IMG/VR virus record: IMGVR_UViG_3300046459_000078
Coordinates: 1-42,498 of that record
Strand: one strand, 5' to 3'
Length of the DNA stretch: 42,498 nucleotides
Source of the DNA: a virus
Each line of letters opens with the position of its first letter. Within the stretch, counting starts at the first letter, position 1. Below the pieces are notes generated by a model. The model saw only the letters and a program-made list of their open reading frames with translations, did no database searches and was not told the DNA's origin. The position numbers and the translations under genes are program-made. Below, in pieces: positions 1-42,498 of the stretch.

Positions 1-186
1 GTCAGCCATCGCCCTCGGTGCGGTGAGCCGTATGGCTGTCCTCGGGCTCATGCCGCAGGTGATGGATACGGCCTATCAACCCCTGAGTGGTGGTCAATCG
101 CTGTTCGCTAACGGCACCGCCAACACGGACAACCGGAACATCTTCCTGACTCCCTCGATGATTGAAGGTGCCCGATTGGCTACCCT
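1..186. repeat. Terminal overlap, left copy (matches 42313-42498)
   Basis: Bases 1-186 align to 42313-42498 without gaps and with four mismatches, at 10 (C/T), 43 (C/T), 70 (G/A) and 175 (A/T). All four are third-codon positions and leave the protein unchanged. This looks like an assembly overlap between two closely related genomes or a population variant, not a packaged terminal repeat: it lies inside a structural gene and is not identical. Confidence 0.9.
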
Positions 187-358
187 GGCGCAAGTCACGG
201 GCAGCGTAGTGAACCCCTTCAGTACCAACACCATTACCCAGAAGGAGATGCACGATGCACTTGGGGCCATCCCCGGTGGCAACCTGTACATCATGCGTAA
301 CGTGAACGATATGATTGGCTCGCACTTCCCGAAGTTCAAACCCCGCCCCACTGAGTAA
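1..358 (+). CDS. Internal virion protein, gp16-position, C-terminal part (partial at window start)
   Basis: This is the 3' end of the very large internal (ejection) virion protein whose 5' part begins at 39185. Codons are in frame from base 2 and the stop is TAA at 356-358. Joining the two parts across the 186-bp terminal overlap gives one uninterrupted frame of 3,486 nt (1,161 aa), against 1,318 aa for T7 gp16. In T7 this protein belongs to the inner core that is ejected into the cell envelope with the DNA. The split is only where the circular sequence was opened, not a broken gene. The next gene starts 3 nt after the stop. Confidence 0.85.
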   Translation, partial: SAIALGAVSRMAVLGLMPQVMDTAYQPLSGGQSLFANGTANTDNRNIFLTPSMIEGARLATLAQVTGSVVNPFSTNTITQKEMHDALGAIPGGNLYIMRNVNDMIGSHFPKFKPRPTE

Positions 359-360
359 GC

Positions 361-690
361 ATGGGGGCTAAGAAGGAAGCAAGACCCCGGAGCGTTCGCG
401 TTCTGGGGAAAACCCACAGCATCAGCTACAAACCATCCGAAGAGATGGAGAACAGCTACGGCCTGTGCTTCAACGGCAGGCAACGTATCGACATCATGGA
501 GGGCCTTCCTGGTGGCGAGGAGGCTGATACGGTCCTCCACGAAATCCTCCACGCAGTCCTCTTCCAGATGGCAGTCCTCCTACCCCCTGAAGTTGAGGAG
601 CAGTTCGTCAGGCCCGCAGCATCGGGGCTCTACGCAGTCCTCCAAGACAACCCTCAGTTCGCCAAGTGGCTCATCCAGCCTAGAACCTGA
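361..690 (+). CDS. Small HExxH metallopeptidase-like protein
   Basis: A 109-aa protein with the zinc-metallopeptidase signature H60-E61-I-L-H64. Glu residues at 79-80, in a following helix-like segment, could supply a third zinc ligand. Small HExxH proteins of this layout (HExxH, then EE, then a helix ending in DNP) occur in many phages, usually without an assigned function. It sits between the internal virion protein and the tail spike, so it would be expressed late. It could process a virion protein or act on the cell wall, but the sequence does not say which. The ATG follows the previous stop by 2 nt and lacks a strong Shine-Dalgarno sequence, so translation may be coupled. Confidence 0.65.
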   Translation: MGAKKEARPRSVRVLGKTHSISYKPSEEMENSYGLCFNGRQRIDIMEGLPGGEEADTVLHEILHAVLFQMAVLLPPEVEEQFVRPAASGLYAVLQDNPQFAKWLIQPRT

Positions 691-700
691 CACCCCTCCT

Positions 701-719
701 GGCCCCCGTTCGTGGGGCC
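701..719 (+). other. GC-rich hairpin before the tail spike gene
   Basis: GGCCCC (701-706) can pair with GGGGCC (714-719) around a 7-nt loop. No T-run follows, so it is more likely an RNA-processing or stabilising stem than an intrinsic terminator. A similar stem precedes the second fiber gene. Confidence 0.4.
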
Positions 720-741
720 TACCTATTCCAATAGAGGTTAT

Positions 742-2862
742 ATGCTCTCACGAGTCACCTACACCATGAGTGGCGTGGTGCAGCCGTACACCGTTCCGTT
801 CCCCTACATCGACCAGTCCCATGTTGAGGTGCGCATTGCGGGCGTCCTGATTCCCACAGACCAATACTACTGGTCCAACGCATCGGCCATCACCATCCTA
901 GGCACCGCAGCAGCCAGCATGGAGATTCGCCGTAATACCCCCAACGAGCTCCCTGATGTGGTCTACGGGGACGGCTCTACGCTCACCGCTTCTGACTTGA
1001 ACCTTGAAGCCCTGCAGCAGCTCTACATCAACCAAGAGTTGTCTGATGATGTTGCAAGCATCACCTCGGACATCAATGACAGCATCTCTGCAGTCAGCAA
1101 CGTCTCGGTGCAGTTCCCCTCAACGGGCACCAATCCGGTCCTCCCCTCGGCCATCGCTCGGGCCTCCCGTGCTCTCGTGTTCGGGGCCTCAGGTGCCGTA
1201 GGTGTCAGCGCAGAGGCCTACAAGGAACCGAGCGCTGCACTGCTGCAGGCCACTCAGGCTGCTGAGCAGATGCTGGCTGCGATCACGATTCCCACGTTCC
1301 TCAGTTACTCCCCCACGGTTCTCCGCTCGGGCATCGACTACACCGCAGGCAGCTCCACCACGGTGACTCTCCCCACCACGGCATCCCCGAAGACCATCTC
1401 GGGTGTGTTCTTCGATGGGGGCTATCAGGCCGCCTCGCAGTGGTCCTTGGGTGGCGATGATGTCACCCTCACGTTCTCCTCGGCTATTCCCTTGGGCATC
1501 TCTGAGATTAACGTGGCGTACTTCTTCCCGTCCAAGCTCGGGGTGTTCTATCAGGGTGGCGCCGGTGCTACGCCGCGCGCCTTCCAGAGCAAGCTGCGGG
1601 ACAAGGTGAGCGTCTACGACTTCATGACTGAAGCTCAGATTGCCGCGACACGCACTGGGTGGACCTACGATGGCGGCGCTATCCAGGCTGCTATCACCTA
1701 CGTGCTCTCGCTCCCCAATGGCGGTGAACTGGAAATCCCCGAGGGCTACTTCCAAGTAGCGAATACCCTAGATGTCCCGATCACTTCCAAGACGCTGCGA
1801 ATCAAGGGCCGTGGGGCAGTTTCCAACATCCGCAAGGGCTCTGGAGGTCAGGCGTGGAATATTGGCTATGGCTCTGCGCCCGGGCCGGGGGTGGACTACA
1901 TCTTCTCAGACTTTCAGGTGTCGGCTCCCTTAGGCGGTGCAGGCTCTGCATTCGAGGCATGGAACGCCAACACCTGCCAGTGGGAGCGCATTGCTTTCGG
2001 CGGCGGCCTCACCAATGGTGTGGTTCTGCACTCGTGCTACGCCACCCGGTTCTGGAAGTGCTCCGCAGTCAACCTGACCTCCTACGTTGTGTACTCGTAC
2101 ACCTCGTGCCACAACATCATCTTCGATGACTGTAAGTTCTATGGCGTGGGCGGGGTCAGCGGCTCGGTACTGAACATCGCTGATGGTGGCGCGACGAACA
2201 ACATCGTGTTCCAGAACTGCGACTTGGAGTCTTGCGCGAACATCTATAGCGTCCCCGCAGGCTGCTCCAGCATCAAGGTAACGGGCTGCTACATCGAGTG
2301 GACCGTGAACCTAGAGTTCTTCCACCGTGGTATCTGCTACGGGGTAGACGTCGACAACAACTGGATTAGCTACAACACGCAGGGGAACACCCTGATGACT
2401 GGTGGTGGCTCGCAGTTGCTACAGAACATCCACGGTGGCCGTTGGGTGAACAACACGACTGGCGGGGCAACCTACCAGTTCGATGGGAACACCTGTCGTG
2501 ATGTGGACGACGGGGGCAACGTGCTGCTCTCTGGCTCAGGCCAGTTGGGCCCGGCACCCTTCACCCCCGTTACGTTCCTCAATGCGTGGACCCAAGGTTC
2601 CCGCACGATTGGCTTCAAGAAGCAGCAGGATGGAACTGTAGAACTCCGTGGGGTCCTCAACGGCTCCGGTGCGGGCACTATCGCCTTCAACCTTCCGAGT
2701 GGCTACCGGCCGGCACAGCCGCTCCGGGTCCCGATGCTGCATGAGTCTGGGAACACCTTCGGTGCTCTCCTCATCGACTCCAACGGCAACGTGGTCCCGG
2801 TGACCGCAACTGGTGGTAGTGCAACCATTGACGGTATCCGCTTCATCGCTACACCGCAGTAA
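742..2862 (+). CDS. Tail fiber/spike with T7 gp17-type N-terminus and pectate-lyase-like beta-helix
   Basis: A 706-aa adhesin. Residues 1 to about 125 match the virion-anchoring domain of T7 gp17 (a YT..G....y.vpFpYi pattern, then a DG..L.a.DLN segment). From about residue 289 (VYDFMTEAQ...) the protein resembles a pectate-lyase superfamily right-handed beta-helix, typical of phage depolymerase tailspikes. The last roughly 100 residues form a separate beta-rich end domain. The likely role is receptor binding with possible degradation of capsule or other surface polysaccharide; no catalytic residues can be assigned by eye. ATG 742 was chosen over the in-frame start at 712 because AGAGG (733-737) lies just upstream and the family N-terminus begins there. 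Confidence 0.85.
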   Translation: MLSRVTYTMSGVVQPYTVPFPYIDQSHVEVRIAGVLIPTDQYYWSNASAITILGTAAASMEIRRNTPNELPDVVYGDGSTLTASDLNLEALQQLYINQELSDDVASITSDINDSISAVSNVSVQFPSTGTNPVLPSAIARASRALVFGASGAVGVSAEAYKEPSAALLQATQAAEQMLAAITIPTFLSYSPTVLRSGIDYTAGSSTTVTLPTTASPKTISGVFFDGGYQAASQWSLGGDDVTLTFSSAIPLGISEINVAYFFPSKLGVFYQGGAGATPRAFQSKLRDKVSVYDFMTEAQIAATRTGWTYDGGAIQAAITYVLSLPNGGELEIPEGYFQVANTLDVPITSKTLRIKGRGAVSNIRKGSGGQAWNIGYGSAPGPGVDYIFSDFQVSAPLGGAGSAFEAWNANTCQWERIAFGGGLTNGVVLHSCYATRFWKCSAVNLTSYVVYSYTSCHNIIFDDCKFYGVGGVSGSVLNIADGGATNNIVFQNCDLESCANIYSVPAGCSSIKVTGCYIEWTVNLEFFHRGICYGVDVDNNWISYNTQGNTLMTGGGSQLLQNIHGGRWVNNTTGGATYQFDGNTCRDVDDGGNVLLSGSGQLGPAPFTPVTFLNAWTQGSRTIGFKKQQDGTVELRGVLNGSGAGTIAFNLPSGYRPAQPLRVPMLHESGNTFGALLIDSNGNVVPVTATGGSATIDGIRFIATPQ

Positions 2863-2870
2863 TCCTTCGC

Positions 2871-2894
2871 GCCCCTCAGGTTCTCTGTAGGGGC
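2871..2894 (+). other. Hairpin between the two tail fiber genes
   Basis: GCCCCT (2871-2876) pairs with AGGGGC (2889-2894). The following CACCCTCTTCTC is pyrimidine-rich but has no clean T-run, so it is a weak terminator or processing stem. Confidence 0.4.
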
Positions 2895-2919
2895 CACCCT
2901 CTTCTCTAAGGTTGACTCT

Positions 2920-3612
2920 ATGACAACTCTTGTACCTCCGCAGCTCCTCAACCCAAGTGGCTCTACCGCTGGGCAGGTATTGCGCTCTACGGGGCCCAGC
3001 AGTATCCCCGGATGGGCAGCACTGGTCTCCGGTGACCTCCCTACCATTCCTGTAACCAAGGGCGGCACGGGGCAGACCTCCGCTAGTGGGGCGGCGCTCG
3101 ATGCTATCGCTGGGTTCTCCTTCACGGGCTACATGAAGCGCACCGGGGCAGGTTCTTACACCTCAGTGGCTACCATTCCGATTACTGAAGGCGGCACGGG
3201 CGCGACATCGGCTGGTGCGGCGCTGACGAACTTGGGGGCGCTTGCTGCCTCTGCAATCCCATCCGCATGGACGAGCTACACCCCCACCATTACAGCGCTG
3301 ACGGGCACGTTCACCACCGCGAGCGCAACTGGTTCGTATTATAAGATTGGGAACTTGGTGTTCTTCCGGGTAAAGATCACGATTACCACGGTGGGAACTG
3401 GGACTAATCCGATATTCACTCTGCCATTCCAAGCGAATGCGAGTGGGGACCGAGTTATTCTGGCGGGGAGTGAGACCGCATTGACTGGAAAAATGCTCCA
3501 AGCCCGCGTGGATAATAGCGCAACGACGTCAACTGTATTTGTCTACGATAACACAAGCCCCGCAGCTACCGGGGCCGTCTGCATGATTAGCGGCTGTTAC
3601 TTGTCAGTCTGA
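2920..3612 (+). CDS. Second tail fiber / receptor-binding protein with GGTG repeats
   Basis: A 230-aa protein with two copies of a motif common in phage tail fibers, IPVTKGGTGQTSASGAAL near residues 45-65 and IPITEGGTGATSAGAAL near 88-105. A Ser/Thr-rich beta-type C-terminal domain follows. It lacks the gp17-type virion-anchoring domain of the preceding spike, so it may attach to that spike or be its tip subunit. Together the two genes form a two-part adhesin cassette. The start follows AAGGTTGACTCT, a weak ribosome site. Its 3' end overlaps the minus-strand gene by 16 nt. Confidence 0.75.
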   Translation: MTTLVPPQLLNPSGSTAGQVLRSTGPSSIPGWAALVSGDLPTIPVTKGGTGQTSASGAALDAIAGFSFTGYMKRTGAGSYTSVATIPITEGGTGATSAGAALTNLGALAASAIPSAWTSYTPTITALTGTFTTASATGSYYKIGNLVFFRVKITITTVGTGTNPIFTLPFQANASGDRVILAGSETALTGKMLQARVDNSATTSTVFVYDNTSPAATGAVCMISGCYLSV

Positions 3613-3794
3613 TAATCCGGTTGCGGAGTAAAAGGAACAAGCGGGGGCAGTCCCAATAATGCCCTCGCCCTATCCTGCACGTCAGAAGAACAATAAAGAC
3701 CTAATGCGTCTGGATTAACTAGGTCATAAAGAAACGCCTTCATGGTCACCAGTTCCGCATTATCTCGATTAAAAGCAAAACCCCCGTTCCCCAT
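3597..3794 (-). CDS. Small protein encoded on the minus strand, unknown function
   Basis: A 65-aa product, the only minus-strand gene I can support. Reading the minus strand, GGAG lies 7 nt before the ATG (3794-3792), a good ribosome site. A TATGAT box (-10-like) lies about 40 nt upstream without a convincing -35. Its bases are visibly more AT-rich than the flanking late genes, which suggests separate acquisition. It is convergent with the fiber gene and overlaps its end. No domain is recognised: the N-terminal half has charged and hydrophobic stretches, the C-terminus is Pro-rich. It could be a small independently expressed accessory gene, or chance. Confidence 0.5.
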   Translation of the reverse strand: MGNGGFAFNRDNAELVTMKAFLYDLVNPDALGLYCSSDVQDRARALLGLPPLVPFTPQPDYQTDK

Positions 3795-3896
3795 TATCTT
3801 TCTCCAAAGTTTATTAACAGGTGGCTTACATCATACACGATGTGAATTGCATGTGGAACATCCGTTACAAATAACCCCTAACCGCGCGCACCCCTC

Positions 3897-4187
3897 ATGC
3901 AACTCCCAGAACACACCAAGACCCTCATCACGCTGGCCGGTATCGGCGCTGCAATCACCCTCGGCAAGCTGTTGTCTGAAGGTGAACCCATGAACCTCAA
4001 GCGGGTCACCGGCCGAGTCATCGTTGGCTCCGGCCTGAGCATGGTGGCATCCGCTGCTGTCGCTCTGTTCCCCAATCTCCCCACTGAAGCCGTCTGCGGT
4101 GTCTCCGCTGCGCTGGCTATCTTCGGAACCCACTTCCTGGAAGACCTCGTGAAGGTCAAGCTCGGGATCAACTCGGACACCAAGTAA
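3897..4187 (+). CDS. Holin
   Basis: A 96-aa protein with three hydrophobic segments (about residues 8-25, 41-60 and 64-82) separated by short charged turns and ending in a charged tail. This fits a class I-type holin that opens the inner membrane for the endolysin. It sits directly upstream of the small terminase, as T7 holin 17.5 does before gene 18. The ATG has no clear Shine-Dalgarno sequence, so expression may be low. The TAA overlaps the next gene's ATG by one base. The assignment rests on position and membrane pattern, not on a motif. Confidence 0.7.
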   Translation: MQLPEHTKTLITLAGIGAAITLGKLLSEGEPMNLKRVTGRVIVGSGLSMVASAAVALFPNLPTEAVCGVSAALAIFGTHFLEDLVKVKLGINSDTK

Positions 4188-4465
4188 TGAGCCAAGCATC
4201 GAAGGACACCCTCAACGAACTCCACGGCCTCATCGCAGAGACCCTCGCAGGCGCCATCAAGGCCTTCAAGGGGAAGACTGACCCGGAGGAACTGAAGGGC
4301 CTTGCAGCCCTCGCTAACGTAGCCAAGGGCTTCCTGAAGGACAACGGCATCGAAGCCATCCCGGAAGCCAACAAGCCCCTCCAGAACCTCGCTGCAGTGC
4401 TCCCGTTCCCTGGCCACGTTGGCGGTGAAGGCGAGGACGATGAGCCGCAAGTAGCAGCAGGCTAA
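4187..4465 (+). CDS. Small terminase subunit (T7 gp18-like)
   Basis: A 92-aa protein, against 89 aa for T7 gp18, mostly helical with an acidic C-terminal tail (GEGEDDEP). It lies between the holin and the large terminase in the T7 order. It would recognise concatemeric phage DNA and present it to the large subunit for packaging. In T7 the two terminase genes are close neighbours; here an HNH-like endonuclease gene separates them. Confidence 0.75.
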   Translation: MSQASKDTLNELHGLIAETLAGAIKAFKGKTDPEELKGLAALANVAKGFLKDNGIEAIPEANKPLQNLAAVLPFPGHVGGEGEDDEPQVAAG

Positions 4466-4476
4466 GGCCGCACCAC

Positions 4477-4552
4477 AGCCCCGTAGCGGGCTTCTCTTCT
4501 CACGCCCTACCGCATCCACTTGGACATCTCTTCCAACGCCGTGTAGGGCCTC
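4477..4552. repeat. Intergenic repeat module, copy A
   Basis: An AGCCC-CGTAGC-GGGCT hairpin (4477-4492) is followed by CTTCTCTTC and then by ATCCACTTGGACATCTC. The same arrangement recurs at 9477-9551 with roughly two-thirds identity. The hairpin could act as a weak terminator after the small terminase gene. I cannot assign the rest. Confidence 0.55.
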
Positions 4553-4574
4553 CTATGACCTTCAAGAGGATTCC

Positions 4575-5063
4575 TTGAGCCATACCAAGATTTGCGCTCG
4601 GTGCAATGCCGAGAAAGAACTTTCCGAGTTCAACAAGATGACAGCATCAAAAGACGGGCACCAGCCCTACTGCAGGCCGTGTGGGGCTGCGTACATGAAC
4701 ACCCCCGAGCGCCGTGCATCAGCGCGGGCTTATAAGAACGCCACCACACGGACCCTCTCCGGGCGCTGCGTTGCACTGCTGAAGAACGCTGAGGCGCGGG
4801 CGAAGGACAAGGGACTGCCCTGCACCATCACACTTGCTTGGATCACGGAGCGGGTTGCTCTGGGGCACTGCGCTGTAACTGGCCTTCCCTTCGCCATCGA
4901 AGAGGTTGGCCGTGGACTCTCCCCCTCCCTAGACCAGATCATCCCGGGCCTTGGGTACACACCTGAGAACACCCAGGTGGTCTGCTGGCTCTACAACCGG
5001 GCCAAGGGTGTGGAAGGCCACGATGCAGTAATGATGCTTGCGGAGGCCCTGTGCAACAAGTAA
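4575..5063 (+). CDS. HNH-like homing endonuclease between terminase genes
   Basis: A 162-aa protein. The N-terminus has a zinc-ribbon pattern (CARC near residues 7-10, then CRPC). The C-terminal half carries C..TG.P...SLDQIIP.LGY and N..AKG, the layout of phage HNH-type endonucleases. It is related to the protein at 17347. The frame opens at TTG 4575 with AGAGGA 4 nt upstream. A 7-codon open frame (ATG 4555 to TGA 4578) ends exactly on this start, so TTGA coupling is likely. It is inserted between the two terminase genes and overlaps the large subunit's start by 13 nt, as expected for a homing gene settled in a conserved region. Confidence 0.7.
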   Translation: MSHTKICARCNAEKELSEFNKMTASKDGHQPYCRPCGAAYMNTPERRASARAYKNATTRTLSGRCVALLKNAEARAKDKGLPCTITLAWITERVALGHCAVTGLPFAIEEVGRGLSPSLDQIIPGLGYTPENTQVVCWLYNRAKGVEGHDAVMMLAEALCNK

Positions 5064-6748
5064 AAGACCCCGTAGCAGACGACCTCCGCAACATGGTCTT
5101 CTTGATTTGGCAACATTTGTCGCTTCCCGCCCCTACCCCCGTTCAATACGATATTGCGGACTACCTGCAGCACGGGCCGAAGCGCCGCATCATCGAGGCG
5201 TTCCGGGGGATTGGAAAGAGCTGGCTAACCGCTGCCTATGTGATATGGCTCCTCTATCGGGACCCTGAGGAGCGCATCTTGGTGGTCTCCGCATCGAAGG
5301 CGCGGGCAGATGCGTTCGCTGTGTTCGTCAAGCGGCTCATCGATGAGATGCCGCTGCTCCACCACCTGAAGCCCCGTGAAGGCCAGCGGGACTCCATCAT
5401 CGCCTTTGACGTTGGCCCTAGCTCTGCCCACCAAGCACCCTCGGTTCGCTCTGTGGGGATTACAGGTCAATTGACTGGTGGCCGTGCTACTCGCATCGTG
5501 GCCGATGACGTTGAGGTGCCGAGCAACTCGATGACCCAAGCACAGCGGGACAAGCTGAGTGAGTCGGTCAAGGAGTTCGATGCAGTGTTGGTCCCCAACG
5601 GGGAAATCACCTACCTTGGTACTCCGCAGACAGAACTCTCTCTCTACAACCTGCTGACCGAGCGGGGCTATGAAATCCGCATCTGGCCCGCACGGTTCCC
5701 CAACGACAAGCTCATGGCCTCCTACGGCCAACGAGTGGCCCCCTTCATCACCAAGCAGTTGGCCAAGAACCCGAAGCTGGCGACTGACTGCAGCGGCCGT
5801 GGGGCACCTACAGAACCCTCACGGTTCCATGACCTCGACCTATTTGAGCGTGAGGCATCATATGGCCGCTCAGGGTTCGCCATGCAGTTCATGCTGGATA
5901 CCTCGCTCAGTGATGAGAACAAATACCCGCTGAAGCTGGCTGACCTGATGGTGCTGGACCTGAACCCAGAGATGGCCCCTGTGAAGCTCGTATGGGCCTC
6001 AGGACCGGACCAACTGCTCAAGGATGTACAGGCAGTAGGGCTGCAGGGAGACAGGCTCTACAGGCCTCTATTCGTGTCTGGTGAGTTCGCTGAGTATCAG
6101 GGCTGCGTCATGGCTATTGACCCATCAGGCCGTGGCGGAGATGAGACCAGCTATGCGGTAGTGGCCATGCTCAATGGGCAGCTCTACCTGCTGGACGCTG
6201 GGGGCTTCAAGGGGGGCTATGAGGATGCTACCCTCCAGAAGCTCGCTGACACAGCCAAGAAGTACAAGGCCAAGCAAGTCATCATCGAGTCCAACTTCGG
6301 GGACGGCATGTACTCGAAGCTGTTCACACCCTTCCTGGTCCGCACCTATCCATGCACCCTTGAGGAGATTCGAAGCAGCCAGCAGAAGGAGAAGCGCATC
6401 ATCGACACCTTGGAGCCAGTGCTGAACCAACACAGGCTCGTGGTGGACACCAAGCTGGTCAAGCGGGACCAAGAGAACTACAACGAGTACCCACTGGAAT
6501 CGTGGACCAACTACCAGTTGTTCTACCAGCTCACCCGTGTCACCAAGGAGCGGGGAGCACTGGCGAAGGATGACCGCCTTGATGCTCTTGCGATGGCTGT
6601 GGCCTACTGGGTGGAGCAGATGGACAAGGACACCCAGAAGGTCCTCGATGACCACCGCTCTGAGATGCTCCGGTTGGAGCTTCAGAAGTTCTCTGACCAT
6701 GTGCTTGGGATGGCCCCCGCAGAGGCCAATTGGGCCGACAACTGGTGA
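5051..6748 (+). CDS. Large terminase subunit, packaging ATPase-nuclease (T7 gp19-like)
   Basis: A 565-aa protein, against 586 in T7, clearly homologous over the N-terminus (EAFRGIGKSWLTAAYVIW). Visible motifs are Walker A FRGIGKS with Lys56, a Walker B-type segment ending IVADDVEV, and the coupling motif YLGTPQTE. The nuclease residues lie in AIDPSGRGGDETS (Asp357), IIESNFGDGM and DRLDALAMAV. It pumps DNA into proheads and cuts concatemers. The start is GTG 5051, inside the end of the HNH-like gene; the T7 alignment needs residues upstream of the next ATG (5093). It is the last late gene before the noncoding region. Confidence 0.92.
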   Translation: MQQVKDPVADDLRNMVFLIWQHLSLPAPTPVQYDIADYLQHGPKRRIIEAFRGIGKSWLTAAYVIWLLYRDPEERILVVSASKARADAFAVFVKRLIDEMPLLHHLKPREGQRDSIIAFDVGPSSAHQAPSVRSVGITGQLTGGRATRIVADDVEVPSNSMTQAQRDKLSESVKEFDAVLVPNGEITYLGTPQTELSLYNLLTERGYEIRIWPARFPNDKLMASYGQRVAPFITKQLAKNPKLATDCSGRGAPTEPSRFHDLDLFEREASYGRSGFAMQFMLDTSLSDENKYPLKLADLMVLDLNPEMAPVKLVWASGPDQLLKDVQAVGLQGDRLYRPLFVSGEFAEYQGCVMAIDPSGRGGDETSYAVVAMLNGQLYLLDAGGFKGGYEDATLQKLADTAKKYKAKQVIIESNFGDGMYSKLFTPFLVRTYPCTLEEIRSSQQKEKRIIDTLEPVLNQHRLVVDTKLVKRDQENYNEYPLESWTNYQLFYQLTRVTKERGALAKDDRLDALAMAVAYWVEQMDKDTQKVLDDHRSEMLRLELQKFSDHVLGMAPAEANWADNW

Positions 6749-6794
6749 TTGGCTGTATCCCTTACGGGGCAAGCGAGAGCGGGGAAAAGTGGCC

Positions 6795-6813
6795 TTAACC
6801 CTCACTCTCGCAG
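6795..6813 (+). promoter_or_regulatory. Phage RNA polymerase promoter P1 (phiOR-like position)
   Basis: TTAACCCTCACTCTCGCAG, one of five copies. Bases -15 to -4 equal the T3 promoter core (TTAACCCTCACT), which places +1 at G6810. It lies 47 nt after the large terminase stop, where T7 has the phiOR promoter/origin near the right end. Confidence 0.85.
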
Positions 6814-6831
6814 GAGGGATGATATATCCCC

Positions 6832-6883
6832 CTATAGATACTCTTAAGATACTCTATGGGTTATCTATAGATGTCTTATAGAT
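6832..6883. repeat. CTATAGAT short repeats
   Basis: CTATAGAT occurs at 6832-6839 and 6865-6872, and TTATAGAT at 6876-6883. Related CTATAGA occurs at 7471, 12233 and 12273, all noncoding. The tract is AT-rich against the genome average. It may correspond to the short repeats flanking T7 ends, or to replication-protein sites. Confidence 0.5.
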
Positions 6884-7269
6884 GGCCTAGCATTGGCTAT
6901 GAGATGTACCAGTACTAGTACACCCACACAGTCCCCTCCCAATAGGTTGACCTGTAGGAAGGCTGTAGGTGGTCTGTGGGTTACCTTAGGGTGGCCTATG
7001 GGGTCCCTGAAATGTTTGGCGGGAAAATCTGAAAGGGTATCTGATAAAGCCGGGGCGCGACTTCCCCCCCCGTGCCACCCTCCCACAGCAGGCAGGCCCT
7101 GGCCTCCTCAGGCACTCTCTAGCTGCACCACTGGCCTACCCTGGGCACAGCATGAGCTCCACATGGTCACATCCTTGGTCACACCCTAGGCTAAGTCATT
7201 GATTCCATTGGGTTGCCTGAGGATTGGTAATCCTTCAGCAGTAGATGTAGGACACAGCGGCACACATGA

Positions 7270-7305
7270 GGGAGTAGTCCAGGTCATCGGGCTGCTCCCT
7301 TTTTT
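7270..7305 (+). terminator. Intrinsic terminator in the end region
   Basis: GGGAGTAG (7270-7277) pairs with CTGCTCCC (7292-7299) with one T-G wobble and is followed by six Ts. It would stop late read-through before the early promoter at 7530 on concatemeric DNA. Confidence 0.75.
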
Positions 7306-7529
7306 CGCGCATATGTCCGGACTTGTCCAACTGTTCGTTCATGTGTGTGGGATCACCTGTTTGTTTTGCCCTTTCGAGCCCCTACAGACCACCCACAGAC
7401 ACCTCTAGGACCTCTCCAGAGCCTCTACAGGCGCCTACCAGACCTCACAGGCTACCCATGTAGCTCTACCCTATAGACAGCCCGCTGTAGCCTCATCTGT
7501 TCCTTTTGTGATTTTCTTCGATTTAGGTG

Positions 7530-7558
7530 TTGACATGCTCTAGTGGATGCCATACAGT
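7530..7558 (+). promoter_or_regulatory. Host sigma-70-type early promoter
   Basis: TTGACA (7530-7535), 17-nt spacer, TACAGT (7553-7558; 4 of 6 to TATAAT). This is the best host-type promoter in the window. Transcription would begin near 7565, just upstream of the first early genes, matching the role of the T7 A promoters. Confidence 0.75.
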
Positions 7559-7593
7559 TCAATCCAACGCAACGAAACACAGGGAACCGCAGC

Positions 7594-7707
7594 ATGAGCC
7601 AGACAGCACAGACACTCCTCCTGCTCCTCTTCAGTAACTCCAAGGGCCAGCATGAGTTCCACATCCGGGCAGCAGCTACAGACATCATTGCAGGCATCTA
7701 TCGTTGA
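7594..7707 (+). CDS. Small early protein, 37 aa, unknown
   Basis: ATG 7594 with AGGGA 8 nt upstream, TGA 7705-7707. It would be the first gene on the early transcript, starting about 30 nt after the predicted start site. The product has a Leu-rich run (residues 8-12), then a mixed polar segment. No family is recognised. Support is the ribosome site and the position. Confidence 0.5.
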   Translation: MSQTAQTLLLLLFSNSKGQHEFHIRAAATDIIAGIYR

Positions 7708-7719
7708 GGAGCTAGGATC

Positions 7720-7770
7720 ATGGGCCTTCCGCATCGTAAGCACACGAAGAGAATAATAGTTGCACTGTAG
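7720..7770 (+). CDS. Possible 16-aa basic peptide
   Basis: GGAG (7708-7711) lies 8 nt before ATG 7720; the stop is TAG 7768-7770. The peptide is rich in Lys, Arg and His. It is too short to judge, but the ribosome site is well placed in an early leader. Confidence 0.25.
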   Translation: MGLPHRKHTKRIIVAL

Positions 7771-7832
7771 GGAATCTTCAGTCACACTACAGTCATCCAC
7801 TAGAGAAACACAACACATCAGGAGTTACCAAC

Positions 7833-7994
7833 ATGAGCCGCAAGACCATCACCCTCGAAACTGCAATGCGTAAGTTCGGTACGGAAGCAGCGAAGCGCGT
7901 CCCGCAACACCTGACGAAGGATACACAAGCGATGTACAAGCGTATGTGTGTGGAAGGCCTGGCTTATCAAGCGGGCTACTACATCGCGGCCTAA
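7833..7994 (+). CDS. Small early protein, 53 aa, unknown
   Basis: ATG 7833 with GGAG (7821-7824) 8 nt upstream, stop TAA 7992-7994. The product MSRKTITLETAMRKFGTE... is basic with no membrane segment and no recognised domain. Host-takeover proteins of T7-like phages are often small, early and basic, so such a role is possible but unproven. It sits two genes before the antirestriction gene. Confidence 0.65.
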   Translation: MSRKTITLETAMRKFGTEAAKRVPQHLTKDTQAMYKRMCVEGLAYQAGYYIAA

Positions 7995-8014
7995 CCATTC
8001 CACTAGGTGGTGTC

Positions 8015-8137
8015 ATGTACAAACTGATTCACTCGCTGTCCGGCAAGATAATGCTGACCTTCGATACCCTCGAAGATGCCTTCAGAGCTCTACAGGCTGC
8101 CGCAGTGCCCGCTCTGTTTTACGTTTCCAACCACTAA
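8015..8137 (+). CDS. Small early protein, 40 aa, unknown
   Basis: ATG 8015 preceded by AGGTGG (8005-8010); the stop is TAA 8135-8137. The product (MYKLIHSLSGKIMLTFDTLE...) has a short DTLEDAFRALQAAA helix. I prefer this start to an in-frame upstream ATG (7946) that overlaps the previous gene and lacks a ribosome site. Its stop lies inside a CCACTAA motif that recurs between early genes. Confidence 0.6.
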   Translation: MYKLIHSLSGKIMLTFDTLEDAFRALQAAAVPALFYVSNH

Positions 8138-8149
8138 GAGAGTATCGAA

Positions 8150-8656
8150 ATGAACAAGTTCTTCGCAAACCCGTATGACACGTCCGCAACTGGCTTCTAC
8201 TTCGCAACGTTCGAAGAGTACCAACAGAAGGCCGCAGCACTGACCAACAGCTACGGTCAGCCGGTCGAAGAGTTCATGGTTGATTTTATCGATGGTCCGG
8301 ATGCGCAACTGTTCAATGCGTGCGGCATCGATCAATCGAACCTGGAGTTCTGGTTTGACTCCGTGGAGTGCCTGGAGGACTTCGAGAAGGCCGCACTGTT
8401 CTATCTGGTCAATGCCAATGGTCAGCCGGTGCGGGATGCCGTGGATAACGTGGATGAGGTCAGCCTGAGCCAGTGTGACCTCCTGGAGGCAGCCTCGGAA
8501 TTGTTTGACGAGTGCTACCTGAGTGAAGTGCCGGGCGCGGTCAAGGCTTACATCGATTACGAAGCGTTCGCCCGTGACTGCCGCTTGGGTGGTGATATGT
8601 ACGAGTTCACGTTCAACGGTGAAACCTACACCTGCACTAACGCCTCTTCGGTCTAA
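8150..8656 (+). CDS. ardA: ArdA-type antirestriction protein
   Basis: A 168-aa strongly acidic protein matching the ArdA family. It has an NPY start, GFYF..FEEY, a PVEEFMVDFIDG segment and YIDYEAFARD near the end, followed by a C-terminal CTN. ArdA is a DNA mimic that occupies the DNA-binding site of type I restriction-modification enzymes. It is an early gene in the functional place of T7 gene 0.3 (Ocr), an unrelated DNA mimic, so it would protect incoming DNA. The length is close to the usual 165-170 aa. The start has GAGAG upstream. A hairpin-rich leader follows the gene. Confidence 0.85.
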   Translation: MNKFFANPYDTSATGFYFATFEEYQQKAAALTNSYGQPVEEFMVDFIDGPDAQLFNACGIDQSNLEFWFDSVECLEDFEKAALFYLVNANGQPVRDAVDNVDEVSLSQCDLLEAASELFDECYLSEVPGAVKAYIDYEAFARDCRLGGDMYEFTFNGETYTCTNASSV

Positions 8657-8712
8657 CCGTTCCACTAGCGCAACACATACTGACTGGCTCTAGTCCATCT
8701 CTGGAGCCCGTT

Positions 8713-8745
8713 AGATAAGGCAGATGGTCACCGTCTGTCTCATCT
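8713..8745 (+). other. Hairpin after the antirestriction gene
   Basis: CAGATGG (8721-8727) pairs with CCGTCTG (8731-8737, one wobble) around TCA, and outer AGAT/ATCT (8713-8716, 8742-8745) can extend it. No T-run follows. It could be an RNase III-type processing stem, as in T7 early mRNA. Just upstream, 8688-8711 resembles the 9477 repeat module. Confidence 0.4.
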
Positions 8746-8780
8746 AGCGAATTGTCTAGTTACCACCAAGGGGAATCACC

Positions 8781-9035
8781 ATGAAGTTTGCAGGCATCGA
8801 GATAACCGCAGAGAGCATTCAAGCAACGCGCCAGTGGTTCGCTGATAACGCCCAGGCGTGCATCGATGAGGCTGTGTCAGGTGAAGTACGCGTGAACGAC
8901 CTGGAGAGCTACATCGAGTGGAACAAGCAACGGATTGTTGACGCACTGGCGGGGAAGGGTGACTACACCTTCACGTTTGCCCAGCGCGCCCATTACATCC
9001 AGACAGGCGAGTGCCTGCCCCTCTTCCGCTCCTAA
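8781..9035 (+). CDS. Early protein, 84 aa, unknown
   Basis: The ATG is preceded by AAGGGGA. The product is a soluble, mostly helical protein with an N-terminal FAGIEITAESIQATRQWF segment and a C-terminal aromatic/basic part (YTFTFAQRAHYI). I recognise the general look of short hypothetical phage proteins but no function. It lies in the early block downstream of the antirestriction gene and would be expressed from the host promoter. Confidence 0.65.
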   Translation: MKFAGIEITAESIQATRQWFADNAQACIDEAVSGEVRVNDLESYIEWNKQRIVDALAGKGDYTFTFAQRAHYIQTGECLPLFRS

Positions 9036-9044
9036 GGACTAGCC

Positions 9045-9212
9045 ATGTTCGACACCCTCAGTATCCCCTGTGCTTTCTTCATCGCCATCCTGGTAGTCCT
9101 GGGCATGGCTACCACCTTCGGCATCCTCCTGGACTCCGTGCGGGGCCTCTTGGCAGCGCATGAGGAGCCTAAGGTTTTCATTCATCGCGCTATTAGGGAC
9201 ACACAAGCATGA
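9045..9212 (+). CDS. Small single-span membrane protein, 55 aa
   Basis: ATG 9045 with AAGGA upstream; the stop TGA 9210-9212 overlaps the next ATG (ATGA). Residues about 9-30 form one hydrophobic span, followed by a basic-acidic cytosolic tail (EEPKVFIHRAIRD). It is an early membrane protein of unknown role; superinfection exclusion or a membrane-targeted host effect are possibilities only. Confidence 0.65.
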   Translation: MFDTLSIPCAFFIAILVVLGMATTFGILLDSVRGLLAAHEEPKVFIHRAIRDTQA

Positions 9213-9445
9213 AAACCGCTACCGCATTGATCCAGGGTAACGGCACGTTTGATGTGCTGGCGTTTAGCTCCGGGTCGGACAGTTTCCGTGTCTTTGCCAA
9301 GCAAACCCCAGGCGAATGCCGAACGGGGCGCCTATCGCTCTACATCAAGGCGAATGAAGAGCGCGCGCAGCGTATTGGGTTCGCCCAGGACACGGGGACG
9401 GTAGAGGAGCTCGCGCTGTACGTATCGGAGGAGCTCCTTGAATGA
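9209..9445 (+). CDS. Early protein, 78 aa, unknown
   Basis: Translationally coupled to the membrane protein by ATGA. The product begins MKTATALIQGNGTFDVLAF and ends with an acidic helix (EELALYVSEELLE). No motif is recognised. The start of an 11-codon frame (MTKRTKPKVPI) overlaps its stop and ends just before the 9477 hairpin. Confidence 0.6.
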   Translation: MKTATALIQGNGTFDVLAFSSGSDSFRVFAKQTPGECRTGRLSLYIKANEERAQRIGFAQDTGTVEELALYVSEELLE

Positions 9446-9476
9446 CCAAACGTACCAAACCCAAGGTCCCCATATG

Positions 9477-9551
9477 AAGCCCCTAGCGGGCTTCCTTCAG
9501 TTTACCCCTAGCAATCCACTAGGACATCTCATCCGAGCCCGTAGCGGGGCT
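9477..9551. repeat. Intergenic repeat module, copy B
   Basis: Two hairpins flank ATCCACTAGGACATCTC: AAGCCC/GGGCTT (9477-9482, 9488-9493) and AGCCC/GGGCT (9536-9540, 9547-9551). The order and much of the sequence match copy A at 4477-4552. The parts near 8662 and 8688-8711 are further degenerate relatives. Confidence 0.55.
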
Positions 9552-9571
9552 GTACGCAAGCGAGAGACACC

Positions 9572-9793
9572 ATGCCGTACCTGATAGAAGCGCACGGAAT
9601 CAAGGGCTACACCTGCCGTACCAAAACGAGGGTCAAGCGGGACGCATTCGAGATGGCAAGATTTGCCGCTTGTGTCCTGGGATTCACGGACATTGAGAGG
9701 GCCCAGCTAGGCGAAACCAAGTTAGGCCCAGGGGTGCCCAGCGTGCAAGTTGTTACGGCCCAAGGGTGGGTAAAAGTTACCCGAGTCAACTAA
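9572..9793 (+). CDS. Early protein, 73 aa, unknown
   Basis: ATG 9572 with a GAGAGA ribosome site. The product is basic, with a central AFEMARFAACVLGF hydrophobic helix and a C-terminal QVVTAQGWVKVTRV strand region. No domain is recognised. It is the last gene before the AT-richer regulatory stretch that opens the lysogeny-like region. Confidence 0.6.
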   Translation: MPYLIEAHGIKGYTCRTKTRVKRDAFEMARFAACVLGFTDIERAQLGETKLGPGVPSVQVVTAQGWVKVTRVN

Positions 9794-10169
9794 TCAGAAA
9801 GGTAATTGTGGCACGGATGCAACAGGGGTGTTAGTACAAACCCCTACAGAACCCTCAAGGAAGGCCCAAGGTGTCTGGGGATTTCCTTCAGGTTTTTGAA
9901 GTAGTCAGTGCAATAGCACGGTAACAATCCTGTAATTAAGCATGTTGCGAGCATCAATGGGGCGTCTATATCCCGTGGACCTCGCAAACGGTAACGGTAC
10001 TTTTGTCAATACTATGTATATAGGAGATTACATAGGAATAACTCATCGTAAGGTGTGACCAATTGGGTCCTATGATGCGTTTCACCGAGGCAGCAAGACC
10101 AGTTACAAGTTTTAACAAATACCAAAAACACATTCACTAAGTCATATTCTCCTCACGAGGAACTGTTGT
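9794..10169. promoter_or_regulatory. AT-richer regulatory stretch before the regulator/integrase genes
   Basis: 376 nt without a gene, clearly more AT-rich than its surroundings. It holds two GGTAAC sites (near 9922 and 9990), a palindrome (10012-10035) and a further TCCTATG half-site (10068-10074). A TTGTCA box near 10003 followed by TATGTATATA is -35/-10-like, but the spacing is poor. I see no convincing complete promoter. Confidence 0.5.
10012..10035. promoter_or_regulatory. Operator-like palindrome
   Basis: CTATGTA (10012-10018) and TACATAG (10029-10035) form a perfect inverted repeat with a 10-nt spacer, the size typical of winged-helix dimer sites. CATAGGA (10031-10037) is mirrored by TCCTATG (10068-10074). 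It is a natural candidate target for the MarR-family protein encoded 300 nt downstream. Confidence 0.5.
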
Positions 10170-10328
10170 ATGCTGCTGTCACTTGCTGGTTTCGATGTCC
10201 ACGTTTGCCGCGACTATATAGACCGCAACGGGCGCAAGCCCCGGCTGATGGAATCGATACGTGATGTCGGAAGTCTTGAAGTGTTGATCCTGCGGAGGTG
10301 GCTCCTGGTAGTCAGCCGCAGCACCTAA
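10170..10328 (+). CDS. Small protein, 52 aa, unknown, upstream of the MarR-type gene
   Basis: ATG 10170 with GAGGA 8 nt upstream, stop TAA 10326-10328. The product starts MLLSLAGFDVHVCRDYIDRN and ends in a hydrophobic-basic segment (LILRRWLLVVSRST). It has no recognised domain. It ends 22 nt before the MarR-type gene and is probably co-transcribed. A minus-strand open frame over the same bases has no ribosome site. Confidence 0.55.
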   Translation: MLLSLAGFDVHVCRDYIDRNGRKPRLMESIRDVGSLEVLILRRWLLVVSRST

Positions 10329-10350
10329 AATAATATTGAGGAAGGGAAGC

Positions 10351-10734
10351 ATGAGCAGCACCACAGCTCTACACGTAGCCGCAGAAGTCCTACAAATCTT
10401 CCGTCAACTCTGTGCTGAGAAGATGGAGAAGCAGGACGTACCGCCGAATATGGTAGTGGTGTTTGCGGAGATTGCAGCGAACCCGGACAGGTCCCTCAGG
10501 GAGTACCAAGAGGCCACAGGTCTGGGCCAAGCTGTGATGTCCCGGAGTGTTGCAGCACTGGGCAGAGGGAACCAAGCGATGGGCCACGGGTTGGGCCTAG
10601 TGACCACCGCAGAGGACCCAACGAACTACAGCAGAAAGATTGTCAGCCTGACCTCCGAGGGGAAGGCAATCCTGGAGCACATTGACGAGAAGCTGGGCAG
10701 ATTCGTCAGAACAAGGCCAGCAGTAAGAGCCTGA
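10351..10734 (+). CDS. MarR-family winged-helix transcriptional regulator
   Basis: A 127-aa protein with the MarR layout. An N-terminal helix is followed by the helix-turn-helix (SLREYQEATGLGQAVMSRSV, residues 48-67), a wing that includes GHGLGLVTTAEDP (78-90), then SRKIVSLTSEGKAILEHI, the family signature. MarR proteins bind palindromic DNA as dimers. Placed just upstream of an integrase and downstream of an operator-like palindrome, it may be the lysogeny repressor or a regulator of integrase. ATG 10351 follows GAAGGGA at ideal distance; an upstream in-frame TTG (10336) lacks this. A terminator follows. Confidence 0.75.
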   Translation: MSSTTALHVAAEVLQIFRQLCAEKMEKQDVPPNMVVVFAEIAANPDRSLREYQEATGLGQAVMSRSVAALGRGNQAMGHGLGLVTTAEDPTNYSRKIVSLTSEGKAILEHIDEKLGRFVRTRPAVRA

Positions 10735-10748
10735 GAGAGCAGCACTGG

Positions 10749-10771
10749 GCCACCTTCGGGTGGCTCTTTTT
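10749..10771 (+). terminator. Intrinsic terminator between regulator and integrase
   Basis: GCCACC-TTCG-GGTGGC (10749-10764), a perfect stem with a UUCG tetraloop, followed by TCTTTTT. It would limit transcription from the regulator into the integrase. Confidence 0.85.
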
Positions 10772-10792
10772 CGTTTACCTTTGGGGATTGGT

Positions 10793-11887
10793 ATGAAGCT
10801 ACGGGGCGATGTATGGTGGTTCGATGGGTACGTCGATGGGAAGCGTGTGCGCAAGTCACTGGGCACCACAGACAAGAAGGAAGCCAAGCGGAAGGAAGCT
10901 GAGCTCCTCGCTGGGGTCACTGAGGTTGCCTCCAAGAAGTCCATCGCTGACTATGGGCCCACCCTCGGGGAAGCCTACAAGAAGGCCATGCGGGAATACA
11001 AACCCTGGCGGGACAGTCCAGATGTGCGGACCATCGATAAGAACCGCAGGGCCATCGAAGACTACTTCACGGCCGGCCGCAAGCTGGCAACCATCGACCG
11101 TGAGGCCATCAACGGCTTCATCGAGCAGATGACCAAGGAAGGAAAGGCGGGGTCCACCATCAACCAGCGTGTGTCCCAGCTCTCAGTTCTGTTCAACGAA
11201 GCCTTGGACAACTGGGGGTATGACAAATTGGTGAAGCCAAGGATTGTCCGTGCCAAGGTAGCAGAGGGCCGCCAGCGCCGCTTCACCAACGAGGAGGTGG
11301 CTGAGGCTATCGAGAGGCTCCAGAAGGCCCCCAAGGACCTCTACGCTGACGTAGCGGACCTCATCAAGGTACTGGCCGATACCGGCATGAGACTGAACGA
11401 GTGCCTGAGTCTCACACGGGCCAACTTCAGCCTTCCCGAGAGGCAGATTGTCCTGTGGGTGACCAAGAACAAGCAGCCCCGTGGTGTCCCCATGACGCCC
11501 CGAGTGTTGGACGTATTGACAGCCCGAGCTCACCTCTCGAAGCCCTTTGGGATGCTCTCAGAGACCTCCGCAACGAGGGCCTGGAGGTGGGTCAGGGAGG
11601 AGATGGGGTTCGCTGATGACCCCGAGTTTGTGATGCACACCCTGCGACATACGGTAGGCTCACGGCTCGCTGATGCCAACGTATCGGCTCCCCTGATTCA
11701 GCAGATGTTAGGCCACAAGTCCCTCAAGACCACCCAGAAGTACATCCATGTGAGTGCCTCGGGGCTGCGTCAGGTTGCTGATATTCTGGCCGCTACTGGG
11801 GCTCCAGCGTGTGACCAAAACTGTGACCAAAGTGTGTCTGAAAGTGACCAAAAGGGCACTCCTGGTGTCTCTAGCGAAGCAGCCTAA
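10793..11887 (+). CDS. int: Tyrosine site-specific integrase
   Basis: A 364-aa tyrosine recombinase. It has an N-terminal arm-binding-like region (DVWWFDGYVDGKRVRKSLG), a SAM-like core-binding domain (about 70-160) and a catalytic domain with Arg200 (TGMRLNECLSL), His282 and Arg285 (HTLRHT), His308 (LGHKS) and Tyr317 (KYIHVS). All key residues are present, so it should be active. It would integrate the phage chromosome into a host attB. ATG 10793 was chosen because the in-frame upstream GTG (10760) lies inside the terminator. The last codons contain three GTGACCAAA repeats that may double as arm sites. Confidence 0.92.
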   Translation: MKLRGDVWWFDGYVDGKRVRKSLGTTDKKEAKRKEAELLAGVTEVASKKSIADYGPTLGEAYKKAMREYKPWRDSPDVRTIDKNRRAIEDYFTAGRKLATIDREAINGFIEQMTKEGKAGSTINQRVSQLSVLFNEALDNWGYDKLVKPRIVRAKVAEGRQRRFTNEEVAEAIERLQKAPKDLYADVADLIKVLADTGMRLNECLSLTRANFSLPERQIVLWVTKNKQPRGVPMTPRVLDVLTARAHLSKPFGMLSETSATRAWRWVREEMGFADDPEFVMHTLRHTVGSRLADANVSAPLIQQMLGHKSLKTTQKYIHVSASGLRQVADILAATGAPACDQNCDQSVSESDQKGTPGVSSEAA

Positions 11888-12073
11888 GTCTCTGAATTCA
11901 AACGATAATGTTCCGTCTGGTGACCTGTCCGAGCAGGATGGGTCGTCCTCGGGCAACGGCAATAGGAGCATGTCATGACCGACTTGAACCCGTTGTAAAT
12001 CAGGCAGTTACACGATAGTTTCCCCATCTGGCACATCCACTTACGCATACGCGTGACCACGTTTGTGACCAAA
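11811..12073. other. Candidate attP region with repeated arm-type sites
   Basis: GTGACCAAA occurs at 11811, 11823, 11844 and 12065, and GTGACCA(C) at 12053. The left pair 11811/11823 and the right pair 12053/12065 share the same 12-nt spacing, in direct orientation, with about 200 nt between the groups. Such direct repeats on both sides of a core are typical of integrase arm sites. The crossover core should lie between about 11853 and 12052. The minus strand near 11979-11991 reads GGGTTCAAGTC, like a tRNA T-loop, a common att location, but no tRNA fold can be completed. Confidence 0.55.
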
Positions 12074-12123
12074 GCTCTTTCCAAAAGTCTCCCTCCTGTT
12101 GTCCTTCTGATTCCCATACGGCC

Positions 12124-12142
12124 TTAACCCTCACTCTCGCAG
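12124..12142 (+). promoter_or_regulatory. Phage RNA polymerase promoter P2 upstream of the polymerase gene
   Basis: An identical TTAACCCTCACTCTCGCAG core with +1 at G12139. It shares the upstream GGCC of P1. It lies between the candidate attP and the RNA polymerase start and would allow the polymerase to transcribe its own gene. Confidence 0.85.
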
Positions 12143-12172
12143 GACGAACGCTGACATCCTGTTAGCGGTTAT

Positions 12173-12193
12173 CCTAGTACTAAGACTACTAGG
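12173..12193. promoter_or_regulatory. Inverted repeat CCTAGTA-N7-TACTAGG
   Basis: A perfect 7-bp inverted repeat in the leader of the RNA polymerase gene. Its size suits a protein-binding operator; as RNA it would be a weak hairpin. Confidence 0.4.
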
Positions 12194-12253
12194 CTAAGTT
12201 CCGTATTGTGGGAAGACCACAGAATCAATGACCTATAGAATAAAACTATCTAT

Positions 12254-12281
12254 TTGACACATAGGATTGACTCTATAGATT
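12254..12281 (+). promoter_or_regulatory. Candidate host promoter for RNA polymerase, with CATAGGA in the spacer
   Basis: TTGACA (12254-12259), 16-nt spacer, TAGATT (12276-12281; 4 of 6). CATAGGA (12260-12266) follows the -35 box directly; the same heptamer is part of the operator-like region at 10031-10037. This suggests shared repression but is not proof. Confidence 0.45.
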
Positions 12282-12306
12282 CCCTGAAGATGGCTACACA
12301 ATTGAC

Positions 12307-12324
12307 GTAGGGTGTAATCCCTAC
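12307..12324. promoter_or_regulatory. Inverted repeat GTAGGG-N6-CCCTAC
   Basis: A perfect 6-bp inverted repeat about 25 nt downstream of the candidate host promoter's -10 box, within the leader of the polymerase gene. It could be an operator or an RNA stem. Confidence 0.4.
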
Positions 12325-12426
12325 CAGTACACACTGTAAATAAATCGTGGAAGAGTTCCTCTAATGGATGTATTCCTGATATAGTCTTACCGTAGTAGGA
12401 AACGTAAGTTCAAGGCTTCCCGCGCA

Positions 12427-12468
12427 ATGACGCAGGAGGAATTTTTATTGTCCGAAGCTACCCACTAA
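12427..12468 (+). CDS. Possible 13-codon leader ORF before RNA polymerase
   Basis: ATG 12427 opens MTQEEFLLSEATH, with TAA at 12466-12468, 11 nt before the polymerase ATG. The strongest Shine-Dalgarno sequence of the leader, AGGAGGA (12434-12440), lies inside it and is ideally spaced for an in-frame TTG at 12448. The polymerase gene itself has a weaker AAGGGA. It may be a translational control element. Confidence 0.35.
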   Translation: MTQEEFLLSEATH

Positions 12469-12479
12469 GGGAACACATC

Positions 12480-14912
12480 ATGACCACGAACACATCCAGC
12501 ATCGACCTCCAAGCCCTCCAAATCGAACTCGAAGAGGAATCGATTGGTCTCGGGATGAAGCGCTACAACGAAGCCCTGAAGCAGGGTGAAGACATGATGC
12601 CTCCTGGTCTTCAGATGATTAAGGCAGCCGTGGAGCCCACCGCCCTTGTCATTGACAAATTCATTGAGGATGGTCTGTCAGGCAAGGCCAACCGCTCGGT
12701 AGGCGTGGTTCGCTTCCTTGACCAGTTCCCTGACCGCAAGCTGGTGGCATTCGTCACAGCAAAGGTGGTCATGAACCACATCTCCAGCATGTCGATGGTC
12801 GGTGCTGTTGCTGGTGACATCGCCAACCGCCTCGAAGATTGTCTGAACTTTGACGAGCTCAAGAAGGCTGAACCGGCCCTCTATAAGCAACTGCTGAAGA
12901 AGATTGAGAACTCCCGCGATGAGCGCCACCGCCACATCGTGCTCCGTGTGCAGCAGAAGTACGCCAAGGTGGTCCCGATTAAATGGGGCAAGTCGGAGAA
13001 GGTACGCCTGGGTATGGCCCTCATCTCGATGTTCCAGGAAGCTACGGGCCTTGTGGAGGTCCAGACCTTCGTCCGTGGCGCCAATGACACCCCGCACATC
13101 GTGGTTCCCACTGAAGAGACCGCCAAGTGGCTCGCCAACGGCCACGCTCGGTGTGCCCTTATGTCCCCTATGGCGATGCCTATGGTGGTCAAGCCGCGCC
13201 CCTGGACCAGCCCGTTCGGTGGTGGCTACCTGACCAAGCCGATGCGCTTCCCGCTCATCAAGACTGGCAACCGAAACTACCTGGAGGACCTGAAGCAGGT
13301 CTCCATGCCGATGGTCTACAAGGCCGTCAATGCCCTCCAAGACACCCCGTGGGCCATCAACACGGCCATCCTGCATGTGATGAAGGAAGTCTGGGACAAC
13401 GGTGGCCGCCTCGGTAAGCTGCCCCACCGGGACCCGATGCCCCTCCCTACGAAGACCTTTGACCTCGATACGCCTGACCCGGAGGAGCTCAAGGCGTGGA
13501 AGAAGCAGGCAGCACAGGTGTATGAGGGCAACATCCGCGCAGCATCCAAGCGGGCCTCGATGTCCAGCAAGCTGTGGATGGCCGAGAAGTTCGAAAACAT
13601 CGAAGCCTTCTACTACGTTCACAATCTGGACTGGCGCGGCCGTGCGTACCCGGTGGCCACCTTCCTGAACCCGCAGGGTGCCGACAGTGACAAGGCGCTC
13701 CTGCAGTTCTCGGAAGGGAAAGCACTGGGGGACAATGGTGCTCGCTGGTTGGCCATCCACGGCGCCAACACCTTCGGCATCGACAAGGTGACCTTCGATG
13801 AGCGTGTTCAGTGGGTCATCGACCATCAGGACCAAATCCTGGAGGCCGCTATCAACCCGCTGGACGGTTCCCGCTGGTGGGCCGATGCTGACAGCCCCTA
13901 TATGTTCCTGGCCTTCTGCTACGAGTGGCTCGCCCTCTCGATGCACACGGACCTTGGCAACAGCCAGCAGGACTTCGTAAGCCACCTCCCGTGCTCGTGG
14001 GATGGCGCATGTAATGGCCTGCAGAACTTCTCGGCCCTCCTTCGGGATGAAGTGGGCGGTGCTGCGGTTGGCTTGGTCCCCAGCGATAAGCCGAGTGACA
14101 TCTACAGTGAAGTGGCGAAGGCCGCCAACATGCTGATGCAGGCTGACGCTGACGAAGGTATCGAACTGGGCCAGAAGTGGGCCGGTAAGATGACCCGCAA
14201 GCTCTCCAAGCCCAACACCATGACCACGCCTTACGGTGCCACCAAGCGTGGGATGTGTCAGCAGATTGAAGGTGTCTTCCAGAAGATGAAGGCTGATGGC
14301 GCTGAAGTCACTGCGGACCTGAAGGACTGCCAGTACCTCGCCAATACCAACTATCAGGCTATCGGCAAGGTGGTAGTGGCCGCTCACTTGGCTATGGACT
14401 GGCTGAAGGAAGCCGCACGGGTGGCAGCATCCAACGGCCTCCCGGTCCACTGGAATACCCCGAGTGGCCTGCTGGTGCTCCAGAGCTACCGTGAGCAGGT
14501 GGGCAAGCGCCTGGACATGGTGGTTGCTGGTGTGCGTGTGCAGCTCATGCTGAAGAGCGACGGTGACAAGCTGGATGGCCGTAAGCAATCTGCAGGCATC
14601 TCCCCGAACTTCATCCACTCGCTCGATGCGGCTCACATGATGCGCACGGTGGCCTACTGTATTGATGCAGGCATCTCGGACTTCGCAATGATCCATGACA
14701 GCTACGGTAGCCATGCGGGTTCCGCTGAGGCACTGCGGGATTGCCTGCGGGAAGCCTTCGTGGACCAGTACAGCGGTGATGTGCTGGCAGACTTCAAGGC
14801 TCAGTTGGTTGCCCAGTTGCCCGAAGCGCTGGCCGCTGAGATTCCCGAACTGCCCCCGATGGGCAACCTGGATTTGAATTTGGTCCTCCAATCGGAGTAT
14901 TTCTTTGCCTAA
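12480..14912 (+). CDS. Single-subunit T7-type RNA polymerase
   Basis: An 810-aa protein, against 883 in T7. The catalytic residues are Asp508 (WDGACNG), Lys577 and Tyr585 (KPNTMTTPYG) and Asp740 (MIHDSYG), matching T7 D537, K631, Y639 and D812. The specificity loop reads KRLDMVVAGVRVQ: Arg677, Asp679, Arg686 and Gln688 correspond to T7 R746, N748, R756 and Q758, with one residue fewer between. Asp in place of Asn748 is the T3-type state, and the promoters found here have the T3 -15 to -4 sequence. It transcribes middle and late genes. The C-terminus ends YFFA, like T7 FAFA. Confidence 0.95.
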   Translation: MTTNTSSIDLQALQIELEEESIGLGMKRYNEALKQGEDMMPPGLQMIKAAVEPTALVIDKFIEDGLSGKANRSVGVVRFLDQFPDRKLVAFVTAKVVMNHISSMSMVGAVAGDIANRLEDCLNFDELKKAEPALYKQLLKKIENSRDERHRHIVLRVQQKYAKVVPIKWGKSEKVRLGMALISMFQEATGLVEVQTFVRGANDTPHIVVPTEETAKWLANGHARCALMSPMAMPMVVKPRPWTSPFGGGYLTKPMRFPLIKTGNRNYLEDLKQVSMPMVYKAVNALQDTPWAINTAILHVMKEVWDNGGRLGKLPHRDPMPLPTKTFDLDTPDPEELKAWKKQAAQVYEGNIRAASKRASMSSKLWMAEKFENIEAFYYVHNLDWRGRAYPVATFLNPQGADSDKALLQFSEGKALGDNGARWLAIHGANTFGIDKVTFDERVQWVIDHQDQILEAAINPLDGSRWWADADSPYMFLAFCYEWLALSMHTDLGNSQQDFVSHLPCSWDGACNGLQNFSALLRDEVGGAAVGLVPSDKPSDIYSEVAKAANMLMQADADEGIELGQKWAGKMTRKLSKPNTMTTPYGATKRGMCQQIEGVFQKMKADGAEVTADLKDCQYLANTNYQAIGKVVVAAHLAMDWLKEAARVAASNGLPVHWNTPSGLLVLQSYREQVGKRLDMVVAGVRVQLMLKSDGDKLDGRKQSAGISPNFIHSLDAAHMMRTVAYCIDAGISDFAMIHDSYGSHAGSAEALRDCLREAFVDQYSGDVLADFKAQLVAQLPEALAAEIPELPPMGNLDLNLVLQSEYFFA

Positions 14913-14951
14913 GGCGTTCCACTTGCGTATGTGTTTCTGATGCGCAAGGGC

Positions 14952-14970
14952 TAAACCCTCACTCTCGCAG
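14952..14970 (+). promoter_or_regulatory. Phage RNA polymerase promoter P3
   Basis: TAAACCCTCACTCTCGCAG, one base (-14) different from P1, P2 and P5. +1 is predicted at G14967. An intrinsic terminator begins only 14 nt downstream. Confidence 0.85.
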
Positions 14971-14980
14971 AACCAAACGG

Positions 14981-15005
14981 CCCTCATCTTCGGATGGGGG
15001 TTTTT
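14981..15005 (+). terminator. Intrinsic terminator after RNA polymerase
   Basis: CCCTCATC-TTCG-GATGGGGG (14981-15000) with one wobble pair, then five Ts. Its place after the polymerase gene matches the T7 early terminator TE, which ends host-polymerase transcripts. Confidence 0.85.
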
Positions 15006-15022
15006 CAATTGGAGAACCCCTG

Positions 15023-15250
15023 ATGAACATTCGATTACTCAAGGCTGAGTGGAGCGCTCCACAGAACGGCTACCTCACTTACCAAATCCTGATCCTGAAC
15101 GGGCCTATCAAGACTGGCGCTGTCCACCGCGCTTCCCGCTGCGTCCACGAGATGACCTACAAGGAACGGCGTGGGGACATCGAAGCGGATGTACGGAAGG
15201 CGATGGGGGAGATGGTCATGGATGCCCTCTTCGCAAAAGGCCACGTCTAA
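15023..15250 (+). CDS. Middle protein, 75 aa, unknown
   Basis: The ATG follows TTGGAGAACCCCTG, a good ribosome site. The product MNIRLLKAEWSAPQNGYLTY... looks like a small alpha/beta protein with a charged C-terminal helix. No domain is recognised. Its stop codon forms the first bases of promoter P4, so gene and promoter overlap. Confidence 0.6.
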   Translation: MNIRLLKAEWSAPQNGYLTYQILILNGPIKTGAVHRASRCVHEMTYKERRGDIEADVRKAMGEMVMDALFAKGHV

Positions 15251-15266
15251 ACCCTCACTCTCGCAG
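15248..15266 (+). promoter_or_regulatory. Phage RNA polymerase promoter P4
   Basis: TAAACCCTCACTCTCGCAG, identical to P3 and followed by the same AACCAAAC. +1 is at G15263. It drives the small-gene/SSB/replication operon. Confidence 0.85.
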
Positions 15267-15306
15267 AACCAAACCGCTGTCCCAAATTTCCCCCAAGGAC
15301 CACCTC

Positions 15307-15480
15307 ATGAAATCCAACGCTGTAGCAGTAGTCCGCACCCTGAACACCGTAGGCGGCAAGCGTGCTGGCGCTAAGCACACCCGCAAGTTGAACCGCTTTG
15401 CTCGCAAGCATGGCTTCGTGACCTTCGTGGCTATGAAGGCTGACTTCGAGCTGCGCACACAAGGACTGGTGCAAGCATGA
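15307..15480 (+). CDS. Small basic protein, 57 aa, unknown
   Basis: ATG 15307, TGA 15478-15480 overlapping the next ATG. The product is strongly basic in the middle (GGKRAGAKHTRKLNRFARKHG), which suggests nucleic-acid binding, but no family is recognised. It is the first gene after promoter P4. Confidence 0.6.
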   Translation: MKSNAVAVVRTLNTVGGKRAGAKHTRKLNRFARKHGFVTFVAMKADFELRTQGLVQA

Positions 15481-15692
15481 AGACCCTTTTCGTAACCAAC
15501 CCAGGATTCCAGCCGTTCACCTTCAGCGTCACTGTGGAGACCAAGGAAGAAGCTGAGATGCTCCGCACCCTCTACTCAGAAAGCCAAGCGCTCTGCAACA
15601 CGCTCCACGAAGAGACCGGGTGCGACCGGTACAGCGCGAATGACCTCTTCGAAGCTCTGGGGAGCCCCGCTCAACAAGTCCTCTCACGATGA
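15477..15692 (+). CDS. Middle protein, 71 aa, unknown
   Basis: Coupled to the gene before (ATGA) and after (ATGA at 15689). An N-terminal strand-rich part (MKTLFVTNPGFQPFTFSVTV) is followed by helices (EEAEMLRTLYSESQAL). No domain is recognised. Confidence 0.6.
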   Translation: MKTLFVTNPGFQPFTFSVTVETKEEAEMLRTLYSESQALCNTLHEETGCDRYSANDLFEALGSPAQQVLSR

Positions 15693-15949
15693 ACAAAGAC
15701 CAACTCAACTCAATCATCTCCTTCCACGCCGTGGAGTCCGCATACGCTGCCGTATCGGCCATCCAAAGCTACCCGAGGCACAAGCAGGTGGCTGGCGTAG
15801 CGGTGCTCTTCACGGTCATCTGCGAGGAGCTCAAGTTGGACCCCAGCGAACTCATCAGCAAGGCCACGAGGGTGGCTAAGGACGCCGATGGGTTCTTTAC
15901 GCGGGAGACCAAGGCCCTCCGTGATTACGTTAAAGGTGAACTGAAGTGA
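15689..15949 (+). CDS. Middle protein, 86 aa, unknown
   Basis: An all-helical-looking protein (NSIISFHAVESAYAAVSAIQ..., then a C-terminal DADGFFTRETKALRDYVKGEL helix). It is coupled on both sides by 4-nt overlaps. This layout resembles many short phage proteins without a known role. Confidence 0.6.
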   Translation: MNKDQLNSIISFHAVESAYAAVSAIQSYPRHKQVAGVAVLFTVICEELKLDPSELISKATRVAKDADGFFTRETKALRDYVKGELK

Positions 15950-16086
15950 ACGAACCGCTCATTACCGGCATCTTGCAAGAACTGCAGCGCGTGGATGGCC
16001 AAATCGATGCTCTCTATGAGTACCGCTCGGTCCTCGCACTGGAACTCGAAGCCGCCGAACAAGAACCCCAAGGAGACCAAGCATGA
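15946..16086 (+). CDS. Small protein, 46 aa, GTG start, unknown
   Basis: GTG 15946 overlaps the previous stop (GTGA) and the product ends at TGA 16084-16086 over the next ATG. It looks like a single amphipathic helix (ITGILQELQRVDGQID... ALELEAAEQE) with coiled-coil character. Position and overlaps support it. Confidence 0.5.
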   Translation: MNEPLITGILQELQRVDGQIDALYEYRSVLALELEAAEQEPQGDQA

Positions 16087-16235
16087 CCTACCACGACTAC
16101 CTCATCTGCCAAGCAGAAGCTCACTGGGCAGCAGCCCGCGCACTCCCCCAGCCGCTGCTCCACACGATGCTCAATGAAGGCATCAATGTGGACCAAGAGC
16201 AACGCATGTTCAACCTCACCAACCAAGGCATCTAA
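16083..16235 (+). CDS. Small protein, 50 aa, unknown
   Basis: ATG 16083, stop TAA 16233-16235 directly before the SSB start. A helical polypeptide (MTYHDYLICQAEAHWAAARA...). No domain is recognised. The unbroken chain of 4-nt overlaps from 15477 through here supports a real operon. Confidence 0.55.
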   Translation: MTYHDYLICQAEAHWAAARALPQPLLHTMLNEGINVDQEQRMFNLTNQGI

Positions 16236-16937
16236 ATGGCAACCGACAAGAAACCCGCAGTAGTTAAAGGCACGACCCCCCGTGGCGTGTTTGTGTTCCC
16301 CGCTGTGACCGCACCCGACTACGGCAACGCAGCCTTCCCGAAGCCGGATGGCGAGTACAAAGTCAACCTTCGCCTCACCGAAGAGGAAGCTGAGCCGCTG
16401 ATTAAGAAGCTCACGCCGATTTACGAGCAGGCGCACAAGGATGGGCAGGAAGCATTCGAGGCGCTCCCGGTTGCCAATCGCAAGAAGCTGCGCAATGGCT
16501 TTCAGATGAACGATATGCACGAAACGGAATACGACAAGGAAACGGAAGAACCCACGGGTTACGTCATCTTCAAATTCAAGTCCAAGGCATCGGGCAAGAA
16601 CAAGAAAGGTGACACGTGGACCCGCAAGCCCGGGATTTTTAACGCGAAAGGTGTCGCGCTGAAGAACCCCCCGCAAGTGTGGGGCGGCACAGAAGGAAAG
16701 GTTTCGTACTCGGTCAATCCGTACTTCATCCCGGGTACTGGCGTGGCAGGCATCTCGCTCCGCTTGGAAGCCGTTCAGATTCTCGAACTGGTATCCGCAG
16801 GCTCCAAGAGCGCATCGGCATACGGCTTCGGTCAGGAAGATGGCTACGATGAGGCTGATGAGTTCCCGGCTGGTGATGCTGAGGAAGGCACTGAAGGCGC
16901 CACTGGTGCTGCTCCCGCAGGTGACGACGAGTTCTAA
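16236..16937 (+). CDS. Single-stranded DNA-binding protein (T7 gp2.5-like)
   Basis: A 233-aa protein, against 232 in T7 gp2.5, with an OB-fold-type core that starts [15 protein letters not shown]. Its very acidic C-terminal tail ends DDEF. The final aromatic residue and acidic tail are the known contact points of gp2.5 with T7 DNA polymerase and helicase. It coats single-stranded DNA at the fork and coordinates the replisome. It lies directly upstream of endonuclease I with a one-base TAATG overlap, as in T7. Confidence 0.88.
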
Positions 16938-17389
16938 TGGCTCGTGCTGGATACGGTGCGCGGCACGTTCAAGCTGCGTATCGCTCTGGTTTGGAGGAGG
17001 CTGTTGCTGAACAGCTCCTTCAGGCTGGAGTGGTTGCCGCATACGAGAGCTATAAGGTTCCGTATGTGACCCCCGAAACACCGCATTTCTATACGCCGGA
17101 TTGGGTCCTTCCCAACGGTATCGTCATTGAAACCAAGGGCCGCCTTGAGTGCGGGGACCGTAAGAAGCATGACCTAGTGCGTGCTCAGCATCCCCACCTC
17201 GAAGTCCGCTTCGTTTTCTCACGCTCCAAATCCACCATCTCCAAGACCAGCAAAACGACCTACGGAATGTGGGCCGAGAAGCGGGGCTATAAGTACTCAG
17301 ATAAATGGATTCCGCAAGAGTGGCTAGATGAGCCCGCAAATCCAGAATGGTTGGCAGCAGTTGCCAAGCTGAAGTGGACGGGAAAGTAA
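16937..17389 (+). CDS. Endonuclease I, Holliday-junction resolvase (T7 gp3-like)
   Basis: A 150-aa protein, against 149 in T7. Catalytic residues fall at the same numbers as in T7: Glu20 (SGLEE), Asp55 (YTPDWVLPNG), Glu65 and Lys67 (IETKG). It resolves branched DNA during packaging and degrades host DNA in T7. The reading frame overlaps the following HNH-like gene by 43 nt if that gene starts at 17347. Confidence 0.93.
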   Translation: MARAGYGARHVQAAYRSGLEEAVAEQLLQAGVVAAYESYKVPYVTPETPHFYTPDWVLPNGIVIETKGRLECGDRKKHDLVRAQHPHLEVRFVFSRSKSTISKTSKTTYGMWAEKRGYKYSDKWIPQEWLDEPANPEWLAAVAKLKWTGK

Positions 17390-17856
17390 AGCTGCAGCAC
17401 ACCGCAGATGGCCGAGTGTGTGGCCGCTGCGGACTACTCAAACCCTTCTCCGAGTACTACAAGAAGGTGGACAAGAAGAAAGGCTGGGAGGGATACCACT
17501 ACACATGCCGCTCCTGTGCGTATTCGTATCAGCTAGAGCGGGACCCCTATCACAATCTCCGTGCAGCGCTTGGCACCCGTAAGCGGGATGCAGTGAAAAA
17601 CGGAATCCCGTTCGACATCACGCTCGAAGACCTTCTCCCAGTCCCCACGCACTGCCCGGCACTTGGTATCCCGCTTTCCGTGGGCAAGGCAGGCGGCTCG
17701 GATTACTCGGTCTCTATTGATCGATTAATTCCTGCCGTTGGGTACGTTAAGGGGAATGTGGTCCTTATGTCTCTACGCGCAAACCGCATCAAGAACGATG
17801 CAACCCCAGCGGAGCTACGTCAGATAGCTTCGTTCATAGAGGAATTAACCAAATGA
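17347..17856 (+). CDS. HNH-like homing endonuclease, second copy
   Basis: 169 aa if started at ATG 17347; GTG 17374 is an alternative with less overlap with endonuclease I. It has a zinc-ribbon CGRC...CRSC near the N-terminus, a G.PFDITLEDL segment, C..LGIPL, and SIDRLIPAVGYVKGN followed by NRIKND. The same order is seen in the protein at 4575. Both sit directly against conserved DNA-metabolism genes, as free-standing homing endonucleases do. The downstream gene is coupled by ATGA. Confidence 0.7.
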   Translation: MVGSSCQAEVDGKVKLQHTADGRVCGRCGLLKPFSEYYKKVDKKKGWEGYHYTCRSCAYSYQLERDPYHNLRAALGTRKRDAVKNGIPFDITLEDLLPVPTHCPALGIPLSVGKAGGSDYSVSIDRLIPAVGYVKGNVVLMSLRANRIKNDATPAELRQIASFIEELTK

Positions 17857-18056
17857 AAGTCAAACACACCCAGAACGGCAACGTGAAGATCACCCTCACG
17901 CTGGAGCAGGCTTCACATCTGAAGACCCTCCTCAACGTCTCGCACTTCCTCATCCGCGATGAAGTTGATGAGTCATACACGGAGGCAAGCGAGGCGGTCA
18001 GCGGTAGCCTCTACGTGGCGTTGGATGAGGCAGGCGTGGACCGCCACTACGCCTGA
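17853..18056 (+). CDS. Protein, 67 aa, unknown
   Basis: Starts by ATGA overlap with the HNH-like gene and ends one base into the amidase ATG. N-terminal strands (KVKHTQNGNVKITLTLEQA) are followed by an acidic helix. No domain is recognised. Confidence 0.6.
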   Translation: MKVKHTQNGNVKITLTLEQASHLKTLLNVSHFLIRDEVDESYTEASEAVSGSLYVALDEAGVDRHYA

Positions 18057-18502
18057 TGTCCAAGCTGACCACTGACTCGGTGGTCTACATCGTAGTCCAT
18101 TCGAGTAACACTAAACCCCGTCAGAAAGTCAACAAAGCCTTCATCGAGCGCATCCACCGCCTCAAGGGGCGCCTGTGGGTCGGCTATCACTTCATCCTAG
18201 ACCGCAAAGGGAACATCGAAACGGGCCGCTCACTGGACCAAATCGGTGCCCACGCACCGGGATTCGATAGTCAATCCATCGGCATCTGCTTGGCTGGCGG
18301 TATGGACCAGGAAGGGAACCCCGCAGACAACTTCACGAAGGACCAGCGGGAGAACCTTCTGACTCTCCTCACGTACCTCCACAGGCAGTTCCCGCAGGCA
18401 ATCGTAGTGGGGCATCGGGACCTCCCTAACGCCAACACAAGTTGCCCGCAGTTCGATGTCAAACAGTTCCTCACGGAGGCTGGATATGTTCACCCGCTTT
18501 AA
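18056..18502 (+). CDS. N-acetylmuramoyl-L-alanine amidase (T7 gp3.5-like lysozyme)
   Basis: A 148-aa amidase_2-type zinc enzyme, against 151 aa in T7. Probable zinc ligands are His15 (VVHSS), His120 (GHRDL) and Cys130 (TSCPQFD). Tyr44 matches T7 Tyr46. The position of T7 Lys128 is Thr128, usual in other amidase_2 proteins. T7 gp3.5 both cuts peptidoglycan and binds RNA polymerase to repress transcription; whether this one does so is unknown. A separate GH24 endolysin is encoded at 21867, so lysis may not be its main duty. Confidence 0.88.
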   Translation: MSKLTTDSVVYIVVHSSNTKPRQKVNKAFIERIHRLKGRLWVGYHFILDRKGNIETGRSLDQIGAHAPGFDSQSIGICLAGGMDQEGNPADNFTKDQRENLLTLLTYLHRQFPQAIVVGHRDLPNANTSCPQFDVKQFLTEAGYVHPL

Positions 18503-18578
18503 AGCATGGCTGAGCGAGGAGCTCCGCAAGCTGTTCGACCAGCCGTACATCAGCTACAGCAAATCGTTTTCGTACTAA
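18486..18578 (+). CDS. Small protein, 30 aa, unknown
   Basis: ATG 18486 inside the end of the amidase gene, with GGAGG (18475-18479) 6 nt upstream; the stop is TAA 18576-18578. The product (MFTRFKAWLSEELRKLFDQP...) is an amphipathic basic helix with an aromatic tail. A strong ribosome site is the main support. Confidence 0.45.
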   Translation: MFTRFKAWLSEELRKLFDQPYISYSKSFSY

Positions 18579-18647
18579 CCCACTAAGTCCTCTCTAGGCG
18601 GCCTGCCCATTCCCCGGGTAGGTACAAACACATCTAAAGGTATCCAC

Positions 18648-19283
18648 ATGAGCAAGTCAGTCAGCAACAACGTGTTCAAGAAGAAATCGGGCATCCAGAA
18701 CATCCAGGCTTATCTGGAGTCGGGCCGCAGCATCACCCCTCTGGAAGCCCTGAGCAACTTCGGCATCTTCCGGTTGGCTACGGCCATCGATACGCTCCGC
18801 AAGCGGGGTCTCAACATCGAAACGGAGATGAAGAAGGACCCGAACGGGAAGACCTATGCGCGCTATGTGCTGGGTGAAGAGAAGGTTGCAGAGGTGGCCC
18901 CGAAGTTCAACGTGGGTGACCGGGTTCGCGTGACCACAAGCACGCAAAGCCACTGGTACCGCGCAGGTGATGAAGGCGTAGTAGCTGCGCAGGACGCCTA
19001 CGGCGTGGACGTGGTGTTTGACACGGGACACGGAGCTACAGGCAACCCGGGCAATACGCGCTGGTGGGCCTACGCAGACGAGCTCACCCTGCTCCCCGCA
19101 GAGGCCCCCAAGAAGGAACTGAAGGTGGGCGCTCGGGTTCGCACGTTCGCGTTCACTGGTGCAGGTGAGGAAGCCACGGTGGCCTCCGTGTACACCGGGG
19201 GTCAAGGGTACGACTGGCGCATCCGCTGTGATGGTGTCTCGTACACCCATCCGGTTCACGCGCATGAACTGGAGGTCATCTAA
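18648..19283 (+). CDS. HTH-type DNA-binding protein with two SH3/KOW-like repeats
   Basis: A 211-aa protein. Residues about 14-60 (IQNIQAYLESGRSITPLEAL, then NFGIFRLATAIDTLRKRGLN) resemble the phage helix-turn-helix domain HTH_39. Two similar beta-barrel-like units follow, near 87-150 (FNVGDRVRV..., ending WAYADELTLLP) and 157-211 (LKVGARVRTF..., ending HAHELEVI). These look like duplicated SH3/KOW folds. It lies among replication genes and could be a DNA-bound accessory or regulatory factor. The family assignment is by eye. Confidence 0.6.
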   Translation: MSKSVSNNVFKKKSGIQNIQAYLESGRSITPLEALSNFGIFRLATAIDTLRKRGLNIETEMKKDPNGKTYARYVLGEEKVAEVAPKFNVGDRVRVTTSTQSHWYRAGDEGVVAAQDAYGVDVVFDTGHGATGNPGNTRWWAYADELTLLPAEAPKKELKVGARVRTFAFTGAGEEATVASVYTGGQGYDWRIRCDGVSYTHPVHAHELEVI

Positions 19284-19468
19284 TGACAGCCCTCCGCACC
19301 GCATTCGAAGACGCCATTGAACTCACGGTCCCCACGGACCTCAGTGTGCGCATCTGGGAGGCCCTCCTGAAGAAGCCTAAGACATCCCGTGACACCCAAC
19401 GCGGCTACTCGACCACCATCGGGTTCCGCACGTACAGCCAACTGAAGAACCAAGGGGTACTGGAATGA
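19283..19468 (+). CDS. Protein, 61 aa, unknown
   Basis: Overlaps the previous stop (TAATG) and the next start (ATGA). The acidic N-terminal half and basic C-terminal half (KKPKTSRDTQRGYSTT) give it a mixed charge. No domain is recognised. Confidence 0.55.
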   Translation: MTALRTAFEDAIELTVPTDLSVRIWEALLKKPKTSRDTQRGYSTTIGFRTYSQLKNQGVLE

Positions 19469-19611
19469 GCGCATCCGTGATTCAAGAACTGCACGACCGC
19501 ATCGCGGAGCTGGAGGCTGAGGTCCAGCAGCTTGAGTGGGACTTAAGTAACGCCGAGGACGCCATCGCTGACCTTGAGTGCGAAATCCAGGACATCCAAG
19601 CACATGACTAA
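19465..19611 (+). CDS. Small coiled-coil protein, 48 aa
   Basis: ATG 19465, stop TAA 19609-19611. The product (IQELHDRIAELEAEVQQLEW...) shows regular heptads of Leu/Ile/Val and many Glu, a clear coiled coil. It overlaps the next gene, another acidic helical protein, by 8 nt. The pair may form a heteromeric coiled coil. Confidence 0.55.
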   Translation: MSASVIQELHDRIAELEAEVQQLEWDLSNAEDAIADLECEIQDIQAHD

Positions 19612-19816
19612 CTCCCAAGCTACATACATCTCGGACCTCGAAGACGCCATCGTTGAAGCGGAGTGGGAAGTAGAGGACCTGAAGGCATCCATCCGTGAAG
19701 CTGCGGAGGAAGGCGGGGATACGTGGATTTTCTCGCAGATGCTTGAGCACGCTGAAAAGGTCCTGAAGGAACTCCAAGAGGACCTTGATGTGGCTGAAGA
19801 GGCCTACGACCGCTGA
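19604..19816 (+). CDS. Acidic helical protein, 70 aa
   Basis: ATG 19604, inside the end of the previous gene. The product (MTNSQATYISDLEDAIVEAE... and KVLKELQEDLDVAEEAYDR) is acidic and helical with coiled-coil character, and resembles its upstream neighbour in composition. It ends one base into the primase-helicase start. Confidence 0.55.
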   Translation: MTNSQATYISDLEDAIVEAEWEVEDLKASIREAAEEGGDTWIFSQMLEHAEKVLKELQEDLDVAEEAYDR

Positions 19817-21462
19817 TGACTGAAAGCGAGTTCCTCCAACATGAGCCGTGCCCTTCCTGTGGTAGCTCGGATGGGCTCGCTCGATACACCGATAACCACG
19901 CGTACTGCTTCGTCTGTAAGCACCGCGAGAGGGGCTCCGAAGATGGGGCTGTAGAACACACCCCAAGGAAGCCAATGGCCAAAGACCTGATTCTAGATGG
20001 AGAAGTAAAGGCCCTCAGCAAGCGCAAGCTCAGCGAGGAAACCTGTAGGAAGTTCGGGTACACCGTGGGGACCAGCAGTAAGGGCAACACGGTTCAACTG
20101 GCGCCGTACTTTGATGGGCAGCAGATGGTTGCCCAGAAGATGCGGGACGCTGACAAGAACTTCGTCACGCTCGGGGACTTCAAGAACGCTGGCCTCTTCG
20201 GTCAGCAACTGTGGCGCGATGGTGGCAAGAAGGTGGTGGTTACGGAAGGCGAGATTGACTGCATGACCGTGAGCCAACTGCAGGGAAACAAGTGGCCTGT
20301 TGTCTCCGTTCCTAATGGAGCACAGGGGGCCAAGAAGTCCCTGCAGAAGCACCTTGAGTGGCTTGAGCAGTTCGAAGAGGTTGTCCTGATGTTTGATATG
20401 GACGACCCTGGTAAGGAAGCGATGGCCGAGTGTGCCGCCCTGTTCACCCCGGGGAAGTGCAAGCTGGCCTCGCTGCCCCTGAAGGACCCCAACGAGATGC
20501 TGTTGGCGGGCCGTGGTGCCGAAGTCATCGATGCCATCTGGGGTGCCAAGAGCTACAAGCCTGACGGCATTGTGAGCATCGCAGACCTCCGACCGAAGCT
20601 CTCTAAGCCCATCGAGCGGGGCCTTTCGTGGCCGTGGGATGCCCTGACAGATGCCACCTACGGCATCCGAGAGGATGAGATGTATGCCCTAGGGGCTGGC
20701 ACTGGGATGGGCAAGAGTGAAATCTGGAAGGAGGTCATGGTCCATCTGGTGGAGAAGCACGGCCAGAAGGTTGGCGGCATCTTCCTCGAAGAGACCCCTG
20801 AGCACACCGTTCGCTGTCTAGCGGGCAAGGCCAAGAGCAAGCGCTTCCACGTCCCCGATGCTGGGTGGACTGAAGAGGAGTTTGAGAAGGCCGTAGATGA
20901 CCTCGATGGTTCCCAGTCGGTGTTCCTCTATGACCACTTCGGGCACACGGACTATGACACCGTGAAGGCCCGTATCCGGTTCATGGTGGTCTCGCTGGGC
21001 TGCAAGCATATCTTCCTTGACCACGTCACTGCGCTGGCCTCTGGGGCCCGTGAGATGGACGAGAGGAAGGAGCTTGAGTACATCATGACCGACCTCGCCT
21101 CGATGCTCCGCGAACTCCACTTCACCCTGTACTTCATCTCCCACCTGAACACTCCCGAAGGTAAGCCCCATGAGGAAGGCGGTCGGGTAATGATTCGCCA
21201 CTTCAAGGGCTCCCGTGCGATTGGGCAATGGTCCAGCTTTATGTTCGGACTTGAGCGCAACCAGCAGGAGGAGAACGAGAAGCTCCGCCATGTGTCACTG
21301 CTGCGCATCCTGAAGGACCGCTATACGGGTCAAGGGACGGGCACTGTGATTCCGCTGGGGTATGACACGGACACCGGGAGGCTGAAGCAATTGGACAGCA
21401 ACCCGTTTGACGATGAGACCGCTGAGGACAAACCGAAGTGGGATGAAGACGTACCTTTCTAA
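19816..21462 (+). CDS. Primase-helicase (T7 gp4-like)
   Basis: A 548-aa protein, against 566 in T7. The N-terminal zinc-binding domain has C12, C15, C31 and C34. A TOPRIM primase core follows (VTEGEIDCMTVSQLQG and VLMFDMDDPGKEA). The RecA-like helicase has Walker A GAGTGMGKSE with Lys300 and a downstream HIFLDHVTAL segment. It unwinds DNA and makes primers. Met54 (ATG 19975) has AAGGAAG just upstream, so a shorter form without the zinc domain, like T7 gp4B from Met64, may be made. Confidence 0.93.
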   Translation: MTESEFLQHEPCPSCGSSDGLARYTDNHAYCFVCKHRERGSEDGAVEHTPRKPMAKDLILDGEVKALSKRKLSEETCRKFGYTVGTSSKGNTVQLAPYFDGQQMVAQKMRDADKNFVTLGDFKNAGLFGQQLWRDGGKKVVVTEGEIDCMTVSQLQGNKWPVVSVPNGAQGAKKSLQKHLEWLEQFEEVVLMFDMDDPGKEAMAECAALFTPGKCKLASLPLKDPNEMLLAGRGAEVIDAIWGAKSYKPDGIVSIADLRPKLSKPIERGLSWPWDALTDATYGIREDEMYALGAGTGMGKSEIWKEVMVHLVEKHGQKVGGIFLEETPEHTVRCLAGKAKSKRFHVPDAGWTEEEFEKAVDDLDGSQSVFLYDHFGHTDYDTVKARIRFMVVSLGCKHIFLDHVTALASGAREMDERKELEYIMTDLASMLRELHFTLYFISHLNTPEGKPHEEGGRVMIRHFKGSRAIGQWSSFMFGLERNQQEENEKLRHVSLLRILKDRYTGQGTGTVIPLGYDTDTGRLKQLDSNPFDDETAEDKPKWDEDVPF

Positions 21463-21474
21463 TGAGAAGAACCC

Positions 21475-21669
21475 ATGCTTAACCCAGAGCAGTTGCAAGC
21501 GCTGAAGGACCTCATCCGTGGCATGGAGCCGGTGGGCGAGGACGAGATTGAGGAAGCGATGGAGAACGCCAGCGACGGCGGAAACTTCAACGATACGTGG
21601 GACAACGGCTATGACATGGGCTGCCGTGCGATGGCCGATGACATCCGCAGCATCCTTGGGCTGGACTGA
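21475..21669 (+). CDS. Acidic protein, 64 aa, unknown
   Basis: The ATG is preceded by GAGAAGA. A strongly acidic helical protein (VGEDEIEEAMENASDGG...) with a C-terminal MADDIRSILGLD helix. No domain is recognised. It immediately precedes another small gene with no spacer. Confidence 0.55.
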   Translation: MLNPEQLQALKDLIRGMEPVGEDEIEEAMENASDGGNFNDTWDNGYDMGCRAMADDIRSILGLD

Positions 21670-21870
21670 ATGAAACAGAAGATTAGCCAGTGGACCGTGC
21701 GGCACCGTGAGCAAACCGTAGCGGGCCCGTGGACCACCCGTGCGATGGCCACTGCCCACATTGCGAAGGCAGTCCGTGACAACCCAGCCGTGAGCGTGGA
21801 CCAGTACCAGATTGTGGAGGTGGTCTACCAACTCGAAGGCTTTAACTATTACCAACCGAAACTCGATTGA
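21670..21870 (+). CDS. Protein, 66 aa, unknown
   Basis: ATG directly after the previous TGA. A compact alpha/beta-looking protein (WTVRHREQTVAGPWTTRAMA...). Its last bases overlap the endolysin's TTG start (TTGA). Confidence 0.55.
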   Translation: MKQKISQWTVRHREQTVAGPWTTRAMATAHIAKAVRDNPAVSVDQYQIVEVVYQLEGFNYYQPKLD

Positions 21871-22301
21871 ACTTCACATACAGCAAGAACGGCTTGGCAC
21901 TCACGAAGCAATTCGAAGGGTGCAAGCTGACCGCGTATCAAGACTCAGTTGGTGTCTGGACCATTGGCTACGGCCACACGGGCACCTTCGCTGACCCCGG
22001 CAAGACCATCACGCAAGCCTTCGCTGACCAACTGCTCCTCGCAGACATCGCCAAGTTCGAAGCTGGCGTTCTCAAGTTGGTCCGAGCGGCCATCAACCAG
22101 AACCAGTTCGATGCCTTGGTGGACTTCTCGTTCAACCTTGGGCTGGGCAATCTGGGCAGCTCCACGCTGCTCAAGAAGCTAAACGCTGGGGACATCAAAG
22201 GGGCCGCTGAAGAGTTCCTGAGATGGGATAAGGCTGGCGGGAAGGTTCTCGCTGGGCTCACTAGACGCAGGAAAGCAGAGCGGGAATTGTTCCTGAGCTG
22301 A
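21867..22301 (+). CDS. Endolysin, GH24 T4-type lysozyme
   Basis: A 144-aa lysozyme. The catalytic triad is in FEG...YQDSVGVWTIGYGHT: Glu17, Asp26 and Thr32, the E-D-T spacing of T4-type lysozymes. It hydrolyses the glycan strand. No signal peptide is seen, so it should need the holin at 3897. TTG 21867 overlaps the previous stop and gives the usual short N-terminus (NFTYSKNGLALTKQFEG). It lies between the helicase and DNA polymerase genes, away from the other lysis genes. A terminator follows. Confidence 0.9.
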   Translation: MNFTYSKNGLALTKQFEGCKLTAYQDSVGVWTIGYGHTGTFADPGKTITQAFADQLLLADIAKFEAGVLKLVRAAINQNQFDALVDFSFNLGLGNLGSSTLLKKLNAGDIKGAAEEFLRWDKAGGKVLAGLTRRRKAERELFLS

Positions 22302-22326
22302 GCAGCGCAACACCGTAAGTACACAA

Positions 22327-22351
22327 GGGCTGCCTTCGGGTGGCCCTTTTC
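22327..22351 (+). terminator. Intrinsic terminator after the endolysin
   Basis: GGGCTGCC-TTCG-GGTGGCCC (22327-22346, two wobble pairs) followed by TTTTCT. It separates the endolysin operon from the DNA polymerase block, though no new promoter is seen downstream, so it is probably partial. Confidence 0.75.
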
Positions 22352-22378
22352 TATTCCAGCTACTCAACAGGAGAGCGA

Positions 22379-22597
22379 ATGCAACTTTCTAAAGCGCAGA
22401 CGGGCAGGGAACTCAGTACTGCCCTCGCCAATATTGAATACGTGAACACACGGTACACAGGTGAGGCGTACAAGAAGTTCACCGCGCACATGGCTGTGAC
22501 TGTGGTGCAGTTCTTAAAGGACGCGGGCCTAACGGTGGAGTCGGCAACGCCCGCTGCAATCTGCGATTCAATCGACCTCGACTGGAAGATTGTCTAA
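22379..22597 (+). CDS. Protein, 72 aa, unknown, before DNA polymerase
   Basis: ATG 22379 with AGGAG just upstream; an earlier in-frame start would lie in the terminator. A helical protein (MQLSKAQTGRELSTALANIE...) with an acidic end. One-base overlap with the polymerase ATG (TAATG). No domain is recognised. Confidence 0.6.
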   Translation: MQLSKAQTGRELSTALANIEYVNTRYTGEAYKKFTAHMAVTVVQFLKDAGLTVESATPAAICDSIDLDWKIV

Positions 22598-24405
22598 TGC
22601 GCTTCATCGCTGACATCGAATCGAATGGGTTCCTGGACAAGGTAACCACCATTCATTGCTTGGTCCTAAAGGACCTCGACACAAGACAACATCACCGCTT
22701 CAACCACCTGCATGGGGGCCGCAGCATCGAAGAGGGCCTCGCCCTGCTGCAGAAGGCGGACCTCGTGGTGGGTCACAATTGGATTTCGTTTGACTACCCC
22801 GTTATCCAGAAGCTCTACCCCGGCTTCTCTCTGGATGAATCCAAGGTCCTCGATACGCTGGTCATGGCGCGCCTCATCTATCCGGACCTGTGGGACATCG
22901 ATACGGCCCTCTACGAGAAGGGCAAGCTCCCCGGCAATCTCCGTAAGCGCCAATCGCTAGAGGCCTGGGGTCACCGTCTGGGGCTCCATAAGGGGGACTA
23001 CTCGGCTGAGATGAAGGCCAAGGGCTTGGACCCGTGGGAGTGCTGGAACATGCCGATGGAGGACTACTGCTGTGGCGACACGGATGTGACCGAGGCCCTG
23101 TTCAAGAAGCTGGAGGGGAAGAACTATTCCCAGATGGCTATCGAGCTTGAGCATCAGGTGGCCTGGATTATCACCGCACAGGAGCGCCGTGGGTTCTCTT
23201 TCGACAAGGACGGGGCCGCCAAGCTGCTGGCTACGTTGGTCAAGGAGAAGCTCAAGATGGAAGAGGAGCTCACAGAAGTATTCAAGCCAATGTGGATGCG
23301 CGATGGGAAAATCTTCACCCCGAAGCGTGCTGACAAGAAGCGGGGCTATGAACCGGGTGTCCCCTTTCAGAAGATCAAGCTCACTGAGTTCAACGCCACG
23401 AGCCGGGACCACATCGCCCTCTGGCTGAAGCGCCTCTACGGATGGAAGCCGCTGGAGTTCGGTAAGGATGGGAAGCCTACGGTTGACGAAGAGGTCCTCG
23501 CAAAGCTGCCCTACAAGGAAGCTGAGGTTCTCCAACGCTACCTGATGATTGGCAAGCGGCTGGGCCAGTTGGCTGAAGGGAAGGAAGCATGGCTCCGTCA
23601 CGAGAAGAACGGGCGTATCCACGGGTCTGTGATGACAAACGGTGCGGTCACTGGTCGGGCCACCCACAGCAAGCCTAACGTGGCTCAAGTGCCAAGCGTA
23701 GGTGCGCCCTTCGGTGGGGAGAGCCGCGCCCTGTTCCGTGCAACCCCCGGCCTCAAGCTGGTGGGCACTGACCTCTCAGGTATCGAACTCCGCTGCTTGG
23801 CCCACTACATGGCCCGCTGGGACGGTGGTGCTTATGGCGAGGTCCTGCTGAACGGGGACATCCACACGGCCAACCAAGAGGCTGCAGGACTGCCCACACG
23901 GGCCAACGCCAAGACCTTCATCTATGGGTTCCTCTACGGGGCCGGTGTGGAGAAGATTGGGTCCATCGTCGGCAAGGGGCGCGCTGAAGGAACCAAGCTC
24001 CGCAACAAGTTCCTGGCCTCCCTCCCCGCACTGAAGAGCCTCATCGATGCCGTACAGAAGAAGGCGAAGGAAGCTGGGGTTCTCATCGGCCTCGATGGTC
24101 GGCAGCTCCACGTCCGCTCTGCCCACTCCGCACTGAACACCCTACTCCAATCTGCTGGTGCCTTGGTCTCCAAGCGCTGGCTCGTTGAGGTTGACCTAGG
24201 GCTCAAGGCTGCGGGCATCCGGGACCGAGTACATCAGGTGGCCTGGATTCACGATGAGGTCCAGCTTGAGTGCCCCGAGGAACTCACTGAGGTGGTCGCC
24301 AAGATCACCACGGAGGCCGCTGCGAAAGCTGGAGAGTTCTTCAAGTTCCGCCTTCCGATTGCCGCTGAGGCTCAGATTGGCACCACATGGAAAGACGTTC
24401 ACTAA
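22597..24405 (+). CDS. DNA polymerase, family A (T7 gp5-like)
   Basis: A 602-aa protein, against 704 in T7. The 3'-5' exonuclease begins FIADIESNGFL (Asp6, Glu8). Polymerase motifs are A, GTDLSGIELRCLAHYMAR (Asp392); B, NAKTFIYGFLYGAG; and C, WIHDEVQ (His552, Asp553). It copies the phage genome. The segment just before SRDHIALW (about residues 225-270) is much shorter than the T7 stretch that holds the thioredoxin-binding loop, so processivity may depend less on host thioredoxin or use a smaller loop. All catalytic residues are present. Confidence 0.94.
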   Translation: MRFIADIESNGFLDKVTTIHCLVLKDLDTRQHHRFNHLHGGRSIEEGLALLQKADLVVGHNWISFDYPVIQKLYPGFSLDESKVLDTLVMARLIYPDLWDIDTALYEKGKLPGNLRKRQSLEAWGHRLGLHKGDYSAEMKAKGLDPWECWNMPMEDYCCGDTDVTEALFKKLEGKNYSQMAIELEHQVAWIITAQERRGFSFDKDGAAKLLATLVKEKLKMEEELTEVFKPMWMRDGKIFTPKRADKKRGYEPGVPFQKIKLTEFNATSRDHIALWLKRLYGWKPLEFGKDGKPTVDEEVLAKLPYKEAEVLQRYLMIGKRLGQLAEGKEAWLRHEKNGRIHGSVMTNGAVTGRATHSKPNVAQVPSVGAPFGGESRALFRATPGLKLVGTDLSGIELRCLAHYMARWDGGAYGEVLLNGDIHTANQEAAGLPTRANAKTFIYGFLYGAGVEKIGSIVGKGRAEGTKLRNKFLASLPALKSLIDAVQKKAKEAGVLIGLDGRQLHVRSAHSALNTLLQSAGALVSKRWLVEVDLGLKAAGIRDRVHQVAWIHDEVQLECPEELTEVVAKITTEAAAKAGEFFKFRLPIAAEAQIGTTWKDVH

Positions 24406-24420
24406 CCAAAGGAAATCAAC

Positions 24421-24702
24421 ATGGGCCTATTCACAGCGCTCGATGCTGTTGTGGCAAGACTGGCACAACACCTCAACGAAACAGAGAAGCAAGAGGCGGT
24501 GGACAACCGACTCACTGAAGTCATCCAGCGTGCTCAATCCGGGGGCTTCAGTCTCCAGAACGATTACGCACGGACCAACGCCCAGGTGGTGGCTATGGCT
24601 GCCTCCTGTGGGTACATCACGACCGAGCAGAAGCGTGGCTCGTTTGGCCGCAAGTGGCTGGCTACAAGGAAAGGTAAGGCTTACCTGGAGGTGAACGCAT
24701 GA
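24421..24702 (+). CDS. Protein, 93 aa, unknown, winged-helix-like end
   Basis: The ATG follows AAAGGAAATCAAC. A helical N-terminus (ALDAVVARLAQHLNETEKQE) is followed by a segment (CGYITTEQKRGSFGRKWLA) that looks like the last helix and wing of a small DNA-binding fold, but I cannot name a family. It is coupled to the next gene by ATGA. Confidence 0.6.
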   Translation: MGLFTALDAVVARLAQHLNETEKQEAVDNRLTEVIQRAQSGGFSLQNDYARTNAQVVAMAASCGYITTEQKRGSFGRKWLATRKGKAYLEVNA

Positions 24703-24878
24703 AAAGCAATTGGGTTATCGATACGGTGGACGGAAGCAGGCACTTCTACCGGGGCAGCGATGGCTGGTTTGCATCAGAAACCCCCGTTGGTGTGTGCTTC
24801 ACGCACGCACAGAAGAACATTCAGGTATTCCACCCGTGGACCGCAGTCAAGGTGTGCCAAGAAGAGGGCTGGCAGTAA
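24699..24878 (+). CDS. Protein, 59 aa, unknown
   Basis: ATG 24699, TAA 24876-24878 overlapping the Rz start by one base. A strand-rich product (NWVIDTVDGSRHFYRGSDGW...) with several aromatic residues and two Cys. No domain is recognised. Overlaps on both sides support it. Confidence 0.55.
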   Translation: MKSNWVIDTVDGSRHFYRGSDGWFASETPVGVCFTHAQKNIQVFHPWTAVKVCQEEGWQ

Positions 24879-25321
24879 TGTTCCCCCTATCACTCCCCCT
24901 CAAGTGGATTGCTGGGGGCCTCCTAGCCCTCCTCATCCTCGCCATCGGCTACTTCTCAGTCCACACCTACACCACCACAGTCCAACAGAACGGGCAGCTA
25001 CAGGCCGCTAACGTGACCCTGAAGGCTGACTCTGCGAAGGCTTCAAGTGCTACGGAAGTGGCCGTGAAGAAGCTCCAGCAGTTCGACACCATCATCCAAA
25101 AGAAGGCAACGAATGAACAACACCTCCAGCAAGACACTGCCCAGTTCGTCACCGAGCGAAAGCAGCTTGGTGTACAGAGCGTGGCTGTTGATGCTTGGGC
25201 TACCGCTCCTGTGCCTGCTGCTGTCATTAGCAGCCTGTGTGAGCGCACCGCAATCCGTAGCTCCGATTGTCACCGAGACCAAGACAGTCCAAATCCCGCA
25301 AGCACTGACCTCCCCCACTGA
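24878..25321 (+). CDS. Rz-type inner-membrane spanin
   Basis: A 147-aa protein with an N-terminal signal anchor (residues about 9-28, WIAGGLLALLILAIGYFSVH) followed by a periplasmic coiled-coil-like region. This is the i-spanin layout. With the embedded lipoprotein gene at 25113 it should fuse inner and outer membranes in the final lysis step of a Gram-negative host. ATG 24878 puts the anchor at the N-terminus. The C-terminal part is read over the Rz1 frame, which explains its odd composition (SSDCHRDQDSPN). Confidence 0.82.
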   Translation: MFPLSLPLKWIAGGLLALLILAIGYFSVHTYTTTVQQNGQLQAANVTLKADSAKASSATEVAVKKLQQFDTIIQKKATNEQHLQQDTAQFVTERKQLGVQSVAVDAWATAPVPAAVISSLCERTAIRSSDCHRDQDSPNPASTDLPH

Positions 25322-25448
25322 GCCCGCTATCTGCAGGCTGGAAACCAACGGGGACTTGGTGGACTGCATCAAGGCGTATGACAACCAATTGCTCTCGTGC
25401 AATGCCGATAAGGCGAGCATCGAAGAGTTCCAGAAGGAGCCTAAGTGA
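25113..25448 (+). CDS. Rz1-type outer-membrane lipoprotein spanin
   Basis: A 111-aa lipoprotein in a shifted frame inside and beyond the Rz gene, the classic overlapping spanin arrangement. The lipobox LSLAAC predicts lipidation at Cys42. The mature part is short and begins VSAPQSVAP. The signal region is unusually long (41 aa) from ATG 25113; a later in-frame start near LVYRAWLLML may be the real one. It partners Rz in outer-membrane disruption. Confidence 0.82.
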   Translation: MNNTSSKTLPSSSPSESSLVYRAWLLMLGLPLLCLLLSLAACVSAPQSVAPIVTETKTVQIPQALTSPTEPAICRLETNGDLVDCIKAYDNQLLSCNADKASIEEFQKEPK

Positions 25449-25615
25449 TGAAAGAAACATTCGGTGGATACACATTGCAGGAAATCGAAGAAGTTCTCCA
25501 ATCGTGTGAGGACGTGGGCACGAGCCTAGACGATGTGTTCATGGACGGCGCAGTGGCGTGCAACATCGTTAAGGACTTGATTGAGGCACTCTACTCCGCT
25601 TGGATGGGCACATGA
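25448..25615 (+). CDS. Protein, 55 aa, unknown
   Basis: ATG 25448 overlaps the Rz1 stop; the TGA overlaps the next ATG. An acidic helical protein (LQEIEEVLQSCEDVGTSLDD). No domain is recognised. Coupling on both sides supports it. Confidence 0.55.
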   Translation: MKETFGGYTLQEIEEVLQSCEDVGTSLDDVFMDGAVACNIVKDLIEALYSAWMGT

Positions 25616-25803
25616 CATCCGCTCAGCTCCTCGCATTCCACACCCAAGAACTCCTCGAAGCTCACCGCCAGTTGTCCTTGGCGGGCGTCATCACCCACCT
25701 CAACGGCCAGCCCCTGACCATCAGCCAACGCTGTGCAATCGCACGGGAAGCGCTGGTTGCCTGGGGTTCTACCAAGTCGGTCCTTACAAAGGCTATGCAA
25801 TGA
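25612..25803 (+). CDS. Protein, 63 aa, unknown
   Basis: ATG 25612 by overlap with the previous TGA; its own TGA overlaps the nucleotidyltransferase-like start. A helical protein (SAQLLAFHTQELLEAHRQLS...) with a central HLNGQPLTISQRCAIA segment. No family is recognised. Confidence 0.55.
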   Translation: MTSAQLLAFHTQELLEAHRQLSLAGVITHLNGQPLTISQRCAIAREALVAWGSTKSVLTKAMQ

Positions 25804-26387
25804 ACCTGTTCGATCAATTCGAAGAAATCCTCAGCAAGCTCAAGGACGCTGGAATCACGGGAGCCCTCATCGCGGGGGGTGCCTGCCGTGACCACATCCT
25901 GGGCCGCCCTGTGAAGGATATTGATGTCTTCGTGCCCTCGCAGCCGAACATCGATGTGAAGCTGGCGAAAGCCTTTGGGGCCTTCAACGTGAGCCCTATC
26001 ATCGCCGCAGAGTACGCAGGTGCTGGTGGCGAGGTGGAGCACGTCTACGAGATTCAAGAGGAAGACGCGGACCCCTTCGCTCCCCATCCGCTGGAGCATG
26101 TGCCCGTTCAGGTCATCGTACTGGCACCCGGGCTGGACCCGATTGAACGCGCTAAGCATCATGACTTTGGCATCTGCCAAGCGTGGTATCTGGGCAGCCG
26201 CTTGTTTGACACGACCGAAGCGTTCCACTTGGACATGCGAAACAAGACGTTCACGCTTGTTCACTGTGAGGATTCCACCCAACTGGGGCGGTCGATGCGT
26301 AGATGGGCACGGTTCAAGGAGCGCTTCCCAGGCTTCTCGCTGCGCCTTACGGGACCGTTCCGTTACTGGCAGAGCGTCTACGCATGA
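25800..26387 (+). CDS. Nucleotidyltransferase-like protein
   Basis: A 195-aa protein whose N-terminal part has the pol-beta-type signature of poly(A)/CCA-adding and related nucleotidyltransferases: ALIAGGACRDHILGR, then DIDVFVP, with the DxD-type acidic pair Asp-Ile-Asp. The remaining residues lack recognisable tRNA-binding domains. It could modify an RNA, a protein or a small molecule; the substrate is unknown. ATG 25800 overlaps the upstream stop, and its TGA overlaps the exonuclease start. Confidence 0.7.
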   Translation: MNLFDQFEEILSKLKDAGITGALIAGGACRDHILGRPVKDIDVFVPSQPNIDVKLAKAFGAFNVSPIIAAEYAGAGGEVEHVYEIQEEDADPFAPHPLEHVPVQVIVLAPGLDPIERAKHHDFGICQAWYLGSRLFDTTEAFHLDMRNKTFTLVHCEDSTQLGRSMRRWARFKERFPGFSLRLTGPFRYWQSVYA

Positions 26388-27154
26388 AGACCACTCTCCT
26401 GATTGATGCCGATATTGTGGCATTCAAGATTGCCTCCACGGCACAGAAGACCCATAAGTTCCTCGATGATGAAACCGGAGAGACCCTTGAGTGTGTTGAT
26501 GTGGAGGAGTGGGAGGACACCACGCCCCGCATCGATGCCCTACTGGCTGAGTATCTGGAGCACACGAAGGCCGATGAGCTAATCATCTGCCTCTCCTGCC
26601 CCACCGAGGAAGGCTGGCGCAAGGCCATCTACCCGGACTACAAGGCCAACCGGGACTACTCGAAGCGCCCTGTGTACCTGTCAGCGGTCAAGGACTACAT
26701 GGCTGAGAACTACCGCAGCTATCGGAAGCCCACGATGGAAGCTGACGACATCATGGGGATTCTCTCTACGCATCCCACGCTGGTCCCCGGTCGGAAGATC
26801 ATCGTGAGCGAGGACAAGGACATGCAGACCATCCCCGGGTGGCTCTGGAATCCCGCTAAGGACCGAAAGCCTCGCCTCATTGATGTACATGAGGCTGACT
26901 ACTTCCACATGTACCAGACGCTCTGCGGGGACACCACGGACAACTACAAAGGTTGCCCAGGGATTGGCGACAAGAGGGCTAAAGCTGCCCTTGCGTATGG
27001 TTCCCCGGTGGACTGGTGGGGCCTAGTGGTCACCATGTTCGAGCTGAAGGGACTCACCGAGGATGACGCAATCCTCCAAGCACAGCTGGCCCGCATCTGC
27101 AGGGCCGATGACTACAACTTCAAAACTCAGGAAGTGATTCTGTGGAACCCGTAA
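26384..27154 (+). CDS. 5'-3' exonuclease (T7 gp6-like)
   Basis: A 256-aa FEN-type nuclease, against 300 in T7. Metal-binding acids lie in LLIDADIVAF (N-terminus), PTMEADDIMGIL, IVSEDKDMQTIPG and GDTTDNYKGCPGIGDKRA, the last being the helix-hairpin-helix region. It degrades host DNA and removes primers in T7. ATG 26384 (overlapping TGA) matches the family start; the longer upstream frame is part of the previous gene in another frame. Confidence 0.9.
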   Translation: MKTTLLIDADIVAFKIASTAQKTHKFLDDETGETLECVDVEEWEDTTPRIDALLAEYLEHTKADELIICLSCPTEEGWRKAIYPDYKANRDYSKRPVYLSAVKDYMAENYRSYRKPTMEADDIMGILSTHPTLVPGRKIIVSEDKDMQTIPGWLWNPAKDRKPRLIDVHEADYFHMYQTLCGDTTDNYKGCPGIGDKRAKAALAYGSPVDWWGLVVTMFELKGLTEDDAILQAQLARICRADDYNFKTQEVILWNP

Positions 27155-27297
27155 AGAACGATAAGACGTGCCTCGATTGTGTACATGGGAAGGTGGACGT
27201 TGCCAATGGTGGCGTCCGCTGCACCCAGCATGACAAGCATGTGGTCCAGTGGTTCTCAACCCCGGCAAGCTGCCTCAACTATAAGGACCCGGTGTAA
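27142..27297 (+). CDS. Small Cys-rich, probably zinc-binding protein, 51 aa
   Basis: GTG 27142 inside the end of the exonuclease gene, with CAGGAAG upstream, TAA 27295-27297. Cysteines at 10, 13, 27 and 44 with CLDC at the start suggest one zinc site. Its TAA overlaps the next ATG. Unknown role. Confidence 0.5.
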   Translation: MEPVKNDKTCLDCVHGKVDVANGGVRCTQHDKHVVQWFSTPASCLNYKDPV

Positions 27298-27764
27298 TGG
27301 AACGAGATTGCAATACGTGCGGCAACCACACCCAAGGTGAGAGTCTCCACGATGTCCCCGCAGAGTGCTGGACCTGTACCGCTTCGGAATCTTTCGGTGG
27401 CCCGGTGTTGCCCGAGTGGAAGCCGATTGGGTTCGTCAAGGCCGCAGAGGCTCCCAAGGGCGGAACCAAGTATGACTCAGGCAAGCCCCCGATGAGCCTC
27501 CTGGACCCCACATGGAAGGCAGGTGTGGCGAAGGTACTGGGCTTCGGGGCTGAGAAGTACGATGCCCATAACTGGCGGAAGGGGTTCAAGTACTCCCGCC
27601 TAATTGACGCGGCTGAGCGGCATCTTGATGCGTTCACCTCCGGCGAGGACCTCGATTCTGAATCAGGCCTGTGCCACCTGTACCACGCATCGTGCTGCCT
27701 GATGTTCCTATCGAATATGTACGAGACTCGGAAGGACCTGGACGACCGCTACTCTGCGGATTAA
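27297..27764 (+). CDS. dATP/dGTP diphosphohydrolase-like protein (DUF5664) with zinc-ribbon N-terminus
   Basis: 155 aa. The C-terminal roughly 100 residues (GGTKYDSGKPPMSLLDP, GAEKYDAHNWRKGFKYSR, AAERHLDAF, HLYHASCC) match the DUF5664 family, which contains phage dATP/dGTP diphosphohydrolases of the MazG-like all-alpha fold. The N-terminus has a CNTCGNH...CWTC pattern like a small zinc site. It may shape the nucleotide pool during replication. It is the last gene before the late promoter. Confidence 0.7.
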   Translation: MERDCNTCGNHTQGESLHDVPAECWTCTASESFGGPVLPEWKPIGFVKAAEAPKGGTKYDSGKPPMSLLDPTWKAGVAKVLGFGAEKYDAHNWRKGFKYSRLIDAAERHLDAFTSGEDLDSESGLCHLYHASCCLMFLSNMYETRKDLDDRYSAD

Positions 27765-27770
27765 CTCAAT

Positions 27771-27808
27771 TCCCGCAGATGCTTACTGGCTCGGCTTCTG
27801 CGGGATTT
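27771..27808 (+). terminator. Strong hairpin, likely terminator, before the late promoter
   Basis: TCCCGCAGA (27771-27779) pairs perfectly with TCTGCGGGA (27797-27805), followed by only TTT. It ends the middle operon just ahead of promoter P5. Confidence 0.6.
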
Positions 27809-27815
27809 AGGGGTC

Positions 27816-27834
27816 TTAACCCTCACTCTCGCAG
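27816..27834 (+). promoter_or_regulatory. Phage RNA polymerase promoter P5 (late operon)
   Basis: TTAACCCTCACTCTCGCAG, identical to P1 and P2; +1 at G27831. It is the only phage promoter I find ahead of the structural genes. Confidence 0.85.
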
Positions 27835-27883
27835 TATGCCGAAAAAACTTATATAAGATTATCTTAAGAGAGTCCCGGCATCC

Positions 27884-28069
27884 ATGAACCTTTCCGAACG
27901 TATTGGCAACCTCATCACCGCTGAGCTCCTTCAGTGTCTCGATGAGTTGCATCCCCTGTGCCTCCCCGACCCTAAAGATTCCCTAGCGGAACTCTGGATC
28001 AAAGTTGGTGAGCGCCGTCTAATCGAAACCCTGCACGCGAAGTACGCAGAGGTGAACGACCCCTCCTGA
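27884..28069 (+). CDS. Small late protein, 61 aa, unknown
   Basis: The first gene after promoter P5. A helical protein (MNLSERIGNLITAELLQCLD...) with Pro-containing turns. It lies where T7 has small virion genes 6.7/7.3, but I see no sequence match. The ribosome site is weak. Confidence 0.6.
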   Translation: MNLSERIGNLITAELLQCLDELHPLCLPDPKDSLAELWIKVGERRLIETLHAKYAEVNDPS

Positions 28070-28082
28070 GGTAATCCCCACC

Positions 28083-28283
28083 ATGTGCAGCGCCCCCAGC
28101 GCCCCGAAGCAGCAGACTGTGGCACCCGCCCAGACCCCGGCTCCGATGGCCAACCCAGAGAACACCGCAAGCACCAACACTGCAGGTGGTCAACGGGCTG
28201 CCTCAACGGGCCGTAACGCTCTCCGTATCGACCTCGCTACACCCGCAGCATCGGCTGCATCTGGCCTGACGATTCCGAAGTAA
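28083..28283 (+). CDS. Small virion-type protein, 66 aa, Pro/Ala-rich
   Basis: Starts MCSAPSAPKQQTVAP, Pro/Ala/Thr-rich, and ends RNALRIDL...ASGLTIPK. The pattern of a low-complexity body with a short conserved tail recalls T7 gp7.3 and similar small tail/head proteins just upstream of the portal. It overlaps the portal ATG by one base. Confidence 0.6.
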   Translation: MCSAPSAPKQQTVAPAQTPAPMANPENTASTNTAGGQRAASTGRNALRIDLATPAASAASGLTIPK

Positions 28284-29848
28284 TGGGTGACGTTACCGCC
28301 AGTCTCAAGGCGCGGTATGACAAGCTCAGCACTGACCGCCTTACGTTCTTGGAGCGTAGCCGGGACTGTGCGAAGCTGACCATCCCAACCTTACTCCCCC
28401 CGGAGGGCTCCACTAGCTCCACCAAGTTCCCTACCCCGTACCAGTCCTTTGGTGCCCGTGCGGTGAACAACTTGGCAGCTAAGCTCCTCCTAGCACTACT
28501 CCCCCCGAACTCTCCCTTCTTCCGCCTCGTGGTGGATGACGTGACCATGCAGAAGCTCACTGGCCGCCAAGATATGCGCGCCCAGATTGAGAATGCGCTG
28601 AGTGGGATGGAGCGGTCAGTCATGACCAACATCGAAACAAGCACTATCCGCACCTCTGCATTCGAGGGCATCAAGCTGCTCCTCGTTACGGGCAACGTGC
28701 TGTTCTTCTTGGCCCCCACAGGCGGCATGAAGACCTTCCGCTTGGACCGTTACGTGGTCAAGCGGGACCCTATGGGCAACGTCCTGGAACACATCACGAA
28801 AGAGTGTGTGTCCCCGATGGAGCTCCCTGAGGGTATCCGTGAGTCCGTACTGGCGAACAAGAAGGCTGATGACAACGAGGACGTGGTGGATGTCTACACC
28901 AGCGTGAAGCGCACCCCGAAGAACTGGGAGGTCTATCAAGAAGCCAATGGCATCGAGATTCCCGGTACGCGTGGCTCGTATCCGCTGGGTAAGTCCCCGT
29001 GGATTCCCCTCCGCTTCATCGCAGTCGATGGCGAAGACTATGGCCGCAGCTTTGTGGAAGAGTACCTGGGTGACATCAAGTCCCTCAATGCTCTCCGTAA
29101 GGCCATCGTTCAGGGCTCCGCTGCTGCAGCCAAGGTCCTCTTCCTGGTCAAGCCTAACTCCACCACCAAGCTCCGCGTACTCACTGAGAGCGAGTCAGGT
29201 GCGGTGAAGGAAGGCAACGCTGAAGATGTGACCGTACTGCAGATGCAGAAGCAGGCTGACTTCGCTATTGCCAAGCAGACGTGCGACACGATTACCCAAG
29301 AGCTTAGCTTTGCCTTCCTCCTGAACACCGCCATCCAGCGCAATGGTGAGCGAGTGACAGCCGAGGAAATCCGATACATGGCTAACGAACTGGAAAGCTC
29401 ACTGGGCGGTGTCTACTCGACACTGAGCCAAGAGTTCCAGTTGCCCCTCGTACAGCGAGTGATGTTCCAGATGGAGAAGCAGGGGAAGCTCCCTGTGCTG
29501 CCTGAAGGAACCGTTAAGCCTGCCATCACAACTGGCATTGAGGCTATCGGACGCGGCAATGACCTCACGAAGCTCCAGCAGTTCATGACCTCCCTTGAGC
29601 AACTTGGTCCGCAAGTTGCACCCACCTACGTCAACATGGGTGACCTTATCAAGCGCACCGGGGCATCTCTGGGCATCGACATGAACGGCCTGATTAAGAC
29701 CGACGAGCAGATTGCAGCAGCAGAGCAACAGGCTCAGATGCAGAACATGCTTCAGACATTGGGACCCAACGCTGTGAACCAGATGGGCGGTCTCGCTAAA
29801 CAACACATGCAGGGTCAACAAGCGGCCCCCGCACCACAAGGACAGTAA
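28283..29848 (+). CDS. Portal protein, head-tail connector (T7 gp8-like)
   Basis: A 521-aa protein, against 536 in T7. It matches the podovirus head-to-tail connector family along its length (LARYDKL-type start, PYQSFGARAVNNLAAKLLLALLPPN, FIAVDGEDYGRSFVEEYLGD, GERVTAEEIRYMANELE). It forms the dodecameric portal through which DNA is packaged and ejected. The C-terminus is Gln-rich. A 52-aa frame and the scaffold gene follow directly. Confidence 0.93.
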   Translation: MGDVTASLKARYDKLSTDRLTFLERSRDCAKLTIPTLLPPEGSTSSTKFPTPYQSFGARAVNNLAAKLLLALLPPNSPFFRLVVDDVTMQKLTGRQDMRAQIENALSGMERSVMTNIETSTIRTSAFEGIKLLLVTGNVLFFLAPTGGMKTFRLDRYVVKRDPMGNVLEHITKECVSPMELPEGIRESVLANKKADDNEDVVDVYTSVKRTPKNWEVYQEANGIEIPGTRGSYPLGKSPWIPLRFIAVDGEDYGRSFVEEYLGDIKSLNALRKAIVQGSAAAAKVLFLVKPNSTTKLRVLTESESGAVKEGNAEDVTVLQMQKQADFAIAKQTCDTITQELSFAFLLNTAIQRNGERVTAEEIRYMANELESSLGGVYSTLSQEFQLPLVQRVMFQMEKQGKLPVLPEGTVKPAITTGIEAIGRGNDLTKLQQFMTSLEQLGPQVAPTYVNMGDLIKRTGASLGIDMNGLIKTDEQIAAAEQQAQMQNMLQTLGPNAVNQMGGLAKQHMQGQQAAPAPQGQ

Positions 29849-29849
29849 C

Positions 29850-30008
29850 ATGGCAGACGCAATTCCCCTCGGCAGTGAACCGCAGGCTCCCGTAGAGCCG
29901 CCCCCGAAGAAGGCCAAGGCTCCGGCTAAGGTCCTCGAAGATGGCTTCTCGATTCCTGAAGGCGCAGTTCAGTTGGACTCGCACGAAGCCTACCGGGTGG
30001 ACAATTAA
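29850..30008 (+). CDS. Small protein, 52 aa, between portal and scaffold
   Basis: ATG 29850 follows the portal TAA by one base; CACAAGGACAG provides a ribosome site. The product is Pro/Lys-rich at first (EPPPKKAKAPAKVLEDGF) and ends with an acidic tail. TAA 30006-30008 overlaps the scaffold ATG. Unknown role, perhaps a head-assembly accessory. Confidence 0.6.
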   Translation: MADAIPLGSEPQAPVEPPPKKAKAPAKVLEDGFSIPEGAVQLDSHEAYRVDN

Positions 30009-30814
30009 TGGCTGAGAACGCAGCAGCAACCGCAGCCACGGAAGGCCAACCGGCACCGGGGACCCCCGAGTACGATGCAGCGATGGCAGCGAAGTACGAT
30101 GCAGCCACGGGCAATGCTCCGCAAGCAGAAGCCACGCAGCGCCCCGCTCACGTTCCCGAGAAGTTCTGGAACCCTGAGACTGGTGCAGTAGACACCGAAG
30201 CGTGGGCGCGCTCGTACACCGAACTGGAACAGAAGCAATCGCAGGGTAAGCCCGTTGAGGCAAACACTGCAGTTGAGCCGCAGGCCGGTACGGATGCTGC
30301 CGCTGCAGAACTGGAATCGAAGGGCCTGAACCTCGCTGACTTCAGTACGGAGTTCGCTCAGGCAGGCAACCTCTCGGATGCCTCGTACCAGAAGCTCGAA
30401 GCCGCTGGCATCCCGAAGCCGATGGTGGACGCGTATATCGCTGGTCAGCAAGCTCTGGCCACGCAAGTCCGCGCACAGGGCCTCGAAGCCGCAGGTGGTG
30501 AGGAACAGTTCAACGCTATGGCAGCATGGGCGAAGAACGGCCTGACTGCTGGTGAACTCGATGCCTACAACCAAGCGGTCACCACGGGTTCTGTGGATCA
30601 AGCCAAGCTGGCCATCAGCGGTCTTCGTGCCCGCTATGAGGCAGCCAATGGCCGCGAACCGCAACTCCTTGGCGGTGGCAATGCCAACGCTGGGAATGCT
30701 GGCTATGGCTCCACGGCTGAGATGGTGCGTGATATGTCGGACCCGCGTTACTCGAAGGATGAAGCCTTCCGCAAACAAGTGGAAGCCAAACTCTCCCGCA
30801 CTACGGCCTTCTAA
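30008..30814 (+). CDS. Scaffolding protein (T7 gp9-like)
   Basis: A 268-aa protein, against 307 in T7, acidic and Ala/Gln/Glu-rich, with PEKFWNPETGAVDTEAWARSY near the N-terminus and a basic, helical C-terminus (DEAFRKQVEAKLSRTTAF). This composition and its place between portal and capsid fit the internal scaffold, which guides capsid assembly and then leaves the prohead. Confidence 0.85.
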   Translation: MAENAAATAATEGQPAPGTPEYDAAMAAKYDAATGNAPQAEATQRPAHVPEKFWNPETGAVDTEAWARSYTELEQKQSQGKPVEANTAVEPQAGTDAAAAELESKGLNLADFSTEFAQAGNLSDASYQKLEAAGIPKPMVDAYIAGQQALATQVRAQGLEAAGGEEQFNAMAAWAKNGLTAGELDAYNQAVTTGSVDQAKLAISGLRARYEAANGREPQLLGGGNANAGNAGYGSTAEMVRDMSDPRYSKDEAFRKQVEAKLSRTTAF

Positions 30815-30815
30815 C

Positions 30816-31067
30816 ATGCCATCTCTGGATGCCAATAAGGGCTCCTCGGTGAACGCTTCTGGAACCAAGATTGCTGCTGCTGTTGCACTCGGCAGTGGCA
30901 AGTTGGATACCACGAAGGCGGTCAACGATGCCCATACCTTTGTTCCTCATGGGAACCTCAGAATCAACGTCAAGACGGCCATTGCAATGGGCCTCCTGGC
31001 GCGCAACGCAAGTGACACATTGGTTGAACTGAATCCGGTCCAGCCTGCAACCCGCACGAATCCGTAA
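30816..31067 (+). CDS. Small protein, 83 aa, between scaffold and capsid
   Basis: ATG 30816 directly after the scaffold stop; the longer frame upstream is within the scaffold gene. Gly/Ser/Ala-rich (DANKGSSVNASGTKIAAAVALG) with a central HTFVPHGNLRINVKTAIAMG. It has no known match by eye. Its place suggests a head protein such as a decoration or assembly factor, but that is only context. Confidence 0.6.
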   Translation: MPSLDANKGSSVNASGTKIAAAVALGSGKLDTTKAVNDAHTFVPHGNLRINVKTAIAMGLLARNASDTLVELNPVQPATRTNP

Positions 31068-31224
31068 TACCGCATCACCCATCTCTAAGCATTCCACGCA
31101 AGGAACACTTGGCCTTCCCGAGGGAAGATAACCATGCACACGTCCACGCCTAAGTCTGCTCTGAAGTGAACCCTCCAAGGCCACCCTCTGGCCGCTCTTT
31201 CATTTCATTCTGGATTTATCTCAA
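31068..31224 (+). other. Capsid gene leader with hairpins
   Basis: 157 nt without a supported gene. It holds CTTCCC-GA-GGGAAG (near 31112-31127) and GGCCA-CCCTC-TGGCC (31179-31193) followed by GCTCTTTCATTTC, a weak terminator-like stem. No phage promoter copy is present. These stems may be processing sites that protect capsid mRNA. Confidence 0.45.
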
Positions 31225-32166
31225 ATGGCAAACGCAACAGTCCTGGCCGGTGGTCAGATTAACGGTGCAGGCGCAACTGATGCCCTGTTCCTCAAGGTCT
31301 ATGGCGGTGAAGTTCTCACGGCATTCGACCAAAACAACGTGGTCATGCCCCTCCACACGGTTCGTACCATCAGCTCGGGCAAGTCGGCTCAGTTCCCGGC
31401 AACGTGGCGCGTCACGGGTGGCTACCACACCCCGGGTACGGAAATCGTTGGTCAGACGTCCAACCTGAACGAACGCAACATCGTCATTGATGACCTCTTG
31501 GTCTCTTCGGTGTTCATTGCTGACATCGATGAAGCGAAGTCGCACTTCGATTACCGCTCGGTCTACTCGCAGGAAACGGGCCGCTTCTTGGCAGCGAACT
31601 GGGACAAGAACGTGATGCAGGTTATGGCTCTCGCAGCCCGTGCTTCGGCTACGGTTACGGGTGCTGTGGGCGGCACGGTTCTCACCTCGGCTACCACGCT
31701 GTACAAGACCTCGGCAACGGACCTCGCTGCTGGTATCTACGCTGCAGTTCAAGCGATGGACGAGAAGGACATCCCCTCGACCTCGGAACGTAGCGCGCTG
31801 GTTCGTCCGGCTCAGTACTACCTCCTGGCTCAATCGACCGCACTGGTGAACCGTGACTGGGCAGAAGGCAATGGTAACTACGGCACGGGCAAGATTCTGA
31901 AGATTGGTGGTGCAACCATCGTCAAGACGAACCACGTCCCGAGCACGGTTGTCAACACGGGCCCGACCGCGTACCAAGGTGACTTCACGAAGACGGCTGC
32001 AATCGTCACGACGAAGGAAGCAGTGGGCACGGTGAAGCTGCTGGACCTGAGCATGCGGATGTCGTATGACGAGCGCCGCTTGGGCACGCTGATTGTGTCC
32101 AAGTATGCCGTTGGTCACGGAATTTTGCGGCCCGAGTGCTCGGTCGAACTGGCTACGACCACGTAA
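31225..32166 (+). CDS. Major capsid protein (T7 gp10-like)
   Basis: A 313-aa protein, against 345 for T7 gp10A. It shows the podovirus HK97-fold capsid pattern: TDALFLKVYGGEVLTAFD, then SGKSAQFPATWRV, DDLLVSSVFIADIDEA, and a C-terminal HGILRPECSVELATT. It follows the scaffold and precedes a strong terminator, as in T7. I see no slippery site and extended frame like the T7 10B frameshift. Confidence 0.93.
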   Translation: MANATVLAGGQINGAGATDALFLKVYGGEVLTAFDQNNVVMPLHTVRTISSGKSAQFPATWRVTGGYHTPGTEIVGQTSNLNERNIVIDDLLVSSVFIADIDEAKSHFDYRSVYSQETGRFLAANWDKNVMQVMALAARASATVTGAVGGTVLTSATTLYKTSATDLAAGIYAAVQAMDEKDIPSTSERSALVRPAQYYLLAQSTALVNRDWAEGNGNYGTGKILKIGGATIVKTNHVPSTVVNTGPTAYQGDFTKTAAIVTTKEAVGTVKLLDLSMRMSYDERRLGTLIVSKYAVGHGILRPECSVELATTT

Positions 32167-32183
32167 TACACAGTAGTACCCAT

Positions 32184-32222
32184 AGGGGGATTCTCTTTTA
32201 ACCAAGAGGGTCCCCCTTTTTT
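32184..32222 (+). terminator. Strong intrinsic terminator after the capsid gene (Tphi-like)
   Basis: AGGGGGATTCTCTT (32184-32197) pairs with AAGAGGGTCCCCCT (32204-32217), a 14-bp stem with two wobbles and a 6-nt loop, followed by Ts to 32222. It holds the position of T7 Tphi and would reduce transcription of tail genes relative to capsid. Confidence 0.92.
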
Positions 32223-32246
32223 CGTCTTTTCACAGAGGATTCCCCT

Positions 32247-32846
32247 ATGGCTTCGGCCCTCATGACCGAACTCGAAGCGGTCAATATGTGTCTCGCTGCT
32301 ATTGGCGAGTCCCCCGTTAATACCTTATCCAACACCGGCCTCGCTGATGTAGCCAGCGCGCGCGCCAAGCTCCTCGAATTCAGTCGCACAGTCCAATCCA
32401 CGGGCTGGGCCTTCAACACCGAAGAACAGTACCCACTCACACGGGCATCTGACAACACCATCACGGCCCCCACGAACGCCCTCAAGGTCTCCTTGGACCG
32501 CAGCGTAACGAGCGCACAGGTGGCCCTCCGAGGCCAGAAGCTCTACGACAAGGCCAACCACACGTACATCTTCACGCAGGACCTCAAGGCCACCGTGGTC
32601 TTCTTCCTTGACTGGGATGAGCTCCCGCAGACTGCCCGCCAGTACATCGCTATCTGTGCCTCCCGGTCCTTCCAAGGGAACAACCTGAGTTCCGATACGC
32701 TGGACAGGTTGACCGAGGATGACGAAGTGAAGGCCCTCATCGCTCTCAAGGATGCTGAAGGGGACGATGGGGCCTACAACATGTTCACCGACAGCTTCAG
32801 CGTAGCCAACGCGTGGATGCGCCCCGGTTCCGGTGAAGTGTTCTAA
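32247..32846 (+). CDS. Tail tubular protein A (T7 gp11-like)
   Basis: A 199-aa protein, against 196 in T7. The start MASALMTELEAVNMCLAAIGE and the internal GWAFNTE segment are typical of the family. It forms the gatekeeper ring below the portal. GAGGATTCCCCT provides the ribosome site. It is directly followed by tail tube B with no gap. Confidence 0.9.
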   Translation: MASALMTELEAVNMCLAAIGESPVNTLSNTGLADVASARAKLLEFSRTVQSTGWAFNTEEQYPLTRASDNTITAPTNALKVSLDRSVTSAQVALRGQKLYDKANHTYIFTQDLKATVVFFLDWDELPQTARQYIAICASRSFQGNNLSSDTLDRLTEDDEVKALIALKDAEGDDGAYNMFTDSFSVANAWMRPGSGEVF

Positions 32847-35165
32847 ATGACCCTCATCAACAAGAGCATCCCCAGCCTGTTCAATGGAGTCAGCCAGCAG
32901 CCCGCTACTCTGCGCCACGACACCCAGGCTGAACTTAGCGAGAACGCCTACCCCACGATTGCCACTGGTCTCCGTAAGCGGCCCCCGCTGACCTACTTGG
33001 CTCTCCTCTCCCGGGACACCATCACCAACGCAGCGGTCCACATCATCAACCGTTCGGTCACTGAGCGGTACGCAGTGTTCGTCCGAAGTGGTGTCCTGCA
33101 GGTCTTCAGCCTCATCGATGGCACCCCACGGACTGTCACGTACCCAGCAGGCCTCGGCTACCTCACCTCAGCGAGTCCCTCTACGGACTTCAGCTTTGTC
33201 ACCGTAGCGGACTACACCTTCATCCTGAACAAGAACACGAAGGTGGCCCAGCAGACAGCGAGCGCCTCCAATGCGGCCAACGTGGCCTACTTCGCCATCG
33301 TCCTATCAGAGCCAAGCATCCTGTACTCGGTGAGCGTGGATGGGCATTCGGTCAGTTATGGGACCCCATCGACCTCCGATAGCACCACCGTGATTGCTTC
33401 CACTCTGGCATCCCAACTGGCTACGGCTCTGGGCGCTGGGTACTCGGTGTTCGTGCTCCCGAACTCTTCCATCATCAAGGCACAGCGGCTGGATGGTGCA
33501 GCACTCACGCAGGCCAGTTGCTCGGATGGGTACGCCAACACGGCCACCCTGAATATGACCAAGGCCGTGAGTTCCTACAGCAAGCTGCCCCCGACCTTCG
33601 AGCCCGGGTACACCATCGAAATCACTGGTGACCCCACAGGTGGAACTAGCACCTACTATGTAGTCTGGAACGGGAACTCATGGGTGGAGACCGTGAAGCC
33701 CGGACTGAAGAACACCATCGACCCCGGTACGATGCCTTGGAAGCTCATCAGGCAATCCGATGGCACCTTCCTGTTCACCTATGTGGACTGGGCAGCACGA
33801 CAGGTAGGGGACGATACGAGCAACCCCCCGGCCTCCTTCATCGGGCGAACCATCGCGGACATCTACTACTACCGTGGGCGCCTTGGCTTCCTCTCGGATG
33901 AGAACGTGTGTCTGTCCCGCTCGGGGGAGTACTACAACTTCTGGGCCAAGACGGCCACAGCAGTCCTCGATACGGACCCCATCGACACCAACGTGGGAAC
34001 CAACCGGGTGTCCATCCTGAAGTATGCGGTGCCGTTCGATAAGAGCCTACTGCTGTTCTCGGACCAGACCCAGTTCCAGCTCTCCGGTGGTCAGGAACTC
34101 CTCAGCCCCAAGACGGTGAAGGCAGACGTAGCCACGGAGTTTGACAGTGGCACCAATGCGCGCCCCGTAGGGATTGGGCAGGCGGTGTACTTCGGGGTCA
34201 CCCAAGCGCAGCACACGGGGCTCCGTGAGTACTACGTGGATGCCACCACGCTGACCAATGACGCAACCGATACGACAGCGCATGTGCCCACGTATCTGCC
34301 CTATGGCCTCTACCGGATGGCCGCAAGCTCATCTGAGGATGTCATCTTCGCCCTCTTCACGGGGGAGCCGAGTTCGGTCTACGTCTACAAGTTCTTCTGG
34401 TCGGGAACCACCAAGTCCCAGTCGGCATGGCAGAAGTTCACCTTCGCTGCTGATACGCAAGTCCTCGGGGCTGAGTTCATCAACAACAAGTGCTACTTCG
34501 TGGTGAACCGCAGCGATGGCACCTACCTTGAAGTGATGGACCTGCAGCCGGACCTGAACGCAAGTGGCATGGGCTTCGATGTCCTGCTGGACCACCGCGT
34601 GGAAGTCACTGGGGTGTATGACGCAGGGAACAAGGTAACCAACTTCACGCTGCCCTACGCTGCCCAAGCAACCGGCCATTCGCTGGTCCTCGGGGCAGCC
34701 TTCAGTGGTCAGGTGGGGAAGATTCTGCCCTACACCGTGAGCTCCACCTATGTCATCTCGGTGCCCGGCCGGTACGATGCACACCCGGTGTTCTTCGGTC
34801 AGAACTACAAGATGACCTACAGGTTCTCCCAGCAGTACGTGAAGGACCAGAATCAGGTGGCCCTCACGAACGGGAAGCTCAAGCTCCGCAGGTTCTACAT
34901 CGACTACCGGGACAGCGGCTACTTCACGGTTGAGGTCCAGCCCCAGGCCCGGGACACGTACACCTACAAGTTCACCGGGAAGTCCCTCGGTGTCTCCTCG
35001 GCCACCCTCGGCCTCCCATCGATTCGCTCAGGGACCTACACGTTCCCCGTGCTGACCTCTAACGAGGGGGTGCGTATCGACATCATCAACGATTCGTACC
35101 TCCCTTCAAGCTTCCAATCCGCTGGCTGGGATGCGGAGTTCGTCACCTTCGGGAGGCGCATGTGA
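32847..35165 (+). CDS. Tail tubular protein B (T7 gp12-like)
   Basis: A 772-aa protein, against 794 in T7. The N-terminus INKSIPSLFNGVSQQPATLR is diagnostic of this nozzle protein family; later parts are beta-rich (GRLGFLSDENVCLSRSGEYY). It forms the tail nozzle to which the fiber attaches. Its stop (TGA 35163-35165) overlaps the next gene's GTG start. Confidence 0.93.
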   Translation: MTLINKSIPSLFNGVSQQPATLRHDTQAELSENAYPTIATGLRKRPPLTYLALLSRDTITNAAVHIINRSVTERYAVFVRSGVLQVFSLIDGTPRTVTYPAGLGYLTSASPSTDFSFVTVADYTFILNKNTKVAQQTASASNAANVAYFAIVLSEPSILYSVSVDGHSVSYGTPSTSDSTTVIASTLASQLATALGAGYSVFVLPNSSIIKAQRLDGAALTQASCSDGYANTATLNMTKAVSSYSKLPPTFEPGYTIEITGDPTGGTSTYYVVWNGNSWVETVKPGLKNTIDPGTMPWKLIRQSDGTFLFTYVDWAARQVGDDTSNPPASFIGRTIADIYYYRGRLGFLSDENVCLSRSGEYYNFWAKTATAVLDTDPIDTNVGTNRVSILKYAVPFDKSLLLFSDQTQFQLSGGQELLSPKTVKADVATEFDSGTNARPVGIGQAVYFGVTQAQHTGLREYYVDATTLTNDATDTTAHVPTYLPYGLYRMAASSSEDVIFALFTGEPSSVYVYKFFWSGTTKSQSAWQKFTFAADTQVLGAEFINNKCYFVVNRSDGTYLEVMDLQPDLNASGMGFDVLLDHRVEVTGVYDAGNKVTNFTLPYAAQATGHSLVLGAAFSGQVGKILPYTVSSTYVISVPGRYDAHPVFFGQNYKMTYRFSQQYVKDQNQVALTNGKLKLRRFYIDYRDSGYFTVEVQPQARDTYTYKFTGKSLGVSSATLGLPSIRSGTYTFPVLTSNEGVRIDIINDSYLPSSFQSAGWDAEFVTFGRRM

Positions 35166-35617
35166 TTGTCCGACCCGCAACAGCGGCTGACTGCATCCGA
35201 CTCTTCCCGCTCCTCCGTGAGGGGGACCGTAGGGAGATTGCTTTGGCAACCGGGGATTCCACAGTGAAGGTGCTGCTGGATTCCCTGAAGGTATCCGAGG
35301 AAGCATGGGTGGCTGAAGGGGACGATGGGGCACTGCTGGGCATCTATGGGGTAGCCAATGTGAACGGCATGGGCGGTCCTTGGATGCTCGCCACCCCGGA
35401 GGTCTACAGGTACTCCAAGGCCCTCGTTAAGGACGGCAGGGAGTGGGTTAAGGGCCTGCTCCTCCGATACCCGATGTTGTTCAATTTTGTCCACGCGGAG
35501 AACACCAAGTCAATCGCTTGGCTCCGCAAGCTGGGCTTCACGATTGGCGAACTGGTTCCCGAGTTTGGGGCTGGCAAAGCCCCCTTCTACTTCTTCCATC
35601 AGAGTCCCCATGTGTGA
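35162..35617 (+). CDS. T7 gp13-position protein with GNAT acetyltransferase-like fold
   Basis: A 151-aa protein. IVRPATAADCIRLFPLLREG at the start and NFVHAENTKSIAWLRKLGFT near the end are the classic start and C-terminal motif of GNAT acetyltransferases. T7 gp13 and relatives at this place carry a similar fold and help virion core assembly; whether acetylation occurs is unknown. GTG 35162 overlaps the gp12 stop (GTGA). Its own stop lies within the start of the next gene. Confidence 0.75.
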   Translation: MIVRPATAADCIRLFPLLREGDRREIALATGDSTVKVLLDSLKVSEEAWVAEGDDGALLGIYGVANVNGMGGPWMLATPEVYRYSKALVKDGREWVKGLLLRYPMLFNFVHAENTKSIAWLRKLGFTIGELVPEFGAGKAPFYFFHQSPHV

Positions 35618-36167
35618 ACCAGTCACCATCTCGGCAACCACGCTGGCCATCGCATCCGCAGCTACCGCAGCAGCGGGCTCGGTGGCTTCCTACGTGGCCC
35701 AATCCCAGAGCGCAAGTCGCCAGTCCGCAGCAGCACAGTCGGCCTACGATTCCAGCGTCAATCAAATCAGGAACCAGCAGGTAGAGGATAGCCAAGCGGC
35801 ATCCGCACAGATGTCCGAGCGAGCTCGACAGGCACTGGTGGAGACCTCGCATCTGCAGGCCCTCTCGAATGAGTCAGGCACCAACGGTGGCGGCTCTAAC
35901 GCCCGAGTAACCAACGAAGCAAACTTCAACGCGGGCACCGACATTGCCACGATGGAGAACACCGCGTCCTCACAGCAGCGCTCCCTTGCGGGCCAAGCTC
36001 AGGGCGCCTACTCCACCGCATCCCAGCGTATGTCCAGCATCCAGCAGCCAAGCCTCATCGGCACCGGCCTTCAGATTGCAGGGGCTGGCCTCAGTTCCGC
36101 TACGAGCCTCCAACGGGCCAACGCTATGGCATCCGGGAAGATTCCCGCGTACCAAGGCTCAACTTAA
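35610..36167 (+). CDS. Internal virion protein B (T7 gp14-like)
   Basis: A 185-aa protein, against 196 in T7. An N-terminal hydrophobic stretch (ISATTLAIASAATAAAGSVASYVA) is followed by a Gln/Ser/Ala-rich helical body. T7 gp14 inserts in the outer membrane on infection as part of the DNA channel, and the hydrophobic start fits this. ATG 35610 overlaps the previous gene by 8 nt. A longer upstream frame is only the previous gene read in another frame. Confidence 0.8.
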   Translation: MCEPVTISATTLAIASAATAAAGSVASYVAQSQSASRQSAAAQSAYDSSVNQIRNQQVEDSQAASAQMSERARQALVETSHLQALSNESGTNGGGSNARVTNEANFNAGTDIATMENTASSQQRSLAGQAQGAYSTASQRMSSIQQPSLIGTGLQIAGAGLSSATSLQRANAMASGKIPAYQGST

Positions 36168-36191
36168 CAACACCACTATCCGAGGATAGGA

Positions 36192-39164
36192 ATGCCACCG
36201 AACAACCAGCAGCAAATCACGCAGCGCGGTCAGGGCTCCCCTGGTCAGCAGTCGGCCACCTTCCAGCCCCAAGAGCGGACTGTAGACACCTACGCAGGCG
36301 CAGGGCAGAACGATGCCACCCTCATGGGTCTCGTGGACGGCCTGAAGTCCTTCAACCCTGAGCTGCAGCGGTACACCCAGTTTCAGGAGCAGCAAGCGGC
36401 CACCTCGGCATTCAAGGCGGGCACCGCGCAGGGACAACTGGCTGACGCTGGGCTGGTCGATGCGCAGACCGGTGGCATCAAAGTTCCTCCCCCGGATGAC
36501 AGCTACAAGGTGGACCCAGCGTTCGCTCAGTCCTTCTCGGCTGGCTATCGGAATTCTGTGGGTGTCAAGATTGGCTCACAGGTCCAGAACGACATCACCG
36601 CAGCCTACGCGGAGAACAAGAACAAGGATGGGTTCGACCCGGAACAGTTCCTCCACGAGCAGGTAGCGCAGCACACGGCTGGCCTTACGGACCCGGCAAT
36701 CATCGAGCAGGTCTCCAAGAACGTAGCGGAGACATCCCAAGCGGTGCGCAAGGACTTCGCTCAGGTGCAGTTCACGCGCCTCAAGGAGACCGCCAACGGG
36801 AACATCTCGGCAGCTATGGACTCCGCGATGAGTCCCACAGCGAGCCCTGCAGACATCTACAAGAGCCTCATCACAGTGGCAGAGCCGCTCCGTGGTCAGC
36901 TAGGCACGATGACTCGGCCTGAGTTCTGGGATGCGGCGCTGGATAAGGTCACCAACCTGTCCCTCAAGGCTGGCGGCCGCCCAGAGCTGTTCGATGTGTT
37001 CGACCAGAAGGACCCCAATACGGGACTCACCCCGCTGCAGATGAACCCCAAGCTCCAGTCCGAAGTGGCCCGGATGCGGGAACATGCGGTGGGCGAGCAG
37101 AACAAGCGCATCGAGCAGGGTCAGCAGGTTGACTTCTTCAAGACCCGGCAGGGTGATGAGGACAAAGCAGCGCAGGGTATCATGCCCTCGATGGACGACA
37201 TCGCCCACCGTATCGCTCCCCTTGGGATGTTCAAGACGGGTGCGGAAGCGTCAAGCTGGTACAACCATCTGCAGGACGTGGCAGGAAAGGCACAGGAAGG
37301 TGTGGCTGCGGTAACCGCCATCAACAACGGCCAAGGCTGGGGGCTCTCTCCGGATGCCTACCGCAAGGGCATGGATGCCAAGCTAGAGGGTCCCGTGGGC
37401 GTCCTCATGGGTGCAGCAACAGGCACCACACCGGGGGACCTCACCAAGAACCCAGATGTACAGATGGCCCTCCAAACCGTTGTCCAAGCAACTGCCCGCT
37501 CGGGGCGCTCGGACATCCCCAACCCGAAGCTCAAGGGCCTCGTAGATGGAACAGTAAATGCCCTCCCCACGAAAGACGGACAACCTTCGTCTCAATTTAA
37601 CACTGCTGCAGCGATGTATGGTGGTCTACCTGACCAGCTCCGCTCGGCTTACTTTGATGAAAAGGCGCAAGCATTATTTGGTGCCTACAAGCGTCAAATC
37701 GATTCAGGCGTAGATGCTGCCACCGCATACCAGAACGCCTACCGCTCCATCTCACCGGAAGCCGTCAAGGCCGCTGAGCAGCGTATGGCGGACCCGAAGT
37801 GGAAGGAAGGGGTAGCCAAGGACATCAAGGGCCTCACCACAGGCTTCGCCAACAGCATCCCGCTGATTGGCCGTGCGTTCGGTGGAACCCCGCAGAACAC
37901 CGAAGCCACCAGTGGGTGGGCACAGGTTCAACTCTCGGACTACTACAAGCGCAATCCCAACGCCACCTCGGACCAAGCCAAGGCGTGGATTCAGGACCAG
38001 TACAAGAGCAACTACATCTACGACGCCACGAACCACTTGGACCTTCAGGTTCCCCCGGGCCGTGCTTCGGAGCAAACCGCAGAGGCCATCACGGCCTACA
38101 CGGAGAAGATGCAGGCGAAGTACGGCAGCGATGAGATACAGGTGGCGCTGTCTGGTTACAAGGATGGCACCTATCAGGTGGCGCTGCTCCGCAATGGGCA
38201 GTTCGTGGGCCAAGCGGTCCCGCAGGTTTCCTTTGACCAGATCATCAAGGACCACAGCTACACCAAGGCGTTCAGTCCCGAGGAGCAGGCGGGCATGGCT
38301 GCACTCACGGACAAGCTGAACAAGGGCACGGCAACTTCGCAGGACCTCATCGACAACTCCACGGTGCTCGCTAAGGCCAAGAGCTTGAACCTCATCAATG
38401 ACACAACTCTCGGGAAGGTCAAGCAGGTTCAGAGCAAGGCGTTCGATGGTGCCCTCAGCAATGCCTTCAACTTCCCCGCAGACCCCAAGCTGGGCAACGG
38501 TTGGTTCTACAACGACAAGTCGGACTTCGCTGGCCTCAACGGCTCCCGCCTCACTGGGCAGGGCAGCGCGATGCAGGTCAAGCAGGCTGACCAGTTCCTT
38601 GGCTCGGGGAACATGACAGCCTCGGTCATCGCTATGGGCGAAGGACTGGTGCTCAAGGCTTCCCAAGACCCGAACCCGAAGGCAGGCCTGAACATCGGCT
38701 ATGGCTACAACCTGAACGCCAACGCGAACAACATTGGTGAGGACTTCAGGCGCGCTGGGATTCCCTCAACGTCCATCGAAGGAATCAAGTCGGGCAAGGT
38801 CCAGATCACCCCTGAGCAGGCAGCACGGCTCCTGGAGGTCACCGCACCGCGCTACGAGCAGCGAGCCAAGGAAGCAGTAGAGGCAGCGCACCCGGGACTG
38901 TGGACGATGGTCTCCCCGGGCCAGAAGGCGGCCCTCGCTGACGTGGCGTACCAAGTGGGCGATGTTGCTCAGTTCAAGAAGGCAATCACCGCGCTGGCTA
39001 ACAAGGACCTCCCGGGGTTCCAAGAGGCTCTCAAGGTGACCTACTCGGACAAGAACGGGAACCGTCAGGAGGACCAACGCCGTAACAAGCTGCGCAACCT
39101 CGCAATCAACGGAACCTCCGCGTGGAGTCAGGGACTCTTGGAGGCAAGCCGAACCGCACAGTAA
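36192..39164 (+). CDS. Internal virion protein, gp15-position, with C-terminal lysozyme-like domain
   Basis: A 990-aa protein, larger than T7 gp15 (747 aa). The first roughly 800 residues are helical and Gln/Ala-rich. From about residue 808 a T4-lysozyme-like domain appears: IAMGEGLVLKASQD, then LNIGYGYNLN, with Glu817 and Asp826 at the T4 E-to-D spacing. The family Thr (TIGYG) is Asn834 here. In phiKMV the equivalent internal protein gp36 carries a C-terminal muramidase domain that opens the cell wall during infection, which fits better than T7, where gp16 carries it. The start has GAGGATAGGA upstream. Confidence 0.85.
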   Translation: MPPNNQQQITQRGQGSPGQQSATFQPQERTVDTYAGAGQNDATLMGLVDGLKSFNPELQRYTQFQEQQAATSAFKAGTAQGQLADAGLVDAQTGGIKVPPPDDSYKVDPAFAQSFSAGYRNSVGVKIGSQVQNDITAAYAENKNKDGFDPEQFLHEQVAQHTAGLTDPAIIEQVSKNVAETSQAVRKDFAQVQFTRLKETANGNISAAMDSAMSPTASPADIYKSLITVAEPLRGQLGTMTRPEFWDAALDKVTNLSLKAGGRPELFDVFDQKDPNTGLTPLQMNPKLQSEVARMREHAVGEQNKRIEQGQQVDFFKTRQGDEDKAAQGIMPSMDDIAHRIAPLGMFKTGAEASSWYNHLQDVAGKAQEGVAAVTAINNGQGWGLSPDAYRKGMDAKLEGPVGVLMGAATGTTPGDLTKNPDVQMALQTVVQATARSGRSDIPNPKLKGLVDGTVNALPTKDGQPSSQFNTAAAMYGGLPDQLRSAYFDEKAQALFGAYKRQIDSGVDAATAYQNAYRSISPEAVKAAEQRMADPKWKEGVAKDIKGLTTGFANSIPLIGRAFGGTPQNTEATSGWAQVQLSDYYKRNPNATSDQAKAWIQDQYKSNYIYDATNHLDLQVPPGRASEQTAEAITAYTEKMQAKYGSDEIQVALSGYKDGTYQVALLRNGQFVGQAVPQVSFDQIIKDHSYTKAFSPEEQAGMAALTDKLNKGTATSQDLIDNSTVLAKAKSLNLINDTTLGKVKQVQSKAFDGALSNAFNFPADPKLGNGWFYNDKSDFAGLNGSRLTGQGSAMQVKQADQFLGSGNMTASVIAMGEGLVLKASQDPNPKAGLNIGYGYNLNANANNIGEDFRRAGIPSTSIEGIKSGKVQITPEQAARLLEVTAPRYEQRAKEAVEAAHPGLWTMVSPGQKAALADVAYQVGDVAQFKKAITALANKDLPGFQEALKVTYSDKNGNRQEDQRRNKLRNLAINGTSAWSQGLLEASRTAQ

Positions 39165-39184
39165 CTTAACCAAAGGAAGGGCAG

Positions 39185-42100
39185 ATGCCTACCCCAACGC
39201 TTCAGTCTGCAATCGCGGACAATTCGCAACTCGTAGACACCTCGCCCTCAGCGGCCCCAGTTACCCAGCAGACGGCACCACCAGTTGATGCAGTAACCCA
39301 AGCAACGCAGCGAGAGGAGGCATCCTACGGCCTCACCTCGAAGGACTACCTGGGGTCCATGTGGCGGCAGGACTCCTGGATTCCCGGGATGATTGACCAC
39401 TACGCTGGGGCTCAGTTGGCCCCGGATGAGCACTACAACCCATACGATGAGAGCGTGAGCAAGGACCTGAATGATGGCATCTGGCCTGAGTTCCAGGGCT
39501 CGTTCGCGCAGGCCACCTCAGCAGGGCAGGCAGCGTGGATGAAGCAGAACATCCTCCAGAAGCAGAGGGACCTCCAAGACCTCTCCACGCTGGGCACCAA
39601 GGGCAACATTGGGCGCTTCGCTGCGGGCATGGCGTTCGGCGTGGTGGACCCCATCAACATCGCTGCAATGCTCGCCTCGGGAGGCACCTCGCTTCTCGTT
39701 AAGGGCGCAGCCACAGCAGCCCGTACAGCGGAGGGTGTGGCAGTAGCAGCCGAAGCAGCCAGCCGTATGCGCCCTATCGCTTCCGGTTTGGCAACTGCTG
39801 GTGGTCTTGGGGCTGCCACTGAGAAGCTCCGGCAGAACTACAACTTCGAAGACGACAACATGGGGGTCCTCACCGCAGGGCTCACATCGATGGCCTTCGC
39901 TGCCCCCTTCGTTGGCCTCCATGCGCACGAGCAGGCCAAGGTCTCCCAGACGGCCATGCAGGAAGCACACGCCATCGAAGCCCTCCGCAAGCAGCAGGCA
40001 GGTGAGCCCCTTCAGCCGCACGAGGAAGCCAACCTCCACGCCTACACGGAGAACCTGAAGAAGGCTATGGATGTCGAATCGGGCCGTGCTGAGCAAGCAC
40101 ATGAGCCCGCGCCAGTCCGTGAAGACCCTATCCAACAAGCGGCGCCTGAAGATACCGCCCCGCATCTGAATGACACCGTTGGTCCCGAGGAGATGGCTAA
40201 GGTCACCCCCTACGAGAACACCGCTGACCGCGAAGTATTCGGCATGGCGGACTCCGTGGGTGCAGCACGGGTGGACCCCAGCGAGCGCATTGCCTCCCTT
40301 GCAGACCAGCCAACGGCCATGACCCACTTGGGCAAGGTCCCCATCCGCTGGGACTTCTACACCCACTTCAACAAGTCTGACAATCCTGTGTTCCGCTTCC
40401 TCGGGAACAAGCTGGTCAAGGATGCCATCGGCAACGATGCCCACGAGGCACAAGGCTGGACCGCTTCAGAGCTCAAGTCGCAGTACCGCAGGACCCTCGA
40501 AGGGAACTTCCACTTGGAAGCCCGTAGAGCATTCGATGAGGCCGCCAAGGTCCGTGGGATGAACTTCTTCAAGAAGGCTGCGGCACAGGACCAGTTCTAC
40601 TCGGACATCTCCCGTGTGGTCCGTGGCGACACTGAAGTCCTCAAGGCGAACCCTGACATTGCCCCGCAGCTTCAACGGGCTGCCAAGGCCCAGTCGGACT
40701 TCTACACCGAGATGCACCGCAGGATGGTTGAGGCTGGCGTAGAGGGTGCGGAGAACATCCCCGCCAATGCTCAATACGTCAACCGTGTGTGGAAGCAAGA
40801 CAACATCCGGGAAGCATTCGCCAAGCACAAGGAGCAGATGTATGAGGCCATTGGTCGCGCCATCAAGCTCGATGGGGTAACTGGCGATGCCGCTACGGCC
40901 AAGGCCAAGAGCTTCATGGATGCAGTGATGAAGCTGGAGTTCAGTCATGCCATGCAGGACATCCACCTCTACGCCAAGGATATGGTGACCCTCCGGGAGG
41001 AGCTCGCCAACGCTGGCTTGAAGGACCACGAGATTAACTCTCTGGCGGACCTGATGTTTGACCGCAGGGGCAGCGGCTCGGGCGATGCTGGACAGGCAGG
41101 CCCCCTCAAGTACCGCTTGGCCCTCAATGAGAACCACGCAGAGCGCATGGCGGACGGCTCAGTGTTCCGCATCTCGGACCTCTTCGAGAATGACTCACGG
41201 CTCCTCGCTGGCCGCTACATGAACTCTATGGGCGGTCACTTGGCCCTCGCTGAGGTCGGCATCAAGTCCCGTGCGCAGTTCATGGCGAAGATGCGGGAGG
41301 CTGAGCAGTACCACGGGGAGAACGCGATGACCTCGGGCTCTGGCAAGTACAACCGGGTGAAGCAGATGATGCAGGATGTATACGACAACATCACTGGCCG
41401 CCCTATGTCCACCCAGAGCTTCAACCGTGGGGACCGTGTTCTGGGCGCTATGCGTGCCTGGACTCGCTCCGCGATGCTGGGTCAGTTGGGCATCCCCGCA
41501 GCACTGGAGATGAAGAACGCTATCGGACTCACCTCGATGCGTGCCTTCACCCAGCACATGCCTACGTTCGGCAAGATCATCCGCAGTATGCAGGCTGGTC
41601 ATCCCCCGCCAGAGGGGCTGGAGGCAGCTATCCACCACCTCACGGGCCACGGGCTGGAGCATGTGTCCGCCTATGCTCGCCAGCATGAAATCACGGACTT
41701 CTCCTATGACAAGGGGCTGACCCGCTTCGAGAACTTCTCGGGCAAGCTCTCGCACGCTGTAGACCACATCTCGGGGAACTCCTCGGCAACTGCAGCTACC
41801 CGGATGATGTCCGCTCGGATGGCTATTCAGAAGCACATCGACTTCGCTATGGGCAAGACGGAGATGACCGCGAAGCAGCGGGAGCGTATGACCCACAACG
41901 GGGTAGGCACGGATGACCAACCGGATGTCCATGGGGCCCTGAAGAAGTACACGGAGATGGACGGCAACAAGGTGGACAACGTGGACTACGAGAAGTGGAG
42001 CCGTGAGGCCCCCGAGACTTACAGCAAGTTCCAACTGCTGCTGTCCCGTGAGGTCCGCGACATGATTCAGGACCACGACTTGGGCGAGACCATCCCGTTC

Positions 42101-42498
42101 ATGCACACCACCGTTGGTAAGATTTTCTCCGAGCTCAAGACGTTCGTGCTAGTGGGCCACGCCAAGCAGTTCCTCAAGAGCCTCCACTACCGAGACTCCA
42201 CCACCGCTGTCCAGTGGATGTACTCGTTCGCTGGTGCTGCTCTGGAGTACTCCCTGCAGAACTCCATCAACTACGCACACGACCCCGATAAGTTGGCCCA
42301 GAGACTCTCTCCGTCAGCCATTGCCCTCGGTGCGGTGAGCCGTATGGCTGTCCTTGGGCTCATGCCGCAGGTGATGGATACAGCCTATCAACCCCTGAGT
42401 GGTGGTCAATCGCTGTTCGCTAACGGCACCGCCAACACGGACAACCGGAACATCTTCCTGACTCCCTCGATGATTGAAGGTGCCCGTTTGGCTACCCT
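39185..42498 (+). CDS. Internal virion protein, gp16-position, N-terminal part (continues at 1-358)
   Basis: ATG 39185 with AAGGAAGGG upstream; open to the window end and continued in frame from base 2, giving 1,161 aa in the circle. It resembles the largest internal core/ejection protein of phiKMV-like phages. An Ala/Pro-rich N-terminus is followed by a hydrophobic section (FAAGMAFGVVDPINIAAMLA), long helical regions and several possible membrane-active stretches near the C-terminus. I see no transglycosylase motif of the T7 gp16 type; the wall-degrading function appears to be on the preceding gene. It would form part of the trans-envelope channel for DNA entry. Confidence 0.88.
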   Translation, partial: MPTPTLQSAIADNSQLVDTSPSAAPVTQQTAPPVDAVTQATQREEASYGLTSKDYLGSMWRQDSWIPGMIDHYAGAQLAPDEHYNPYDESVSKDLNDGIWPEFQGSFAQATSAGQAAWMKQNILQKQRDLQDLSTLGTKGNIGRFAAGMAFGVVDPINIAAMLASGGTSLLVKGAATAARTAEGVAVAAEAASRMRPIASGLATAGGLGAATEKLRQNYNFEDDNMGVLTAGLTSMAFAAPFVGLHAHEQAKVSQTAMQEAHAIEALRKQQAGEPLQPHEEANLHAYTENLKKAMDVESGRAEQAHEPAPVREDPIQQAAPEDTAPHLNDTVGPEEMAKVTPYENTADREVFGMADSVGAARVDPSERIASLADQPTAMTHLGKVPIRWDFYTHFNKSDNPVFRFLGNKLVKDAIGNDAHEAQGWTASELKSQYRRTLEGNFHLEARRAFDEAAKVRGMNFFKKAAAQDQFYSDISRVVRGDTEVLKANPDIAPQLQRAAKAQSDFYTEMHRRMVEAGVEGAENIPANAQYVNRVWKQDNIREAFAKHKEQMYEAIGRAIKLDGVTGDAATAKAKSFMDAVMKLEFSHAMQDIHLYAKDMVTLREELANAGLKDHEINSLADLMFDRRGSGSGDAGQAGPLKYRLALNENHAERMADGSVFRISDLFENDSRLLAGRYMNSMGGHLALAEVGIKSRAQFMAKMREAEQYHGENAMTSGSGKYNRVKQMMQDVYDNITGRPMSTQSFNRGDRVLGAMRAWTRSAMLGQLGIPAALEMKNAIGLTSMRAFTQHMPTFGKIIRSMQAGHPPPEGLEAAIHHLTGHGLEHVSAYARQHEITDFSYDKGLTRFENFSGKLSHAVDHISGNSSATAATRMMSARMAIQKHIDFAMGKTEMTAKQRERMTHNGVGTDDQPDVHGALKKYTEMDGNKVDNVDYEKWSREAPETYSKFQLLLSREVRDMIQDHDLGETIPFMHTTVGKIFSELKTFVLVGHAKQFLKSLHYRDSTTAVQWMYSFAGAALEYSLQNSINYAHDPDKLAQRLSPSAIALGAVSRMAVLGLMPQVMDTAYQPLSGGQSLFANGTANTDNRNIFLTPSMIEGARLAT
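42313..42498. repeat. Terminal overlap, right copy (matches 1-186)
   Basis: The second copy of the overlap, differing from 1-186 at four synonymous sites. Removing one copy gives a circle of 42,312 bases. Confidence 0.9.

Follow-up and report, generated by a model that had tools for sequence, protein, structure and literature searches.

Organization of the integration module

The sequence analysed, referred to here as the window, is the complete 42,498-nt IMG/VR virus record IMGVR_UViG_3300046459_000078 (positions 1 to 42,498), which derives from a soil phage. We read the region examined as an integration module, from a temperate T7-like (Autographiviridae-type) phage, that keeps the order integrase (int), attP, RNA polymerase (RNAP) (Table 1). 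The module runs from an early promoter through the early genes to a MarR-like regulator, terminator T1, the integrase, attP, and the RNAP leader, which ends in terminator T2.

The assignment to the temperate T7-like group is based on the T7-type replication and head genes of the window (primase/helicase, T7-type DNA polymerase, head-tail adaptor, and large terminase), together with a single-subunit RNAP that ends the early region, the phage-specific promoters, and the tyrosine integrase upstream of the RNAP. A prophage state in a bacterial chromosome is seen only for the relative in Paraburkholderia susongensis, and not for the window phage. A tRNA gene is the usual attB in the temperate T7-like group, without being a defining feature; the attP of the window phage matches instead the 5' end of a DUF2760 gene.

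Table 1. Coordinates (window numbering) and properties of the features of the integration module.
Feature	Position	Strand	Remarks
Early sigma-70 promoter	7530..7558	+	TTGACA-17-TACAGT; 10/12 match
MarR-like regulator	10351..10734	+	phrog_9665; ATG 10351
Terminator T1, between regulator and int	10747..10775	+	hairpin, -15.4 kcal/mol, plus TTTTTCGTTT
Tyrosine integrase (int)	10793..11887	+	phrog_1, E 1.7e-56; PF00589
P-arm integrase sites	11810..11831	+	TGTGACCAAA x2, within int 3' end; identical 10-mer on opposite arm
attP identity block	11935..11993	+	59-bp copy of host DUF2760 gene 5' end; likely core 11977-11993, GACCGACTTGAACCCGT
Host-derived start region	11963..11998	+	Shine-Dalgarno AGGAG, ATG, first six codons (MTDLNP); in the phage one extra codon, then TAA
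P'-arm integrase sites	12052..12073	+	CGTGACCA and TGTGACCAAA
Phage RNAP promoter	12124..12142	+	TTAACCCTCACTCTCGCAG; five copies in window
Conserved dyad, candidate operator	12171..12193	+	ATCCTAGTA-N7-TACTAGG; single copy in window
Possible extended -10 of host promoter for RNAP	12380..12385	+	TATAGT
Terminator T2, directly before RNAP	12416..12450	+	8-pair stem, then TTTTTATT
T7-type single-subunit RNAP	12480..14912	+	phrog_414, E 2.5e-249
Predicted attL			host leader joined to CCCGTTGTAAATCAGG
Predicted attR			int side joined to CCCGTCATTTTTCGGC

Attachment site

The host segment copied in attP consists of the leader, the Shine-Dalgarno sequence, the ATG, and codons 1-6 of a DUF2760 gene of Burkholderiaceae (host ORF L087:1499-2050; PF10816, E 3.5e-56), a family of which no mention was found in the literature searched. 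Against the host loci L087 and L089, the 59-bp block has 1 mismatch (E about 5e-23 per genome). In the sister phages L006 and L010 the match to the host is 59/59, and the attP of L012 is identical to host variant L086 over 61/61 positions. Phage variants pair in this way with host variants, L006 with L087/L089 and L012 with L086, and L015 resembles a Caballeronia sequence. An earlier note on this DNA had placed attP between the integrase and the RNAP, at 11853-12052; the block falls inside this interval, and also inside the span 11887-12124 to which that reading was confined.

As in the attP sites of lambda-type tyrosine integrases, repeated arm-type sites flank the core on both arms. The TGTGACCAAA repeats are located at 11810, 11822, and 12064, and the observed count was reached in 0/200 shuffles. 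The repeats vary from phage to phage, yet they agree across the two arms of each; L016 has TGTGCCCAAA on each arm, and L015 comes close to this. A pattern scan of viral contigs returned only contigs of phages already in this comparison. A resemblance of 12108-12125 to the tRNA-Lys 3' end (14/16) was considered and rejected, as the T-arm is mismatched and the stretch is not enclosed by the arm sites.

Because no integrated copy of the window phage was found at the DUF2760 site, the crossover and both junctions are predictions. Recombination by Int would take place near 11977-11993. DUF2760 would be restored at the integrase end with a leader, ribosome-binding site, ATG, and first six codons carried by the phage, and the host DUF2760 promoter would go to the RNAP end, where translation in the host frame would terminate after seven codons (MTDLNPL). 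An attachment site at the 5' end of a protein gene appears to be new for temperate T7-like phages, and its use instead of a tRNA gene is a more unusual point than the separation of the RNAP from the integrase.

Geometry of related prophages

Since attP lies between int and the RNAP, integration puts these two genes at different ends of the prophage. The earlier note had called for a search for prophages of this kind; P. susongensis carries one, and others were found in two genomes of Xanthobacter. The P. susongensis prophage contains 29/37 window proteins in unbroken order, with the RNAP first, adjoining tRNA-Lys, and the early promoter, the regulator, and finally the integrase at the opposite end, the whole being bounded by a 50-bp tRNA-Lys att repeat. 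In this collinear prophage the RNAP is indeed not downstream of the early promoter, regulator, and integrase, in line with the proposed departure from the early region on integration. Its RNAP is 79% identical to that of the window phage. Its regulator is 77% identical, although the integrase is so at only 46-47%.

The two Xanthobacter prophages have the same geometry, with a 17-bp repeat located 142 bp before the RNAP and 163 bp after int. Their orientation to the host gene is opposite, and orientation is thus not conserved. Some RNAP-bearing proviruses do not have the two genes at opposite ends. The ends of contigs L015 and L033 between int and the RNAP were also considered as prophage ends, but they were rejected as contig breaks inside the leader.

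Control of the RNAP gene

The early promoter at 7530, postulated in the earlier note, has at least 10/12 sigma-70 matches, as does just one other site of the 42 kb window, and such a TTGACA site recurs in all relatives checked (L007, L009, L011-L016, and the P. susongensis prophage at C21:151432). In free phage DNA, however, both T1 and T2 lie between this promoter and the RNAP, which would speak against the free read-through that the note had assumed. T1, an intrinsic terminator, is kept in all relatives examined, with a different stem sequence in L015 and a weaker form in P. susongensis. In the alignment of the T2 stem, 98.4% of the cells are paired, and four pairs show compensatory changes.

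Of the two leader promoters suggested previously, the one at 12124 is recovered as a copy of the phage promoter, whereas the putative promoter at 12254 is preserved in the closest relative only. The TTAACCCTCACTCTCGCAG motif is also present in relatives, and in altered form in the leader of the P. susongensis prophage. In all relatives a TATAGT sequence, without a good -35, is found about 100 bases upstream of the RNAP. Whether the phage DNA is free or integrated, the RNAP retains its leader, including the phage promoter and the dyad. The dyad is preserved in L009 and L011-L016; it is only a candidate for the operator of the regulator, because P. susongensis lacks it despite having a 77% identical regulator.

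The AlphaFold2 model of the regulator (pLDDT 82.7) indicates a MarR (winged-helix) fold, the top PDB matches being PcaV, MarR, MexR, and SlyA (E down to 1.8e-6). With Foldseek, the probability of the matches to 4fht and 3bpx is 1.00, but the TM score is only 0.5-0.6, and the MarR-family sequence match is weak (E 0.061). The protein is 76-99% identical in relatives, and it would act in trans.

The reading that we favor, with a probability of roughly 0.7, is that of an integration module with a DUF2760 attP, in which the RNAP of the lysogen would be held off chiefly by the regulator and T2, the lost read-through from the early promoter contributing secondarily at most. The conserved terminators and the MarR-like regulator probably keep the prophage RNAP silent. 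Separation of the RNAP from the early region is a real and common outcome of the int-attP-RNAP order, but it is probably not the switch itself, because T1 and T2 lie in between in free DNA, a host promoter would lie upstream after integration, and the regulator would act in trans.

Alternative readings

The earlier note had proposed a topological lysis-lysogeny switch, in which read-through from 7530 via int feeds the RNAP during infection, and integration cuts this supply and thereby establishes lysogeny. The opposite-end geometry in real prophages and the conserved early promoter are consistent with this, and a supply of RNAP by read-through from the lysogeny operon has also been proposed for Pseudomonas phage LUZ100 (PMC10134795). 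The geometric part of the proposal thus holds, but the isolation of the RNAP from promoters is not supported, since host promoters lie upstream of it after integration: the tRNA-Lys promoter facing the RNAP in P. susongensis matches the sigma-70 consensus at 12/12 positions, and a conserved promoter-like site of DUF2760 would be located about 0.3 kb upstream of the predicted junction of the window phage, in the direction of the RNAP leader. Topology as the switch is further opposed by the conserved T1 and T2, by a regulator that would act in trans, by a leader that stays with the RNAP, and by a geometry that is neither fixed in orientation nor universal. Moreover, T7-like cyanophages integrate yet do not form stable lysogens (PMC8776855), and in them integration by itself is therefore not enough to shut down the lytic cycle. 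We regard this mechanism as unlikely.

Those same host promoters are what would be expected if integration placed the RNAP under the DUF2760-Hsp70 promoter, with T2 as a gate and the host state triggering induction. However, the host context is not conserved, being tRNA-Lys, tRNA-Leu, or DUF2760 in near relatives and opposite in orientation in Xanthobacter, and an extra terminator-like hairpin is found between the tRNA and the RNAP in P. susongensis and, by sequence, in G389; we thus consider such capture still less plausible. Similarly doubtful is a full promoter swap, in which, besides the T2-gated host promoter before the RNAP, integrase-side phage transcription would precede the host gene with its phage-supplied leader and start codon. 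If such a swap were true, the prophage could sense the state of the host via the captured promoter.

Finally, it is highly improbable that the 59-bp match is a shared leader or recombination debris, with the real core elsewhere in 11860-12060: although the missing integrated copy would fit this, as would L008, L009, and L011, which match the host over only 39 bp and have a different core allele (CATCGACTGAAATCCGT, 0 matches in 349 Burkholderiaceae genomes), L016 carries the 3' half of tRNA-Leu(CAA) at the aligned attP position between the same arm sites, the match is exact in two distinct phage-host variant pairs, and an Rfam search of 11700-12500 gave no known RNA.

Comparison with known systems

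How temperate T7-like prophages silence their strong polymerase is the question addressed here. In the integration-dependent immunity of mycobacteriophages, reportedly described by Broussard in 2013, attP is said to lie inside the repressor gene, so that recombination alters the protein. The likeness is that regulatory output is changed by recombination itself; unlike in those phages, integration of the window phage would change no coding part of the regulator or the RNAP. In the sib retroregulation of lambda int, too, a control element is parted from its gene, across attP, when the phage integrates, but this concerns expression of the integrase, whereas the present case concerns the lytic activator.

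The T7-like phage LUZ100, which has temperate features, shares the order of MarR-like regulator, integrase, and RNAP, with a phage promoter before the RNAP (PMC10134795), although the two RNAPs are only 40.5% identical. Host polymerase is proposed to reach the LUZ100 RNAP only via leakage through a terminator. The strong terminator of LUZ100 follows int, while in the window phage T1 precedes int and T2 precedes the RNAP. That paper (PMC10134795) uses neither the term attP nor the word attachment. For the temperate T7-like phage Pasto and related prophages, as far as they are cited there, a MarR-like regulator has likewise been proposed as a repressor of the RNAP.

In the T7-like cyanophages P-SSP7 and S-TIP37 attP is also directly downstream of the integrase, and integration was shown, but no repressor and no stable lysogens were found (PMC8776855). 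Their attB is tRNA-Leu, in contrast to the protein-gene attB of the window phage, which also has a MarR-like regulator.

The junctions predicted here, the conserved terminators T1 and T2, the regulator, and the candidate operator are each separately testable. Among close phage relatives the attachment site can evidently switch, from one tRNA gene to another (tRNA-Lys, tRNA-Leu) or to a protein-gene 5' end, with the int-attP-RNAP order retained.

Attachment Site between Integrase and RNA Polymerase

The virus record of 42,498 bases codes for a T7-like phage, with genes for a tail fibre, large terminase, integrase, single-subunit RNA polymerase (RNAP), single-strand binding protein, primase-helicase, DNA polymerase, and head-tail adaptor. 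Its near relatives are metagenome viral contigs, the nearest RNAPs of isolated phages, LUZ100 included, being only ~40% identical. The window carries five copies of the T3-like phage promoter TTAACCCTCACTCTCGCAG, two of them with one change; CTATAGAT repeats, one a full palindrome (ATCTATAGAT), lie at 6832-6872 and 12273, soon after the promoters at 6795 and 12124.

Aligning the integrase-RNAP interval across twelve relatives reveals a variable centre with short repeats on either side. The count of the repeat TGTGACCAAA in the window is matched by 0/200 shuffles, and both arms of the related phage L016 carry TGTGCCCAAA, with a similar pair in L015. These repeats behave like arm-type integrase sites.

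The L016 centre reads as a tRNA-Leu(CAA) 3′ half that spans the anticodon loop to CCA; the window centre is different. Among 398 genomes of the Paraburkholderia susongensis family, five contain the window 17-mer GACCGACTTGAACCCGT (backward control, 0), always at one and the same site, a gene's 5′ end, from which the similarity continues upstream. The full identity block comprises 59 bp with one mismatch to the host (E about 5e-23); the relatives L006 and L010 match the host block at 59/59, and phage L012 is identical to another host variant, L086, over 61/61 bases. The host gene encodes DUF2760 (PF10816, E 3.5e-56) and adjoins an Hsp70 gene in annotated plasmid records, and a Caballeronia copy is similar to the L015 centre. 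Because the centre matches the 5′ end of DUF2760 in the host variants, the phage carries the last part of the host leader together with the Shine-Dalgarno, the start ATG, and the first six codons. The attP sits within the interval where the earlier note had placed it, the identity block being flanked by the arm repeats.

The crossover core probably occupies the right-hand end of the block, given that the tRNA-type sites of the relatives have the pattern GACTnnnAATCC in common (tRNA-Lys in P. susongensis, tRNA-Leu in L016, tRNA-Cys in Xanthobacter) and the window has GACTTGAACCC, a counterpart one base shorter that we infer to be equivalent. Junctions were modelled by joining the window and the host locus L087 at the common core. 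The predicted integrase-end junction leaves the DUF2760 start intact (MTDLNPSFFGRMS...), while at the RNAP-end junction a frame of seven codons, MTDLNPL, runs into a stop. Both are predictions, no integrated copy of the window phage having been found.

Two core alleles, CATGACCGACTTGAACCCGT and GGGCATCGACTGAAATCCGT, alternate among otherwise near-identical phages (window 11974-11993 versus L008, L009, L011, and L013), which suggests either that sequence is exchanged at attP or that there is a second attB. The DUF2760 leader also contains a conserved hairpin (L087:1459-1490, L086, L085, L101) with a compensatory change of GAGGA/TCCTC to GGGGA/TCCCC; Rfam gave no match for its phage copy.

Coordinates of features in the window and of bacterial genome loci with a different arrangement
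Feature	Position	Remark
Phage promoter TTAACCCTCACTCTCGCAG	6795, 12124, 14952, 15248, 27816	
Regulator gene	10351-10734	predicted MarR fold
T1	10747-10775	-15.4 kcal/mol, TTTTTCGTTT; closes regulator gene before integrase
Arm-type repeat TGTGACCAAA	11810, 11822, 12064	
Identity block	11935-11993	
Conserved dyad	12171-12193	
TATAGT	12380	
T2	12416-12450	immediately before RNAP
Locus in genome G373	C1 2.56-2.59 Mb	opposite-strand integrase
Locus in genome G115	C1 3.43-3.46 Mb	opposite-strand integrase
Locus in genome G401	C1 2.37-2.40 Mb	opposite-strand integrase

Prophage Geometry

Prophages with RNAP and integrase at opposite ends, as the earlier note expected, exist in P. susongensis and in two Xanthobacter genomes. 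The P. susongensis prophage (L039, G001:C21) has an RNAP 79% identical to that of the window, immediately preceded by a whole tRNA-Lys(TTT) gene, and a same-strand integrase (46-47% identical) ~40 kb away, after which the 3′ half of the tRNA-Lys is repeated over 50 bp. From RNAP through to integrase, the proteins of the window find their counterparts there without a break in order, the cut point falling exactly between the two genes, and its early promoter (C21:151432) is on the integrase side. In the Xanthobacter prophages, the two copies of a 17-bp repeat lie 142 bp upstream of RNAP and 163 bp beyond the integrase, with an intact tRNA-Cys at the integrase end in opposite orientation.

A same-strand integrase ~40-44 kb downstream of RNAP is also found in a Paracoccus MAG, G144, G261, and one of two G401 loci, and the 40-kb contig G389 starts with a tRNA-Leu (read from sequence) and RNAP and ends with an integrase. 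The geometry is common but not universal, since loci with distant T7-type RNAPs depart from it: in G373, in G115, and at the second G401 locus, the nearest integrases lie ~22 kb off on the opposite strand, a different and shorter arrangement, and the nearest integrase is ~11 kb upstream in G359 and ~12 kb downstream in G244.

Control of RNAP

The earlier note held that integration cuts RNAP off from the early promoter at 7530, creating a topological lysis-lysogeny switch. The separation is real, but the cut-off is weakened because the terminators T1 and T2 already intervene in free DNA and host promoters precede RNAP after integration; as a switch it is unproven and probably minor.

T1 is present in every relative examined, although weaker in P. 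susongensis. In the T2 alignment, 98.4% of cells are paired versus 39-72% in slid controls, four pairs have changes on both sides, and apart from the T2 tail no run of five T occurs in 11891-12480. The case for the terminators rests on this conservation, because a generic scan of the window did not list T2 and gave no excess as a class (8 sites versus 7.4 in shuffles).

By sequence, RNAP would stand behind host promoters once integrated. The P. susongensis tRNA-Lys promoter, TTGACA-17-TATAAT, scores 12/12; between it and RNAP come a fold of -28.7 kcal/mol that carries a T-tract, and also the counterpart of T2. Of six loci in the DUF2760 hosts, five keep CTTGACTT...GAGAAT at 308-349 bases upstream of the ATG.

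RNAP is probably controlled by the regulator and by the leader that moves with RNAP, which contains a phage promoter, the dyad, TATAGT, and T2. The regulator is 77% identical in P. susongensis versus only 46-47% for the integrase, and is therefore retained even as phages swap their integrases and integration sites. This layout is consistent with the proposal for LUZ100 that host polymerase gets to RNAP only via terminator leakage, RNAP then self-amplifies, and MarR represses in lysogeny (PMC10134795). T7-like cyanophages integrate yet lack a recognised repressor and do not establish stable lysogens (PMC8776855), which argues that integration alone is not enough to silence the lytic cycle. New here are the attP position, an attB at the 5′ end of a protein gene, and the two conserved terminators.

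In a subset of the sister phages (L006, L010, L017, and L022), the RNAP leader contains an insertion of ~430 extra bases between attP and RNAP, with a reading frame that is HNH-endonuclease-like by sequence.
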